Shown here one piece after another: positions 1 to 37,144 of a stretch of 37,144 nucleotides of DNA; the stretch's first letter is position 1, and each line of letters starts with the position of its first letter. The notes below the pieces were generated by a model, which saw only the letters and a program-made list of their open reading frames with translations, searched no databases and was not told the DNA's origin. Position numbers and translations under genes: made by a program. Source of the stretch: a virus; the IMG/VR virus record IMGVR_UViG_3300017710_000013, positions 1 to 37,144 of that record; one strand, given 5' to 3'.

Positions 1-123
1 AAGCAAATGCAGATGCAGGCTGTGACGCAAGAGCAGGCGCGATTGAACGAGTTGCAACAACAAAGAATGCAACAAGCGAAGGCGCAGTTCGTGGAGCAGC
101 AGCGGGAAATACTCCCCGACCTA
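1..123. repeat. Terminal overlap, copy 1
   Basis: The first 123 bases are identical to positions 37022-37144. The repeat lies inside one gene and its reading frame continues across the join, so the contig is a closed circle (37,021 unique bases) or a terminally redundant linear genome assembled as a circle. An overlap of this size inside a coding region looks more like an assembler k-mer overlap than a packaged terminal repeat; that is inference. Confidence 0.9.
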
Positions 124-459
124 ATCCCCGAATGGAGAGACGCAAAAGTGGCAGCAGAAGAAGCTGGCCAAATTCGCGACTTTCTTCTGACATCCGGCTT
201 TGCGGAGCAGGACATTGACGAAATGAACAGCGCGATGGTCGTTAAAATGGCCAGACTGGCAATGTTACAGTCGCGTGGAGCAACTCGAGCTGACAAGGCA
301 AAGGCCAAGCCTAAGCCAGCGAAGAGCGGCAAAACGCTACGGGCAGGGTCACGCGGCACGCAACCGAAACCGAAGAGTGGTGCACGACAAGCGCAACAGC
401 GCGTACAGCAAACCGGCCGCGTGCGTGACGCAGCGGCTGCCATCAAAGCCTTATTGTAG
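1..459 (+). CDS. Capsid scaffolding protein, C-terminal part
   Basis: This is the 3' part of the gene that starts at 36467. The window opens on a lysine codon in frame, and joining the two ends gives a 337-residue protein. The C-terminal part is rich in Gln, Glu, Ala and Lys, with a helical coiled-coil stretch (residues about 185-235 of the joined protein) and a strongly basic tail (many Lys, Arg, Pro, Ala), the layout expected of a scaffold whose basic end binds coat protein. It lies 14 bases before the major capsid gene, the usual order portal - scaffold - capsid. Function is inferred from position and composition; no catalytic motif is present. Confidence 0.75.
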   Translation, partial: KQMQMQAVTQEQARLNELQQQRMQQAKAQFVEQQREILPDLIPEWRDAKVAAEEAGQIRDFLLTSGFAEQDIDEMNSAMVVKMARLAMLQSRGATRADKAKAKPKPAKSGKTLRAGSRGTQPKPKSGARQAQQRVQQTGRVRDAAAAIKALL

Positions 460-473
460 TAGGAGAATACACA

Positions 474-1430
474 ATGGCAATCGTAGCTAATACGTTCACC
501 TCGTTCGACGCGAAGGGCATTCGCGAAGAGCTTTCAAATATCATTGCGAATATTTCGCCAGAGGATGTTCCTCTGCAATCAAACATCGGCTCCGAAAATG
601 TGTCCAACACATATTTTGAGTGGCAGACGGATGAGCTTGCAAGTGCTCAGAACGTGCCAGTCATTGACGGCGACGACGTTTCTTCTTTTGATTCAACAGC
701 TTCCACCTCAAGAGTCGGCAACTACACGCAAATCGCGCGCCGCACAATGATCGTGGCGGACAACTTGAGCAACCAAGATTTGGCCGGCCGCAACGACGAA
801 GTGAGCTATCAGCTCGCAAAGCGTGGCTCCGAGCTGAAGCGCGACGTCGAGTTGGTTTTGACTGCTAACTCAGCCAAAGTTGCCGGAAACTCCAGCACAG
901 CGCGCGTCACTGCCGGTCTCGGCGCATGGATCGCGACCAACACCAACAAAGCTGGTGACGGAACAGACCCAACCGCAGTAGACGGTTCCGACGCCCGCGG
1001 CGACGGCACGCAGCGCGACTTGACCGAAGCAATGGTCAAAGACGTAATGCAAAAAGCGTTTACCGAAGGCGGTCAGCCATCCGTGCTGATGGTCGGCCCT
1101 TACAACAAGACTGTTGTATCTGGCTTCGCCGGTATCGCCGCACAGCGTTACCAAGCACCGTCAGATGGCCCAACAACCATCATCGGCGCCGCTGACGTCT
1201 ATCTGTCAGACTTCGGCACACTGTCAGTGGTTCCAAACCGCTTCCAGCGTGAGCGTGACGCATTCTTGCTCGATCCAGAGTACGCGTCCGTCTGCTACCT
1301 GCGCCCGATCCAAGCGGTCGATCTTGCTCGCACCGGGGACGCCGAGAAAAAAATGCTAATTTGCGAATTCGGCGCAAAAATATCCCAACAAAAGGCTCAT
1401 GGCGGTATTTTCGATCTCAACGTAAGCTAA
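474..1430 (+). CDS. Major capsid protein (SU10-like family)
   Basis: A 318-residue protein with a good AGGAG ribosome site just upstream. The opening MAIVANTFTSFDAKG, the segment around ISPEDVPLQS (residues 27-36) and the NTYFEWQTDEL motif near residue 45 are typical of the SU10-like major capsid family (formerly DUF5309), HK97-fold coat proteins of podoviruses. The C-terminus holds a predicted beta-rich P-domain region with the FLLDPEYASV segment. The gene sits directly after the scaffold and before a short conserved gene and the adaptor. A strong hairpin follows the stop codon. Family assignment is from recognised sequence patterns rather than a search. Confidence 0.85.
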   Translation: MAIVANTFTSFDAKGIREELSNIIANISPEDVPLQSNIGSENVSNTYFEWQTDELASAQNVPVIDGDDVSSFDSTASTSRVGNYTQIARRTMIVADNLSNQDLAGRNDEVSYQLAKRGSELKRDVELVLTANSAKVAGNSSTARVTAGLGAWIATNTNKAGDGTDPTAVDGSDARGDGTQRDLTEAMVKDVMQKAFTEGGQPSVLMVGPYNKTVVSGFAGIAAQRYQAPSDGPTTIIGAADVYLSDFGTLSVVPNRFQRERDAFLLDPEYASVCYLRPIQAVDLARTGDAEKKMLICEFGAKISQQKAHGGIFDLNVS

Positions 1431-1436
1431 CATTGG

Positions 1437-1458
1437 TGGGGCGGCTTCGGTCGCCCCA
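1437..1458 (+). promoter_or_regulatory. UUCG-capped hairpin after capsid gene
   Basis: Positions 1437-1445 pair with 1450-1458 (nine pairs, one G-U) around a UUCG loop closed by C-G, the most stable RNA tetraloop class. No T-run follows, so it is more likely an mRNA 3'-end stabiliser or attenuator between the capsid message and the next gene than a full intrinsic terminator. Confidence 0.65.
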
Positions 1459-1476
1459 GCTACTGAGGAGTGGGCA

Positions 1477-1779
1477 ATGAAAAGACTTTTTAGCGAAGAC
1501 AAACTGACCGGGATCAAGAAGTTCTGGCATGTGACCGACAAGGGCGAATATGTGCTCGAGACAGTTCAGCAGATGGACGCTATTCTGGACCAGAACAAGC
1601 GCGAGTTTAACAGCGCGGACGAGCGGTGGGGCGAGAAATTAAACAAGGTGGCAACTCTGCCACTTTCGGTGTATTATCAGCTCAAGCGCGAGGGCATTGC
1701 AGATGATCCTAAGCGACTGGCAAAATGGATGAACGACCCAGACAATCGGGCGTTTAGGACGAGAGGCGGTAGACTGTGA
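1477..1779 (+). CDS. Conserved small head-associated protein
   Basis: A 100-residue soluble protein, start ATG preceded by GAGGAGTG. It is rich in charged residues, with a motif around residues 36-54 (ILDQNKREFN...ERWGEK) that I associate with small proteins lying between capsid and adaptor genes in marine podoviruses, but I know of no assigned function. Its stop overlaps the GTG start of the adaptor gene, implying coupled translation. A role in head completion or capsid decoration is inference from position only. Confidence 0.65.
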   Translation: MKRLFSEDKLTGIKKFWHVTDKGEYVLETVQQMDAILDQNKREFNSADERWGEKLNKVATLPLSVYYQLKREGIADDPKRLAKWMNDPDNRAFRTRGGRL

Positions 1780-2381
1780 GCATCACAAATTATGCTGAGT
1801 TGAAGTCAGCAATTGGCGACTTCCTAAACCGCGATGATCTGACCGCAGTTATCCCGACTTTTATCTCTTTGGGAGAGGCGCGGATTGCTCGCGACTTGAA
1901 CCATTGGAAACAGGAAAAGCGCGTTACTACAGACATCGACGAGCGCTATGAGGATCTGCCGAATGACTGGATCAGCATAATTCAAGTGCAGCACACCGAC
2001 GGCGGTGTGATTTCGTCTGCGTCATCGTCCGAGATGGCAGACTACCGCGCGCAGAGCAACACCCCGGCGAAACCTCGCTACTGGCGATTGACCGCCAACG
2101 AGATGGAGTTCTACCCGATCCCCGACGCGACGTACAACATCACCATGCTGTATCGTGCACGCATCCCAGCCCTGACCGACGCAGACCCATCAAATTGGCT
2201 GCTGACTTACTCGCCAGACGTCGTCTTATACGCCGCCCTAATGCAGTCCGCGCCATACCTGGCTGACGATGCGCGGGTGGCGGTCTGGGGCAGTATGTAC
2301 CAGTCCGGCGTCGAAGCCCTAAACAACGAAAGCGCTCAAGCCCAAGTAAGCGGCCCGCTTAGCATGAGGATCCCACGCTAA
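1776..2381 (+). CDS. Head-tail adaptor protein
   Basis: A 201-residue protein starting at GTG, overlapping the previous stop by four bases and with a GAGAGGCGG ribosome site. The start SITNYAELKSAIGDFLNR, a long helical N-terminal half, and a C-terminal part with YYRARIPALTD-like and NWLLTYSPDVVLYAALM segments (residues about 126-160) are characteristic of the phage adaptor family that forms the dodecameric ring under the portal in SU10/P22-like podoviruses. It ends TAATG with the tail fibre start, so the genes are translationally coupled. Confidence is good because both sequence pattern and place agree. Confidence 0.75.
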   Translation: MSITNYAELKSAIGDFLNRDDLTAVIPTFISLGEARIARDLNHWKQEKRVTTDIDERYEDLPNDWISIIQVQHTDGGVISSASSSEMADYRAQSNTPAKPRYWRLTANEMEFYPIPDATYNITMLYRARIPALTDADPSNWLLTYSPDVVLYAALMQSAPYLADDARVAVWGSMYQSGVEALNNESAQAQVSGPLSMRIPR

Positions 2382-5300
2382 TGACAGACAATACTTGGAC
2401 CCAGCGAGCTGGCATGACCAGCGATACGGATACTGACAATCTGGAGACATACGCCGAGCAGGCCGAAGCATCAAAAGTCGCCGCGGCCGCCTCCGAGACG
2501 GCAGCCGCCGGCAGCGCGTCCAGCGCGTCCGCCAGCTCGGCGACAGCGACCACCAAGGCCGCCGAAAGCGCGTCGTCAGCCACACAATCCGCGTCCAGCG
2601 CCACTGCGTCCGCAGCCTCAGCCACACAATCCGCGTCTTCGGCCACCGCATCCGCCGGGTCAGCCGCCACTTCTGGGGCCGCGCAAACCGCAGCGGAAAC
2701 CGCGAAGACTGGGGCTGAGACTGCTCAGGCCGCAGCAGAGACAGCCAAGACTGCGGCTGAGACTGCCGAAACCAACGCGGCCACCAGCGAAGCTGCTTCA
2801 TTAGTCTCAAAGAACGCTGCGGCCACTAGCGCCTCTACAGCCTCCACAGAGGCATCAAATAGCGCTAGTAGCGCCACCGCAGCGGAAGTATCAAACGTGG
2901 CCGCTGGCGTTGCTAAGGTTGCTGCTGAAACCGCAGAGACCAATGCCGAAACAGCGCAGGCCGCAAGCGAAACAGCAAAGACTGCTTCTGAAGCTGCAAA
3001 AGTGGCAGCGGAAACCGCTGAGACTAACGCATCAACAAGTTCTGCAACAGCTACAACGCAGGCAGGCATTGCAACAACCAAGGCTGGCGAGGCGGCAGCA
3101 TCCGCAACTGCAAGCGCAAACTCCGCCACGGCATCTGAGGCCGCAAAGGATGCGGCGCTTGCTGCTCTTGATAACTTTGATGACAGGTATTTGGGTGCTA
3201 AGGCGTCCGATCCTACAGTAGACAATGACGGTAACCCGTTGATATCAGGCGCTTTATATTTTAATACTACAGACGATGTTATGAAAGTCTATGAGGGTAG
3301 CCAGTGGGTTGCTGCTTACGCTTCTCTATCAGGCGCTTTGCTTGTTGCTAACAACCTGTCTGATTTGGCCTCTGCTTCTGCTGGCCGCACAAACCTCGGA
3401 CTTGGAACAGCAGCCACTACAGCCTCGACTGACTATGCCACAGCAGCGCAAGGCGCACTCGCTGCCTCAGCTACACAGCCGGGTGACTTGGCTACAGTAG
3501 CGACATCCGGTGCTTATAGCGACCTGTCTGGCACTCCAAGCCCATTTGACCCCAGCACGTTAGCGACAGTAGCGACCTCTGGCGCTTACAGTGATCTGTC
3601 TGGCAAGCCAACTCTTGGCACTGCGGCTTCTACGGCAAGCACAGATTATGCCACAGCGGCCCAAGGCGCACTCGCTGCTTCAGCTACACAGCCGGGTGAC
3701 TTAGGAACAGCAGCCACCGCCGCCGCCACAGATTTTGTTGCGGTCACTGGCGACAGCATGACGGGTAATCTGTCCTTCGGCGACAACGACAAAGCCATCT
3801 TTGGTGCTGGGTCTGATTTGCAGATTTACCATGATGGGGATAATAGTCGTATAACCGAAAGCGGGACTGGAAACTTAAAGCTCCAAGCGGATAATTTCTA
3901 TGTTTTAAACGCAGCAGGTAATGCAACTTCATTTGAGTCTGTTGCAGGTGTAGCGACACTATTTTATAGCAATAGCCCCAAACTCGCCACCACCAGTAGC
4001 GGGTGTGACATCACTGGGACTTTGACCAGCGATGGGTTGACTGTGGATGGAAATGTTGGGATTGGGGTTTCTGATCCATCTACTTGGTCTTTAGGCAAAG
4101 CATTACATATTGGCGTTAAGGAAAACAACTTGTGGGGTGAGGCTGACTACGCTTTCCACATGAACCAAAATGCTTACTACAATGGCGGCTGGAAATATAC
4201 GCATACAGATCAGGCTACCCGATACAGTCAAGAGGATGGACAGCATATTTGGAATTATGCTGCCTCTGGTTCTGCTAATGCTGCAATCTCTTGGTCAGAA
4301 GCCGCTAGGCTGGATGCGAGTGGGAATTTTTTGGTGGGTCGAACCTCTACTAGCGATACCGTTGTTGGCGGCATGATAAGGCCAGATGGTTTTGTGCAGT
4401 CCACTAGGGATGGCAACATTGCGGCAGACTTTAACCGTAATACCTCGGATGGTGACATTGTTCGTTTCTCAAAGGGTTCGTCACCTGTGGGGAGTATTGG
4501 GACTACATCTAGTGACCTGACTATTGACGGCCCATCAGAACACACAGGTTTACGTTTTGAGGCAACCGACATAACACCACGCCACAATGGTTCAGCTTCA
4601 AATGGTGTTAACGATCTTGGAGCAAGCTATGCACGTTTCAAAGACCTCCACCTGTCTGGCACAATTAATAAGACCGCTGGTTCAGGTACATTTGCCATAG
4701 AAACTTCTGGCAGTTCGTCAGTAAACCTTAATGCTAGCGGCAGTATGAAGTTTACTGTTGGTGGCAGCGACAGTCATCAATTTGTAAACGGCTCAACAGA
4801 AGCCATGCGCATCGACAGCAGCGGTAACTTGCTGGTGGGTACTACTGCATTTAACCCAGATAATGCAGGTATTGGCGCAAGAGGTTCTGACGGCCTTTTG
4901 TATTCAACACGGAGCAATGGCGCACCTGCACTATTCAACCGTTTGTCCTCAGATGGCGACATTGCCTTGTTCCGCAAAAACGGCGTAGATGTGGGGAGTA
5001 TCAGGGCCAATGGAACTCAAATTGCATATTCGGCTGCATCTGAGGGTCTTCTAAGCATAGGTTCATTTAACTATTATCGCTGGAACACTTCGGAATTTGA
5101 GCCAGTAACAAGCAATAGTCGTGACTTGGGAAGTAGCACATACAAGTGGAAGGATGGCCACTTTGGCAGCACAGTAAACGCAGCCAACTTCAACACCACC
5201 TCAGACGCTACCCTAAAGACCAACGTAGAGACACTGACAGGCTCACTGGATGCAGTAAAAGCAATGCGTGGTGTCTCATATGATTGGATTGAAAACGGCA

Positions 5301-5476
5301 ACTCAGAGGTCGGTGTAATCGCTCAGGAAGTAGAAGCGATCGTGCCAGATGTCGTTAGCACAGATGACCAAGGCATTAAGTCGGTCAAGTATGGCAACAT
5401 GGTCGCCGTGCTTATCGAAGCAATCAAAGAACAACAGGCTCAGATTGACGAGCTTAAAGCTAAACTAGGAGACTAA
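2381..5476 (+). CDS. Tail fibre with S74 chaperone domain
   Basis: A 1031-residue fibre. Residues 1-265 are Ala/Ser/Thr/Glu heptad-like repeats expected to form a trimeric coiled coil. Then comes a LDNFDDRYLGAKASDP segment and a window-like FNTTDDVMKVYEGSQW motif, then direct repeats (see 3431-3702), then beta-helix-like repeats with recurrent SDGDI...VGSI and DSSGNLLVG motifs. The last ~110 residues are an intramolecular chaperone (peptidase S74): TTSDATLKTNV carries the Ser and Lys expected for self-cleavage, followed by GVIAQEVEAIVPDVV and a helical C-terminus. Such domains drive trimerisation, then cut themselves off. It is placed after the adaptor and before small fibre-associated genes. 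Host-receptor binding is inferred. Confidence 0.85.
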   Translation: MTDNTWTQRAGMTSDTDTDNLETYAEQAEASKVAAAASETAAAGSASSASASSATATTKAAESASSATQSASSATASAASATQSASSATASAGSAATSGAAQTAAETAKTGAETAQAAAETAKTAAETAETNAATSEAASLVSKNAAATSASTASTEASNSASSATAAEVSNVAAGVAKVAAETAETNAETAQAASETAKTASEAAKVAAETAETNASTSSATATTQAGIATTKAGEAAASATASANSATASEAAKDAALAALDNFDDRYLGAKASDPTVDNDGNPLISGALYFNTTDDVMKVYEGSQWVAAYASLSGALLVANNLSDLASASAGRTNLGLGTAATTASTDYATAAQGALAASATQPGDLATVATSGAYSDLSGTPSPFDPSTLATVATSGAYSDLSGKPTLGTAASTASTDYATAAQGALAASATQPGDLGTAATAAATDFVAVTGDSMTGNLSFGDNDKAIFGAGSDLQIYHDGDNSRITESGTGNLKLQADNFYVLNAAGNATSFESVAGVATLFYSNSPKLATTSSGCDITGTLTSDGLTVDGNVGIGVSDPSTWSLGKALHIGVKENNLWGEADYAFHMNQNAYYNGGWKYTHTDQATRYSQEDGQHIWNYAASGSANAAISWSEAARLDASGNFLVGRTSTSDTVVGGMIRPDGFVQSTRDGNIAADFNRNTSDGDIVRFSKGSSPVGSIGTTSSDLTIDGPSEHTGLRFEATDITPRHNGSASNGVNDLGASYARFKDLHLSGTINKTAGSGTFAIETSGSSSVNLNASGSMKFTVGGSDSHQFVNGSTEAMRIDSSGNLLVGTTAFNPDNAGIGARGSDGLLYSTRSNGAPALFNRLSSDGDIALFRKNGVDVGSIRANGTQIAYSAASEGLLSIGSFNYYRWNTSEFEPVTSNSRDLGSSTYKWKDGHFGSTVNAANFNTTSDATLKTNVETLTGSLDAVKAMRGVSYDWIENGNSEVGVIAQEVEAIVPDVVSTDDQGIKSVKYGNMVAVLIEAIKEQQAQIDELKAKLGD
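3431..3702 (+). repeat. Direct repeats inside tail fibre
   Basis: A ~59-base unit at 3431-3489 recurs at 3644-3702 with few changes (213 bases, 71 codons apart), and between them a second unit (about 3489-3536) recurs at about 3562-3609. They encode TAAQGALAASATQPGD and ATVATSGAYSDLSG motifs. The in-frame spacing points to duplication that can change fibre length by recombination. Confidence 0.8.
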
Positions 5477-5478
5477 CT

Positions 5479-5781
5479 ATGGCTGTAACTTACACATGGA
5501 CTATCGTAAACCTTGAGCGCAACACAGCAGATGGTGGCGTGACAGTAGCGCACTGGCGGTGCGAGGGCGTTGATGGGGAGGCCACAGCTTCTTCATACGG
5601 GACATCTTCATGGACACCGGACGCGTCTGCCTCTGACTTCGTTGCATTTGCTGACTTAACGCAAGACGCTGTGCTTGCTTGGGTCTGGAACACTGTGGTT
5701 CGCGCTGACATCGAACAGGCGATTGCAGATAAGATCAACGCTGAGTTGAACCCAACGACTACCGCTGGGGTTCCTTGGTAA
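5479..5781 (+). CDS. Small conserved phage protein (DUF7936-like)
   Basis: A 100-residue protein with an AGGAG site, three bases after the fibre stop. The pattern TYTWTIVNLER, then VTVAHWRCEGVDG, then a C-terminal VLAWVWNTVV segment followed by a helix ending near residue 90, resembles a family of small proteins found next to tail fibre genes in marine phages (DUF7936-like as I remember it). Function is unknown. Predicted mainly beta N-terminally with a C-terminal helix. Position suggests fibre assembly or a minor tail component, which is inference. Confidence 0.6.
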   Translation: MAVTYTWTIVNLERNTADGGVTVAHWRCEGVDGEATASSYGTSSWTPDASASDFVAFADLTQDAVLAWVWNTVVRADIEQAIADKINAELNPTTTAGVPW

Positions 5782-5811
5782 TCTAAACGCTAATAGTGGA
5801 AGGACACGAAG

Positions 5812-6423
5812 ATGGCGATTAAGGTGAACGGCACAACCGTTATTGATGACAGCAGAAACCTTGTAAACATTGCGAGTGGTGCTGGAGGTGGTTTTTGGAA
5901 GTTTATATCAGAAACAAACGTAACAAGTTCGGTTTCACAGGTTGAAATTTCTTTGCCAACTGGATACGATGTATATAGGTTAATAGTTAAAGACCCCTTC
6001 TTTAATAGGGCTACTGGCACTTATGTTACTGGGCAGTGTTATCTTTCCACAAACAATGGCTCTTCTTATTCTACACAGTATTATCGACAAGATGGTTCAT
6101 CAAGAAGTTCTATAACGTGGTACGAAAGCTTTAAGCCTGACGCAACCAATCAATCGACCAGTAAGCTTCATGCTTATTTTGACTTTCATCTCAAAATGAA
6201 CGACAGCAATGGGCCTTTTATAATGACAGCCTTTAACTCTTGGAAGGTGCCTTGGAACAACGCACTTTCGATAAGCCAGATTCAGACCAACAGTGAGGAG
6301 TTTTCGCACTATTGGTTAGAGTCTTTTACTAACAGGGTTAACAAAATAAAGTTTGATGGAAATAGCACTAACACCATTAACCAAGGAGACTTTATTTTGT
6401 ATGGCGCAAATGACATTGGATAA
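5812..6423 (+). CDS. Putative tail tip / receptor-binding protein
   Basis: A 203-residue protein with an AAGGA ribosome site. It opens MAIKVNGTTVIDDSRNLVNI, a short motif common at the N-terminus of exchangeable phage tail proteins, followed by a Gly-rich hinge (SGAGGG, residues 23-28) and a beta-rich body with many aromatic and Asn/Ser residues. The gene is visibly richer in A+T than its neighbours and uses different codons, a sign of recent exchange. No homologous family was recognised for the body. I infer a carbohydrate- or surface-binding tail component. Confidence 0.5.
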   Translation: MAIKVNGTTVIDDSRNLVNIASGAGGGFWKFISETNVTSSVSQVEISLPTGYDVYRLIVKDPFFNRATGTYVTGQCYLSTNNGSSYSTQYYRQDGSSRSSITWYESFKPDATNQSTSKLHAYFDFHLKMNDSNGPFIMTAFNSWKVPWNNALSISQIQTNSEEFSHYWLESFTNRVNKIKFDGNSTNTINQGDFILYGANDIG

Positions 6424-6432
6424 AAGGAACTT

Positions 6433-6702
6433 ATGATGACTTACTATAAAATGGTAGATGGAGAGAAAATTCGTCTTACAGAAGACGAAACACAAGAGTT
6501 TCTTGCTAAAACTTCTGATAGCAGCTTTGACGCCCAAAGTATGCGAAGAATGAGAGACCAACTTATATCAGAAACAGACTGGTGGGCTACATCCGACCGC
6601 ACGATGACCGCAGAGCAGACAGCATATCGTCAGGCTCTCCGTGACATCACAGATCAGTCTGGCTTTCCGATTGACATCACATGGCCCACGAAGCCTGAAT
6701 AG
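6433..6702 (+). CDS. Tail assembly chaperone-like protein
   Basis: An 89-residue protein with an AAAGGA site. The C-terminal half (residues about 42-88) has the pattern R-x-RDQLISETDWWATSD, then MTAEQTAYRQALRDITDQSGFP and a closing WPTKPE, which is the signature of the Phage_tail_APC family, small proteins encoded beside tail fibre genes. The N-terminal half is variable and AT-rich like the gene upstream, so the two may have moved together. Role in fibre assembly is inferred from family association. Confidence 0.7.
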   Translation: MMTYYKMVDGEKIRLTEDETQEFLAKTSDSSFDAQSMRRMRDQLISETDWWATSDRTMTAEQTAYRQALRDITDQSGFPIDITWPTKPE

Positions 6703-6707
6703 AGCAC

Positions 6708-6737
6708 GCCACCTGCGTAAGTATTAGCGCAGGTGGC
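6708..6737 (+). terminator. Hairpin after chaperone gene
   Basis: A perfect 10-bp stem (6708-6717 with 6728-6737) around a 10-base loop follows the stop codon. There is no immediate T-run, so termination strength is uncertain, but a promoter-like sequence follows directly, which fits a transcription unit boundary. Confidence 0.55.
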
Positions 6738-6762
6738 ATCACATTAAAAATGAGTGTATAAT
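6733..6762 (+). promoter_or_regulatory. Sigma70-like promoter
   Basis: A consensus -10 box TATAAT at 6757-6762 lies 35 bases before the next ATG. GTGGCA at 6733-6738 (4 of 6 matches to TTGACA) is 18 bases upstream and could be the -35, although it overlaps the preceding hairpin. The placement between a hairpin and a new gene supports a real promoter. Confidence 0.5.
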
Positions 6763-6796
6763 CTCCCAAACGGCGGAGCGGCAGAGGACCAGAAGC

Positions 6797-7267
6797 ATGG
6801 CAAATACAACAAATTATTCTTTTGTTCTACCGACCGTCGGCGGCAGCGAGGACCAGTGGGGTGCTAACCTAAATGCCAACTGGACCAGCATTGACACGTT
6901 GCTCGGCGGGGCAAGCGCCACAGAGTTTGCAATATTAGACGGCGCAACAGTGTCAACCGCAGAGCTTAATAAGCTGGACGGGGTGACCGCAACGACATCC
7001 GAAATAAACATTTTGAGTGGAGTGACGGCGACAACAACTGAGATCAACTACTGCGACGGCGTAACCTCCGCCATTCAGACGCAGATAGACGCCAAGGCGC
7101 CTATTGCCAGTCCGACATTCACTGGGGCTGTTGGCCTCGGGGGGTGGACGATAGCGCAAAGCGGAAGTGACTTGGTGTTTTCTCATAACGGAACAGCGCG
7201 GCTTAAACTGACCAGCACTGGCGCCTTAACGGCTGAGGGTGACGTGACCGCGTTTGGAGATGCGTGA
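6797..7267 (+). CDS. Short tail fibre protein
   Basis: A 156-residue protein with an AGAGGA site. It begins MANTTNYSFVLPTVGGSEDQWGANLN, an N-terminal motif widely seen in marine phage fibres, followed by repeats of the form T-x-x-ELNKLDGVTA / SEINILSGVTA / TEINYCDGVT (residues about 55-97) and a short IASPTFTGAVGL fibre motif. These are attachment and shaft elements; the distal domain is short and looks minimal. It overlaps the adhesin start (TGATG), so it probably forms the shaft on which the adhesin sits. That partnership is inference. Confidence 0.65.
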   Translation: MANTTNYSFVLPTVGGSEDQWGANLNANWTSIDTLLGGASATEFAILDGATVSTAELNKLDGVTATTSEINILSGVTATTTEINYCDGVTSAIQTQIDAKAPIASPTFTGAVGLGGWTIAQSGSDLVFSHNGTARLKLTSTGALTAEGDVTAFGDA

Positions 7268-8247
7268 TGGCTCTACAGACATCTGGAGCAATAAAGTTAT
7301 CCGAAATACAGTCAGAGTTTGGCGGCACTAACCCGGTCAGCCTGTCAGAGTATTACAGCGGCGGGTCGTTTGTTCCGGCCGGCACCTCTGGTGTCCCGGC
7401 GTCTGGAGAAATTAGCGTTGGCGACTTCTACGGCGCCTCCAATCAATACTCTTTCAGCATATCCAGCGACACTCAGAGCGCAGACATCCGCGCGCTCGCA
7501 GTGTCGGATGGCTGGGACGGTCAGACCCCCTTGGTGGCCAACATCAACGCGGGCACCACTCTATACTCTAACAGCACATCGACAGGCGGGGCTGTTGTCG
7601 CCGGCAGCTTCCCCGGCGGCCTTACAATCGTCAATAGCGGCAACATCACGGGCCGAGGCGGTGGCGCTGGGTCTGATGGCGGACCGGCGTTGCAGGTCAC
7701 CACAAGCGACACCGTATCCATAACCAATAACTCTGGCGCATTTATAGCTGGCGGTGGAGGCGGTGGAGGCGGCTCCCAAGGCGGCGGTGGTGCTGGCCAA
7801 GCGGCGCCGGGGCAAGCTGGCGCGGCTGGTGGCTCATACACGTTCTCGCAAGGTATCAGCAGCTACGCTAGCGTCAGTTGCGAGGGCACGCCTTATACTA
7901 TACCACTGTCGTGTACTGTCACCGGCTCTGGCGTTAGGGGCGCTGGAGGCAGGCAGGGCGCCTCCGCGGGATCTGGCAATGCCACGCTCGGGAATTGCAC
8001 GACATCTGGAACCGTCAGCACTCCCTGCGGCGTGCTTTCATCTGGCAATAGTACGCTGATAGGCGGCACTGGCGGACTAAATCCGGGCGGAGAGGGCGGG
8101 TCTATACTTGAGGCGAGCAACACGACAGTCAGCGGAGGTGGTTGGGGTCTACCAGGTGCTGGGTCGGGAGCTGGCGCAGGCGGCGCTGCTATCTCTGGGA
8201 CAGCCACGCTGACAAACAACGGCACAATTTACGGAGCGACATCCTGA
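7267..8247 (+). CDS. Poly-glycine tail adhesin (gp38-like)
   Basis: About 326 residues; ATG at 7267 overlaps the previous stop (a GTG at 7264 is possible). Residues 1-58 contain SGAIKLSEIQSEFGG and EISVGDFYGAS, an attachment domain frequent in marine phage tail proteins. The rest alternates glycine-rich blocks (for example residues about 160-187) with short polar segments carrying paired cysteines, as expected for poly-glycine-II adhesins such as the gp38 type, where glycine helices form a scaffold and intervening loops bind receptors. The three-block pattern and position at the end of the fibre genes support host recognition. Loop sequences are likely variable. Confidence 0.65.
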   Translation: MALQTSGAIKLSEIQSEFGGTNPVSLSEYYSGGSFVPAGTSGVPASGEISVGDFYGASNQYSFSISSDTQSADIRALAVSDGWDGQTPLVANINAGTTLYSNSTSTGGAVVAGSFPGGLTIVNSGNITGRGGGAGSDGGPALQVTTSDTVSITNNSGAFIAGGGGGGGGSQGGGGAGQAAPGQAGAAGGSYTFSQGISSYASVSCEGTPYTIPLSCTVTGSGVRGAGGRQGASAGSGNATLGNCTTSGTVSTPCGVLSSGNSTLIGGTGGLNPGGEGGSILEASNTTVSGGGWGLPGAGSGAGAGGAAISGTATLTNNGTIYGATS

Positions 8248-9725
8248 TGGCACTAATACCGCTCAAAATTCCTGCGGGAATGTATCGGAACGGCACAGAA
8301 TACGAAGCCGCAGGTCGCTGGCGGGATGGTAACCTCGTCCGCTGGCTCGGCTCATCCTTGCGTCCGGTGGGTGGTTGGCGTGAGCGCACTGCAAGTGCGG
8401 TATCAGAAAAAGCTCGCAGCATGCACGCGTGGCAGGATAGCAACGGCTCTCGCTGGGCGGCTATGGGGACTTATAACAATTTGTACGTCACAAACTCTGC
8501 CGGCACTGTCTACACCATAACACCGGCAGGCTTAACCGCCGGCACTCAAGACGCGGCTATCAACACTGGCTATGGGTATTCAACCTATGGGACGTCTTTC
8601 TACGGCACAGAGCGGCCAGACACCGGGAATTACCAAGAGGCGACCACATGGTCTCTAGATAACTTTGGAAACTACCTTGTTGCGTGCAGCGTAGACGACG
8701 GCAGGGCATACCAGTGGACTGGAAACACGGCGACAGCGGCTACAGTAATACCCAATGCGCCCACCAATAACCTTGGCGTAATTGTAAGTGAGGAGCGCTT
8801 TTTGTTCTGCCTTGGGGCGGGCGGAGACCCGAGGGTTGTCCAGTGGTCCGACCAAGAAGACATCACCACATGGACGCCATCAAGCACAAATCAGGCCGGC
8901 TCTCAGATACTGCAAACAGCCGGACAAATCATGGCGGCACAGCGCGGGCGTGGTCAGACTTTAATATTCACTGACTTAGATACGCACCGCATGACATATG
9001 TCGGGGCGCCATTTGTGTATTCGACTGAGAGGATTAGTACGGCGTCGGGTCTGGCTTCCAGAAAGGCTGTTTCTAGTGTGGACGTCGGGACATTCTGGAT
9101 GGGCCACAAGTCGTTCTTCTTCTACAACGGGTCCAACGTCCAAGAGCTTGAGTGTGACGTAAAAGACTACATATTCGGGGACATAAACCGCTCGCAGATT
9201 AGTAAGTGCTGGAGTGCATCTTTAGGCCAGCAGGGAGAAGTCTGGTGGTTTTACTGTAGCTCTAACTCAAACGAAATTGATCGCTACGTCAGCTTTGATT
9301 ACAAGCAGGGCTACTGGGCTACAGGTGAGCTGTCACGCACATGCGGCGTCGACCGCGGAGTTTTTAGATACCCACTGATGATGTCTCCGGGGGGTACGAT
9401 GTATGAGCACGAGGTCGGCCTAAACTACGACGGCTCCACAGTGTTTGCGGAGACTGGGCCGTTCTCAATTGGCTCAGGCGACAACTTAGTCAAAGTCACC
9501 AGGCTGATCCCAGATGAGCTGACACAGGGCGACGTCTCAGCCACGTTCAAAACGCGTTTATATCCCAACGGGTCGGAGACGTCTCACGGGCCGTTTGCTA
9601 TGGCAAACCCGACGTCTGTTCGCTTCTCTGGTCGTCAGGCTCGAATGCGCGTCGAGGGCGCGCGCCTCGCTGACTGGCGGGTGGGTGTCATGCGCGTCGA
9701 CGCAGTTGCGGGCGGCAAGAGATGA
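8247..9725 (+). CDS. Tail nozzle-like tubular protein
   Basis: A 492-residue protein; ATG 8247 overlaps the previous stop (TGATG) and is preferred over an upstream in-frame ATG at 8142 that would overlap the adhesin by 106 bases. The start MALIPLKIPAGMYRNGTEYE and the segment GRWRDGNLVRWLGSSLRPVGGW are hallmarks of a large marine podovirus family; the body is beta-rich with WD-like Trp motifs (GTFWMGHKSFFFYNG, WWFYCSSNSNEIDRYVSF). I take it as the nozzle or tubular tail protein under the adaptor ring, by position and family resemblance. It ends in a four-base overlap with the next gene. Confidence 0.6.
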   Translation: MALIPLKIPAGMYRNGTEYEAAGRWRDGNLVRWLGSSLRPVGGWRERTASAVSEKARSMHAWQDSNGSRWAAMGTYNNLYVTNSAGTVYTITPAGLTAGTQDAAINTGYGYSTYGTSFYGTERPDTGNYQEATTWSLDNFGNYLVACSVDDGRAYQWTGNTATAATVIPNAPTNNLGVIVSEERFLFCLGAGGDPRVVQWSDQEDITTWTPSSTNQAGSQILQTAGQIMAAQRGRGQTLIFTDLDTHRMTYVGAPFVYSTERISTASGLASRKAVSSVDVGTFWMGHKSFFFYNGSNVQELECDVKDYIFGDINRSQISKCWSASLGQQGEVWWFYCSSNSNEIDRYVSFDYKQGYWATGELSRTCGVDRGVFRYPLMMSPGGTMYEHEVGLNYDGSTVFAETGPFSIGSGDNLVKVTRLIPDELTQGDVSATFKTRLYPNGSETSHGPFAMANPTSVRFSGRQARMRVEGARLADWRVGVMRVDAVAGGKR

Positions 9726-10378
9726 CGTCTCCAATTCCACCCAGCGTCGGACCCGACATATTCGACTGGGCGCGGACATTCTCTACATGGACGAGGCGGG
9801 CTTTAACACAGCTCGTCTTTAAGCCATCCGGCGCAGCGGCGGTTGAGAACGGCACGCTTCTCTGGGACGAGGCTGAGGGATATCCTGTCGTGTCTAAAAA
9901 TGGCGAGTGGCGTCAGATTGTGCTGGAAGATGGTCACGCAAATTTTATTAAGACGGCGGACGTCACTGCGGCCTCAGCAAACACTGCATATAAGTTGACC
10001 TATGACGCGCCTGTCGGCAACGAGGGTATCACTCAGGGCACTCCTGCGTCGCGGATCGTATTCGAGGAGGGCGGAGAATACGTCTTGTCATTCTCAGCGC
10101 AGATCTCATCCACATCGAGCAGCACAGTTCACTTCTATTTTTGGCCCAGCGTGAATGGAATTGCAGCCACTAATGGGGCGATGACCACTGCGCTACACCA
10201 GAACAACGCAACTCTCGTGGTGTCGCGCACACAAATTTTTGAAGTGAGCGCCGGCGACTATCTTGAGGTCAATTTCATGGTGGACAGCACTCAGGGGTTT
10301 TTGAACCACACGGCAGCGGCGTCGCCAGTTCCCGGCATTCCGTCGTCAACTCTGTCGATCACGAGGTTACATGGGTGA
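9722..10378 (+). CDS. Putative jelly-roll tail/fibre protein
   Basis: A 218-residue protein whose ATG overlaps the previous stop by four bases. Residues 1-50 form a Trp/Thr-rich attachment-like part (FDWARTFSTWTRRAL); residues about 65-218 alternate beta strands with motifs such as GGEYVLSFSAQISS and SAGDYLEVNFMVDS, typical of C1q/TNF-like jelly-roll domains in phage fibres. The domain call is by strand pattern only. It follows the nozzle gene, so it is probably a minor tail decoration or fibre-anchoring protein. Confidence 0.5.
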   Translation: MTSPIPPSVGPDIFDWARTFSTWTRRALTQLVFKPSGAAAVENGTLLWDEAEGYPVVSKNGEWRQIVLEDGHANFIKTADVTAASANTAYKLTYDAPVGNEGITQGTPASRIVFEEGGEYVLSFSAQISSTSSSTVHFYFWPSVNGIAATNGAMTTALHQNNATLVVSRTQIFEVSAGDYLEVNFMVDSTQGFLNHTAAASPVPGIPSSTLSITRLHG

Positions 10379-10838
10379 GGCTGGCGTAAATATGGATAAC
10401 GTGGTAAAGTTGCATCAAGACAATGTTGAGGTCATTCCTGCCGTTGCAGAGGACATCGACCACGGAATTGAGATCGGCATGCCGTTTCTGGCCGCCAGTA
10501 TAGAAAGAGACGAGAGAAATGTCCCTGTGGAGCGCGTTTTGGCAAACTTTCGAGAAAGACGGTCCGTTATGTGGATCGTTTATATTGCGGGTGAGCCTGT
10601 CGCTGCGTTCAGCACTGCGGTCATGCAGCACCCCATGCGTCAAACTCTATTTATTGAGCACTTGGGTGGCTCTCGAATTAATGAGTGGATGCAAGAGGCT
10701 CTGGAGGCGATTGTGGAGTTAGCGCGCAAAGCAGAGCTGAGCGGTATTGAGGCAGACGGCCGCCTCGGGTTTGAGAAATATTTAGACAAGTGCGGCTTCT
10801 TTAAGAAGACCTATGTGCACTTCGAGATGGAGCTATAA
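10371..10838 (+). CDS. GNAT-like protein in tail cluster
   Basis: A 155-residue protein; ATG 10371 has a GAGG site six bases upstream, and ATG 10392 is an alternative giving 148 residues. The order of elements (MWIVYIAGEPVAAFSTAVMQ strands, then an ELARKAELSGIEADGRLGFEKYLDKCGF helix-strand end) matches the GNAT acetyltransferase fold, as seen in T7-type internal virion protein A genes. The usual acetyl-CoA Q/R-x-x-G-x-G/A loop is not obvious, so it may be a structural, non-catalytic relative. It sits between tail and ejection protein genes. Confidence 0.5.
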   Translation: MGEAGVNMDNVVKLHQDNVEVIPAVAEDIDHGIEIGMPFLAASIERDERNVPVERVLANFRERRSVMWIVYIAGEPVAAFSTAVMQHPMRQTLFIEHLGGSRINEWMQEALEAIVELARKAELSGIEADGRLGFEKYLDKCGFFKKTYVHFEMEL

Positions 10839-10839
10839 G

Positions 10840-11730
10840 ATGGGCAGCACAACCAAGACCACGGAAGTTATCGACAACACCACCGAGGCGACGATGCCTC
10901 AGTTCCAAGAAGACTTCCTGCGGAACGTCGTAATTCCGAAGGGCACCGAGATCGGCACTGCCGAGTTCACGCCATATGAGGGTCAGCGTGTGGCCGGGAT
11001 GACCGACTTGGAGCGTGGAGCAATACAGGGTTATGGCGGGCTCGATACTGGCGCTGACGCTTACGGCGCCGCCGGCGACGTTTACGCTGGCCTCGCTGGT
11101 CGCACACCGCAAGATCAGGCGGCGCAGATCGCGCAGTACCAAAACCAGTTTACTCAGGGCGTCATCGACCCGACGCTGGCGCTTATGGAGCGGCAGCGCG
11201 GCAAGGACATCGTCGCAGAGCAGGGCCAGATCACTGGCGCCGGCGCATTCGGCAACACCCGACGAGACGTGTTTCAAGGCGAGCGCGCAGGCGAATACGA
11301 CGCCCGCATGGGCCAGACTTTGGCGGGCTTGCAGCAGCAGGGCTTGCAGTACGGCACGCAGCGTGCAGCAGCGGAAGACGCTCTTCGCATGCAGGCGGCT
11401 GGCCAGATGGCGTCGACCGCCGGTGCAGGCTTGCAGTCTCAGCTCGCTGGCCTTGGGGCGCAGCTCACAGCAGGCTCGGCAGAGAGAGCGCCGCAGCAGG
11501 CGGAGCTGGACGCGGCATACGAGCAGTATTTGGCGGGCTTACAGTTTCCGCTGTCGCAATTTGGCGCACTCACTGGCACCGCCGCGGCGATACCGGCGGG
11601 CTTCGGGACGACCAACGTGTCCGGCACATCTATGGGCACCAGCTATCAGGGCGGCGCGGGGAATGCGCTGGCGGCACTTGGCTCGTTTGGCCAGGGGCTC
11701 GGCGCTATGGGCTACAATCCGCTTAAGTGA
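10840..11730 (+). CDS. Tail/internal virion protein
   Basis: About 296 residues from ATG 10840, one base after the previous stop; an upstream in-frame ATG at 10813 would overlap the GNAT-like gene and is less likely. The N-terminus (PQFQEDFLRNVVIP, TPYEGQRVAGMTDLERGAIQGY) followed by Gln/Ala-rich helices (residues about 110-200) resembles a conserved family of marine podovirus proteins placed before the large ejection proteins. The C-terminus is Gly-rich with GTSMGTSYQGG. No enzymatic motif. Probable ejected or tail-associated structural protein. Confidence 0.5.
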   Translation: MGSTTKTTEVIDNTTEATMPQFQEDFLRNVVIPKGTEIGTAEFTPYEGQRVAGMTDLERGAIQGYGGLDTGADAYGAAGDVYAGLAGRTPQDQAAQIAQYQNQFTQGVIDPTLALMERQRGKDIVAEQGQITGAGAFGNTRRDVFQGERAGEYDARMGQTLAGLQQQGLQYGTQRAAAEDALRMQAAGQMASTAGAGLQSQLAGLGAQLTAGSAERAPQQAELDAAYEQYLAGLQFPLSQFGALTGTAAAIPAGFGTTNVSGTSMGTSYQGGAGNALAALGSFGQGLGAMGYNPLK

Positions 11731-11748
11731 ATATGAAGGGCGAATGAG

Positions 11749-12990
11749 ATGCAGTTAACACAATTCGACATTGATGAGCTTGCCCGTCAGGGCGTGGATG
11801 TCACAGGATTGACGGAGGGCTACCCAGCAACCGACGACATGCGCATAAGGCTTGGCATACAAGACGACGTCGATCCCGGAGCGCTTCCAGATCCAGTTTC
11901 CGCTGCTCAGGTCGCAGAGGGCATGGCGACCACTCTCGATCCGCAGGCTGCCGCACTAAACGCCGGCTCTATGGACCCAGCGGCCGTGGCGGGAGCTATG
12001 AACGCTGTGCCAGCGGCGGCTCCGGTAACTCAGGAGCAGTTGACCGCTCCAAAGTCAGGCGGGTTGGGCGACATGCTCTTCGGGCCGCAGGAGGCCACGG
12101 ACCAATTCAGCAATTTGAACCGTCAGCAGCGCATGATGCTGGCATTCGGCGCCATCAAGGACGCCGGGTTTGCGTTGCAGGGCAAAGAGGGCAGCGCATT
12201 CAGTAGCACCCTCAAGGCGATCAACGACCAGATAGATATGGGCCGCAAGGCGAAGGCGGTGGAACAGCAGCGGGAAATAATGCAAAGCGCTTTAGGCCCA
12301 GTCGCAGGTGGAGAGACCTTCGATGGGAAGCGATTAAAGCTACAGCAGGCACTTGCGGCTGGCGCGATACAGGCTCCAGAGTTTACCGCAATGATGGCGG
12401 AAATTGCGAGGCAAGAGCAGGCGCAGGCCGCCGCTATAGGCGGCTCTTCTCAGGCAGCCACTCAGCTTGAAGACGTTAATAGGTTGCTCAATTTGATTGA
12501 TAGCGACCCTAAAATGACCACAGGCGTAATGGGGTCACTTCTTAGTTACATTCCCGGAACAGCTGCTAATATTGCTGAAGGTTTAGCCACAACTTTAAGA
12601 TCAAATCTTGCTCTTGAGGCGCTGAAATCTCTTAAAGCCACAGGCGCAACCATGGGCGCACTTAATGAGAAAGAGTTTAACGCGCTGGAAACTCAATTAA
12701 CCAATCTGGATCTGTCTAAGGGGCCAGAGACGGCTAAAATAGCTTTGAAACGCATTCAGACAACGTATCAAAACCTCATAGCTGACGCGTTTAGGGACGC
12801 CGAGGAGCAAGCGGCCGCTGGTAACCCTAATGGGCAAAGGGCACTTGATGGGTTGCTTAGAATATTTGGAAGCAAGCCGTCGTGGACCGCGGACGCGGGG
12901 CCAGTGGTTCCTTCGGGTGGATCAACAGATCCCGCTGAGCCACTTAGCGACGAAGATCTGGACAACCTCTACCCGCCAACGACAAACTAA
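11749..12990 (+). CDS. Putative internal/ejection protein (413 aa)
   Basis: A 413-residue protein. Residues 1-95 are acidic and Ala-rich; residues 110-230 are predicted helical with GFALQGKEGSAFSSTLKAIND. Residues about 235-345 form a helical domain (LNLIDSDPKMTTGVMGSLLSYIPGT, then NEKEFNALETQLTNLDLSKGPE) that I recognise as recurring near the C-terminus of large phage internal proteins, function unknown. This part of the gene is locally AT-richer, hinting at a module boundary near 12470. Context between tail and the 754-residue protein suggests DNA-ejection function. Confidence 0.5.
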   Translation: MQLTQFDIDELARQGVDVTGLTEGYPATDDMRIRLGIQDDVDPGALPDPVSAAQVAEGMATTLDPQAAALNAGSMDPAAVAGAMNAVPAAAPVTQEQLTAPKSGGLGDMLFGPQEATDQFSNLNRQQRMMLAFGAIKDAGFALQGKEGSAFSSTLKAINDQIDMGRKAKAVEQQREIMQSALGPVAGGETFDGKRLKLQQALAAGAIQAPEFTAMMAEIARQEQAQAAAIGGSSQAATQLEDVNRLLNLIDSDPKMTTGVMGSLLSYIPGTAANIAEGLATTLRSNLALEALKSLKATGATMGALNEKEFNALETQLTNLDLSKGPETAKIALKRIQTTYQNLIADAFRDAEEQAAAGNPNGQRALDGLLRIFGSKPSWTADAGPVVPSGGSTDPAEPLSDEDLDNLYPPTTN

Positions 12991-12999
12991 GGGACTAAT

Positions 13000-15264
13000 A
13001 TGGCTTCCACATCAGCACAGTTGAGAGACCAAGCGCGGCAGGCACATGCGGCTGGAGACAGCTCCGCGGCCGCTCGCTTTATGGAGCGCGCAAGAGCGGC
13101 AGATGCGGCAGCATCCGCCATAAACATCCCCGAGGGCTCTACGCTGCTAAAGCAATACCCGGACGGCGGCTACATCACGCAAAACCGCAAGACGCGGCAG
13201 ATGAATTATGTGAACCCGGAGGGCGCATATGTATCCGCGGATCAGGGGACCATAACCAGCATTATGCGTGAGGGTGGAGATTTTAAAAAAGTTGTGGGAG
13301 GCGAGATGTCTCGCGATGTTGTTGGCGAGGGCTTCACTACACTGGCGAGTATGTTTGGCAAAGGTCTTCCGTTTGCTCGCGGATACGTTGAGCCGGCTAT
13401 GGCCGCAGTGAACCCAAATATCAGCGAGGAAACAATCCGAGCAGCCATAGGGTCTCAGGAGGCAGAGCTTCCTGGCTTGACCGCTGCTGGTCGCCTCGCG
13501 ACTGGCGCCGGCGTTGGAATAGCGTCTGGCGCTGACCGCTTAATAAACGCGCCCACGCGCCTTGGGCGTGCCGCTCAGGGTGTCGGGTACGGAACCGGCA
13601 TAGGCGCCGCTGAAGGTGCTGTCGCAGGTTACGGCGAAGGTGGCGCGGAGGAGGCTAGACAGCAGGCGCAAGTCGGCGGCGTATTTGGCGCTACCGCTGG
13701 AGCTATTGCCCCGATCATTGGCTCAATCGCCGGCGGAATTAGTCGCCTAAAGGCGGAGATGCCTGTTCGGTCTGAGATCAGCAAAATTGGCGCAAAGGGT
13801 GACGCGCGAAAACTAATCAAAGACGCAGTGGAGGCTGACGGCTTTGGCGCCACAGCCGCGGCTAACACCCCCTACGGTAACTTGGCGACCCTCGGCCCCA
13901 ATATGTCAAATTTGCTCGACGTAGTCGCAAACACTCCGGGCAAGGGCGCGGCGGTGGTTCGATCAAACCTTAACGAGACTTCTCTGGCAGCGTCACGAGA
14001 TTTGTCGACCACGCTGGATGATGTGCTCGGGCCTGTGACTGCCGGCAAGATTGGCCAGAAGGCTGACATTATGGCTGACACAGCCCAAGCGCGCCGTGAG
14101 CTGTACGGCAGCGCATACACGTCTCAAATAACCCCTGGTGAAGACGCCTCAGACGCTGTGCTTGACCTATATACTCGCGTGGCCCCAGAAGACTTAACCG
14201 GCGCCACCACGTTAATGCGCGAGGCTGGCGGAGAGTTTGACTATATGGTGCCGACGCGCGTCAGCGAAGAGCAGGCGAATAAAATACTGAAAAGTAAAAA
14301 CGGCGTCGAGATAACATACGACGTCGACGGCAACTATATCGCCATGCGGACGCCGACTGTCGAAACGCTGGACTACGTCACGCGTCGCCTGCACAGCCGA
14401 GCCCAAGAGCTCAAGAGGTCTGGCGATATCGAGGGGTATCGCTCCAAGACTGCTCTGGCTATCCAAATGCGAAACGCGCTTGACGAAGTCAGCCCAGATT
14501 ATGCAGCGGCGCGTGCGGCTGGCAAGGATGCCATCGACCAGAAGATCGCCGCAGACCTTGGCACCGACTTGTTGAGCCCGTCAGTGACGCGCGAGGAAGT
14601 GCAGATCGCCTTAGATGTCATGGGGCCGACCGAGCTGAAGCAGGTCAGGACTGCGCTGAGAAACCGCCTTGATGAAATTGCTGCAAACGCAAAGGTCAAT
14701 CCATCCAAGCGGACTGACGCCGAAGTGGTTGAGGCTCTGGCGCAACTTAAAGCGATGAATACTCGAGCCGTGGCAACAAAAATGCAGATGGTGCTTGGCG
14801 ATGTCGGATTCGAGAAAATGTCGAACAAGATCCGAGAAGCCAGCGACGCCATGATGATGGCCGCCTCTGTCGCTCAAAACTCCAAGACGGCAATACGCCA
14901 GGCGGTGCAGAAGCGCTTCGAGGAGCTTATAACTCCGTCTTTCGGTGAGCGCATCGGCAAAGAGGGCATACTTAATGCGCCAGCGTCAATGGCGGCTGAT
15001 GTTGCGTTGGCTGGAGGCGGCCAAGCGGATCGCATACGCGCCGCTCAAGAGCAGTTGGCTCCGGTCTTATCCCGCCGCATGACGCCAGACGATCTGATGC
15101 GTCAGGCTCAAGCTATGGAGCGCGCTGCTCCGGGCATACAGGCTGCCAGAGAAACTGGCGAGGCAACAAGGTCGACAGTTACGAGCGGCCTGCTTGGCAC
15201 AGGCATGTCGGCGCAGGCAGCCGGCCTTCCATCTCCATATGAGATGCTGACCGGCCCCCGCTAA
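13000..15264 (+). CDS. Large internal virion / ejection protein
   Basis: A 754-residue protein, the last gene of the virion block. Residues 1-45 are an Ala-rich helix, followed by a small beta segment (GYITQNRKTRQMNYVNPEG), a Gly/Ala-rich stretch (residues about 160-260, possibly membrane-inserting: GAAEGAVAGYGEGG..., VFGATAGAIAPIIGSIAGGI) and then long Ala/Arg/Glu-rich helices to the end. No peptidase or transglycosylase motif was seen. The pattern fits proteins that leave the capsid and line the ejection channel in podoviruses. Exact role unassigned. Confidence 0.5.
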   Translation: MASTSAQLRDQARQAHAAGDSSAAARFMERARAADAAASAINIPEGSTLLKQYPDGGYITQNRKTRQMNYVNPEGAYVSADQGTITSIMREGGDFKKVVGGEMSRDVVGEGFTTLASMFGKGLPFARGYVEPAMAAVNPNISEETIRAAIGSQEAELPGLTAAGRLATGAGVGIASGADRLINAPTRLGRAAQGVGYGTGIGAAEGAVAGYGEGGAEEARQQAQVGGVFGATAGAIAPIIGSIAGGISRLKAEMPVRSEISKIGAKGDARKLIKDAVEADGFGATAAANTPYGNLATLGPNMSNLLDVVANTPGKGAAVVRSNLNETSLAASRDLSTTLDDVLGPVTAGKIGQKADIMADTAQARRELYGSAYTSQITPGEDASDAVLDLYTRVAPEDLTGATTLMREAGGEFDYMVPTRVSEEQANKILKSKNGVEITYDVDGNYIAMRTPTVETLDYVTRRLHSRAQELKRSGDIEGYRSKTALAIQMRNALDEVSPDYAAARAAGKDAIDQKIAADLGTDLLSPSVTREEVQIALDVMGPTELKQVRTALRNRLDEIAANAKVNPSKRTDAEVVEALAQLKAMNTRAVATKMQMVLGDVGFEKMSNKIREASDAMMMAASVAQNSKTAIRQAVQKRFEELITPSFGERIGKEGILNAPASMAADVALAGGGQADRIRAAQEQLAPVLSRRMTPDDLMRQAQAMERAAPGIQAARETGEATRSTVTSGLLGTGMSAQAAGLPSPYEMLTGPR

Positions 15265-15267
15265 CCA

Positions 15268-15468
15268 CTACTTCTTCGCAGCTTTCTTGGGCGCAGTCTT
15301 CTTCGGCTGCGCCTCAAGCGCGTCTGCGGCTGCGCGGTGCAGCTCGGCCGCTTGGTCTTGGATGATGGTCGCCGCCTGCTCGCAAAATTTGAACAGCGCC
15401 ATGATGTTTACGACCCGGTGCGGGTTATTAAGATTGCGCACCAGCTCTTTGGTTTGATCGTCCAGCAT
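15268..15468 (-). CDS. Small Lys/Ala-tailed protein
   Basis: A 66-residue soluble protein. ATG at 15468 is preferred because TGGAGG lies eight bases upstream; the ORF could extend to 15489. The body is helical and amphipathic (HRVVNIMALFKFCEQAATIIQ) and the C-terminus is a basic PKKTAPKKAAKK tail, reminiscent of nucleic-acid-associated small phage proteins. It is convergent with the ejection protein gene (3 bases between stops) and divergent from 15596, sharing the CtrA-like gap. Function unknown. Confidence 0.5.
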   Translation of the reverse strand: MLDDQTKELVRNLNNPHRVVNIMALFKFCEQAATIIQDQAAELHRAAADALEAQPKKTAPKKAAKK

Positions 15469-15550
15469 GTGATCCTCCATAAATGTCACTCTGGCACCCT
15501 ATAACATTTTTTCGATTATGTGAACATTTAGCACTTGCAAGGGTGTGCTG

Positions 15551-15566
15551 TTACCCCTATGTTAAC
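15551..15566 (+). promoter_or_regulatory. CtrA-like box, divergent gap 1
   Basis: TTAC-N7-TTAAC at 15551-15566 differs by one base from the alphaproteobacterial CtrA consensus TTAA-N7-TTAAC. It lies between the divergent genes starting at 15468 (-) and 15596 (+), with TATAGA immediately downstream and 34 bases from its second half-site to the + strand start codon. Confidence 0.6.
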
Positions 15567-15598
15567 AATATAGACAGAAACAAAGGAACACGGAAATG
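15561..15598 (+). repeat. Shared promoter/leader, copy A
   Basis: From the second CtrA half-site to the ATG, these 38 bases match 34 of 38 positions of the leader of the minus-strand gene at 30487 (30522-30485), with identical spacing to the start codon. Both contain TATAGACAGAAACAAAGG. The shared segment includes the Shine-Dalgarno AAAGGA, so the two genes are likely co-regulated at transcription and translation. Confidence 0.8.
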
Positions 15599-15850
15599 AC
15601 ATCATACAGCTTCACCCCCGCAGAAACTACAGGCCGCAACGCCTTTGACACTGCCACAAAATTTACATTTGATTGCGAAAGCAATCGCGGTGGTCTGTAT
15701 CGCGTAAACGCAACAGTCGGAGACAGCGGGTCAGCTACAGCTCAAGTCTTTCGAGTTCGCGACGGCCACGACGTATGTAGGACAACACGCCTTGGCAACA
15801 CAATCCACAAACTCGCAGTCCAGCACGCTCTGGCCGCGGCTATCGCATAA
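15596..15850 (+). CDS. Small unknown protein, early-type leader
   Basis: An 84-residue soluble protein. It is beta-rich (FTFDCESNRGGLYRVNATVGD, ATAQVFRVRDGHDV) ending in an Ala-rich helix. No family recognised. Its leader is almost identical to that of the gene at 30487 and carries a CtrA-like box, so it is probably switched on at the same time. It is followed by a small GC-rich hairpin (about 15857-15871, GGGGC with GCCCC) before the next ribosome site. Confidence 0.6.
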   Translation: MTSYSFTPAETTGRNAFDTATKFTFDCESNRGGLYRVNATVGDSGSATAQVFRVRDGHDVCRTTRLGNTIHKLAVQHALAAAIA

Positions 15851-15894
15851 CCAACCGGGGCCACGCGCCCCCACAAACTCAGAAGGAGAGCATT

Positions 15895-16443
15895 ATGCTC
15901 AAAGAAATCACAATAACTTTTACCGGCGACTACCACGCATTCGCCGTTTTGACTGATACATTCGAGCAGGCATATGTGCCTAACTCGGTCGTGTCAGCAG
16001 CCAACCTCGAGGTCGGCCGCAAGTATCGCGCCGGCGTCGTTGAAAACCGCCACGACAGATCCGGTCAGACGCCGTGGTTTATCACGTTTGCAGAGGCGGC
16101 CGATCTGGACGCCAGCAGCGCCTCCGAAGATGAAAGTGTATTTTCTCCACTGCGCGACCTGTTTGAAGAACAAGTCGAGGAGGACGAGGTGGAAGATGAC
16201 GCCCTGCCCGAGCTTACAGTGTCTGACATCGTCCGCGCCGCTGTGCCGGAAATGAGTGGCGAACCATTTATCGCGTCCGAGCTGGCGGCTGTTGCTGGTG
16301 TTGAGAATAGCGACGCCGGGACTGTGCTCAACAATATGTTCATCAGCGGTGACATTTCCTGCGCTAAGGTTTTCAAGACAAGCGGCCAGTCCAAGGCGTC
16401 TCAGACGGTCTGGTGCACCGACGTGCGGCGGCTGCTCAAGTGA
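15895..16443 (+). CDS. Putative winged-helix protein
   Basis: A 182-residue protein with AAGGAGAG seven bases upstream. Residues 1-65 form a beta-rich N-domain (ITITFTGDYHAFAVLTD, VGRKYRAGVVENRHD) of OB- or S1-like look; residues 75-105 are a very acidic linker; residues 108-182 look like a winged-helix DNA-binding domain (TVSDIVRAAVP, FIASELAAVAGV, then a strand pair). A DNA- or RNA-binding regulator is plausible, but this is fold guesswork. It overlaps a tiny membrane-protein ORF by one stop-start. Confidence 0.5.
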   Translation: MLKEITITFTGDYHAFAVLTDTFEQAYVPNSVVSAANLEVGRKYRAGVVENRHDRSGQTPWFITFAEAADLDASSASEDESVFSPLRDLFEEQVEEDEVEDDALPELTVSDIVRAAVPEMSGEPFIASELAAVAGVENSDAGTVLNNMFISGDISCAKVFKTSGQSKASQTVWCTDVRRLLK

Positions 16444-16586
16444 TGCCGACGAAACAAGACTGGGCGATCCTGATCGCTTGGACATCACTGTGCGGGCTGT
16501 TGATCGCCTGCACAGTGACCGCTAATGTTGAAGAGCCAATGCGCCCCAAGGCGCGTCCAACACACTGGGAGACCACACATGACTAA
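16443..16586 (+). CDS. Tiny membrane protein
   Basis: A 47-residue ORF whose ATG overlaps the previous stop (TGATG). Residues 6-28 form one hydrophobic helix with two Cys (WAILIAWTSLCGLLIACTV), and the tail is short, polar and Pro-rich. It overlaps the next start by eight bases. Size, coupling and hydrophobicity support a real small membrane protein; function unknown. Confidence 0.5.
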   Translation: MPTKQDWAILIAWTSLCGLLIACTVTANVEEPMRPKARPTHWETTHD

Positions 16587-16848
16587 ACTGACACGCGCGG
16601 AAGTCTTGGATACCGCCAAGGAATACGTCACCAAAGATCGCGCAGAAGATCACGGCGACATGGAGGACAACTTCATGACCATCGCCGCATTCTGGGGCGA
16701 ATTTCTTGGGCGTGAGATATCCCCATCTCAAGTGGGCATCATGATGGTGCTACTGAAGGCCGCTAGAGCCAAGTCGAACCCAAAACATGGCGACAACTAT
16801 ATCGACGCCGCCGGATACGCCGCCTGCGCCGCGGAGTGCGCCACATGA
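16579..16848 (+). CDS. DUF6378-like protein
   Basis: An 89-residue protein; ATG 16579 has GGGAG upstream, and the in-frame upstream ATG at 16525 would overlap the membrane ORF more. Motifs DRAEDHGDMEDNFMTIAAFW (about residues 20-39), SPSQVGIMMVLLKAARAKSN and HGDNYIDAAGYAACAAE are the recognisable signature of DUF6378, a family common in phage small-gene clusters and resembling MazG-like helical bundles. The conserved His, Asp and Glu may bind a metal, which is inference. Overlaps the next gene with ATGA. Confidence 0.7.
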   Translation: MTKLTRAEVLDTAKEYVTKDRAEDHGDMEDNFMTIAAFWGEFLGREISPSQVGIMMVLLKAARAKSNPKHGDNYIDAAGYAACAAECAT

Positions 16849-17060
16849 TGGACGAATGGATCTGGACGGACCCGAAGCGGCTGGCGTGCCCAGAGTGCCA
16901 TGGGGAGGGCACTCTGGAGGAAACCAGCTTCCTGATGCAGTCAGCAACCCGAGACATCGGGGAGCCAGTTATCGAAACTGTGCTTTGCGAACATTGCGGC
17001 GGGCTGGGTGAAGTTGACCCGCCCGAAGATGAGGAGGACGAAGATGCCGAGCCCGTATGA
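16845..17060 (+). CDS. DnaJ-type zinc-ribbon protein
   Basis: A 71-residue protein starting in an ATGA overlap with the previous gene and with GGAG eight bases upstream. It holds two CxxCxGxG-like knuckles, CPECHGEG (residues 15-22) and CEHCGGLG (residues 48-55), which is half of a DnaJ-type zinc domain, and a very acidic C-terminus. It probably binds one zinc and acts as an adaptor or nucleic-acid mimic. Overlaps the next gene by 17 bases. Confidence 0.6.
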   Translation: MMDEWIWTDPKRLACPECHGEGTLEETSFLMQSATRDIGEPVIETVLCEHCGGLGEVDPPEDEEDEDAEPV

Positions 17061-17841
17061 TCGACGTGAAATGGTGCGGCGCATCAGAGAGTGTGCGGAG
17101 TTCGGGCTGTGCAATATCGAGATCGCTCGATATCTGAATATTTCGGCATCGACTGTGCATAATGCAGTCAGAGAATTTAACATTGACGTAGTAAAAAGGA
17201 GTGGGGGTCGTGGACACAAAAGTCGACAGATTATTGAGCCGGATCGAGCGGGTGACGTCGGTCCTGATGGAGCGAAGCAAGTTGCGCGGCCAGCCATACG
17301 TCCAGCAGACAGCGGAGGAGCTATCGTCGTTGCTCGAGGCGTTGAGGCGAGCTTTAAAGGATCCAGAGCTTTGACGCCGCACCAGAAGCTGGTCCAGAAG
17401 CTAAAGGGCGTGACAGACATCAAGGTGGCGCGTGAGATCAAGCTGGGCCACGACATGCTCGAGTTTGAGAAGCGCATGCACATGGAGCAGCCGGATAAAC
17501 GTGGGCCTCTCCCAGTGGCGGAGAGGCGGTCATACAAGGAGACGCACCGCAAGGCCGGAGTGGAGGCTGAGGAGCGCGCTGAGCGCGTCGTGCGAGACAT
17601 AAATCGCCTCATGGATATGTTGGACGATGAGCTAGTATTTAGCGCCACTGAGGCCGCCGCCATGCTCGATGAGAGCGTGCCGCGGGCCGCGTGCTACCTC
17701 AAGCGCATGTGGGAGCAGGGCAAGTTGCACCGCCGTCGCGAGTATATACATATCGAGGGGCGCGTAAAAAAGCAGTGGCGCTGGATGTTTTCTAAAACGC
17801 CATTCACGTTTGACGACTGCTTCGAGGAGGTTTGGGGATGA
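17044..17841 (+). CDS. HTH / winged-helix regulator (possible fusion)
   Basis: A 265-residue ORF from ATG 17044 (GAGGAGG upstream). Residues 7-45 form a helix-turn-helix (REMVRRIRECAEFG, IEIARYLNISASTVHNAV). Residues 56-108 have poor codon bias in this frame, while another frame there (17210-17374) looks genuinely coding. From residue 110 the protein is convincing again: a Lys/Glu-rich helix and, from about residue 205, a winged-helix region (FSATEAAAMLDESVPRAAC, then WRWMF). A TTG at 17371 with AAAGGA nine bases upstream could start the C-terminal part as a separate 156-residue gene. Thus the locus is either one protein with a linker under a nested gene, or two proteins in one open frame. 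Confidence 0.5.
   Translation: MPSPYDRREMVRRIRECAEFGLCNIEIARYLNISASTVHNAVREFNIDVVKRSGGRGHKSRQIIEPDRAGDVGPDGAKQVARPAIRPADSGGAIVVARGVEASFKGSRALTPHQKLVQKLKGVTDIKVAREIKLGHDMLEFEKRMHMEQPDKRGPLPVAERRSYKETHRKAGVEAEERAERVVRDINRLMDMLDDELVFSATEAAAMLDESVPRAACYLKRMWEQGKLHRRREYIHIEGRVKKQWRWMFSKTPFTFDDCFEEVWG
17210..17374 (+). CDS. Nested small helical protein
   Basis: A 54-residue ORF in the +1 frame inside the regulator gene, GTG start with AAGGAG nine bases upstream. It reads as a charged helical protein (DRLLSRIERVTSVLMERSK, TAEELSSLLEALRRALKDP). By my count 40 of 54 codons end in G or C, against 21 of 54 in the enclosing frame, so the nested frame has the genome's codon bias. Its TGA overlaps the TTG that may start the downstream part. 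No family recognised. Confidence 0.5.
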   Translation: MDTKVDRLLSRIERVTSVLMERSKLRGQPYVQQTAEELSSLLEALRRALKDPEL

Positions 17842-17951
17842 GTGACCGAAAAACGGAGGCCAAGATCCACATTGCTGGCTTAATTGGCGCCGGCATCGGC
17901 TTCGGCGCGGGCGCTCTGCTTATTGCAGCGATGGCTGGGCTTATGTGTTGA
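17838..17951 (+). CDS. Tiny glycine-rich membrane protein
   Basis: A 37-residue ORF; ATG overlaps the previous stop and has GAGGAGG upstream. Residues 11-36 are one hydrophobic helix with repeated GxxxG spacing (GLIGAGIGFGAGALL), a helix-packing motif. It is the last gene of this plus-strand operon. Function unknown; a small membrane effector or holin-like peptide is possible but unproven. Confidence 0.5.
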   Translation: MSDRKTEAKIHIAGLIGAGIGFGAGALLIAAMAGLMC

Positions 17952-17957
17952 AGTCGT

Positions 17958-18070
17958 GCGGGTGGCCGTTGATTTTGTATGTTGGCACATTTGTAGCAAC
18001 GTCATCCTAGGCTAAACAACTAGACCATTCCCGTGGAAAGTCGATTTTACTTGTGATGATAGCCACCCGC
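17958..18070. other. Convergent gap with long-range inverted repeat
   Basis: The 158-base gap between convergent operons (17952-18109) has no credible gene. A perfect nine-base inverted repeat (17958-17966 with 18062-18070) could close a ~113-base structured RNA. It is not a tRNA: the T-arm and anticodon arm are absent. It could be a bidirectional terminator or a small RNA; no clear T-run follows. Confidence 0.4.
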
Positions 18071-18109
18071 TCAGACCTTCTATTCAAGCTCGATCGAGGG
18101 CGCAAGATA

Positions 18110-18493
18110 CTATTTGAAGCTGTCGAGCACTTTCTGCATCGACGGCTTTTCATTTATAAACTCTTCCGTTGATACATATGTTGTAACGGTAGTCAGTTCA
18201 TTACCCCGGCGGAAAACTACAGCGCCCAAGTTGATGGCCACAAACGCAAACACGTCTGACGCACCTACGTTTCTTTTCGGTGTGTGGAATTTGTATTTTT
18301 TGCTGTTACTGCACATCTTACTGGCGGTCTTAACTTGCAAAGTGAGAGTGCGTGTATCCGTCTGTATATACGCGTCGTGGTCTTTTATCTGGCACAACGT
18401 GCAAGTGTACCCGGCAAGTGACAGGCGGGATAAAGCTAAATGCTCTCCCGCCCTACCCACTGCGGCGCTGGCTTTCTGGTCTTGTGCAGGCAC
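18110..18493 (-). CDS. PD-(D/E)XK nuclease
   Basis: A 127-residue protein starting at GTG 18493, last gene of the lysis operon, nine bases after the endolysin stop. Residues 12-25 give GRAGEHLALSRL with Glu17, then Asp40 (IKDHDAYIQ) and Gln53-Val-Lys55 (LTLQVKTAS), the spacing of the PD-(D/E)XK nucleases of the small group found with group I introns and Holliday-type enzymes. No intron is evident here, so it may cleave host or recombination intermediates. Assignment is by motif. Confidence 0.65.
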   Translation of the reverse strand: MPAQDQKASAAVGRAGEHLALSRLSLAGYTCTLCQIKDHDAYIQTDTRTLTLQVKTASKMCSNSKKYKFHTPKRNVGASDVFAFVAINLGAVVFRRGNELTTVTTYVSTEEFINEKPSMQKVLDSFK

Positions 18494-18502
18494 TTGCTTG
18501 GC

Positions 18503-18976
18503 TTAGACAATAATTTGAAAGTGGGGTCCATCGATAAACGGCGTTTTCCCGAGTGCCCTGCGCGTGTCGACATAGCTGTTGTATGCCTCCTCCATCGTGC
18601 CATCCCACTTGGTGATGTCGAATGGATATGCGTGACCCTCAGCAGACCATGCGCCGCCCCAACACACAGAGACGCCCACATCTTTAGCGCCGCGCTTCAT
18701 GGCGTCGGCGATCTCGTCATAGACAGAAATTTCCCAGCTCGCCCTCGAACCAACATAGGCCATGAGGTCGACTGCGAGACCCTCGATGTGCTTGCTCTTC
18801 ATTGTCTTGGACGCGCCACGTTTAACCAGCTCACGCTGCTCGCCTATTGTGCGCAGGCCACATATGACGCCGAAGTCTACTTTGGTGTGCCCGATTGCCG
18901 ATTTAACGACTGACACTAAACGCTCGTCGACGCCCTCGAGGCGGTCGAGGCTGCGCTGAGATAGCTTAAAAGTCAT
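18503..18976 (-). CDS. Endolysin, M15 D,D/L,D-peptidase
   Basis: A 157-residue protein. The zinc site of M15 peptidases is visible: SKHIEGLAVD gives His63 and Asp70, and PHFQ gives His152; Trp108-Gly-Gly also fits. Such enzymes cut the peptide part of peptidoglycan for host lysis. No signal peptide or membrane segment, so release depends on the holin upstream in the same operon. Its ATG overlaps the stop of the tiny basic gene before it (TAATG). Length matches compact VanY/M15_4 phage endolysins. Confidence 0.85.
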   Translation of the reverse strand: MTFKLSQRSLDRLEGVDERLVSVVKSAIGHTKVDFGVICGLRTIGEQRELVKRGASKTMKSKHIEGLAVDLMAYVGSRASWEISVYDEIADAMKRGAKDVGVSVCWGGAWSAEGHAYPFDITKWDGTMEEAYNSYVDTRRALGKTPFIDGPHFQIIV

Positions 18977-19146
18977 TATGTTGTCCTCTTTTTAGGCGCA
19001 GGTTTAGGTTTTTTCTTAGCCGTCTTGGCAGCCGCTTTAAATGCACCGGCCGTTGGCGCTCCCGGCGCACCGGGATTGCGCATTTTCTCTCCGCTTCCGG
19101 CTTTGATGCGCGCGCGCTTTTTAGCAATATTTGAATACAGTCCCAT
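18976..19146 (-). CDS. Tiny basic phage protein
   Basis: A 56-residue, very basic protein (many Lys, Arg, Ala, Pro) with a GAGGAG ribosome site; an out-of-frame ATG four bases upstream is a shadow. The opening MGLYSNIAKKRARIKAGSGE and AAAKTAKKK recur in many phage small proteins, function unknown. It overlaps the endolysin start, suggesting coupled expression. Possible nucleic-acid or membrane association is inference. Confidence 0.65.
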   Translation of the reverse strand: MGLYSNIAKKRARIKAGSGEKMRNPGAPGAPTAGAFKAAAKTAKKKPKPAPKKRTT

Positions 19147-19150
19147 TTCA

Positions 19151-19405
19151 TTAACTCCTCTTCGATTTGGTGCCGCTGCACTTCCACCGCTTACGCGACA
19201 GATTGAGCGGACTGTTTGGATCTTTAGCGGCGCTTGGAAACTTTTTCTTCTGCGCCGCAGAGCGCGCGCAATACGCGTCGCCCTTCTTCGTGCCGGGCTT
19301 GACCCGAGGGCCGCCGCCCTTCGCCTTACCGGCTTGGCCGTAGCTAACTTTGCGGCCGCTGGCCGTGACTTTAACGCGGGCTTTGCCCTTAGATGGTGTA
19401 GCCAT
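19151..19405 (-). CDS. Small Cys/Lys-rich protein (DUF6321-like)
   Basis: An 84-residue basic protein. Its pattern KVSYGQAGKAKGGGPRVKPG, then GDAYCARSAAQKKK, DPNSPLNLSRKRWKCSG matches a widespread phage small-protein family (DUF6321-like by memory), with two conserved Cys. It overlaps the holin stop by one base and so is coupled to it. Function unknown; it may be a virion or nucleic-acid-binding component. Confidence 0.6.
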   Translation of the reverse strand: MATPSKGKARVKVTASGRKVSYGQAGKAKGGGPRVKPGTKKGDAYCARSAAQKKKFPSAAKDPNSPLNLSRKRWKCSGTKSKRS

Positions 19406-19800
19406 TATTTCGTTAACCCCTGTTTCTTTTCGTAACTTCTCAAGCCGCCAAGCCCGAGCATGCCCATCATAACAGTCATTAAGCTGCCCATGTCAAATGA
19501 CGGAAGCTCTGGTATTTCGACGCCCGCAGCGGTTACGCCAAACACAATAAACGGCTGCAACACGAAATGATAGGCAAACGCAACGCCGCAAACCCAGCCG
19601 ATGAATGGACGCCAACCACCCTTGAACACTGATCCAGATGCCGCCTCGGCCCTGTTGATTTCGAGCTGGCCCTTTGCCAGCTCCTGAGCGTGACGCTCAG
19701 ACATAGTTGCGATCTCGTGGGCGAGTGCCGCCTTCTGATCCTTATCCTCAATGAATTTATCTAAAATGCCCGTCACGGGGCCAATGAGAGCCTGCAACAT
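19405..19800 (-). CDS. Holin (GTA_holin_3TM-like)
   Basis: A 131-residue protein. An amphipathic, charged N-terminal helix (residues 10-55) is followed by WRPFIGWVCGVAFAYHFVLQ and adjoining hydrophobic stretch (about 62-90), and a C-terminal hydrophobic segment (about 105-122). This is the layout of the GTA_holin_3TM family, first named in alphaproteobacterial gene transfer agents. It is three genes before the endolysin in one operon and is the most likely timing device for lysis. Confidence 0.7.
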   Translation of the reverse strand: MLQALIGPVTGILDKFIEDKDQKAALAHEIATMSERHAQELAKGQLEINRAEAASGSVFKGGWRPFIGWVCGVAFAYHFVLQPFIVFGVTAAGVEIPELPSFDMGSLMTVMMGMLGLGGLRSYEKKQGLTK

Positions 19801-19802
19801 GG

Positions 19803-20105
19803 TTAATCCTTTTTCGCTTGATAAGCGTTAGCCCCGAAGAACGCGCCCAGGATTAGACTGGTCGCCGGGAAGTAGATTGTGGCCATTGATCCGAGGATGT
19901 CAGAGGCGGCATCCAATCCGAGATAACTGGAGACGATCACAAAGAATGGATATCCCAGCATGCCAGCCAACACCCACCAGATCATCTTGCGAGACTGGTC
20001 GCGCTGGGCGTTGTCATCCTCGATCCGCATCCTGCGATCCTCAAGCATCATCGCCTTCTCTTCCGGGTCGATCACGCCGTTGCCGTTTAGGTCATAGTCG
20101 CTCAT
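19803..20105 (-). CDS. EF-hand membrane protein in lysis operon
   Basis: A 100-residue protein with a GGAGG site. Residues 5-16 read DLNGNGVIDPEE, a complete canonical EF-hand loop with Ca2+ ligands at D5, N7, N9, D13, E16. Then come a charged helix and two hydrophobic helices (about 40-63 and 70-95), so it is an inner-membrane protein with the loop outside or inside the membrane. It is two bases from the holin gene, so it could modulate holin assembly in response to Ca2+ or act as an antiholin. That is inference; only one loop exists, whereas most EF-hands pair. Confidence 0.6.
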   Translation of the reverse strand: MSDYDLNGNGVIDPEEKAMMLEDRRMRIEDDNAQRDQSRKMIWWVLAGMLGYPFFVIVSSYLGLDAASDILGSMATIYFPATSLILGAFFGANAYQAKKD

Positions 20106-20114
20106 GGCGGCCTC

Positions 20115-20534
20115 CTATCTAATTGGATTTTTAACTAGGTCATCGAAAGCCTTCCAAAGGTCTTCGATTTCCATGTCATATGTTTCGAGCTTGTCACCAA
20201 TTCCATCAGTGACAGTTGCGCCCTTCTCAACCGTTGATCGCAGGTCCATGAGTGTGCGCTGCTGCTCAAGAATGTTGGTCATCTGCGTGCTGATTTGCGT
20301 GAGCTGAGTGTTCAGCCCAGCCACGTTATTTTGCGTTAACGTCTGCTCAATGGCTTGTATTCGCGAAGTCGCGTCCAGCACCTCGATTACAGACGCCTCT
20401 AATCCATTGAACCTAGAAATCGCGTCATAGCCATACCAAATGCCAGTAGTAAGGCCAGATAAGACAGGCAGAGCAGCAGCAATATACCAGCCTCGAAACG
20501 TGAACCCGCCAGCTTTGATTTCCACGTCTTCCAT
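20115..20534 (-). CDS. Membrane-anchored coiled-coil protein
   Basis: A 139-residue protein; ATG directly follows the previous stop. Residues 14-36 form one hydrophobic helix, residues 45-105 a long coiled coil (LDATSRIQAIEQTLTQNN... LEQQRTLMDLRS). Its N-in topology with a periplasmic coil is like an i-spanin or a lysis regulator, but no partner lipoprotein overlaps it. Part of the lysis operon between the secreted proteins and the EF-hand gene. Confidence 0.5.
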   Translation of the reverse strand: MEDVEIKAGGFTFRGWYIAAALPVLSGLTTGIWYGYDAISRFNGLEASVIEVLDATSRIQAIEQTLTQNNVAGLNTQLTQISTQMTNILEQQRTLMDLRSTVEKGATVTDGIGDKLETYDMEIEDLWKAFDDLVKNPIR

Positions 20535-21311
20535 TTACGGCTGGCCATATAGATTTTGAGCATGATCGTATAACTCATCTGCTGTTTTATTGTTTGACGT
20601 TGTGTATTGGGTCCATCCAGTACCTTCGCCCTGCTCGCCCCAAGTTATGATATATTCGTTGGTGTCGAATACAAAATCAACAGATGTGTACTCTCCAATC
20701 ACAATGTTATTGTCAGTCACATATGTGTCGATGCTGTTAGTAAGAGCTGCGTTCTGGCTTGCTGCAAAGAACGCGCCAGAGATCTGAGCCATACCGCTGA
20801 CTGCGCTCAATGCTTGGTTATAGTTGTCAATGTGATCTTGAGTGATCGTGGTGTTTGCTAAAACCTCTTGCAAGGCCAAGCCTTCTGGTCTTGTGTCAGC
20901 CGTAGCCGCCATTTCAGACACCACCGACACAGTCATAAGTGCAGCACTAGCCTCAGCCAACTCGTCAACGCTCATGCCAAGCTCAAGCATTGCGGAAGCA
21001 TACTCAGCATCAAATAGCTCAGACGCAGTCTCAGCTTCCGAAAAGTCCATGGCCAGCACCAGATCGACCGATGCTTGATAATTTGCCAACATCTCATTAG
21101 TCACGATAGCTTCATCCAAGCTATTGTTAGCAATGATCTGACCTGCGCCAGCCATATCAGTCGCTGCGTAAGCCATCAGAGCTGCCAGCTCCACTTGCTG
21201 TTGGATCACTGTCGCTGCGTCCTGAAGGTCGCCCACTTCCGTTGTTTGTTGAGCGTGTACGCCGGAAACGCTCAGAGAGAGTAGGGCGATTGTTGTCAGC
21301 CGTTTGAACAT
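20535..21311 (-). CDS. Secreted Ala-rich protein
   Basis: A 258-residue protein with AAAGGA before its ATG. A signal peptide with n-, h- and c-regions ends GVHA-QQ (cleavage after residue 20, AXA-like). The mature part is Ala/Asp/Glu-rich helical with a beta tail (DNEYIITWGEQGEGTGWTQY, a W-rich patch). No Cys. Its first 155 bases are shared with the end of the preceding gene in another frame. It may act in the periplasm during lysis or superinfection exclusion; not identified. Confidence 0.55.
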   Translation of the reverse strand: MFKRLTTIALLSLSVSGVHAQQTTEVGDLQDAATVIQQQVELAALMAYAATDMAGAGQIIANNSLDEAIVTNEMLANYQASVDLVLAMDFSEAETASELFDAEYASAMLELGMSVDELAEASAALMTVSVVSEMAATADTRPEGLALQEVLANTTITQDHIDNYNQALSAVSGMAQISGAFFAASQNAALTNSIDTYVTDNNIVIGEYTSVDFVFDTNEYIITWGEQGEGTGWTQYTTSNNKTADELYDHAQNLYGQP

Positions 21312-21915
21312 TTGGCAGTTCCTTTAAGTCCATTCTGAGAAACGCATCCCAGAAGCTCTGATCTTGTGCGTATCCTACCACATAAATCTCGGGATTTAAA
21401 CGCATGGCCTCATATGCGTCTCGGCCTGTCAAAATTCGCGCTTCAGTTACACTATAGATAGGGCAGGGCGTAGATGACATGGCCATTGCCTTAAATACAT
21501 GAGGCGCGGCGCACATCACTGACAGGCCGCTAATCTGCAAGCCAAGGCCGTGCGGCTGCGGCTGGCCCATGAGGCGAGCATCTTTGCGGCGGTTGCACTC
21601 TGGGTCTTGCTCCATGTTGCCTTGGGCAATGCCAAATAAGCTGACCTGTATGCCGCTAGTCTTTGGCATGAGGCAACTGTCTTGTCCACCCGCACCCATG
21701 ACAGCCGGCGCACTCGCAGTTGGTGGGGGCTGTGAACCCGGTGAGCTACCGGGACCGTTGTAGGTGTTCTGATAAGTCTCGTTGGTGTTATTGCTTTCGA
21801 CGGAGCTGTTGTTGTTGCCCGTGTTGCTGTTGAAGTCGCCTTCAACGCTCCCGTCTTGGGCATAGCATAGAGACCCGAGCAAGATCAGGGATATGGCAGC
21901 GCATCTGGTTCGCAT
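21157..21915 (-). CDS. Secreted Cys-containing protein
   Basis: A 252-residue protein with a signal peptide (residues 1-19, ending CYA-Q). The next ~60 residues are Asn/Ser/Pro-rich and disordered; residues about 70-190 look folded, with several Cys (QDSCLMPKTSGIQVSLFG, DPECNRRKDAR, SSTPCPIYSVTEARI) that could form disulfides in the periplasm. The last ~52 residues are Ser/Arg/Gly-rich and overlap the next gene by 155 bases. I recall this fold-less pattern in marine phages but no function. Confidence 0.5.
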   Translation of the reverse strand: MRTRCAAISLILLGSLCYAQDGSVEGDFNSNTGNNNSSVESNNTNETYQNTYNGPGSSPGSQPPPTASAPAVMGAGGQDSCLMPKTSGIQVSLFGIAQGNMEQDPECNRRKDARLMGQPQPHGLGLQISGLSVMCAAPHVFKAMAMSSTPCPIYSVTEARILTGRDAYEAMRLNPEIYVVGYAQDQSFWDAFLRMDLKELPNVQTADNNRPTLSERFRRTRSTNNGSGRPSGRSDSDPTASGAGSSDGLRSD

Positions 21916-22121
21916 TCCACCTCCAGAACATCTCGGACGTTAGCATCGTCACACATAACCCGAAGGCCAGCGTCATGAAAGCCCATCGCAGCCAATGTTT
22001 CTGCATTTTTTCTAGCCTCACAATGCTCGTCCCCCATGCAAACCGACGGCAGCACAAGAGGGCTTGGTGCTTTAATCTCCGCGCAGCCGAGCAGTAGAAG
22101 TGCTGGGAATAAGCGCATCAT
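21885..22121 (-). CDS. Small lipoprotein (o-spanin candidate)
   Basis: A 78-residue protein with lipobox LLLG-Cys13, so it is predicted to be an outer- or inner-membrane lipoprotein. The mature part contains four more Cys (LPSVCMGDEHCEARK, VMCDDANV, VEC). It overlaps both the previous gene (four bases) and the next (31 bases). Lying right after a membrane coiled-coil gene, it could be the o-spanin of an Rz/Rz1-like pair; the Pro-rich core of classical Rz1 is missing. Confidence 0.5.
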   Translation of the reverse strand: MMRLFPALLLLGCAEIKAPSPLVLPSVCMGDEHCEARKNAETLAAMGFHDAGLRVMCDDANVRDVLEVECEPDALPYP

Positions 22122-22342
22122 TTGCGCTCAATCAACCTGTCTATCTTGGCATCGAGGCCGTCGAGCCGGTGCATTACGCGGTCCATCTGGGCGCTGCTCT
22201 CGCTCTTGGTCACATACTCTTCGCGCGTGCGGTTGATGAGTATTTGCAGGCGCGTCACTTCACTGACCCAGCTCTTAACCCAGAAGCCGACCCCAGCAAT
22301 AACTATGGACAGAAGCCCATTCCACATAACATCCATGTCCAT
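22118..22342 (-). CDS. Small TM/coiled-coil protein (i-spanin-like)
   Basis: A 74-residue protein, first gene of the lysis operon, with weak ribosome site. Residues 6-26 form one hydrophobic helix, the rest is a coiled coil (EVTRLQILINRTREEY, LDGLDAKIDRLIERK). Its TM-then-coil layout and overlap with a lipoprotein gene suggest an i-spanin, though it is shorter than usual. It lies 96 bases from the CtrA-like box in the divergent gap. Confidence 0.5.
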   Translation of the reverse strand: MDMDVMWNGLLSIVIAGVGFWVKSWVSEVTRLQILINRTREEYVTKSESSAQMDRVMHRLDGLDAKIDRLIERK

Positions 22343-22437
22343 TTGCGTGTCCGTATTCTAGTTTCACCTCACCTTAGCACACCGAAAACAATTTTAAAAC
22401 ATTTCGGCCGGGGGCTTGTGCCCTGACCATTGCGCTG

Positions 22438-22452
22438 TTAACACTGCGTTAC
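22438..22452 (+). promoter_or_regulatory. CtrA-like box, divergent gap 2
   Basis: TTAA-N7-TTAC (22438-22452), one mismatch to the CtrA consensus, between the lysis operon (-) and the replication operon (+). The 22382-22387/22402-22407 inverted repeat CCGAAA/TTTCGG lies between the box and the lysis operon. It resembles box 4 in the sense orientation (GTTAACAC-N-G-N-GTTA). Confidence 0.6.
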
Positions 22453-22466
22453 AAATGGAGGGCATC

Positions 22467-22634
22467 ATGTCTAGAGACTTAAAGCAAATCGGTCCAAGGA
22501 TCCGTGAAGATATCGCCTTGGCACTCAAAGAGCACAGCCGCAACACCCGCATGAGCGTGTCGCTGCTCGTCGAGCGAGCGGTCGCCGCAATGCTGGATGA
22601 GGCGGGGGTGGATCTTGATTACGATTGGAATTGA
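22467..22634 (+). CDS. Ribbon-helix-helix DNA-binding protein
   Basis: A 55-residue protein. ATG 22467 is chosen because GGAGG lies six to ten bases upstream, while the in-frame 22416 start would put the CtrA box inside the gene. Sequence IREDIALALKEHSRNTRMSVSLLVERAVAAMLDE has the strand-helix-helix pattern of Arc/MetJ-type repressors. As first gene of the replication operon, and placed next to the divergent promoter, it probably autoregulates this region. It overlaps the resolvase gene. Confidence 0.65.
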   Translation: MSRDLKQIGPRIREDIALALKEHSRNTRMSVSLLVERAVAAMLDEAGVDLDYDWN

Positions 22635-23064
22635 TCCCGGCTACCGCACCGGCGGAGTTGCGCTGATTGGTGAAGATTGGGCCGAGGTGCACGACCTGCC
22701 GGTTTACACGGAAGGCGGCGTCGACGTGATTGCGCTGCTCGACATCATCAACAGCGCCGGCCCTGTGCAGCATATTTGGCTGGAAAAACAACAGGCTATG
22801 CCAAAGCAGGGCGTCGTGTCAGTGTTTAAGCTGGGGTTTGCCTATGGCCAAATCATCACGACTGCCGCCCTGTCTGGCCACCCGTACAGCGAAGTGCGGC
22901 CCGCTAAGTGGAAGTCGAGCATGAATTTGCCAAAGGATAAGGACGCCGCCCGCCGTCAGGCGCAGCAATGGTTTCCTGATTTAGCGCTACGACTGAAGCG
23001 CAAGAAGGATGAACACCGCGCCGAGAGCTTACTCATAGCGGCGTTTGGGAGAGGAGAGAGATGA
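22615..23064 (+). CDS. RuvC-like Holliday junction resolvase
   Basis: A 149-residue protein if TTG 22615 is used (MITIGIDPGYRTGG, the normal RuvC opening); an ATG at 22597 adds six residues. RNase H-fold motifs are present: Asp7 in GIDPG, Glu57 in WLEKQQ, and Asp132/Glu137 in KDEHRAESLLIA, the metal ligands of RuvC. It should cut branched DNA before packaging or during recombination. It overlaps the RHH gene upstream by 20 bases and the exonuclease by four. Confidence 0.75.
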   Translation: MITIGIDPGYRTGGVALIGEDWAEVHDLPVYTEGGVDVIALLDIINSAGPVQHIWLEKQQAMPKQGVVSVFKLGFAYGQIITTAALSGHPYSEVRPAKWKSSMNLPKDKDAARRQAQQWFPDLALRLKRKKDEHRAESLLIAAFGRGER

Positions 23065-23855
23065 CTGTAAAATTTGACATGACCAACGAGGAATATCACC
23101 TCGACCCGGCGCTCAGCGCCAGCGGGACTAAGACAATCGCCATGCACGATCTGGCGACGTTCAAGTATGCTGAGCGCAAGGAGAGCACCGCATTTGACGT
23201 CGGGACGGCCACGCACACGTTTGTGCTGCAACCCGAGCTGTCGGGTGATGTGTGGTGCGGGCCGGAGACGCGGCGCGGCCTCGAGTGGAAGCAGAAGAAG
23301 CACGACGCAGAAGAGGCGGGCGCGCTGCTACTGACCGAAAGTGATTACAAGCTGGCCGTGGATATGGCGGAGGCTGTGCGCGCAAACAAGGCGGCGGCGG
23401 AGCTACTCAGCGGCGACCTTGTCTGCGAGGCCAGCGTGTTTGCAAGGCATGAGGGCACTGGGGTCGACATCCGCTGCCGCCCAGACGGATGGCGCCGGGA
23501 CATTGGTGCGTTGGTGGATCTCAAGACGACAATCGCCAGCGACCCGTATGGCTTCGCAAAGCAGTGTGCTAACTTTGGTTACCACATACAGGATCAACAC
23601 TATCGCATGACAATGGAGGCGGCGGGCTTCGAGATCGACCGCTTTGTGTTCATTGCGGTGGAAAAGACAAAACCACACCGTGTCGGTGTGTACGAATTGG
23701 ACCATGACAGCCTCGTCGAGGGGCGACATGCGTGCCAATACGCCTTCGAGAAATTTGCGAGGGCGTCATCAACGAATGAGTGGGGCTACGATTTTGGGGA
23801 CTTGAAAACGATCCAAATTCCGCGCTACTCATTTACATTCAGCCAAATCGGCTAG
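23061..23855 (+). CDS. RecB-family exonuclease (RecE/YqaJ-like)
   Basis: A 264-residue protein. The PD-(D/E)XK core shows Glu123 (CEASVF), Asp142 (PDG), Asp153-Leu-Lys155 (VDLKTT) and the RecB motif Gln177-x3-Tyr181 (HIQDQHY). It resembles the RecE/DUF3799 exonucleases that resect double-stranded ends in phage recombination. Partners nearby are a RuvC-like resolvase and an SSB-like protein; no annealing protein was recognised. Starts in an ATGA overlap with the resolvase. Confidence 0.7.
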   Translation: MTVKFDMTNEEYHLDPALSASGTKTIAMHDLATFKYAERKESTAFDVGTATHTFVLQPELSGDVWCGPETRRGLEWKQKKHDAEEAGALLLTESDYKLAVDMAEAVRANKAAAELLSGDLVCEASVFARHEGTGVDIRCRPDGWRRDIGALVDLKTTIASDPYGFAKQCANFGYHIQDQHYRMTMEAAGFEIDRFVFIAVEKTKPHRVGVYELDHDSLVEGRHACQYAFEKFARASSTNEWGYDFGDLKTIQIPRYSFTFSQIG

Positions 23856-23880
23856 GCAAACATCGTCAAGGAGACACATT

Positions 23881-24459
23881 ATGCCAATTTCATTCGGAAG
23901 TTCAGAGGGTTCTGGGAGTTCACTATTTATTCGGGCCAACCTGCCGCAAAATCGCTGGTGGGTGAAGACTGAAGCGGGAGACGAAAACATTGATATGTCG
24001 CGCGGGTTCGCGATGGACATCAAGAACGTCACATTCGGCTGGCTGATGATCGACATCGGCGTGCGTGACTGGCAGCCGTGGCCGTCGCCATCTGAGCAGA
24101 TTGCTCGCCCGTCTGAAAACCACAAGCAGGGGTTCGAGGTGGACTGCTGGCTCGGTGACGGCCGTCAGGCGTCATTCAGCGGCAACTCGTATGGCTTGGG
24201 CCAGTTTATTGCTCGAGTGTACAATGACGCCGAGGCTTCGCCTGACTTCGCATCCAAGATCCCAGTGGTTCAAGTAACCAGCTCAACGCCAATCGTGATC
24301 GGCAAGGGCACGTCGTATGACGTCGGCTTCTCTATCGCCAAGTGGATCAACAAGCCGGAGAACGGCGCGGAAGTAGCGGCGCCGGTTGCGGCACCGATCA
24401 CTGCACCCGCACCGGCACCCGCTGCGGCTCCGGCGTCGGAAACAGAGTTCGGCTTCTAA
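23881..24459 (+). CDS. Phage ssDNA-binding-like protein
   Basis: A 192-residue protein with AAGGAG. Residues 1-150 are beta-rich and contain many aromatic residues suitable for stacking on bases (NRWWVKTEAG, FGWLMIDIGVRDWQPWP). A Pro/Ala linker (about 165-187) leads to a short acidic-aromatic tail TEFGF, the typical SSB architecture of OB fold, linker, tip. Place between the exonuclease and primase-helicase supports SSB function. No direct family signature, so not certain. A strong terminator-like hairpin follows, consistent with high expression. Confidence 0.6.
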   Translation: MPISFGSSEGSGSSLFIRANLPQNRWWVKTEAGDENIDMSRGFAMDIKNVTFGWLMIDIGVRDWQPWPSPSEQIARPSENHKQGFEVDCWLGDGRQASFSGNSYGLGQFIARVYNDAEASPDFASKIPVVQVTSSTPIVIGKGTSYDVGFSIAKWINKPENGAEVAAPVAAPITAPAPAPAAAPASETEFGF

Positions 24460-24465
24460 TGACGC

Positions 24466-24498
24466 TGCCGCCTGCTTCGGCGGGCGGCAACACTTTTT
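24466..24498 (+). terminator. UUCG hairpin terminator after SSB-like gene
   Basis: A 10-bp stem (24466-24475 with 24480-24489, one G-U) with UUCG loop is followed four bases later by five Ts, a recognisable intrinsic terminator or attenuator. It would reduce transcription into the primase-helicase relative to the SSB-like gene. Confidence 0.75.
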
Positions 24499-24514
24499 GC
24501 GATAGGGGTGGGAA

Positions 24515-26713
24515 ATGAGTGAAAGATATTTTAGCAAAGTCGCGGAGAGCGCAGTGGCCGACGTGGCCAATGCAATCAAGGGAAGCCGCAACGAGATTTT
24601 AAACAAGGCCGCGTTTACGCTCGGGAGGCACGCGCACATGGCCCCGTCAAATCTTGATGCGGCGCTGGGCGAGCTACACAGCGCAGCGAAGGCGATGGGT
24701 TTACAGGAACACGAGATCCGGGCCACCATTGGCTCCGGCTTCAAGCGCGGCGGCGACAATCCGAAGGAGCTCGAAAACTCCGACGCGATGCCGTACACGC
24801 CGTCCGAGTTTGACCGCCTGATGGCGCGCCTGGCGGCCAAGGAGGTGCTCGTCCGGGACGACGAGACCCGCGCAGACAAGATGCGCAAGGCGAAGGACAT
24901 TTGGGAGCGCGGCGTCGCAATTTCGCGTGAGAACATCGACGCCGTGCGCCCGGCTCTACTCTACCTCAACTCGCGGGGTCTGAGGGCCAGCACAGCCTCG
25001 CATGCGGCGCGGTTCAACCCGAATATATACGACGGCCCCGCAATCATGTTTCCGGCGCTCGATCCAAGCGGAAATGTGTGCGGTATCCAGAGCGTGCTAC
25101 TCACGCCCGAGGGCCAGAAGCGCGAGCACAATGGCATCAGCAAATACAGCCGCGGCGTGATCGCCGGCAACGTCATGCGGATCGGCAACGAGCACGACGG
25201 CGGCTGCATCATTATGGCGGAGGGTCCAGAGGACGCGATGTCAGTGTATCAGGCGGTCGGTGACGAGGCGACAATCGTCTGCACGTTTGGCAAGGCCGGC
25301 ATGTCCACATACTCTGTGCCGCGTGCGTCCGACGTGACGATATGCGCCGACCCGGATCTGGACGTGGACGCGGTGGCCGACGTGCTCCGCGGCGACGGCA
25401 GCACTGACGTGCACGTCGTGCGCTTCGACATGCTGGGCGTCGAGGGTGTCAAGGACGCCAACGACTACCTCCGCGAGACGTCCGCCGAAAAATTGCGTGA
25501 GGCTCTGGCACTAGCAAAGCCGGTCGCGCAGGTGCAGGCCGAGATCGCGCAGTCTGAGCGCAGCTACCCGACGCCATACGATCCGATCGACCCGGCGAGC
25601 ATACCGGCGCGTCGCTGGATATATGGGCAGCATTACATCAGGGGCAACGTCTCTGTCTTGGCCTCGGCTGGCGGCGTGGGCAAGACGTCAATGCAAATCG
25701 TGGAGGCTCTGGCAATTTGCACAGGCAGGCCGCTCCTGGGTGAGCCCGTGCACGAGCCGTGCAACGTGTGGATCATCAACCTCGAGGATCCGCTGGAGGA
25801 GATGCAGCGGCGCGTCGCCTCCGCGATGATGCACTACAACGTCACGGCGGACGAAATCAGGGGCAAGCTGTTTCTGGATGCGGGCCGTGATCTCAAGATG
25901 ATCTTCGCCAAGCAGGACCGCGACGGCATCTCAGTCGACGAGGAGATGGCGGACTACATGGTGGCCAAGATCAAGCAGAACGAGATTGGCTGCGTGTTCA
26001 TCGACCCGTGGGTCGGCGCAAACCACATTAACGAGAACGACAACGTCGCAATGAACGCCGCCGTCTCACTGGTGCGCAGCATCGCGGATGAGACAGACTG
26101 CGGCATGGGCCTCGTCCACCACATACGCAAGGGCAACGGCGACGACGCCACGGTCGACAGCATACGGGGAGCAGGCAGCCTTATCGGCGCAGCCCGTGCG
26201 GCGCGTGTCATCAACCGCGTGTCTCAGGAGGACGCGCTCAAGCTGGGCGTGTCCGAGACCGAGGCGCTGGGCATATTCCGTGTAGACGACGGCAAGTCAA
26301 ACATGGCGCCGCCGGCAGCGAAGGCGGTGTACAGGCGCATGGTCGGCGTTAAGTTGCCAAACGGGGAATATGTGGGTGTGGCCACGGAATATTCCATGCC
26401 TGATTTATTCCACGGGGTAAGCGCTAAGGACGCCATGAAGGTGCAGCGTGATGTCGGGCTGGCTGCGCAGAAAGGTGACTTCATGCGCCAGAACACGCAG
26501 GCCAAGAATTGGGTGGGCAATGTGGTGGCGCTGCATCTTGATCTCGATGTGGACAAGAAGCACGAAAAAGCTAAGGTCAACGCAATCGTGAAGAAGTGGA
26601 TCGAGACCGACGTGCTGCGCATTGAGCGTGAGAAGGACCAGCGAACCGGGCGTGACGTGCCGGTGGTGGTCGTAGGCGAGTGGATCACTGGGGAAGAGGC
26701 GGGCGTGACCTGA
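24515..26713 (+). CDS. TOPRIM primase-helicase
   Basis: A 732-residue protein. N-terminal helices (1-130) precede a TOPRIM primase part: Glu236 in AEGPEDA and Asp279/281/283 in CADPDLD, with a VKDANDYLRE end. The C-terminal part is a RepA/DnaB-like ATPase: Walker A AGGVGKTS at residues 385-392 and Walker B CVFIDPW with Asp497; motif GLVHHIRKGN (about 530) and a SIRGAGSLIGAARAAR segment follow. A KVN-rich C-terminus includes a winged-helix-like end. Such fused enzymes prime and unwind phage DNA, with the polymerase supplied by the host here. It overlaps the next gene at TGATG. Confidence 0.8.
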   Translation: MSERYFSKVAESAVADVANAIKGSRNEILNKAAFTLGRHAHMAPSNLDAALGELHSAAKAMGLQEHEIRATIGSGFKRGGDNPKELENSDAMPYTPSEFDRLMARLAAKEVLVRDDETRADKMRKAKDIWERGVAISRENIDAVRPALLYLNSRGLRASTASHAARFNPNIYDGPAIMFPALDPSGNVCGIQSVLLTPEGQKREHNGISKYSRGVIAGNVMRIGNEHDGGCIIMAEGPEDAMSVYQAVGDEATIVCTFGKAGMSTYSVPRASDVTICADPDLDVDAVADVLRGDGSTDVHVVRFDMLGVEGVKDANDYLRETSAEKLREALALAKPVAQVQAEIAQSERSYPTPYDPIDPASIPARRWIYGQHYIRGNVSVLASAGGVGKTSMQIVEALAICTGRPLLGEPVHEPCNVWIINLEDPLEEMQRRVASAMMHYNVTADEIRGKLFLDAGRDLKMIFAKQDRDGISVDEEMADYMVAKIKQNEIGCVFIDPWVGANHINENDNVAMNAAVSLVRSIADETDCGMGLVHHIRKGNGDDATVDSIRGAGSLIGAARAARVINRVSQEDALKLGVSETEALGIFRVDDGKSNMAPPAAKAVYRRMVGVKLPNGEYVGVATEYSMPDLFHGVSAKDAMKVQRDVGLAAQKGDFMRQNTQAKNWVGNVVALHLDLDVDKKHEKAKVNAIVKKWIETDVLRIEREKDQRTGRDVPVVVVGEWITGEEAGVT

Positions 26714-26967
26714 TGGACGACTTGGATGCGGCATACGAAAAGCTGTTCAGCAGTGACGCGATGGATCGCATACTCACCGTCCTGTGGTCCGAGGATGTCG
26801 GGGCGATCAACATCGAGTTCGAGCCGGGCTTCTTGCAGCCGGAAAATTTGGAGGAGCGGAAGCGCCGCACCGAGATACTCGTGAATGCGATGTGGACGAT
26901 CGAACGTGCGCTGCTGGTTATGGATGACCAGCTACTGAGGAGCGGCGATGATGACGTGGTGCATTGA
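26713..26967 (+). CDS. Small acidic protein after primase-helicase
   Basis: An 84-residue protein; ATG 26713 overlaps the previous stop. It is acidic, helical (DDLDAAYEKLFSSDAMDRI; ERKRRTEILVNAMWTIERALL) and lacks a recognised family. Coupling to the primase-helicase suggests a replication accessory role. It ends next to the GGTGTGG repeat region. Confidence 0.5.
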   Translation: MDDLDAAYEKLFSSDAMDRILTVLWSEDVGAINIEFEPGFLQPENLEERKRRTEILVNAMWTIERALLVMDDQLLRSGDDDVVH

Positions 26968-27112
26968 TGCTTCCACACCTTCCACACTTGGGGTGTGGTG
27001 GAGTGTGGGAGGTGTGGAGAATAAGGCCATTTCACTCTCCACACCACCACCCGCTATTGTATAGCGTGGTGTGGTGTGGTGTGTGGCAGTGGTTTCGATT
27101 GGGTGTGGTTAA
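26968..27112. repeat. GGTGTGG repeat cluster, origin candidate
   Basis: The gap between replication genes carries at least five copies of GGTGTGG (26992, 27011, 27068, 27073, 27102) and two inverted copies (26973, 27039). Positions 26972-26988 pair with 27002-27018 (16 of 17) around a 13-base loop, and a second imperfect hairpin has GCTAT-TGT-ATAGC at 27053-27065. A TTAAC half-site (27109-27113) matching half of the CtrA-like boxes ends the region. Iteron-like repeats, stems and location beside replication genes suggest an origin or replication initiator site; unproven. Confidence 0.5.
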
Positions 27113-27137
27113 CATTAGGGCGATGGGGAGATGATAC

Positions 27138-27743
27138 ATGGCTAAGAAGGTGAGTGGCAAAGCGAAAGCGGGTTACGCTAAGGCGAGGAAGGATAGAGGC
27201 ACGTTTGAGACTGGCAATCAGACGAAGCCGATCTCACGTCAGGTCGATGGCCAGTTGTTGCCGCTGGATCGCAAGGCGCGGGAGAAGACGTTGAAGTGGG
27301 GAGACACACTTCCGTCGCTGGTGTCGCCAGAGTTAGCTGGGCGCTTTGAGGCGGCGTATGACGCGCTGCGGATCAAGATCGAAGAGGATGACGTCGTGGC
27401 CGTGCACAAGATCGCCACGCAGCTCATCCGGGCGTGGGACGTGCTCGAGGCAGAGGCAGAGGCTAACGGGCACCAGCCGGTCGGTCGGCACGCCTACTGC
27501 ATCGAGATCGCGTCTGGCAACATTGTGTGCATTGCGCTGCATGATGCGACTGGAATACGGCGTGAGCATCCCGACTGGTTAGTGTATGATATGGTCGACG
27601 CAGCAATCGTGCTGGGGAATAACTTTAGCAGCGAGTTCATCGCGAAGACGCTGGAGAAGTTCCCGGACGCAAAGGTCACGCGGTGCATCGGTCCGGCGAA
27701 CAGCACGTTCGACGCTGAGCTGGGCGACGAGATACCGTTTTGA
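27138..27743 (+). CDS. Unknown protein with SSB-like acidic tail
   Basis: A 201-residue protein. The N-terminus (1-45) is Lys-rich and likely disordered or DNA-binding; residues 60-100 are helical; residues 115-185 form an alpha/beta domain (HAYCIEIASGNIVCIALHD, DWLVYDMVDAAIVLG). It ends ELGDEIPF, very like the conserved acidic tip of bacterial SSB that binds host repair and replication enzymes. Placed next to the origin-like repeats and upstream of terminase, it could be a DNA-binding replication protein that recruits host factors. This is inferred from tail resemblance and place. Confidence 0.55.
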   Translation: MAKKVSGKAKAGYAKARKDRGTFETGNQTKPISRQVDGQLLPLDRKAREKTLKWGDTLPSLVSPELAGRFEAAYDALRIKIEEDDVVAVHKIATQLIRAWDVLEAEAEANGHQPVGRHAYCIEIASGNIVCIALHDATGIRREHPDWLVYDMVDAAIVLGNNFSSEFIAKTLEKFPDAKVTRCIGPANSTFDAELGDEIPF

Positions 27744-27757
27744 AAGGAGAAGTCTAG

Positions 27758-28213
27758 ATGGGTGCAATTGGAGACGCTAAGATAGCCGCGCTGGAAGCGG
27801 CAGGCGAGGACGAGATCTTCGGCTTGATCGCGGACGGCATGAACGCGTCCGACATCATCAAGCACTATGACGTGGGCTGGAACCTGTTCCACAAGTGGGT
27901 CGCGTCGGCTGAGGGTCGTGCGCAGCGGTATGACGAGGCCAAGCAGATGGCTGGTCACTATTACGCGTCGCAGGCGCAGAAGATTGCCGATCAGACGCAC
28001 CAGCTCGAGGCGAGCGTGAACAGCGCGAAGCTGGCGGTCGACGTGCTCAAGTGGAAGGCGGCTAAGGCGTCGCCCGAGTATGACACGAGGCAGCGCGATG
28101 TCGCGATCAACATCAGCGTAAATGACTTGCACGCGCAGGCAGCAGCTCTGCTCAACGAGGTTGGCGGTGACATCATCGAGGGCGAGATCGTCGAGGATCA
28201 GGATGGCGATTGA
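27758..28213 (+). CDS. terS: Terminase small subunit
   Basis: A 151-residue protein with AAAGGAGAA. Residues 20-48 form an HTH-like unit (FGLIADGMNASDIIKHYDVGWNLFHKWV), then a helical oligomerisation segment, then LAVDVLKWKAAKASPEYDTR (about 105-125), the pattern of Sf6-like small terminases, and an acidic end. It recognises the packaging site and regulates the large subunit, whose gene follows after 343 bases. The intervening non-coding region may be its target. Confidence 0.7.
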   Translation: MGAIGDAKIAALEAAGEDEIFGLIADGMNASDIIKHYDVGWNLFHKWVASAEGRAQRYDEAKQMAGHYYASQAQKIADQTHQLEASVNSAKLAVDVLKWKAAKASPEYDTRQRDVAINISVNDLHAQAAALLNEVGGDIIEGEIVEDQDGD

Positions 28214-28311
28214 GCGCGAAAACGCACACCGACGCAGCGAAGCGTGCGCGTGCACGCGTGCAACATCGCGGCGACGAGGTCAAGCAAATGCGCCACAATC
28301 GGGCACGCTGA
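28210..28311 (+). CDS. Tiny basic ORF between terminase genes
   Basis: A 33-residue ORF starting at TTG 28210, in a TTGA overlap with the small terminase stop and with AGGA six bases upstream. Strongly basic (TDAAKRARARVQHRGDEVKQ). Codon bias looks coding, but it is short and the start is weak. Part of it is the alternating GC-rich tract 28242-28262. Confidence 0.3.
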   Translation: MSAKTHTDAAKRARARVQHRGDEVKQMRHNRAR

Positions 28312-28556
28312 CGGGTGTAAATGTGGCAACATTAAGGCAAATGAGGGGCAAAAGAGCTAAGTCGTTGTTATTGTTGCCAACATTATTTAACATAATACGG
28401 GTTATGCGTTTTAACTCGATCTCGGGGTCGATTTCGCTACGAAATGCGCGTTTTGACCCCCCCCTTCTTCGCCGCGGCCGGGTGCAAAAGCTCATGACCT
28501 AATCACGCACCCGCGCCGAAAAAATTTCACACCACCACGAACAGGAGTGTTAACAA
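28312..28556. other. Non-coding gap, possible packaging site
   Basis: No convincing gene in this stretch. It contains ATTTCG-CTA-CGAAAT hairpin (28431-28445), a poly-C run near 28460, AT-rich blocks with a TTAAC half-site at 28550-28554 and the AGGAG site of the large terminase. Between the two terminase genes it may hold a pac or cos site; nothing in the sequence alone decides that. Confidence 0.4.
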
Positions 28557-29978
28557 ATGAACGCCACAACGCCAATCGACAACCCCTTCGTCAAACTGAT
28601 GCGGCGCTACCGCGACGACCCGGTGCGCTTCTCCCAAGAGGTGATCGGCATCGAGCCGGACGAGTGGCAAGTTGAGCTTTTAGACGCCGTCTCTGCCCCC
28701 AAGATCCGCCGCATATCCGTCCGGTCTGGCCACGGTGTCGGCAAGTCGACGGGCGTCGCAATGGCGGCCATCTGGCACGTCTTGATGCGCTACCCGAGCA
28801 AGACGGTGGTCACGGCCCCCACCTCCGCGCAGCTCTTTGACGCGTGTTTCGCTGAGATGAAATCCGTGGCCAAGCGGCTCAAGCCCCCGTTTGACAATTT
28901 GCTGGAGGTGAAGTCGGACCGGATTGAGCTGAAGAGCGCCCCGGAGAGCACGTTTATTTCGTGCAGGACGTCACGCGCTGAGCAGCCCGAGGCGCTCGCC
29001 GGTGTGCACAGCGAGCACGTTCTGCTTCTGGCGGACGAGGCCAGCGGTGTCCCGGAGGCCGTGTTTGAGGCTGCCTCTGGCTCGATGTCGGGCCACAGCG
29101 CCACCACGGTGCTCACCGGCAACCCGACGCGTAACACTGGCTTCTTTTACGACACCCACACGCGGCTGCGGGATGACTGGTACACGATGCACGTCTCCTG
29201 CGTCGAGAGCCCGCGCGTGTCCGAGGATTTCGTCGACGACATGCGGAAGCGGTACGGTGAGGACAGCCCGGCGTTTCATGTGCGCGTCTTGGGCAATTTC
29301 CCGCCATCTGAGGAGGACACGGTGATCCCGGTGTCTCTGATCGAGCACGCGTTCAACAACGAGGTGAAGGTGCACGAGGACACGACTGCGGTTTGGGGCT
29401 TGGACGTGGCGCGGCAGGGCGGCGACAGCAGCGTGCTGTGCAAGCGGCAGGGTCCGGTGATCCACCCGCTCACGGTGTGGCGCAACTTGGACCTGATGCA
29501 GCTCTCCGGCGCCGTTAAGGCGGAATATGACGCCATGCCCCCGTCCCGGCGCCCTAGCGAGATCATAATCGACAGCAACGGCTTCGGCGCGGGCGTGTTG
29601 GACCGATTGCGTGAGTTGGGTCTACCGGCGCGTGGCTTGAACGTGTCGGAGCGCGCGGTGGCGAAGCAGACGTATTTGAACCTGCGCGCTGAGCTGTGGT
29701 TTAGGTGCAAGTCGTGGCTCGAGGGTATGGATGTGTCTCTGCCACGCGACGACGCGCTGTATGCGGAGCTGGCGGGTCCGCGGTATATGTTCACGTCGTC
29801 TGGCAAGATACAGGTGGAGAGCAAGGAGAGCATGAAGAAGCGCGGCATCCGCTCGCCGGACCGCGCTGATGCTCTGTGCTTAGCTCTGGCCAATGACCAC
29901 ACGACGATGGCGTTTGGCACTGCCTCAGCGGGGTCGTGGGCGAAGCCGCTGAGGCGTGGTATTCGCGGGGTGGTTTAG
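28557..29978 (+). CDS. terL: Terminase large subunit
   Basis: A 473-residue ATP-driven DNA-packaging motor. Walker A is GHGVGKST (residues 58-65), Walker B LLLADE (156-161). The RNase H-like nuclease has Asp283 (LDVARQGGD), Asp339 (IIIDSNGFG) and a SPDRADAL motif (433-440). It cuts the concatemer and pumps DNA into the head through the portal encoded ~4 kb downstream. Length and motif order match podovirus large terminases. Its end overlaps the converging minus-strand gene by four bases. Confidence 0.9.
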   Translation: MNATTPIDNPFVKLMRRYRDDPVRFSQEVIGIEPDEWQVELLDAVSAPKIRRISVRSGHGVGKSTGVAMAAIWHVLMRYPSKTVVTAPTSAQLFDACFAEMKSVAKRLKPPFDNLLEVKSDRIELKSAPESTFISCRTSRAEQPEALAGVHSEHVLLLADEASGVPEAVFEAASGSMSGHSATTVLTGNPTRNTGFFYDTHTRLRDDWYTMHVSCVESPRVSEDFVDDMRKRYGEDSPAFHVRVLGNFPPSEEDTVIPVSLIEHAFNNEVKVHEDTTAVWGLDVARQGGDSSVLCKRQGPVIHPLTVWRNLDLMQLSGAVKAEYDAMPPSRRPSEIIIDSNGFGAGVLDRLRELGLPARGLNVSERAVAKQTYLNLRAELWFRCKSWLEGMDVSLPRDDALYAELAGPRYMFTSSGKIQVESKESMKKRGIRSPDRADALCLALANDHTTMAFGTASAGSWAKPLRRGIRGVV

Positions 29979-30487
29979 GCGTTCTCGACCTGATCGACGA
30001 GTAGCTGGCCATTCTCGACCCACTGCTCGAGCGTAAGGTCTTTGAGTTTTCGGTGGTCGATTTCTATCTGGCCCAAGACTTCGTAGTCGTCATATATGTC
30101 TTTTTTGAGGTACGAGAAGACGAAGCCGACCTTGTGCTCCCCGTAAAGCGCGTCGCGGTGTTTTACGCGCTCCAGCACGAGGTGTGGGCACCCGATTGCG
30201 TCGAGTATGATCTCGCGCGTGAGGCGCTTTGGCTTCATCGCCCGCTTGATCGGCACCGCCATTCTGGGCGGTGACTGCGGGTATTCTGCGCCCTCAGCCC
30301 GCTCGCGCTCGATGTAGCGCCTGACGTTAATCTTGGCGATCTCGCACTCGCCGTAGGGTATCTGATATGATAGCTCTCTAGCGAGCTCAAGCGCCTCCTT
30401 AGACTTCTCCTCGGTGTCGGCGGTGATTGCGAGGTACAGGCCCAGCTCGACGGCTTCCCGCGTGTTTTTTGGTGTGTTGTTGTGCAT
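29975..30487 (-). CDS. Unknown soluble protein, CtrA-box gene
   Basis: A 170-residue protein. Residues 1-65 are helical (TREAVELGLYLAITADTEEKSKEALELA), residues 80-170 mixed, with VGFVFSYLKKDIYDDYEVLGQIEID and a final LTLEQWVENG. No family recognised. Its leader is an almost exact copy of that of 15596, including the CtrA half-site and Shine-Dalgarno, so both are probably switched on together. It lies convergent with terL. Could be a host-takeover protein; unproven. Confidence 0.55.
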   Translation of the reverse strand: MHNNTPKNTREAVELGLYLAITADTEEKSKEALELARELSYQIPYGECEIAKINVRRYIERERAEGAEYPQSPPRMAVPIKRAMKPKRLTREIILDAIGCPHLVLERVKHRDALYGEHKVGFVFSYLKKDIYDDYEVLGQIEIDHRKLKDLTLEQWVENGQLLVDQVENA

Positions 30488-30522
30488 GTCCGTTCTCCTT
30501 TGTTTCTGTCTATACTGTTAAC
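30485..30522 (-). repeat. Shared promoter/leader, copy B
   Basis: Read on the minus strand, 34 of 38 bases are identical to 15561-15598, ending at the ATG of the gene at 30487. It includes one CtrA half-site, TATAGACAG and the Shine-Dalgarno. Differences are scattered, so it is a diverged duplication rather than an assembly artefact. Confidence 0.8.
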
Positions 30523-30533
30523 CTAATGTTAAC
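30518..30533. promoter_or_regulatory. CtrA box, divergent gap 3 (perfect)
   Basis: TTAA-N7-TTAAC, a full match to the CtrA consensus, lies between the minus-strand gene (start 30487) and the plus-strand virion block (start 30738). The reverse strand also reads TTAA-N7-TTAAC, so it may act in both directions. TATAGA is next to it on the minus strand. Confidence 0.7.
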
Positions 30534-30605
30534 GCCTACCCATTACAAGCCGTAAAATGCAAAAAACTGGCCTCCCCCACAAATTTTTGTTATCATGCCC
30601 TTGTT

Positions 30606-30706
30606 AGCGGCTACCTCCCACCCGGCCGCTGAGCTTTTGGCTCCCCCGCGCGTCCATCCTCCCATGAGCGCGCGGGGTTACGTTAAAAGTGGTTTGCGTG
30701 TATTAT
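30606..30706 (+). promoter_or_regulatory. Structured leader before virion block
   Basis: Three inverted repeats occupy this gap: AGCGGC/GCCGCT (30606-30611 with 30625-30630), GAGC/GCTC (30631-30642) and CCCCGCGCG/CGCGCGGGG (30644-30652 with 30669-30677). TATTAT at 30701-30706 with a weak TTACGT 17 bases upstream may be the block's promoter. They could be a terminator plus promoter or a regulatory leader. Confidence 0.4.
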
Positions 30707-30737
30707 GTGGGGAAGGCTGACGAGAGGACGGGGTCAC

Positions 30738-31616
30738 ATGGATTTCAAAACAAGTTGGGGAATGCTGACCGGCAAGATCCCAAAGAGTGAAGAATACCAT
30801 CAGATGACCGCCGCCAATCAGGCGCATCAAGTGGCATCGCAGCACGACGACCCCGGCGGCAACATCTACAACGCCATGTACCAGAACGCGTATAGCAACT
30901 CTCTGGCGAACAACATGCCCAACACGGCCGCCCAGAACAACGGATCCGGCGACCGTCCGCGCAGCTCGTTCCGCAATCCACAGGCCGGCGGCCTACTCAG
31001 CTTTTTTGGCGGAGGCAGCCGCCTCGGCGACCAGCCCATGACGCCTCAGCGCTTTTTAACGAATTTTATCCCCGGCGTTGGAATACTCCGAGGCATTCAG
31101 CGCGCAACTGGCAATCAGCCATACACCATGAACACCCAGAGCGGCAGCGGCGCCTACGACCCCAGCAAGGTTAACGCAATGATTGCGGCATCGCAGACAC
31201 CGCAATCCGCCAATCCGGGAAGTATGTCACGGGCACAGGCTTCAAGCCCTTTAGCGGCACTCGCTAATGTGCAGAAAGTAGCAGCGACGCCAATGCCGTC
31301 CACATATTCCGGGCTTCCAGCGGGTATGGAAGCTCAATACAGCGCATCCCCGACACCTCTCTTAGCGGCGCCAGACATTGGCCCCGCGTTTCCAGCAAGT
31401 ACGTTTGGAGAAGTTGTGCTCGACCCTGACGCAGACTTGGAGCTTGAGGCGTTCACCGGCCAGCCCAGCGACCCACGGTATATGCCCGGAGGCGAATTTG
31501 ACGCGTTCATGGAGCACACCGGCAGCTTGCCTGCTTTTGCTCCATACCATAATGACCGCAAGAAAATGATGGAAATTTTTGAGCAATACCTAAAGACGCA
31601 AGGGGGAGGAAACTAA
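30738..31616 (+). CDS. Unknown virion-block protein
   Basis: A 292-residue protein; ATG 30738 is preferred to in-frame ATG 30705, which lies close to the proposed promoter. Asn/Ala/Ser/Gly-rich and mostly disordered, with a short RFLTNFIPGVGILRGIQRATG segment (about 113-133) like a membrane- or channel-inserting helix, and an acidic C-terminal third (PDADLELEAFTGQPSDP). It is the first gene before the transglycosylase and ends TAATG with it. Probably an ejected or structural protein; no family recognised. Confidence 0.45.
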   Translation: MDFKTSWGMLTGKIPKSEEYHQMTAANQAHQVASQHDDPGGNIYNAMYQNAYSNSLANNMPNTAAQNNGSGDRPRSSFRNPQAGGLLSFFGGGSRLGDQPMTPQRFLTNFIPGVGILRGIQRATGNQPYTMNTQSGSGAYDPSKVNAMIAASQTPQSANPGSMSRAQASSPLAALANVQKVAATPMPSTYSGLPAGMEAQYSASPTPLLAAPDIGPAFPASTFGEVVLDPDADLELEAFTGQPSDPRYMPGGEFDAFMEHTGSLPAFAPYHNDRKKMMEIFEQYLKTQGGGN

Positions 31617-32176
31617 TGCCGGACCTAAACTTCCAATCCCTCCTCGACGCCATCCAACGCCAAGAGAGCAGCGTAAACCGCGACGATCCAAACGAGGTCA
31701 CAAAGCCTCTCCCATTGGTCAACCCGAAAAGCGGCGCACGCGGCCAGATGCAAGTGGTGCCCGGCGCCGCAATGAAGCCGGGCTACGCGGCACAGGGCGC
31801 GAGGGATGTGTTTGATATCGCTGAAGAAATGTTCGGCCAGAAGTTTGAGCGCAACGAGCAGACCGCGAAGGATCTGCTCGACATCCCCGAGGTCAACCGC
31901 GCCTACGCCGAGACATACATGCGAGCCATGATCGAGCGCTTCGACGGCGACATCGACAAGGCGGTGGGTGCGTATAACGCCGGACCCGGTCGCATGCTAG
32001 ACGCCGACGGCAAGTATTACAACTTGCCGCCAGAGACGCAAAACTACATTGGTAATGTGCGCCAATATTACAATCAGGCGACTGGCGACAACTACGGCAT
32101 CACAGTGTCACCGACGCCACGCATGCGCCCCGGCAGCGTAAGGCCGAAGGCACGCCCCGGAGGATTACTCGGCTAA
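31616..32176 (+). CDS. Virion lytic transglycosylase (SLT)
   Basis: A 186-residue soluble lytic transglycosylase. RQESSVN gives the catalytic Glu17, ARGQMQVVPGAA (about 46-57) and AYNAGPGR (about 119-126) are conserved SLT motifs, followed by Tyr-rich strands. It cuts peptidoglycan glycan strands, most likely from the virion to open the cell wall for DNA ejection, as with T7 gp16-type domains. It is linked by TAATG overlaps to both neighbours, so it is expressed as a set. Confidence 0.8.
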   Translation: MPDLNFQSLLDAIQRQESSVNRDDPNEVTKPLPLVNPKSGARGQMQVVPGAAMKPGYAAQGARDVFDIAEEMFGQKFERNEQTAKDLLDIPEVNRAYAETYMRAMIERFDGDIDKAVGAYNAGPGRMLDADGKYYNLPPETQNYIGNVRQYYNQATGDNYGITVSPTPRMRPGSVRPKARPGGLLG

Positions 32177-33864
32177 TGGATCTACGTTACTACGTCCCAC
32201 CAGAATTACGCGGCGCCTACGACATGGCGAGCACCGCCGGCAGCGGCATCTACAACTTGCTGAGCTCCTTCCAGAGCGACCCAGTCGGCACGAATAAGGC
32301 GATAGGGCGCGGCATGATCGAGGACGTAGTCGGCGTCGCCACCGACCCAGTGGGCACGGTTAAAGACTTCGCCGGGACAGTTGGCCGGGGCTTGACCTAT
32401 ACCGCCGCCGACAAGTTGATGGAGATGTTTGGCGTCGAGGCCAAAGACGCAGAGCCATATATGCTTGAGGCGTCAAACAAGGCTCTGGCGTCCGACAGGG
32501 CTGCCGCTTTAGGTTCAGTGGCGTCTGTAGTGCCTGGAGTTGGGCCCGCCATTCGAACTGCCAGTCGCTTAGAGGTTGATCCAAATTCGATGGGCTCTCT
32601 GCTCGGGAATGTCCGGCTGCGGCCAGAGGTTGGAGAGACTGAGATTATGCGTGGCTCAGATTACTTCGAGCCTCCTCGGGCTGGCGGTGGTCGCGCTAAA
32701 GACCCTGCGCTGTTTACCCCGTTCTCGCAAAACGTAAAGCAGAAGACAGCCCCATATAATTGGGAGGTTGAGACGAGTTCTGTAGATGCAGGCTACACCG
32801 CTCCCACATTAATTACGCCTTCAGAGATGCAAGGCACAGATATGTATTTTCTAGCTGGAGATCGCACGGCGGGCGGCCGGGAAGTAAGTCGTGTTGGCCA
32901 GTTAAAATTGCAGCGGCCTGTGCGATTAGAGGCTGGCGGCGAGTATATGGACACTGATGATGTGTGGGCATCTCATTCTGGCGTTATGAAACCAAAGCAA
33001 AACGTGTTCTCAAGCCCAGAAAACTTAGGTCGTGATATTCGCGTCGGATTTAGCCCAATGGGCGAGAGGTCAGGTGACTTTGCAAAGCATCAGGGTCAGC
33101 TCTATTCTGAGATGTTATACTCTTCTGAGATGCCGAAGAAGACTGTTAAGCAAGTCAACTCAGAGCTAAAGTCTATTGTCGCAGACTTTAGGCAGAAATC
33201 TCTCAAAAGGCAAAACAAGCAGCGAGAGAAAGATGGCCTCAAGCCACTCACCCGCGTAAATCTTTCAGATATACCAAGCGTGGATAGCCCGGAGTTTAGA
33301 GATTGGTTTGACACTCAATCCCCAGAGCAAGTCAGAAAGCCATTCCTTCAGAGAATGGATAAGGCTGACATGAAGGGGCTAAGCGGTTTGCCGGATGTGG
33401 GTGAAATGCGATTTGCCGCTACAAACCCAGATCTTGTGCAATCTCCCAGCTTCAGCTCCGGGTATCGTTTTGCCACTCCCGATATATCCAGAGGCCTTCT
33501 GTCTGCGGATCATCCCTCATACGACACTAAGCTATCGAAGAAGTCGGGCACAGGGTCTCAGACGTTTGGCGTAGATGTCCCATGGACTATCTCAGCTCGC
33601 GACACTGCCCTGCCAAGACTGGCGCAAGCCGCTCTTGAGAAAGGCACATTTTATCCGGGCCAAAACATGCCGTTTTCTGGCAGATCCTACACGCTGCCGT
33701 CAGATCAGCGCGTCTTCACGATGAACCCGAAGACGATGCAGGCCGGCGATCAGCAGTACGTTGACGAAGCATCCACATATATAGATCGCTTTAATCGTGG
33801 CGGAATAGAAGACGCAACTCGATATGAGATGAACCTGATCGAAGCATATTTGAGGGGGCTTTAA
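32176..33864 (+). CDS. Large putative ejected effector-like protein
   Basis: A 562-residue protein. Residues 1-130 contain GIYNLLSSFQSDPVGTNKAIGRGMIEDVVGVATDP and a Gly/Ala-rich start similar to other ejected proteins. The body (150-480) has no recognised domain and is visibly more AT-rich than its surroundings, suggesting an exchanged module. The C-terminal part (SYTLPSDQRVFTMNPKTMQAG) is again typical. Its 5' end overlaps the transglycosylase gene. By analogy with polyvalent ejected proteins I infer a protein delivered with DNA; function unknown. Confidence 0.45.
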   Translation: MDLRYYVPPELRGAYDMASTAGSGIYNLLSSFQSDPVGTNKAIGRGMIEDVVGVATDPVGTVKDFAGTVGRGLTYTAADKLMEMFGVEAKDAEPYMLEASNKALASDRAAALGSVASVVPGVGPAIRTASRLEVDPNSMGSLLGNVRLRPEVGETEIMRGSDYFEPPRAGGGRAKDPALFTPFSQNVKQKTAPYNWEVETSSVDAGYTAPTLITPSEMQGTDMYFLAGDRTAGGREVSRVGQLKLQRPVRLEAGGEYMDTDDVWASHSGVMKPKQNVFSSPENLGRDIRVGFSPMGERSGDFAKHQGQLYSEMLYSSEMPKKTVKQVNSELKSIVADFRQKSLKRQNKQREKDGLKPLTRVNLSDIPSVDSPEFRDWFDTQSPEQVRKPFLQRMDKADMKGLSGLPDVGEMRFAATNPDLVQSPSFSSGYRFATPDISRGLLSADHPSYDTKLSKKSGTGSQTFGVDVPWTISARDTALPRLAQAALEKGTFYPGQNMPFSGRSYTLPSDQRVFTMNPKTMQAGDQQYVDEASTYIDRFNRGGIEDATRYEMNLIEAYLRGL

Positions 33865-34019
33865 AAATTGCGCTCTTGCTCAATTATATCTTCAATGATC
33901 TCCACCACGTTTTTCGGCAAATCGCCCTCGCGGTCTAAGAGCATAAATGCCAGTGAGTATATGCCGGCGCGAAGCGGATCTGTCAGATCCAATTCGCCAT
34001 CTGTATTATTTTTATCCAT
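33861..34019 (-). CDS. Small acidic protein
   Basis: A 52-residue ORF with GGGAGG nine bases upstream. Acidic and helical (LAFMLLDREGDLPKNVVEIIEDIIEQE). It converges with the ejected protein gene, overlapping its stop by four bases, and diverges from the portal gene with a CtrA box between. Function unknown. Good ribosome site and shared promoter region support it, despite its small size. Confidence 0.6.
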   Translation of the reverse strand: MDKNNTDGELDLTDPLRAGIYSLAFMLLDREGDLPKNVVEIIEDIIEQERNF

Positions 34020-34050
34020 AGTGTTATCCTCCCAGTTGAAGCCTCAACAG

Positions 34051-34065
34051 TTAACACAGTGTTAA
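34051..34065 (+). promoter_or_regulatory. CtrA box, divergent gap 4 (perfect core)
   Basis: TTAA-N7-TTAA, followed by A instead of C, lies between the small acidic gene (start 34019, minus) and the portal gene (34090, plus). Distance to the portal ATG is 25 bases from the end of the box, so it may overlap the -10 or -35 region. It resembles box 2 in its central bases. Confidence 0.7.
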
Positions 34066-34089
34066 ACAAAGCGCAAGAAGGGCCATAAG

Positions 34090-36213
34090 ATGGACTATGA
34101 AGCAAATAAAATGGCCTCCGAGCTTGAGGCGATGTTGAACCCGGAAGTCATGGACGAAGTCGAGTTGCAGGGCATCGTCGGTCGTGAGATCGAGGACGCC
34201 ATAGACTACATCGACAACTATGTCAGCCCGGACCGCGCCTTGGCGACCAAATACTACCGCGGCGAGCCATTCGGCAACGAGGAAGAGGGCCGCAGCCAAG
34301 TCGTCAGCATGGACGTACGGGATACCGTACAGGCGATCATGCCGTCACTGATGCGCGTGTTCCACGGATCCGACGAGAGCGTGTCATATATTCCGACTGG
34401 CCCCGAGGATGTCGAGAACGCGCAGCAGGCAACAGACTACGCAAATTTCGTGATGAACCGCGACAACAACGGCTTTCTTGTCATGCACAGCGCGTTCAAG
34501 GATGCACTGATCCGCAAGGTCGGCATCATCAAGTGCTTCTGGGAGGACAAGACCGAAGTCGAGACTTTCCACATGACTGGCCTCGACGACGCGGCTTTGG
34601 CTGCAATTGCCGCCGACCCAGCCGCTGAGATCACCGTGCAGTCGTCCGAGACTGTCGGCGAGCCCCAGATCGACCCCATGACCGGCGAGTTTATCATGCC
34701 ACCCATGGTGCACGACGTCACAGTCGAATATGTGCGCCCAGACGGCCGCGTGCAGATCGAGGCAGTCCCGCCGGAAGAGTTTCTTATCTCCCGCGAGGCC
34801 AAGTCGATTTCAGAGGCGTCATACGTCGGCCACCGCCGCATCATCACAGTCTCCGAGCTGGTGTCGATGGGTTACGCCGAAGAGGACGTTGAAAATCTGG
34901 CGTCGGCCCACGACGACATGAACACGAACGTCGAGCGCCGCACACGCAACCCGGCCCTGACCAACGAGATGAATGCGCGCAACGACGACGCAATGCGCAA
35001 GGTGGCCTACACAGAAAGCTACATCCGCGTGGACTACGACGGCGACGGCGTCGCTGAATTGCGCAAGGTCTGCACCGCCGGCGACGGAAACAAAGTTTTG
35101 CGCAACGAGGCAATCGACATGGCGCCGTTCTGCTCATTCTGCCCAGAGCCAGAGGCGCATGACTTCTTCGGGCTTAGTGTCGCAGACGTGGTCATGGACA
35201 TTCAGCGCATCAAGTCAAACGTCATGCGCAACACGCTCGACAGCTTGGCGATGTCAATCCACCCGCGCATCGCTGTGACCGAGGGCATGGTCAATCTAGA
35301 TGACGCAATGTCGACCGAAGTCGGCTCGATCATCCGCCAGCGCTCCGCCGGCCAGATACAAGTCTTGTCGATGCCATTCGTCGGCCAACAGGCGTTCCCA
35401 GTCATGCAATACATGGACGAGGTCAAGGAGGCCCGTACAGGCGTTTCTAAGGCGTCTATGGGTTTAGATGCAGCAGCGCTCCAGAGCAGCACTGCCGGCG
35501 CTGTAAACGCCACTGTGGCGGCCGCACAGCAGCACATAGAGTTGATCGCCCGGATCTTTGCCGAGACTGGCATGAAAGACTTATTCAAGATCATCTTGAA
35601 GCTAATTACCACGCACCAAGACCAGCCGCGCATGGTTCGCCTGCGCAATAAATTTGTGCAGATCGACCCACGCGCTTGGGATGCCAAGATGGACGTCTCA
35701 GTGAATGTGGCCCTCGGACGTGGCACTGACACCGAGCGCATGATGATGATGCGCCAAATTGGTGAAATGCAGAAAGAGGCTCTGGCCACAATGGGCCAAG
35801 TCAACCCGCTGACCGACATTTCCAAGCTGTCAAACACGCTCAAGTCTATGACAGAGCTGGCGGGCTTCAAAGACACGTCGCAGTTCTGGAGCGATCCGGC
35901 TGACTTCCGTCCGCCGCCACCAGACAACAAGCCAGACATCAACGAGCAGCTCATCCAAGTGCAGATCCAACAGATCCAAGCGGACATGCAGAAGAAGGCG
36001 GCCGAGCTACAGCTCAAGCGCGAGAATATGGTCATGGAAGACGACCGCAAGCGCGACGAGCTGGAGGCCGAGCTGTTCGTGAAGGCGGAAGAGTTGCAGG
36101 CGAAGTATGGCACGCAGCTTAACGTCGAAAAGATCCGCTCCGAGCTGGCAATCAATCGCGAGATCATGCGAGGTCAGGTTGACGTGATTAAGGAGGCCGC
36201 GCGTGAAGAGTAA
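34090..36213 (+). CDS. Portal protein
   Basis: A 707-residue portal, with GAAGGG upstream. Residues 30-60 (VGREIEDAIDYIDNYVSPDRALATKYY), 75-105 (QVVSMDVRDTVQAIMPSLMRVF) and a PEAHDFFGLSVADVVMDIQRIKSNVMRN stretch in the middle are characteristic of P22/SU10-like portals, with a beta wing and a long C-terminal helix (600-700) rich in Gln, Glu, Lys for the barrel. It forms the dodecameric DNA channel at one vertex and receives the adaptor ring. The next gene starts inside its 3' end at GTG. Confidence 0.85.
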   Translation: MDYEANKMASELEAMLNPEVMDEVELQGIVGREIEDAIDYIDNYVSPDRALATKYYRGEPFGNEEEGRSQVVSMDVRDTVQAIMPSLMRVFHGSDESVSYIPTGPEDVENAQQATDYANFVMNRDNNGFLVMHSAFKDALIRKVGIIKCFWEDKTEVETFHMTGLDDAALAAIAADPAAEITVQSSETVGEPQIDPMTGEFIMPPMVHDVTVEYVRPDGRVQIEAVPPEEFLISREAKSISEASYVGHRRIITVSELVSMGYAEEDVENLASAHDDMNTNVERRTRNPALTNEMNARNDDAMRKVAYTESYIRVDYDGDGVAELRKVCTAGDGNKVLRNEAIDMAPFCSFCPEPEAHDFFGLSVADVVMDIQRIKSNVMRNTLDSLAMSIHPRIAVTEGMVNLDDAMSTEVGSIIRQRSAGQIQVLSMPFVGQQAFPVMQYMDEVKEARTGVSKASMGLDAAALQSSTAGAVNATVAAAQQHIELIARIFAETGMKDLFKIILKLITTHQDQPRMVRLRNKFVQIDPRAWDAKMDVSVNVALGRGTDTERMMMMRQIGEMQKEALATMGQVNPLTDISKLSNTLKSMTELAGFKDTSQFWSDPADFRPPPPDNKPDINEQLIQVQIQQIQADMQKKAAELQLKRENMVMEDDRKRDELEAELFVKAEELQAKYGTQLNVEKIRSELAINREIMRGQVDVIKEAAREE

Positions 36214-36445
36214 GCAGCAAATCATCGACGACGGCCGTCAGGCTGAGCGTCTTCTAGGTGACACCGATCTCAACCGCTTCATGGACGAGATCGAACAGAA
36301 TTGTTGGGCGGAGTTTAAGTCGACTGCGCCCAGCGACAAGGACAGCCGGGAGGCTGTTTACATGCAACTGCGTGGCGTTGAAATGGTTCGCCAGACGCTG
36401 CGCGCAATGGTGGATAATGGGTCTATTGAGAAAAAGAGAAAATAG
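36203..36445 (+). CDS. Small unknown protein after portal
   Basis: An 80-residue soluble protein, GTG start with AAGGAGG six bases upstream, overlapping the portal end by 11 bases. Charged and helical (IIDDGRQAERLLGDTDLNRFMDEIEQ; VEMVRQTLRAMVDNG). No family recognised. Lies between portal and scaffold, so it is probably a minor head protein. Confidence 0.55.
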   Translation: MKSKQQIIDDGRQAERLLGDTDLNRFMDEIEQNCWAEFKSTAPSDKDSREAVYMQLRGVEMVRQTLRAMVDNGSIEKKRK

Positions 36446-36466
36446 GCCTATAATAGGAGATAAGCT

Positions 36467-37144
36467 ATGGCAGATAACAACACCCCGCAAGGGATTGGGT
36501 TGTCAGAAGCACAAAATGCAATCAGCGCCATGATGGCACCCTCGCAAGAGGACAATGCTCCAGAGGCTGATGCGCTACAGGTCGAAGACACAGAATATGT
36601 GGAAGAGGCCGAAATGTCGGATGACGCAGGCGAAGAGCAATCTTTTGACGCAGAGGCCGACGATCTTGAAGGCGAGGAAATCGAGGACGAGGACCAAGAC
36701 CAATCTCAAGAAGGCGACATCCTCGCGGCTACGGTCGAAGTGGATGGCGAGGAGATCACGGTCGAGGAAGCCCGAAACGGTTATCTGAGGCAGAGAGATT
36801 ACACCCGCAAGACGCAGGCGCTGGCTGAGAAGACGAAAGAGGTCTCCGCAGTTCAGTCTGAGTTGGACCGGGAACGTGCACAGTATGCTGAGCTGTTACC
36901 GCAAATTGCGGAGCAGTTGAAGCAATCGGTAGAGGCCGAGCCAGACTGGGATACTCTGTATGACACGGACCCCGCTTTGGCCGCGAAGGCTGAACGGCAA
37001 TGGCGGAAACAGTTAGAGCAGAAGCAAATGCAGATGCAGGCTGTGACGCAAGAGCAGGCGCGATTGAACGAGTTGCAACAACAAAGAATGCAACAAGCGA
37101 AGGCGCAGTTCGTGGAGCAGCAGCGGGAAATACTCCCCGACCTA
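36467..37144 (+). CDS. Capsid scaffolding protein, N-terminal part
   Basis: The 5' part (226 codons to the window end, of which the last 41 repeat the start of the window). N-terminal part is Asp/Glu-rich (residues 27-92) with a segment AATVEVDGEEITVEEARNGYLRQRDYTRKTQ (about 94-124, quoted in parts) that is typical of phage capsid scaffolds of this group, followed by coiled coils. It runs in frame into position 1. Together it makes 337 residues. AGGAG is six bases before ATG. Confidence 0.75.
   Translation, partial: MADNNTPQGIGLSEAQNAISAMMAPSQEDNAPEADALQVEDTEYVEEAEMSDDAGEEQSFDAEADDLEGEEIEDEDQDQSQEGDILAATVEVDGEEITVEEARNGYLRQRDYTRKTQALAEKTKEVSAVQSELDRERAQYAELLPQIAEQLKQSVEAEPDWDTLYDTDPALAAKAERQWRKQLEQKQMQMQAVTQEQARLNELQQQRMQQAKAQFVEQQREILPDL
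37022..37144. repeat. Terminal overlap, copy 2
   Basis: Identical to positions 1-123. The frame of the scaffold gene continues across the join without change, which supports a circular map. Confidence 0.9.

Follow-up and report, generated by a model that had tools for sequence, protein, structure and literature searches.

Why should two genes that lie far apart in a phage genome, on opposite strands and unrelated to each other, be preceded by nearly the same promoter and leader? The question arises in a window of 37,144 nucleotides, by which we mean the whole stretch of DNA that was analyzed. It is an entire IMG/VR virus record (IMGVR_UViG_3300017710_000013), and a 123-bp direct terminal repeat with identical copies at 1-123 and 37022-37144 suggests that the record is a complete genome. 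Within it, positions 15561-15598 (+), GTTAACAATATAGACAGAAACAAAGGAACACGGAAATG, agree with 30522-30485 (-), GTTAACAGTATAGACAGAAACAAAGGAGAACGGACATG, at 34 of 38 positions without gaps, and the distance to the ATG is equal in both 38-mers, just as the first-pass annotation had stated. The annotation had also taken the two first genes to be unrelated, and they do fall into separate BLASTP clusters at E 1e-2, with no family match for either. A chance match is ruled out by the second-best match to either 38-mer in the window, which reaches 22-23/38, and by the expectation from base composition of about 2e-7 such pairs. The match is short and its source metagenomic, as would suit a chance similarity or an artefact of assembly or duplication; set against this expectation and against the recurrence of these leaders at fixed loci in dozens of contigs from numerous samples, such an origin is vanishingly improbable.

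The similarity reaches further upstream than the first-pass annotation saw, since the two sites form the arms (15527-15598 and 30485-30556, 72 nt, 75% identity) of an inverted repeat, the only dispersed one reaching 24 nt in the window (seed 14). From the -35-like TTG through the ATG, 49 of 64 positions agree between the two sites, which we call A and B. The elements read from the sequence there, and at a third promoter of similar layout, are the following.

15527-15598 (+): leader A with promoter, operator-like box, 5' UTR and start codon; inverted-repeat arm, at a locus conserved in relatives
15535-15540 (+): -35-like TTGCAA, 17-nt spacer to the -10, at the constant TTG-box spacing
15550-15566 (+): CtrA-type box GTTACCCCTATGTTAAC, with TTAC-N7-TTAA at 15551-15565 (7/8)
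15558-15563 (+): -10-like TATGTT, within box A
15569-15595 (+): putative transcribed leader TATAGACAGAAACAAAGGAACACGGAA with Shine-Dalgarno AAAGGA, common to four promoter classes
30485-30556 (-): leader B with promoter, operator-like box, 5' UTR and start codon; inverted-repeat arm
30543-30548 (-): -35-like TTGTAA, 17 nt to the -10
30517-30533 (-): CtrA-type box GTTAACATTAGGTTAAC, with the full TTAA-N7-TTAA at 30532-30518, one of two full sites in the window
30520-30525 (-): -10-like TAGGTT
30488-30514 (-): putative transcribed leader TATAGACAGAAACAAAGGAGAACGGAC
34048-34076 (-): third promoter of like layout, TTGCGC-N17-TAACTG with TTAACACTGTGTTAA, lacking the shared 5' UTR
33861-34019 (-): ORF of 52 aa following the third promoter, upstream of the portal gene

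Both sites carry a sigma-70-like promoter, TTG(C/T)AA-N17-TA(T/G)GTT, whose spacer and -10 are spanned by a box of the form GTTA(A/C)C-N5-GTTAAC, placed at roughly -20 to -4 relative to the presumed start. The box fits TTAA-N7-TTAA, the consensus site of CtrA, a regulator of Alphaproteobacteria, with no mismatch at B and one at A, and what had been annotated as a CtrA half-site is the right half of this two-half box. Downstream lies a 27-nt leader and ribosome-binding site with the consensus TATAGACAGAAACAAAGGA...AC followed by ATG, again with AAAGGA as Shine-Dalgarno sequence. RNA polymerase would start near 15570 at A and 30513 at B, giving a 26-nt 5' UTR. This register was weighed against one that takes TATAGA as the -10. 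The distance from TTG to box is 15 in 64/64 A/B entries in which TTGNA was found, whereas that from box to TATA ranges from 1 to 3 among the A/B entries and that from box to ATG is more variable still. Because the TTG-box distance is constant and the box-TATA distance is not, TTG-N17-TANNTT is favored and TATAGA, with its unfixed spacing to the box, disfavored. Scored against the E. coli sigma-70 consensus, the promoter reaches 8/12 at A and fewer at B, which is below the scan threshold. Searches for a structured RNA, riboswitch or tRNA returned zero Rfam or tRNA matches.

The same arrangement recurs in relatives, which are metagenomic contigs throughout. The exact leader was found in 12 viral contigs and a looser form in 65 stretches, counts that are biased because the patterns that retrieved many of the loci included a portion of the leader; the unbiased set comes from protein-based searches, and it includes L064, L133 and loci of a promoter class X (see below) without the box. 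Exactly one leader copy per strand is present in 6 of the 14 records searched and also in G009. In contigs with flanks, locus A adjoins a divergent small gene (15268-15489) and lies upstream of a DUF6378 gene, and locus B is flanked by the 30705 gene and terL. The match is thus a real promoter and leader that is conserved in relatives, where the first-pass annotation had named lack of conservation as grounds for refutation. Its further suggestion of a regulon, made for host-takeover genes, is partly borne out: it holds for the two sites, to which the third, weaker promoter of like layout at 34076-34048 (-) can be added; in L049 and L069 a different small gene stands behind that promoter.

Conservation does not extend equally to all parts of the leader. 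A distant relative (L085), with flanking proteins 46-47% identical, keeps promoter and box and has a different 5' UTR, as does copy B of G010 with its box. Leader B of L013 and L022 likewise retains the box, and the 5' UTR is swapped for TATAGCCGAGGCAATCCC... ahead of a MAHSLSF gene. At site A of L095, two complete leader units stand in tandem on one strand (5226-5252 and 6473-6499), each with its own gene. Inversion between the two inverted leaders was considered and rejected: the copies lie on opposite strands in every two-copy record, and no inverted arrangement was seen.

Around these leaders, the window contains the following genes and signals.

15596-15850 (+): first gene at site A (84 aa, ORFan), swappable; unrelated genes take its place in relatives between near-identical flanks
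15857-15871 (+): GC hairpin GGGGCCACGCGCCCC, 6 nt past the stop codon; marks the right-hand end of the exchanged unit
15895-16443 (+): second gene of block A (182 aa), with 99-100% identity between close relatives that differ in the first gene
17008-17841 (+): HTH_23 protein of block A from profile search, a candidate phage regulator
23061-23855 (+): PDDEXK exonuclease-like protein (DUF3799) from profile search
29975-30487 (-): gene behind leader B (170 aa, ORFan), resident next to terL

What differs between close relatives is the first gene. The window and L010 share a left flank that is 100% identical as far as the leader; from the start codon on their genes are different, and identity returns at the hairpin. 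Twelve unrelated families of first genes were counted in the first contig set and about 20 small ORFan families in the larger sets, and three of them, AIAYG, MKVFDF and MILKM, are found at both A and B. At site B, relatives have other genes inserted ahead of the 170-aa resident gene: the window holds the resident gene only, whereas in L011 (G006) this leader and this resident gene are separated by an AIAYG ORF with its hairpin.

Downstream of most first genes, no more than about 10 nt from the stop, stands a GC hairpin, often with a UNCG loop. Its typical form is GGGGGC-loop-GCCCCC at A and GGGGAGC-loop-GCTCCCC at B, one stem pair being altered on both strands of the stem. In the AIAYG, MKVFDF and MILKM families the hairpin tracks the site and not the gene, with the exception of L071, and in the nine contig pieces scanned, G-rich hairpins of such form occur only at first-gene junctions. 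As it has no T run, the hairpin is not a canonical terminator. The swapped unit, as delimited by these comparisons, begins in the leader and ends at the hairpin just past the stop.

Since relatives place different small genes behind it, the shared sequence appears as a standard socket for exchangeable genes. On balance, we consider it probable that each copy is a regulated promoter joined to a standard translation leader, which together with the 3' hairpin would constitute a socket for the exchange of small accessory genes. Interchangeable genes bounded by leader and 3' hairpin were not foreseen by the first-pass annotation, and this exchange socket is the main point of the present analysis. 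The promoter register, the box, the 27-nt leader, the two fixed loci, the changing first gene, the shared gene pool and the exchange borders can all be read from the DNA itself. Exchange would likely proceed by homologous recombination through the short homologies of leader and hairpin, perhaps aided by phage recombination genes; a recombination function of the DUF3799 protein, which could support exchange, is possible. An integron seems unlikely, because no integrase was matched among the window proteins submitted to Pfam/PHROGs (a subset of the ORFs) and the hairpin, with 15-18 nt, is far shorter than the attC sites of integron cassettes.

Phage genomes are mosaics with breaks at gene borders, and both leader and hairpin have evident expression roles. 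One could therefore dispense with an exchange system altogether and see in the two elements conserved expression signals, with genes turned over by illegitimate recombination and selection for intact signals. Such an account has difficulty with the same families in the same format at both sites and in several lineages, with a module that is about 100% identical including its 5' UTR and falls to 15-45% identity beyond, and with site-specific hairpins, which imply crossovers at the hairpin. We regard it as unlikely and retain the exchange socket.

A search with the MILKM-family protein offers a test that is independent of leader patterns. The same leader and MILKM gene also occur with a different promoter, TTGCAA-N17-TATATG, and two TTGCTAGCAA palindromes. 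Comparing the MILKM modules of L136 and L134, identity is essentially 100% from leader through ORF, then drops to 85% immediately after the stop codon and to 15-45% beyond the module. In a leader-only scan, four promoter classes share leader and hairpin (41, 8, 7 and 3 distinct stretches), and 8 of 21 gene families stand behind more than one class. The other lineages keep the promoter register, with TTGCAA-N17-TATATG, TTGACA-N17-TACATT and TTTACA-N17-TAGTGT; class X records have a single leader copy. TTAA-N7-TTAA is absent from the class X, Y and W loci examined, and their spacer sequences differ. With three other lineages combining the same leader with other sequences at the operator position, the shared leader is not defined by the CtrA-like box. 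The 38-bp match, with the same leader standing behind four promoter classes, reads as a junction of two parts, a leader common to several lineages and a promoter whose operator is peculiar to its lineage. More tentatively, and at less than even odds, several marine phage lineages might share a plug-in format of 27-nt leader and GC hairpin that lets anti-defense ORFs move from site to site and from lineage to lineage, each lineage with its own operator, which here would respond to CtrA, the cell-cycle regulator of the host. Paired TTGCTAGCAA palindromes, one of them in the promoter spacer, were observed at L134:4923-4960 and L143:431-465; both carry a MILKM gene, in L134 with the shared leader.

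Several properties of the genome bear on its host. GANTC, the site of CcrM in Alphaproteobacteria, occurs 6 times in the window compared with 141 expected, a 24-fold avoidance; it is avoided in relatives too, and GATC is not avoided. Portal and capsid protein are SU10-type according to Pfam/PHROGs profile searches, and the relatives of the portal include phages of Sinorhizobium, Rhizobium, Octadecabacter and Sulfitobacter, but other groups as well. The phage may be alphaproteobacterial. The leader pattern had zero matches in 84,980 genomes, and TerL matched only MAG contigs of unrelated taxa. Two TerL relatives (84-85%), L151 and L152, sit in MAG contigs assigned to Opitutae and Desulfuromonadales; these are likely to be phage contigs that were mis-binned.

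Which protein would read the box in this lineage? Full TTAA-N7-TTAA sites number two in the window against 0.12 expected, a count reached in 1/100 shuffles, and both lie in promoters, namely B and the third promoter. CtrA binds this motif and controls genes in alphaproteobacterial phages, both activating and repressing (PMC9437464). A regulator would sit on the box and, judged by position, block the promoter: in CtrA-induced promoters the site lies mostly at -35, while sites at the -10 repress, as in ctrA P1 and hemE (PMC11264516), so the position of the box suggests repression. We are evenly divided on whether this regulator is host CtrA, the other option being a repressor encoded by the phage, for instance the HTH protein at 17008-17841. 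Given that classes X, Y and W lack TTAA-N7-TTAA, CtrA could act in one lineage at most.

An activating role was also considered, in which CtrA~P on the box recruits RNA polymerase to TATAGA as the -10 and couples the genes to the cell cycle of the host, in line with a proposal for phiCbK genes. The motif is present, TATA is well conserved 3' of the box, and CtrA activates CbK gp5 and gp18 (PMC9437464). With TATAGA as the -10, however, the box would fall at about -31 to -15, in contrast to the site mostly at -35 in CtrA-induced promoters (PMC11264516), the box-TATA spacing is not fixed, and the TTG at -35 with its 17-nt spacing is kept even where the box is missing. Activation by CtrA hence seems improbable.

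Instead, the box could serve as operator for a repressor or autoregulator that the phage itself encodes, the HTH_23 protein of block A being one candidate, and the likeness of the box to a CtrA site would be incidental. Unrelated palindromes at the same place in other lineages make this a strong rival: a different palindrome, TTGCTAGCAA in two copies, occupies the same scaffold elsewhere, as expected if each lineage had its own repressor. Yet the half-sites, 11 bp apart, deviate from TTAA-N7-TTAA by at most one mismatch in every variant listed, a sharp fit to a host response-regulator site, and homologues of the HTH protein also occur in class Y, which has no box. We give a phage repressor appreciable weight, short of an even chance.

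Among known systems, mobile regulatory cassettes named PeSL/PeSLI were reportedly described in T4-type phages by Arbiol in 2010 and Comeau in 2014. In the portion of the literature covered here, T4 PeSLs resemble the present case in that a repeated promoter with a stem-loop accompanies unrelated accessory ORFs shuffled between related phages, and they are portrayed as composite promoter-terminator units in many copies within intensely shuffled regions (PMC4503421). As far as that account goes, our elements differ in having two fixed sites per genome, a CtrA-type box and a leader common to several lineages; the stem-loop lies 3' of the exchanged ORF, past the stop, apart from the promoter and without a T run, there is no composite of T4-type early promoter and terminator, and portal and capsid belong to the SU10 type.

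CtrA-controlled genes of alphaproteobacterial phages similarly have TTAA-N7-TTAA boxes in intergenic promoter regions (Mascolo 2022, PMC9437464). In those pili- and flagellotropic phages the sites cluster in terminal repeats or gap regions, whereas here single boxes lie over the -10 of two or three promoters in small SU10-portal phages; these promoters are separate from one another, close to genes, and lie outside the 123-bp terminal repeat. The SAS/ESAS elements of Cluster K mycobacteriophages are likewise short conserved sequences beside the start codons of unrelated small genes (PMC3203893). The SAS has 13 bp (GGGATAGGAGCCC) and many copies per genome, with a proposed role in translation initiation rather than as promoter (PMC3203893), in contrast to the different leader sequence and two copies per genome found here. 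In archaeal viruses, too, near-identical regulatory sequences, there with TATA/BRE promoters, precede small, variable and mutually unrelated accessory genes; early expression and an anti-defense function were demonstrated for some of them, and conserved regulatory sequences predicted anti-defense genes (PMC11065993).

The cargo itself gave few clues by homology. For the first genes, Pfam, PHROGs and NCBIfam yielded only sub-threshold noise and PDB sequence searches zero significant matches; AlphaFold models of AIAYG (a small beta protein, pLDDT 72) and of the 170-aa protein (pLDDT 74) had zero significant PDB fold matches, and the leader found no convincing match in annotated phage records. 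Small size, variability and the lack of family matches fit an anti-defense or host-takeover profile, and we lean slightly toward the view that the cargo consists mostly of early proteins of this kind. Leader and hairpin offer a search handle that retrieves about 20 unannotated small-gene families from viral metagenomes, likely candidates for anti-defense or host takeover. Single-ORF exchange between phages by way of standard expression signals becomes directly testable, as does the question whether a phage puts such cargo under host CtrA. The 170-aa protein at 29975-30487 has the look of a fusion. Its first 64 aa are found on their own in L003, L006 and L008, and residues 85-170, the C-terminal half, are present singly or as a tandem pair in L025-L029.
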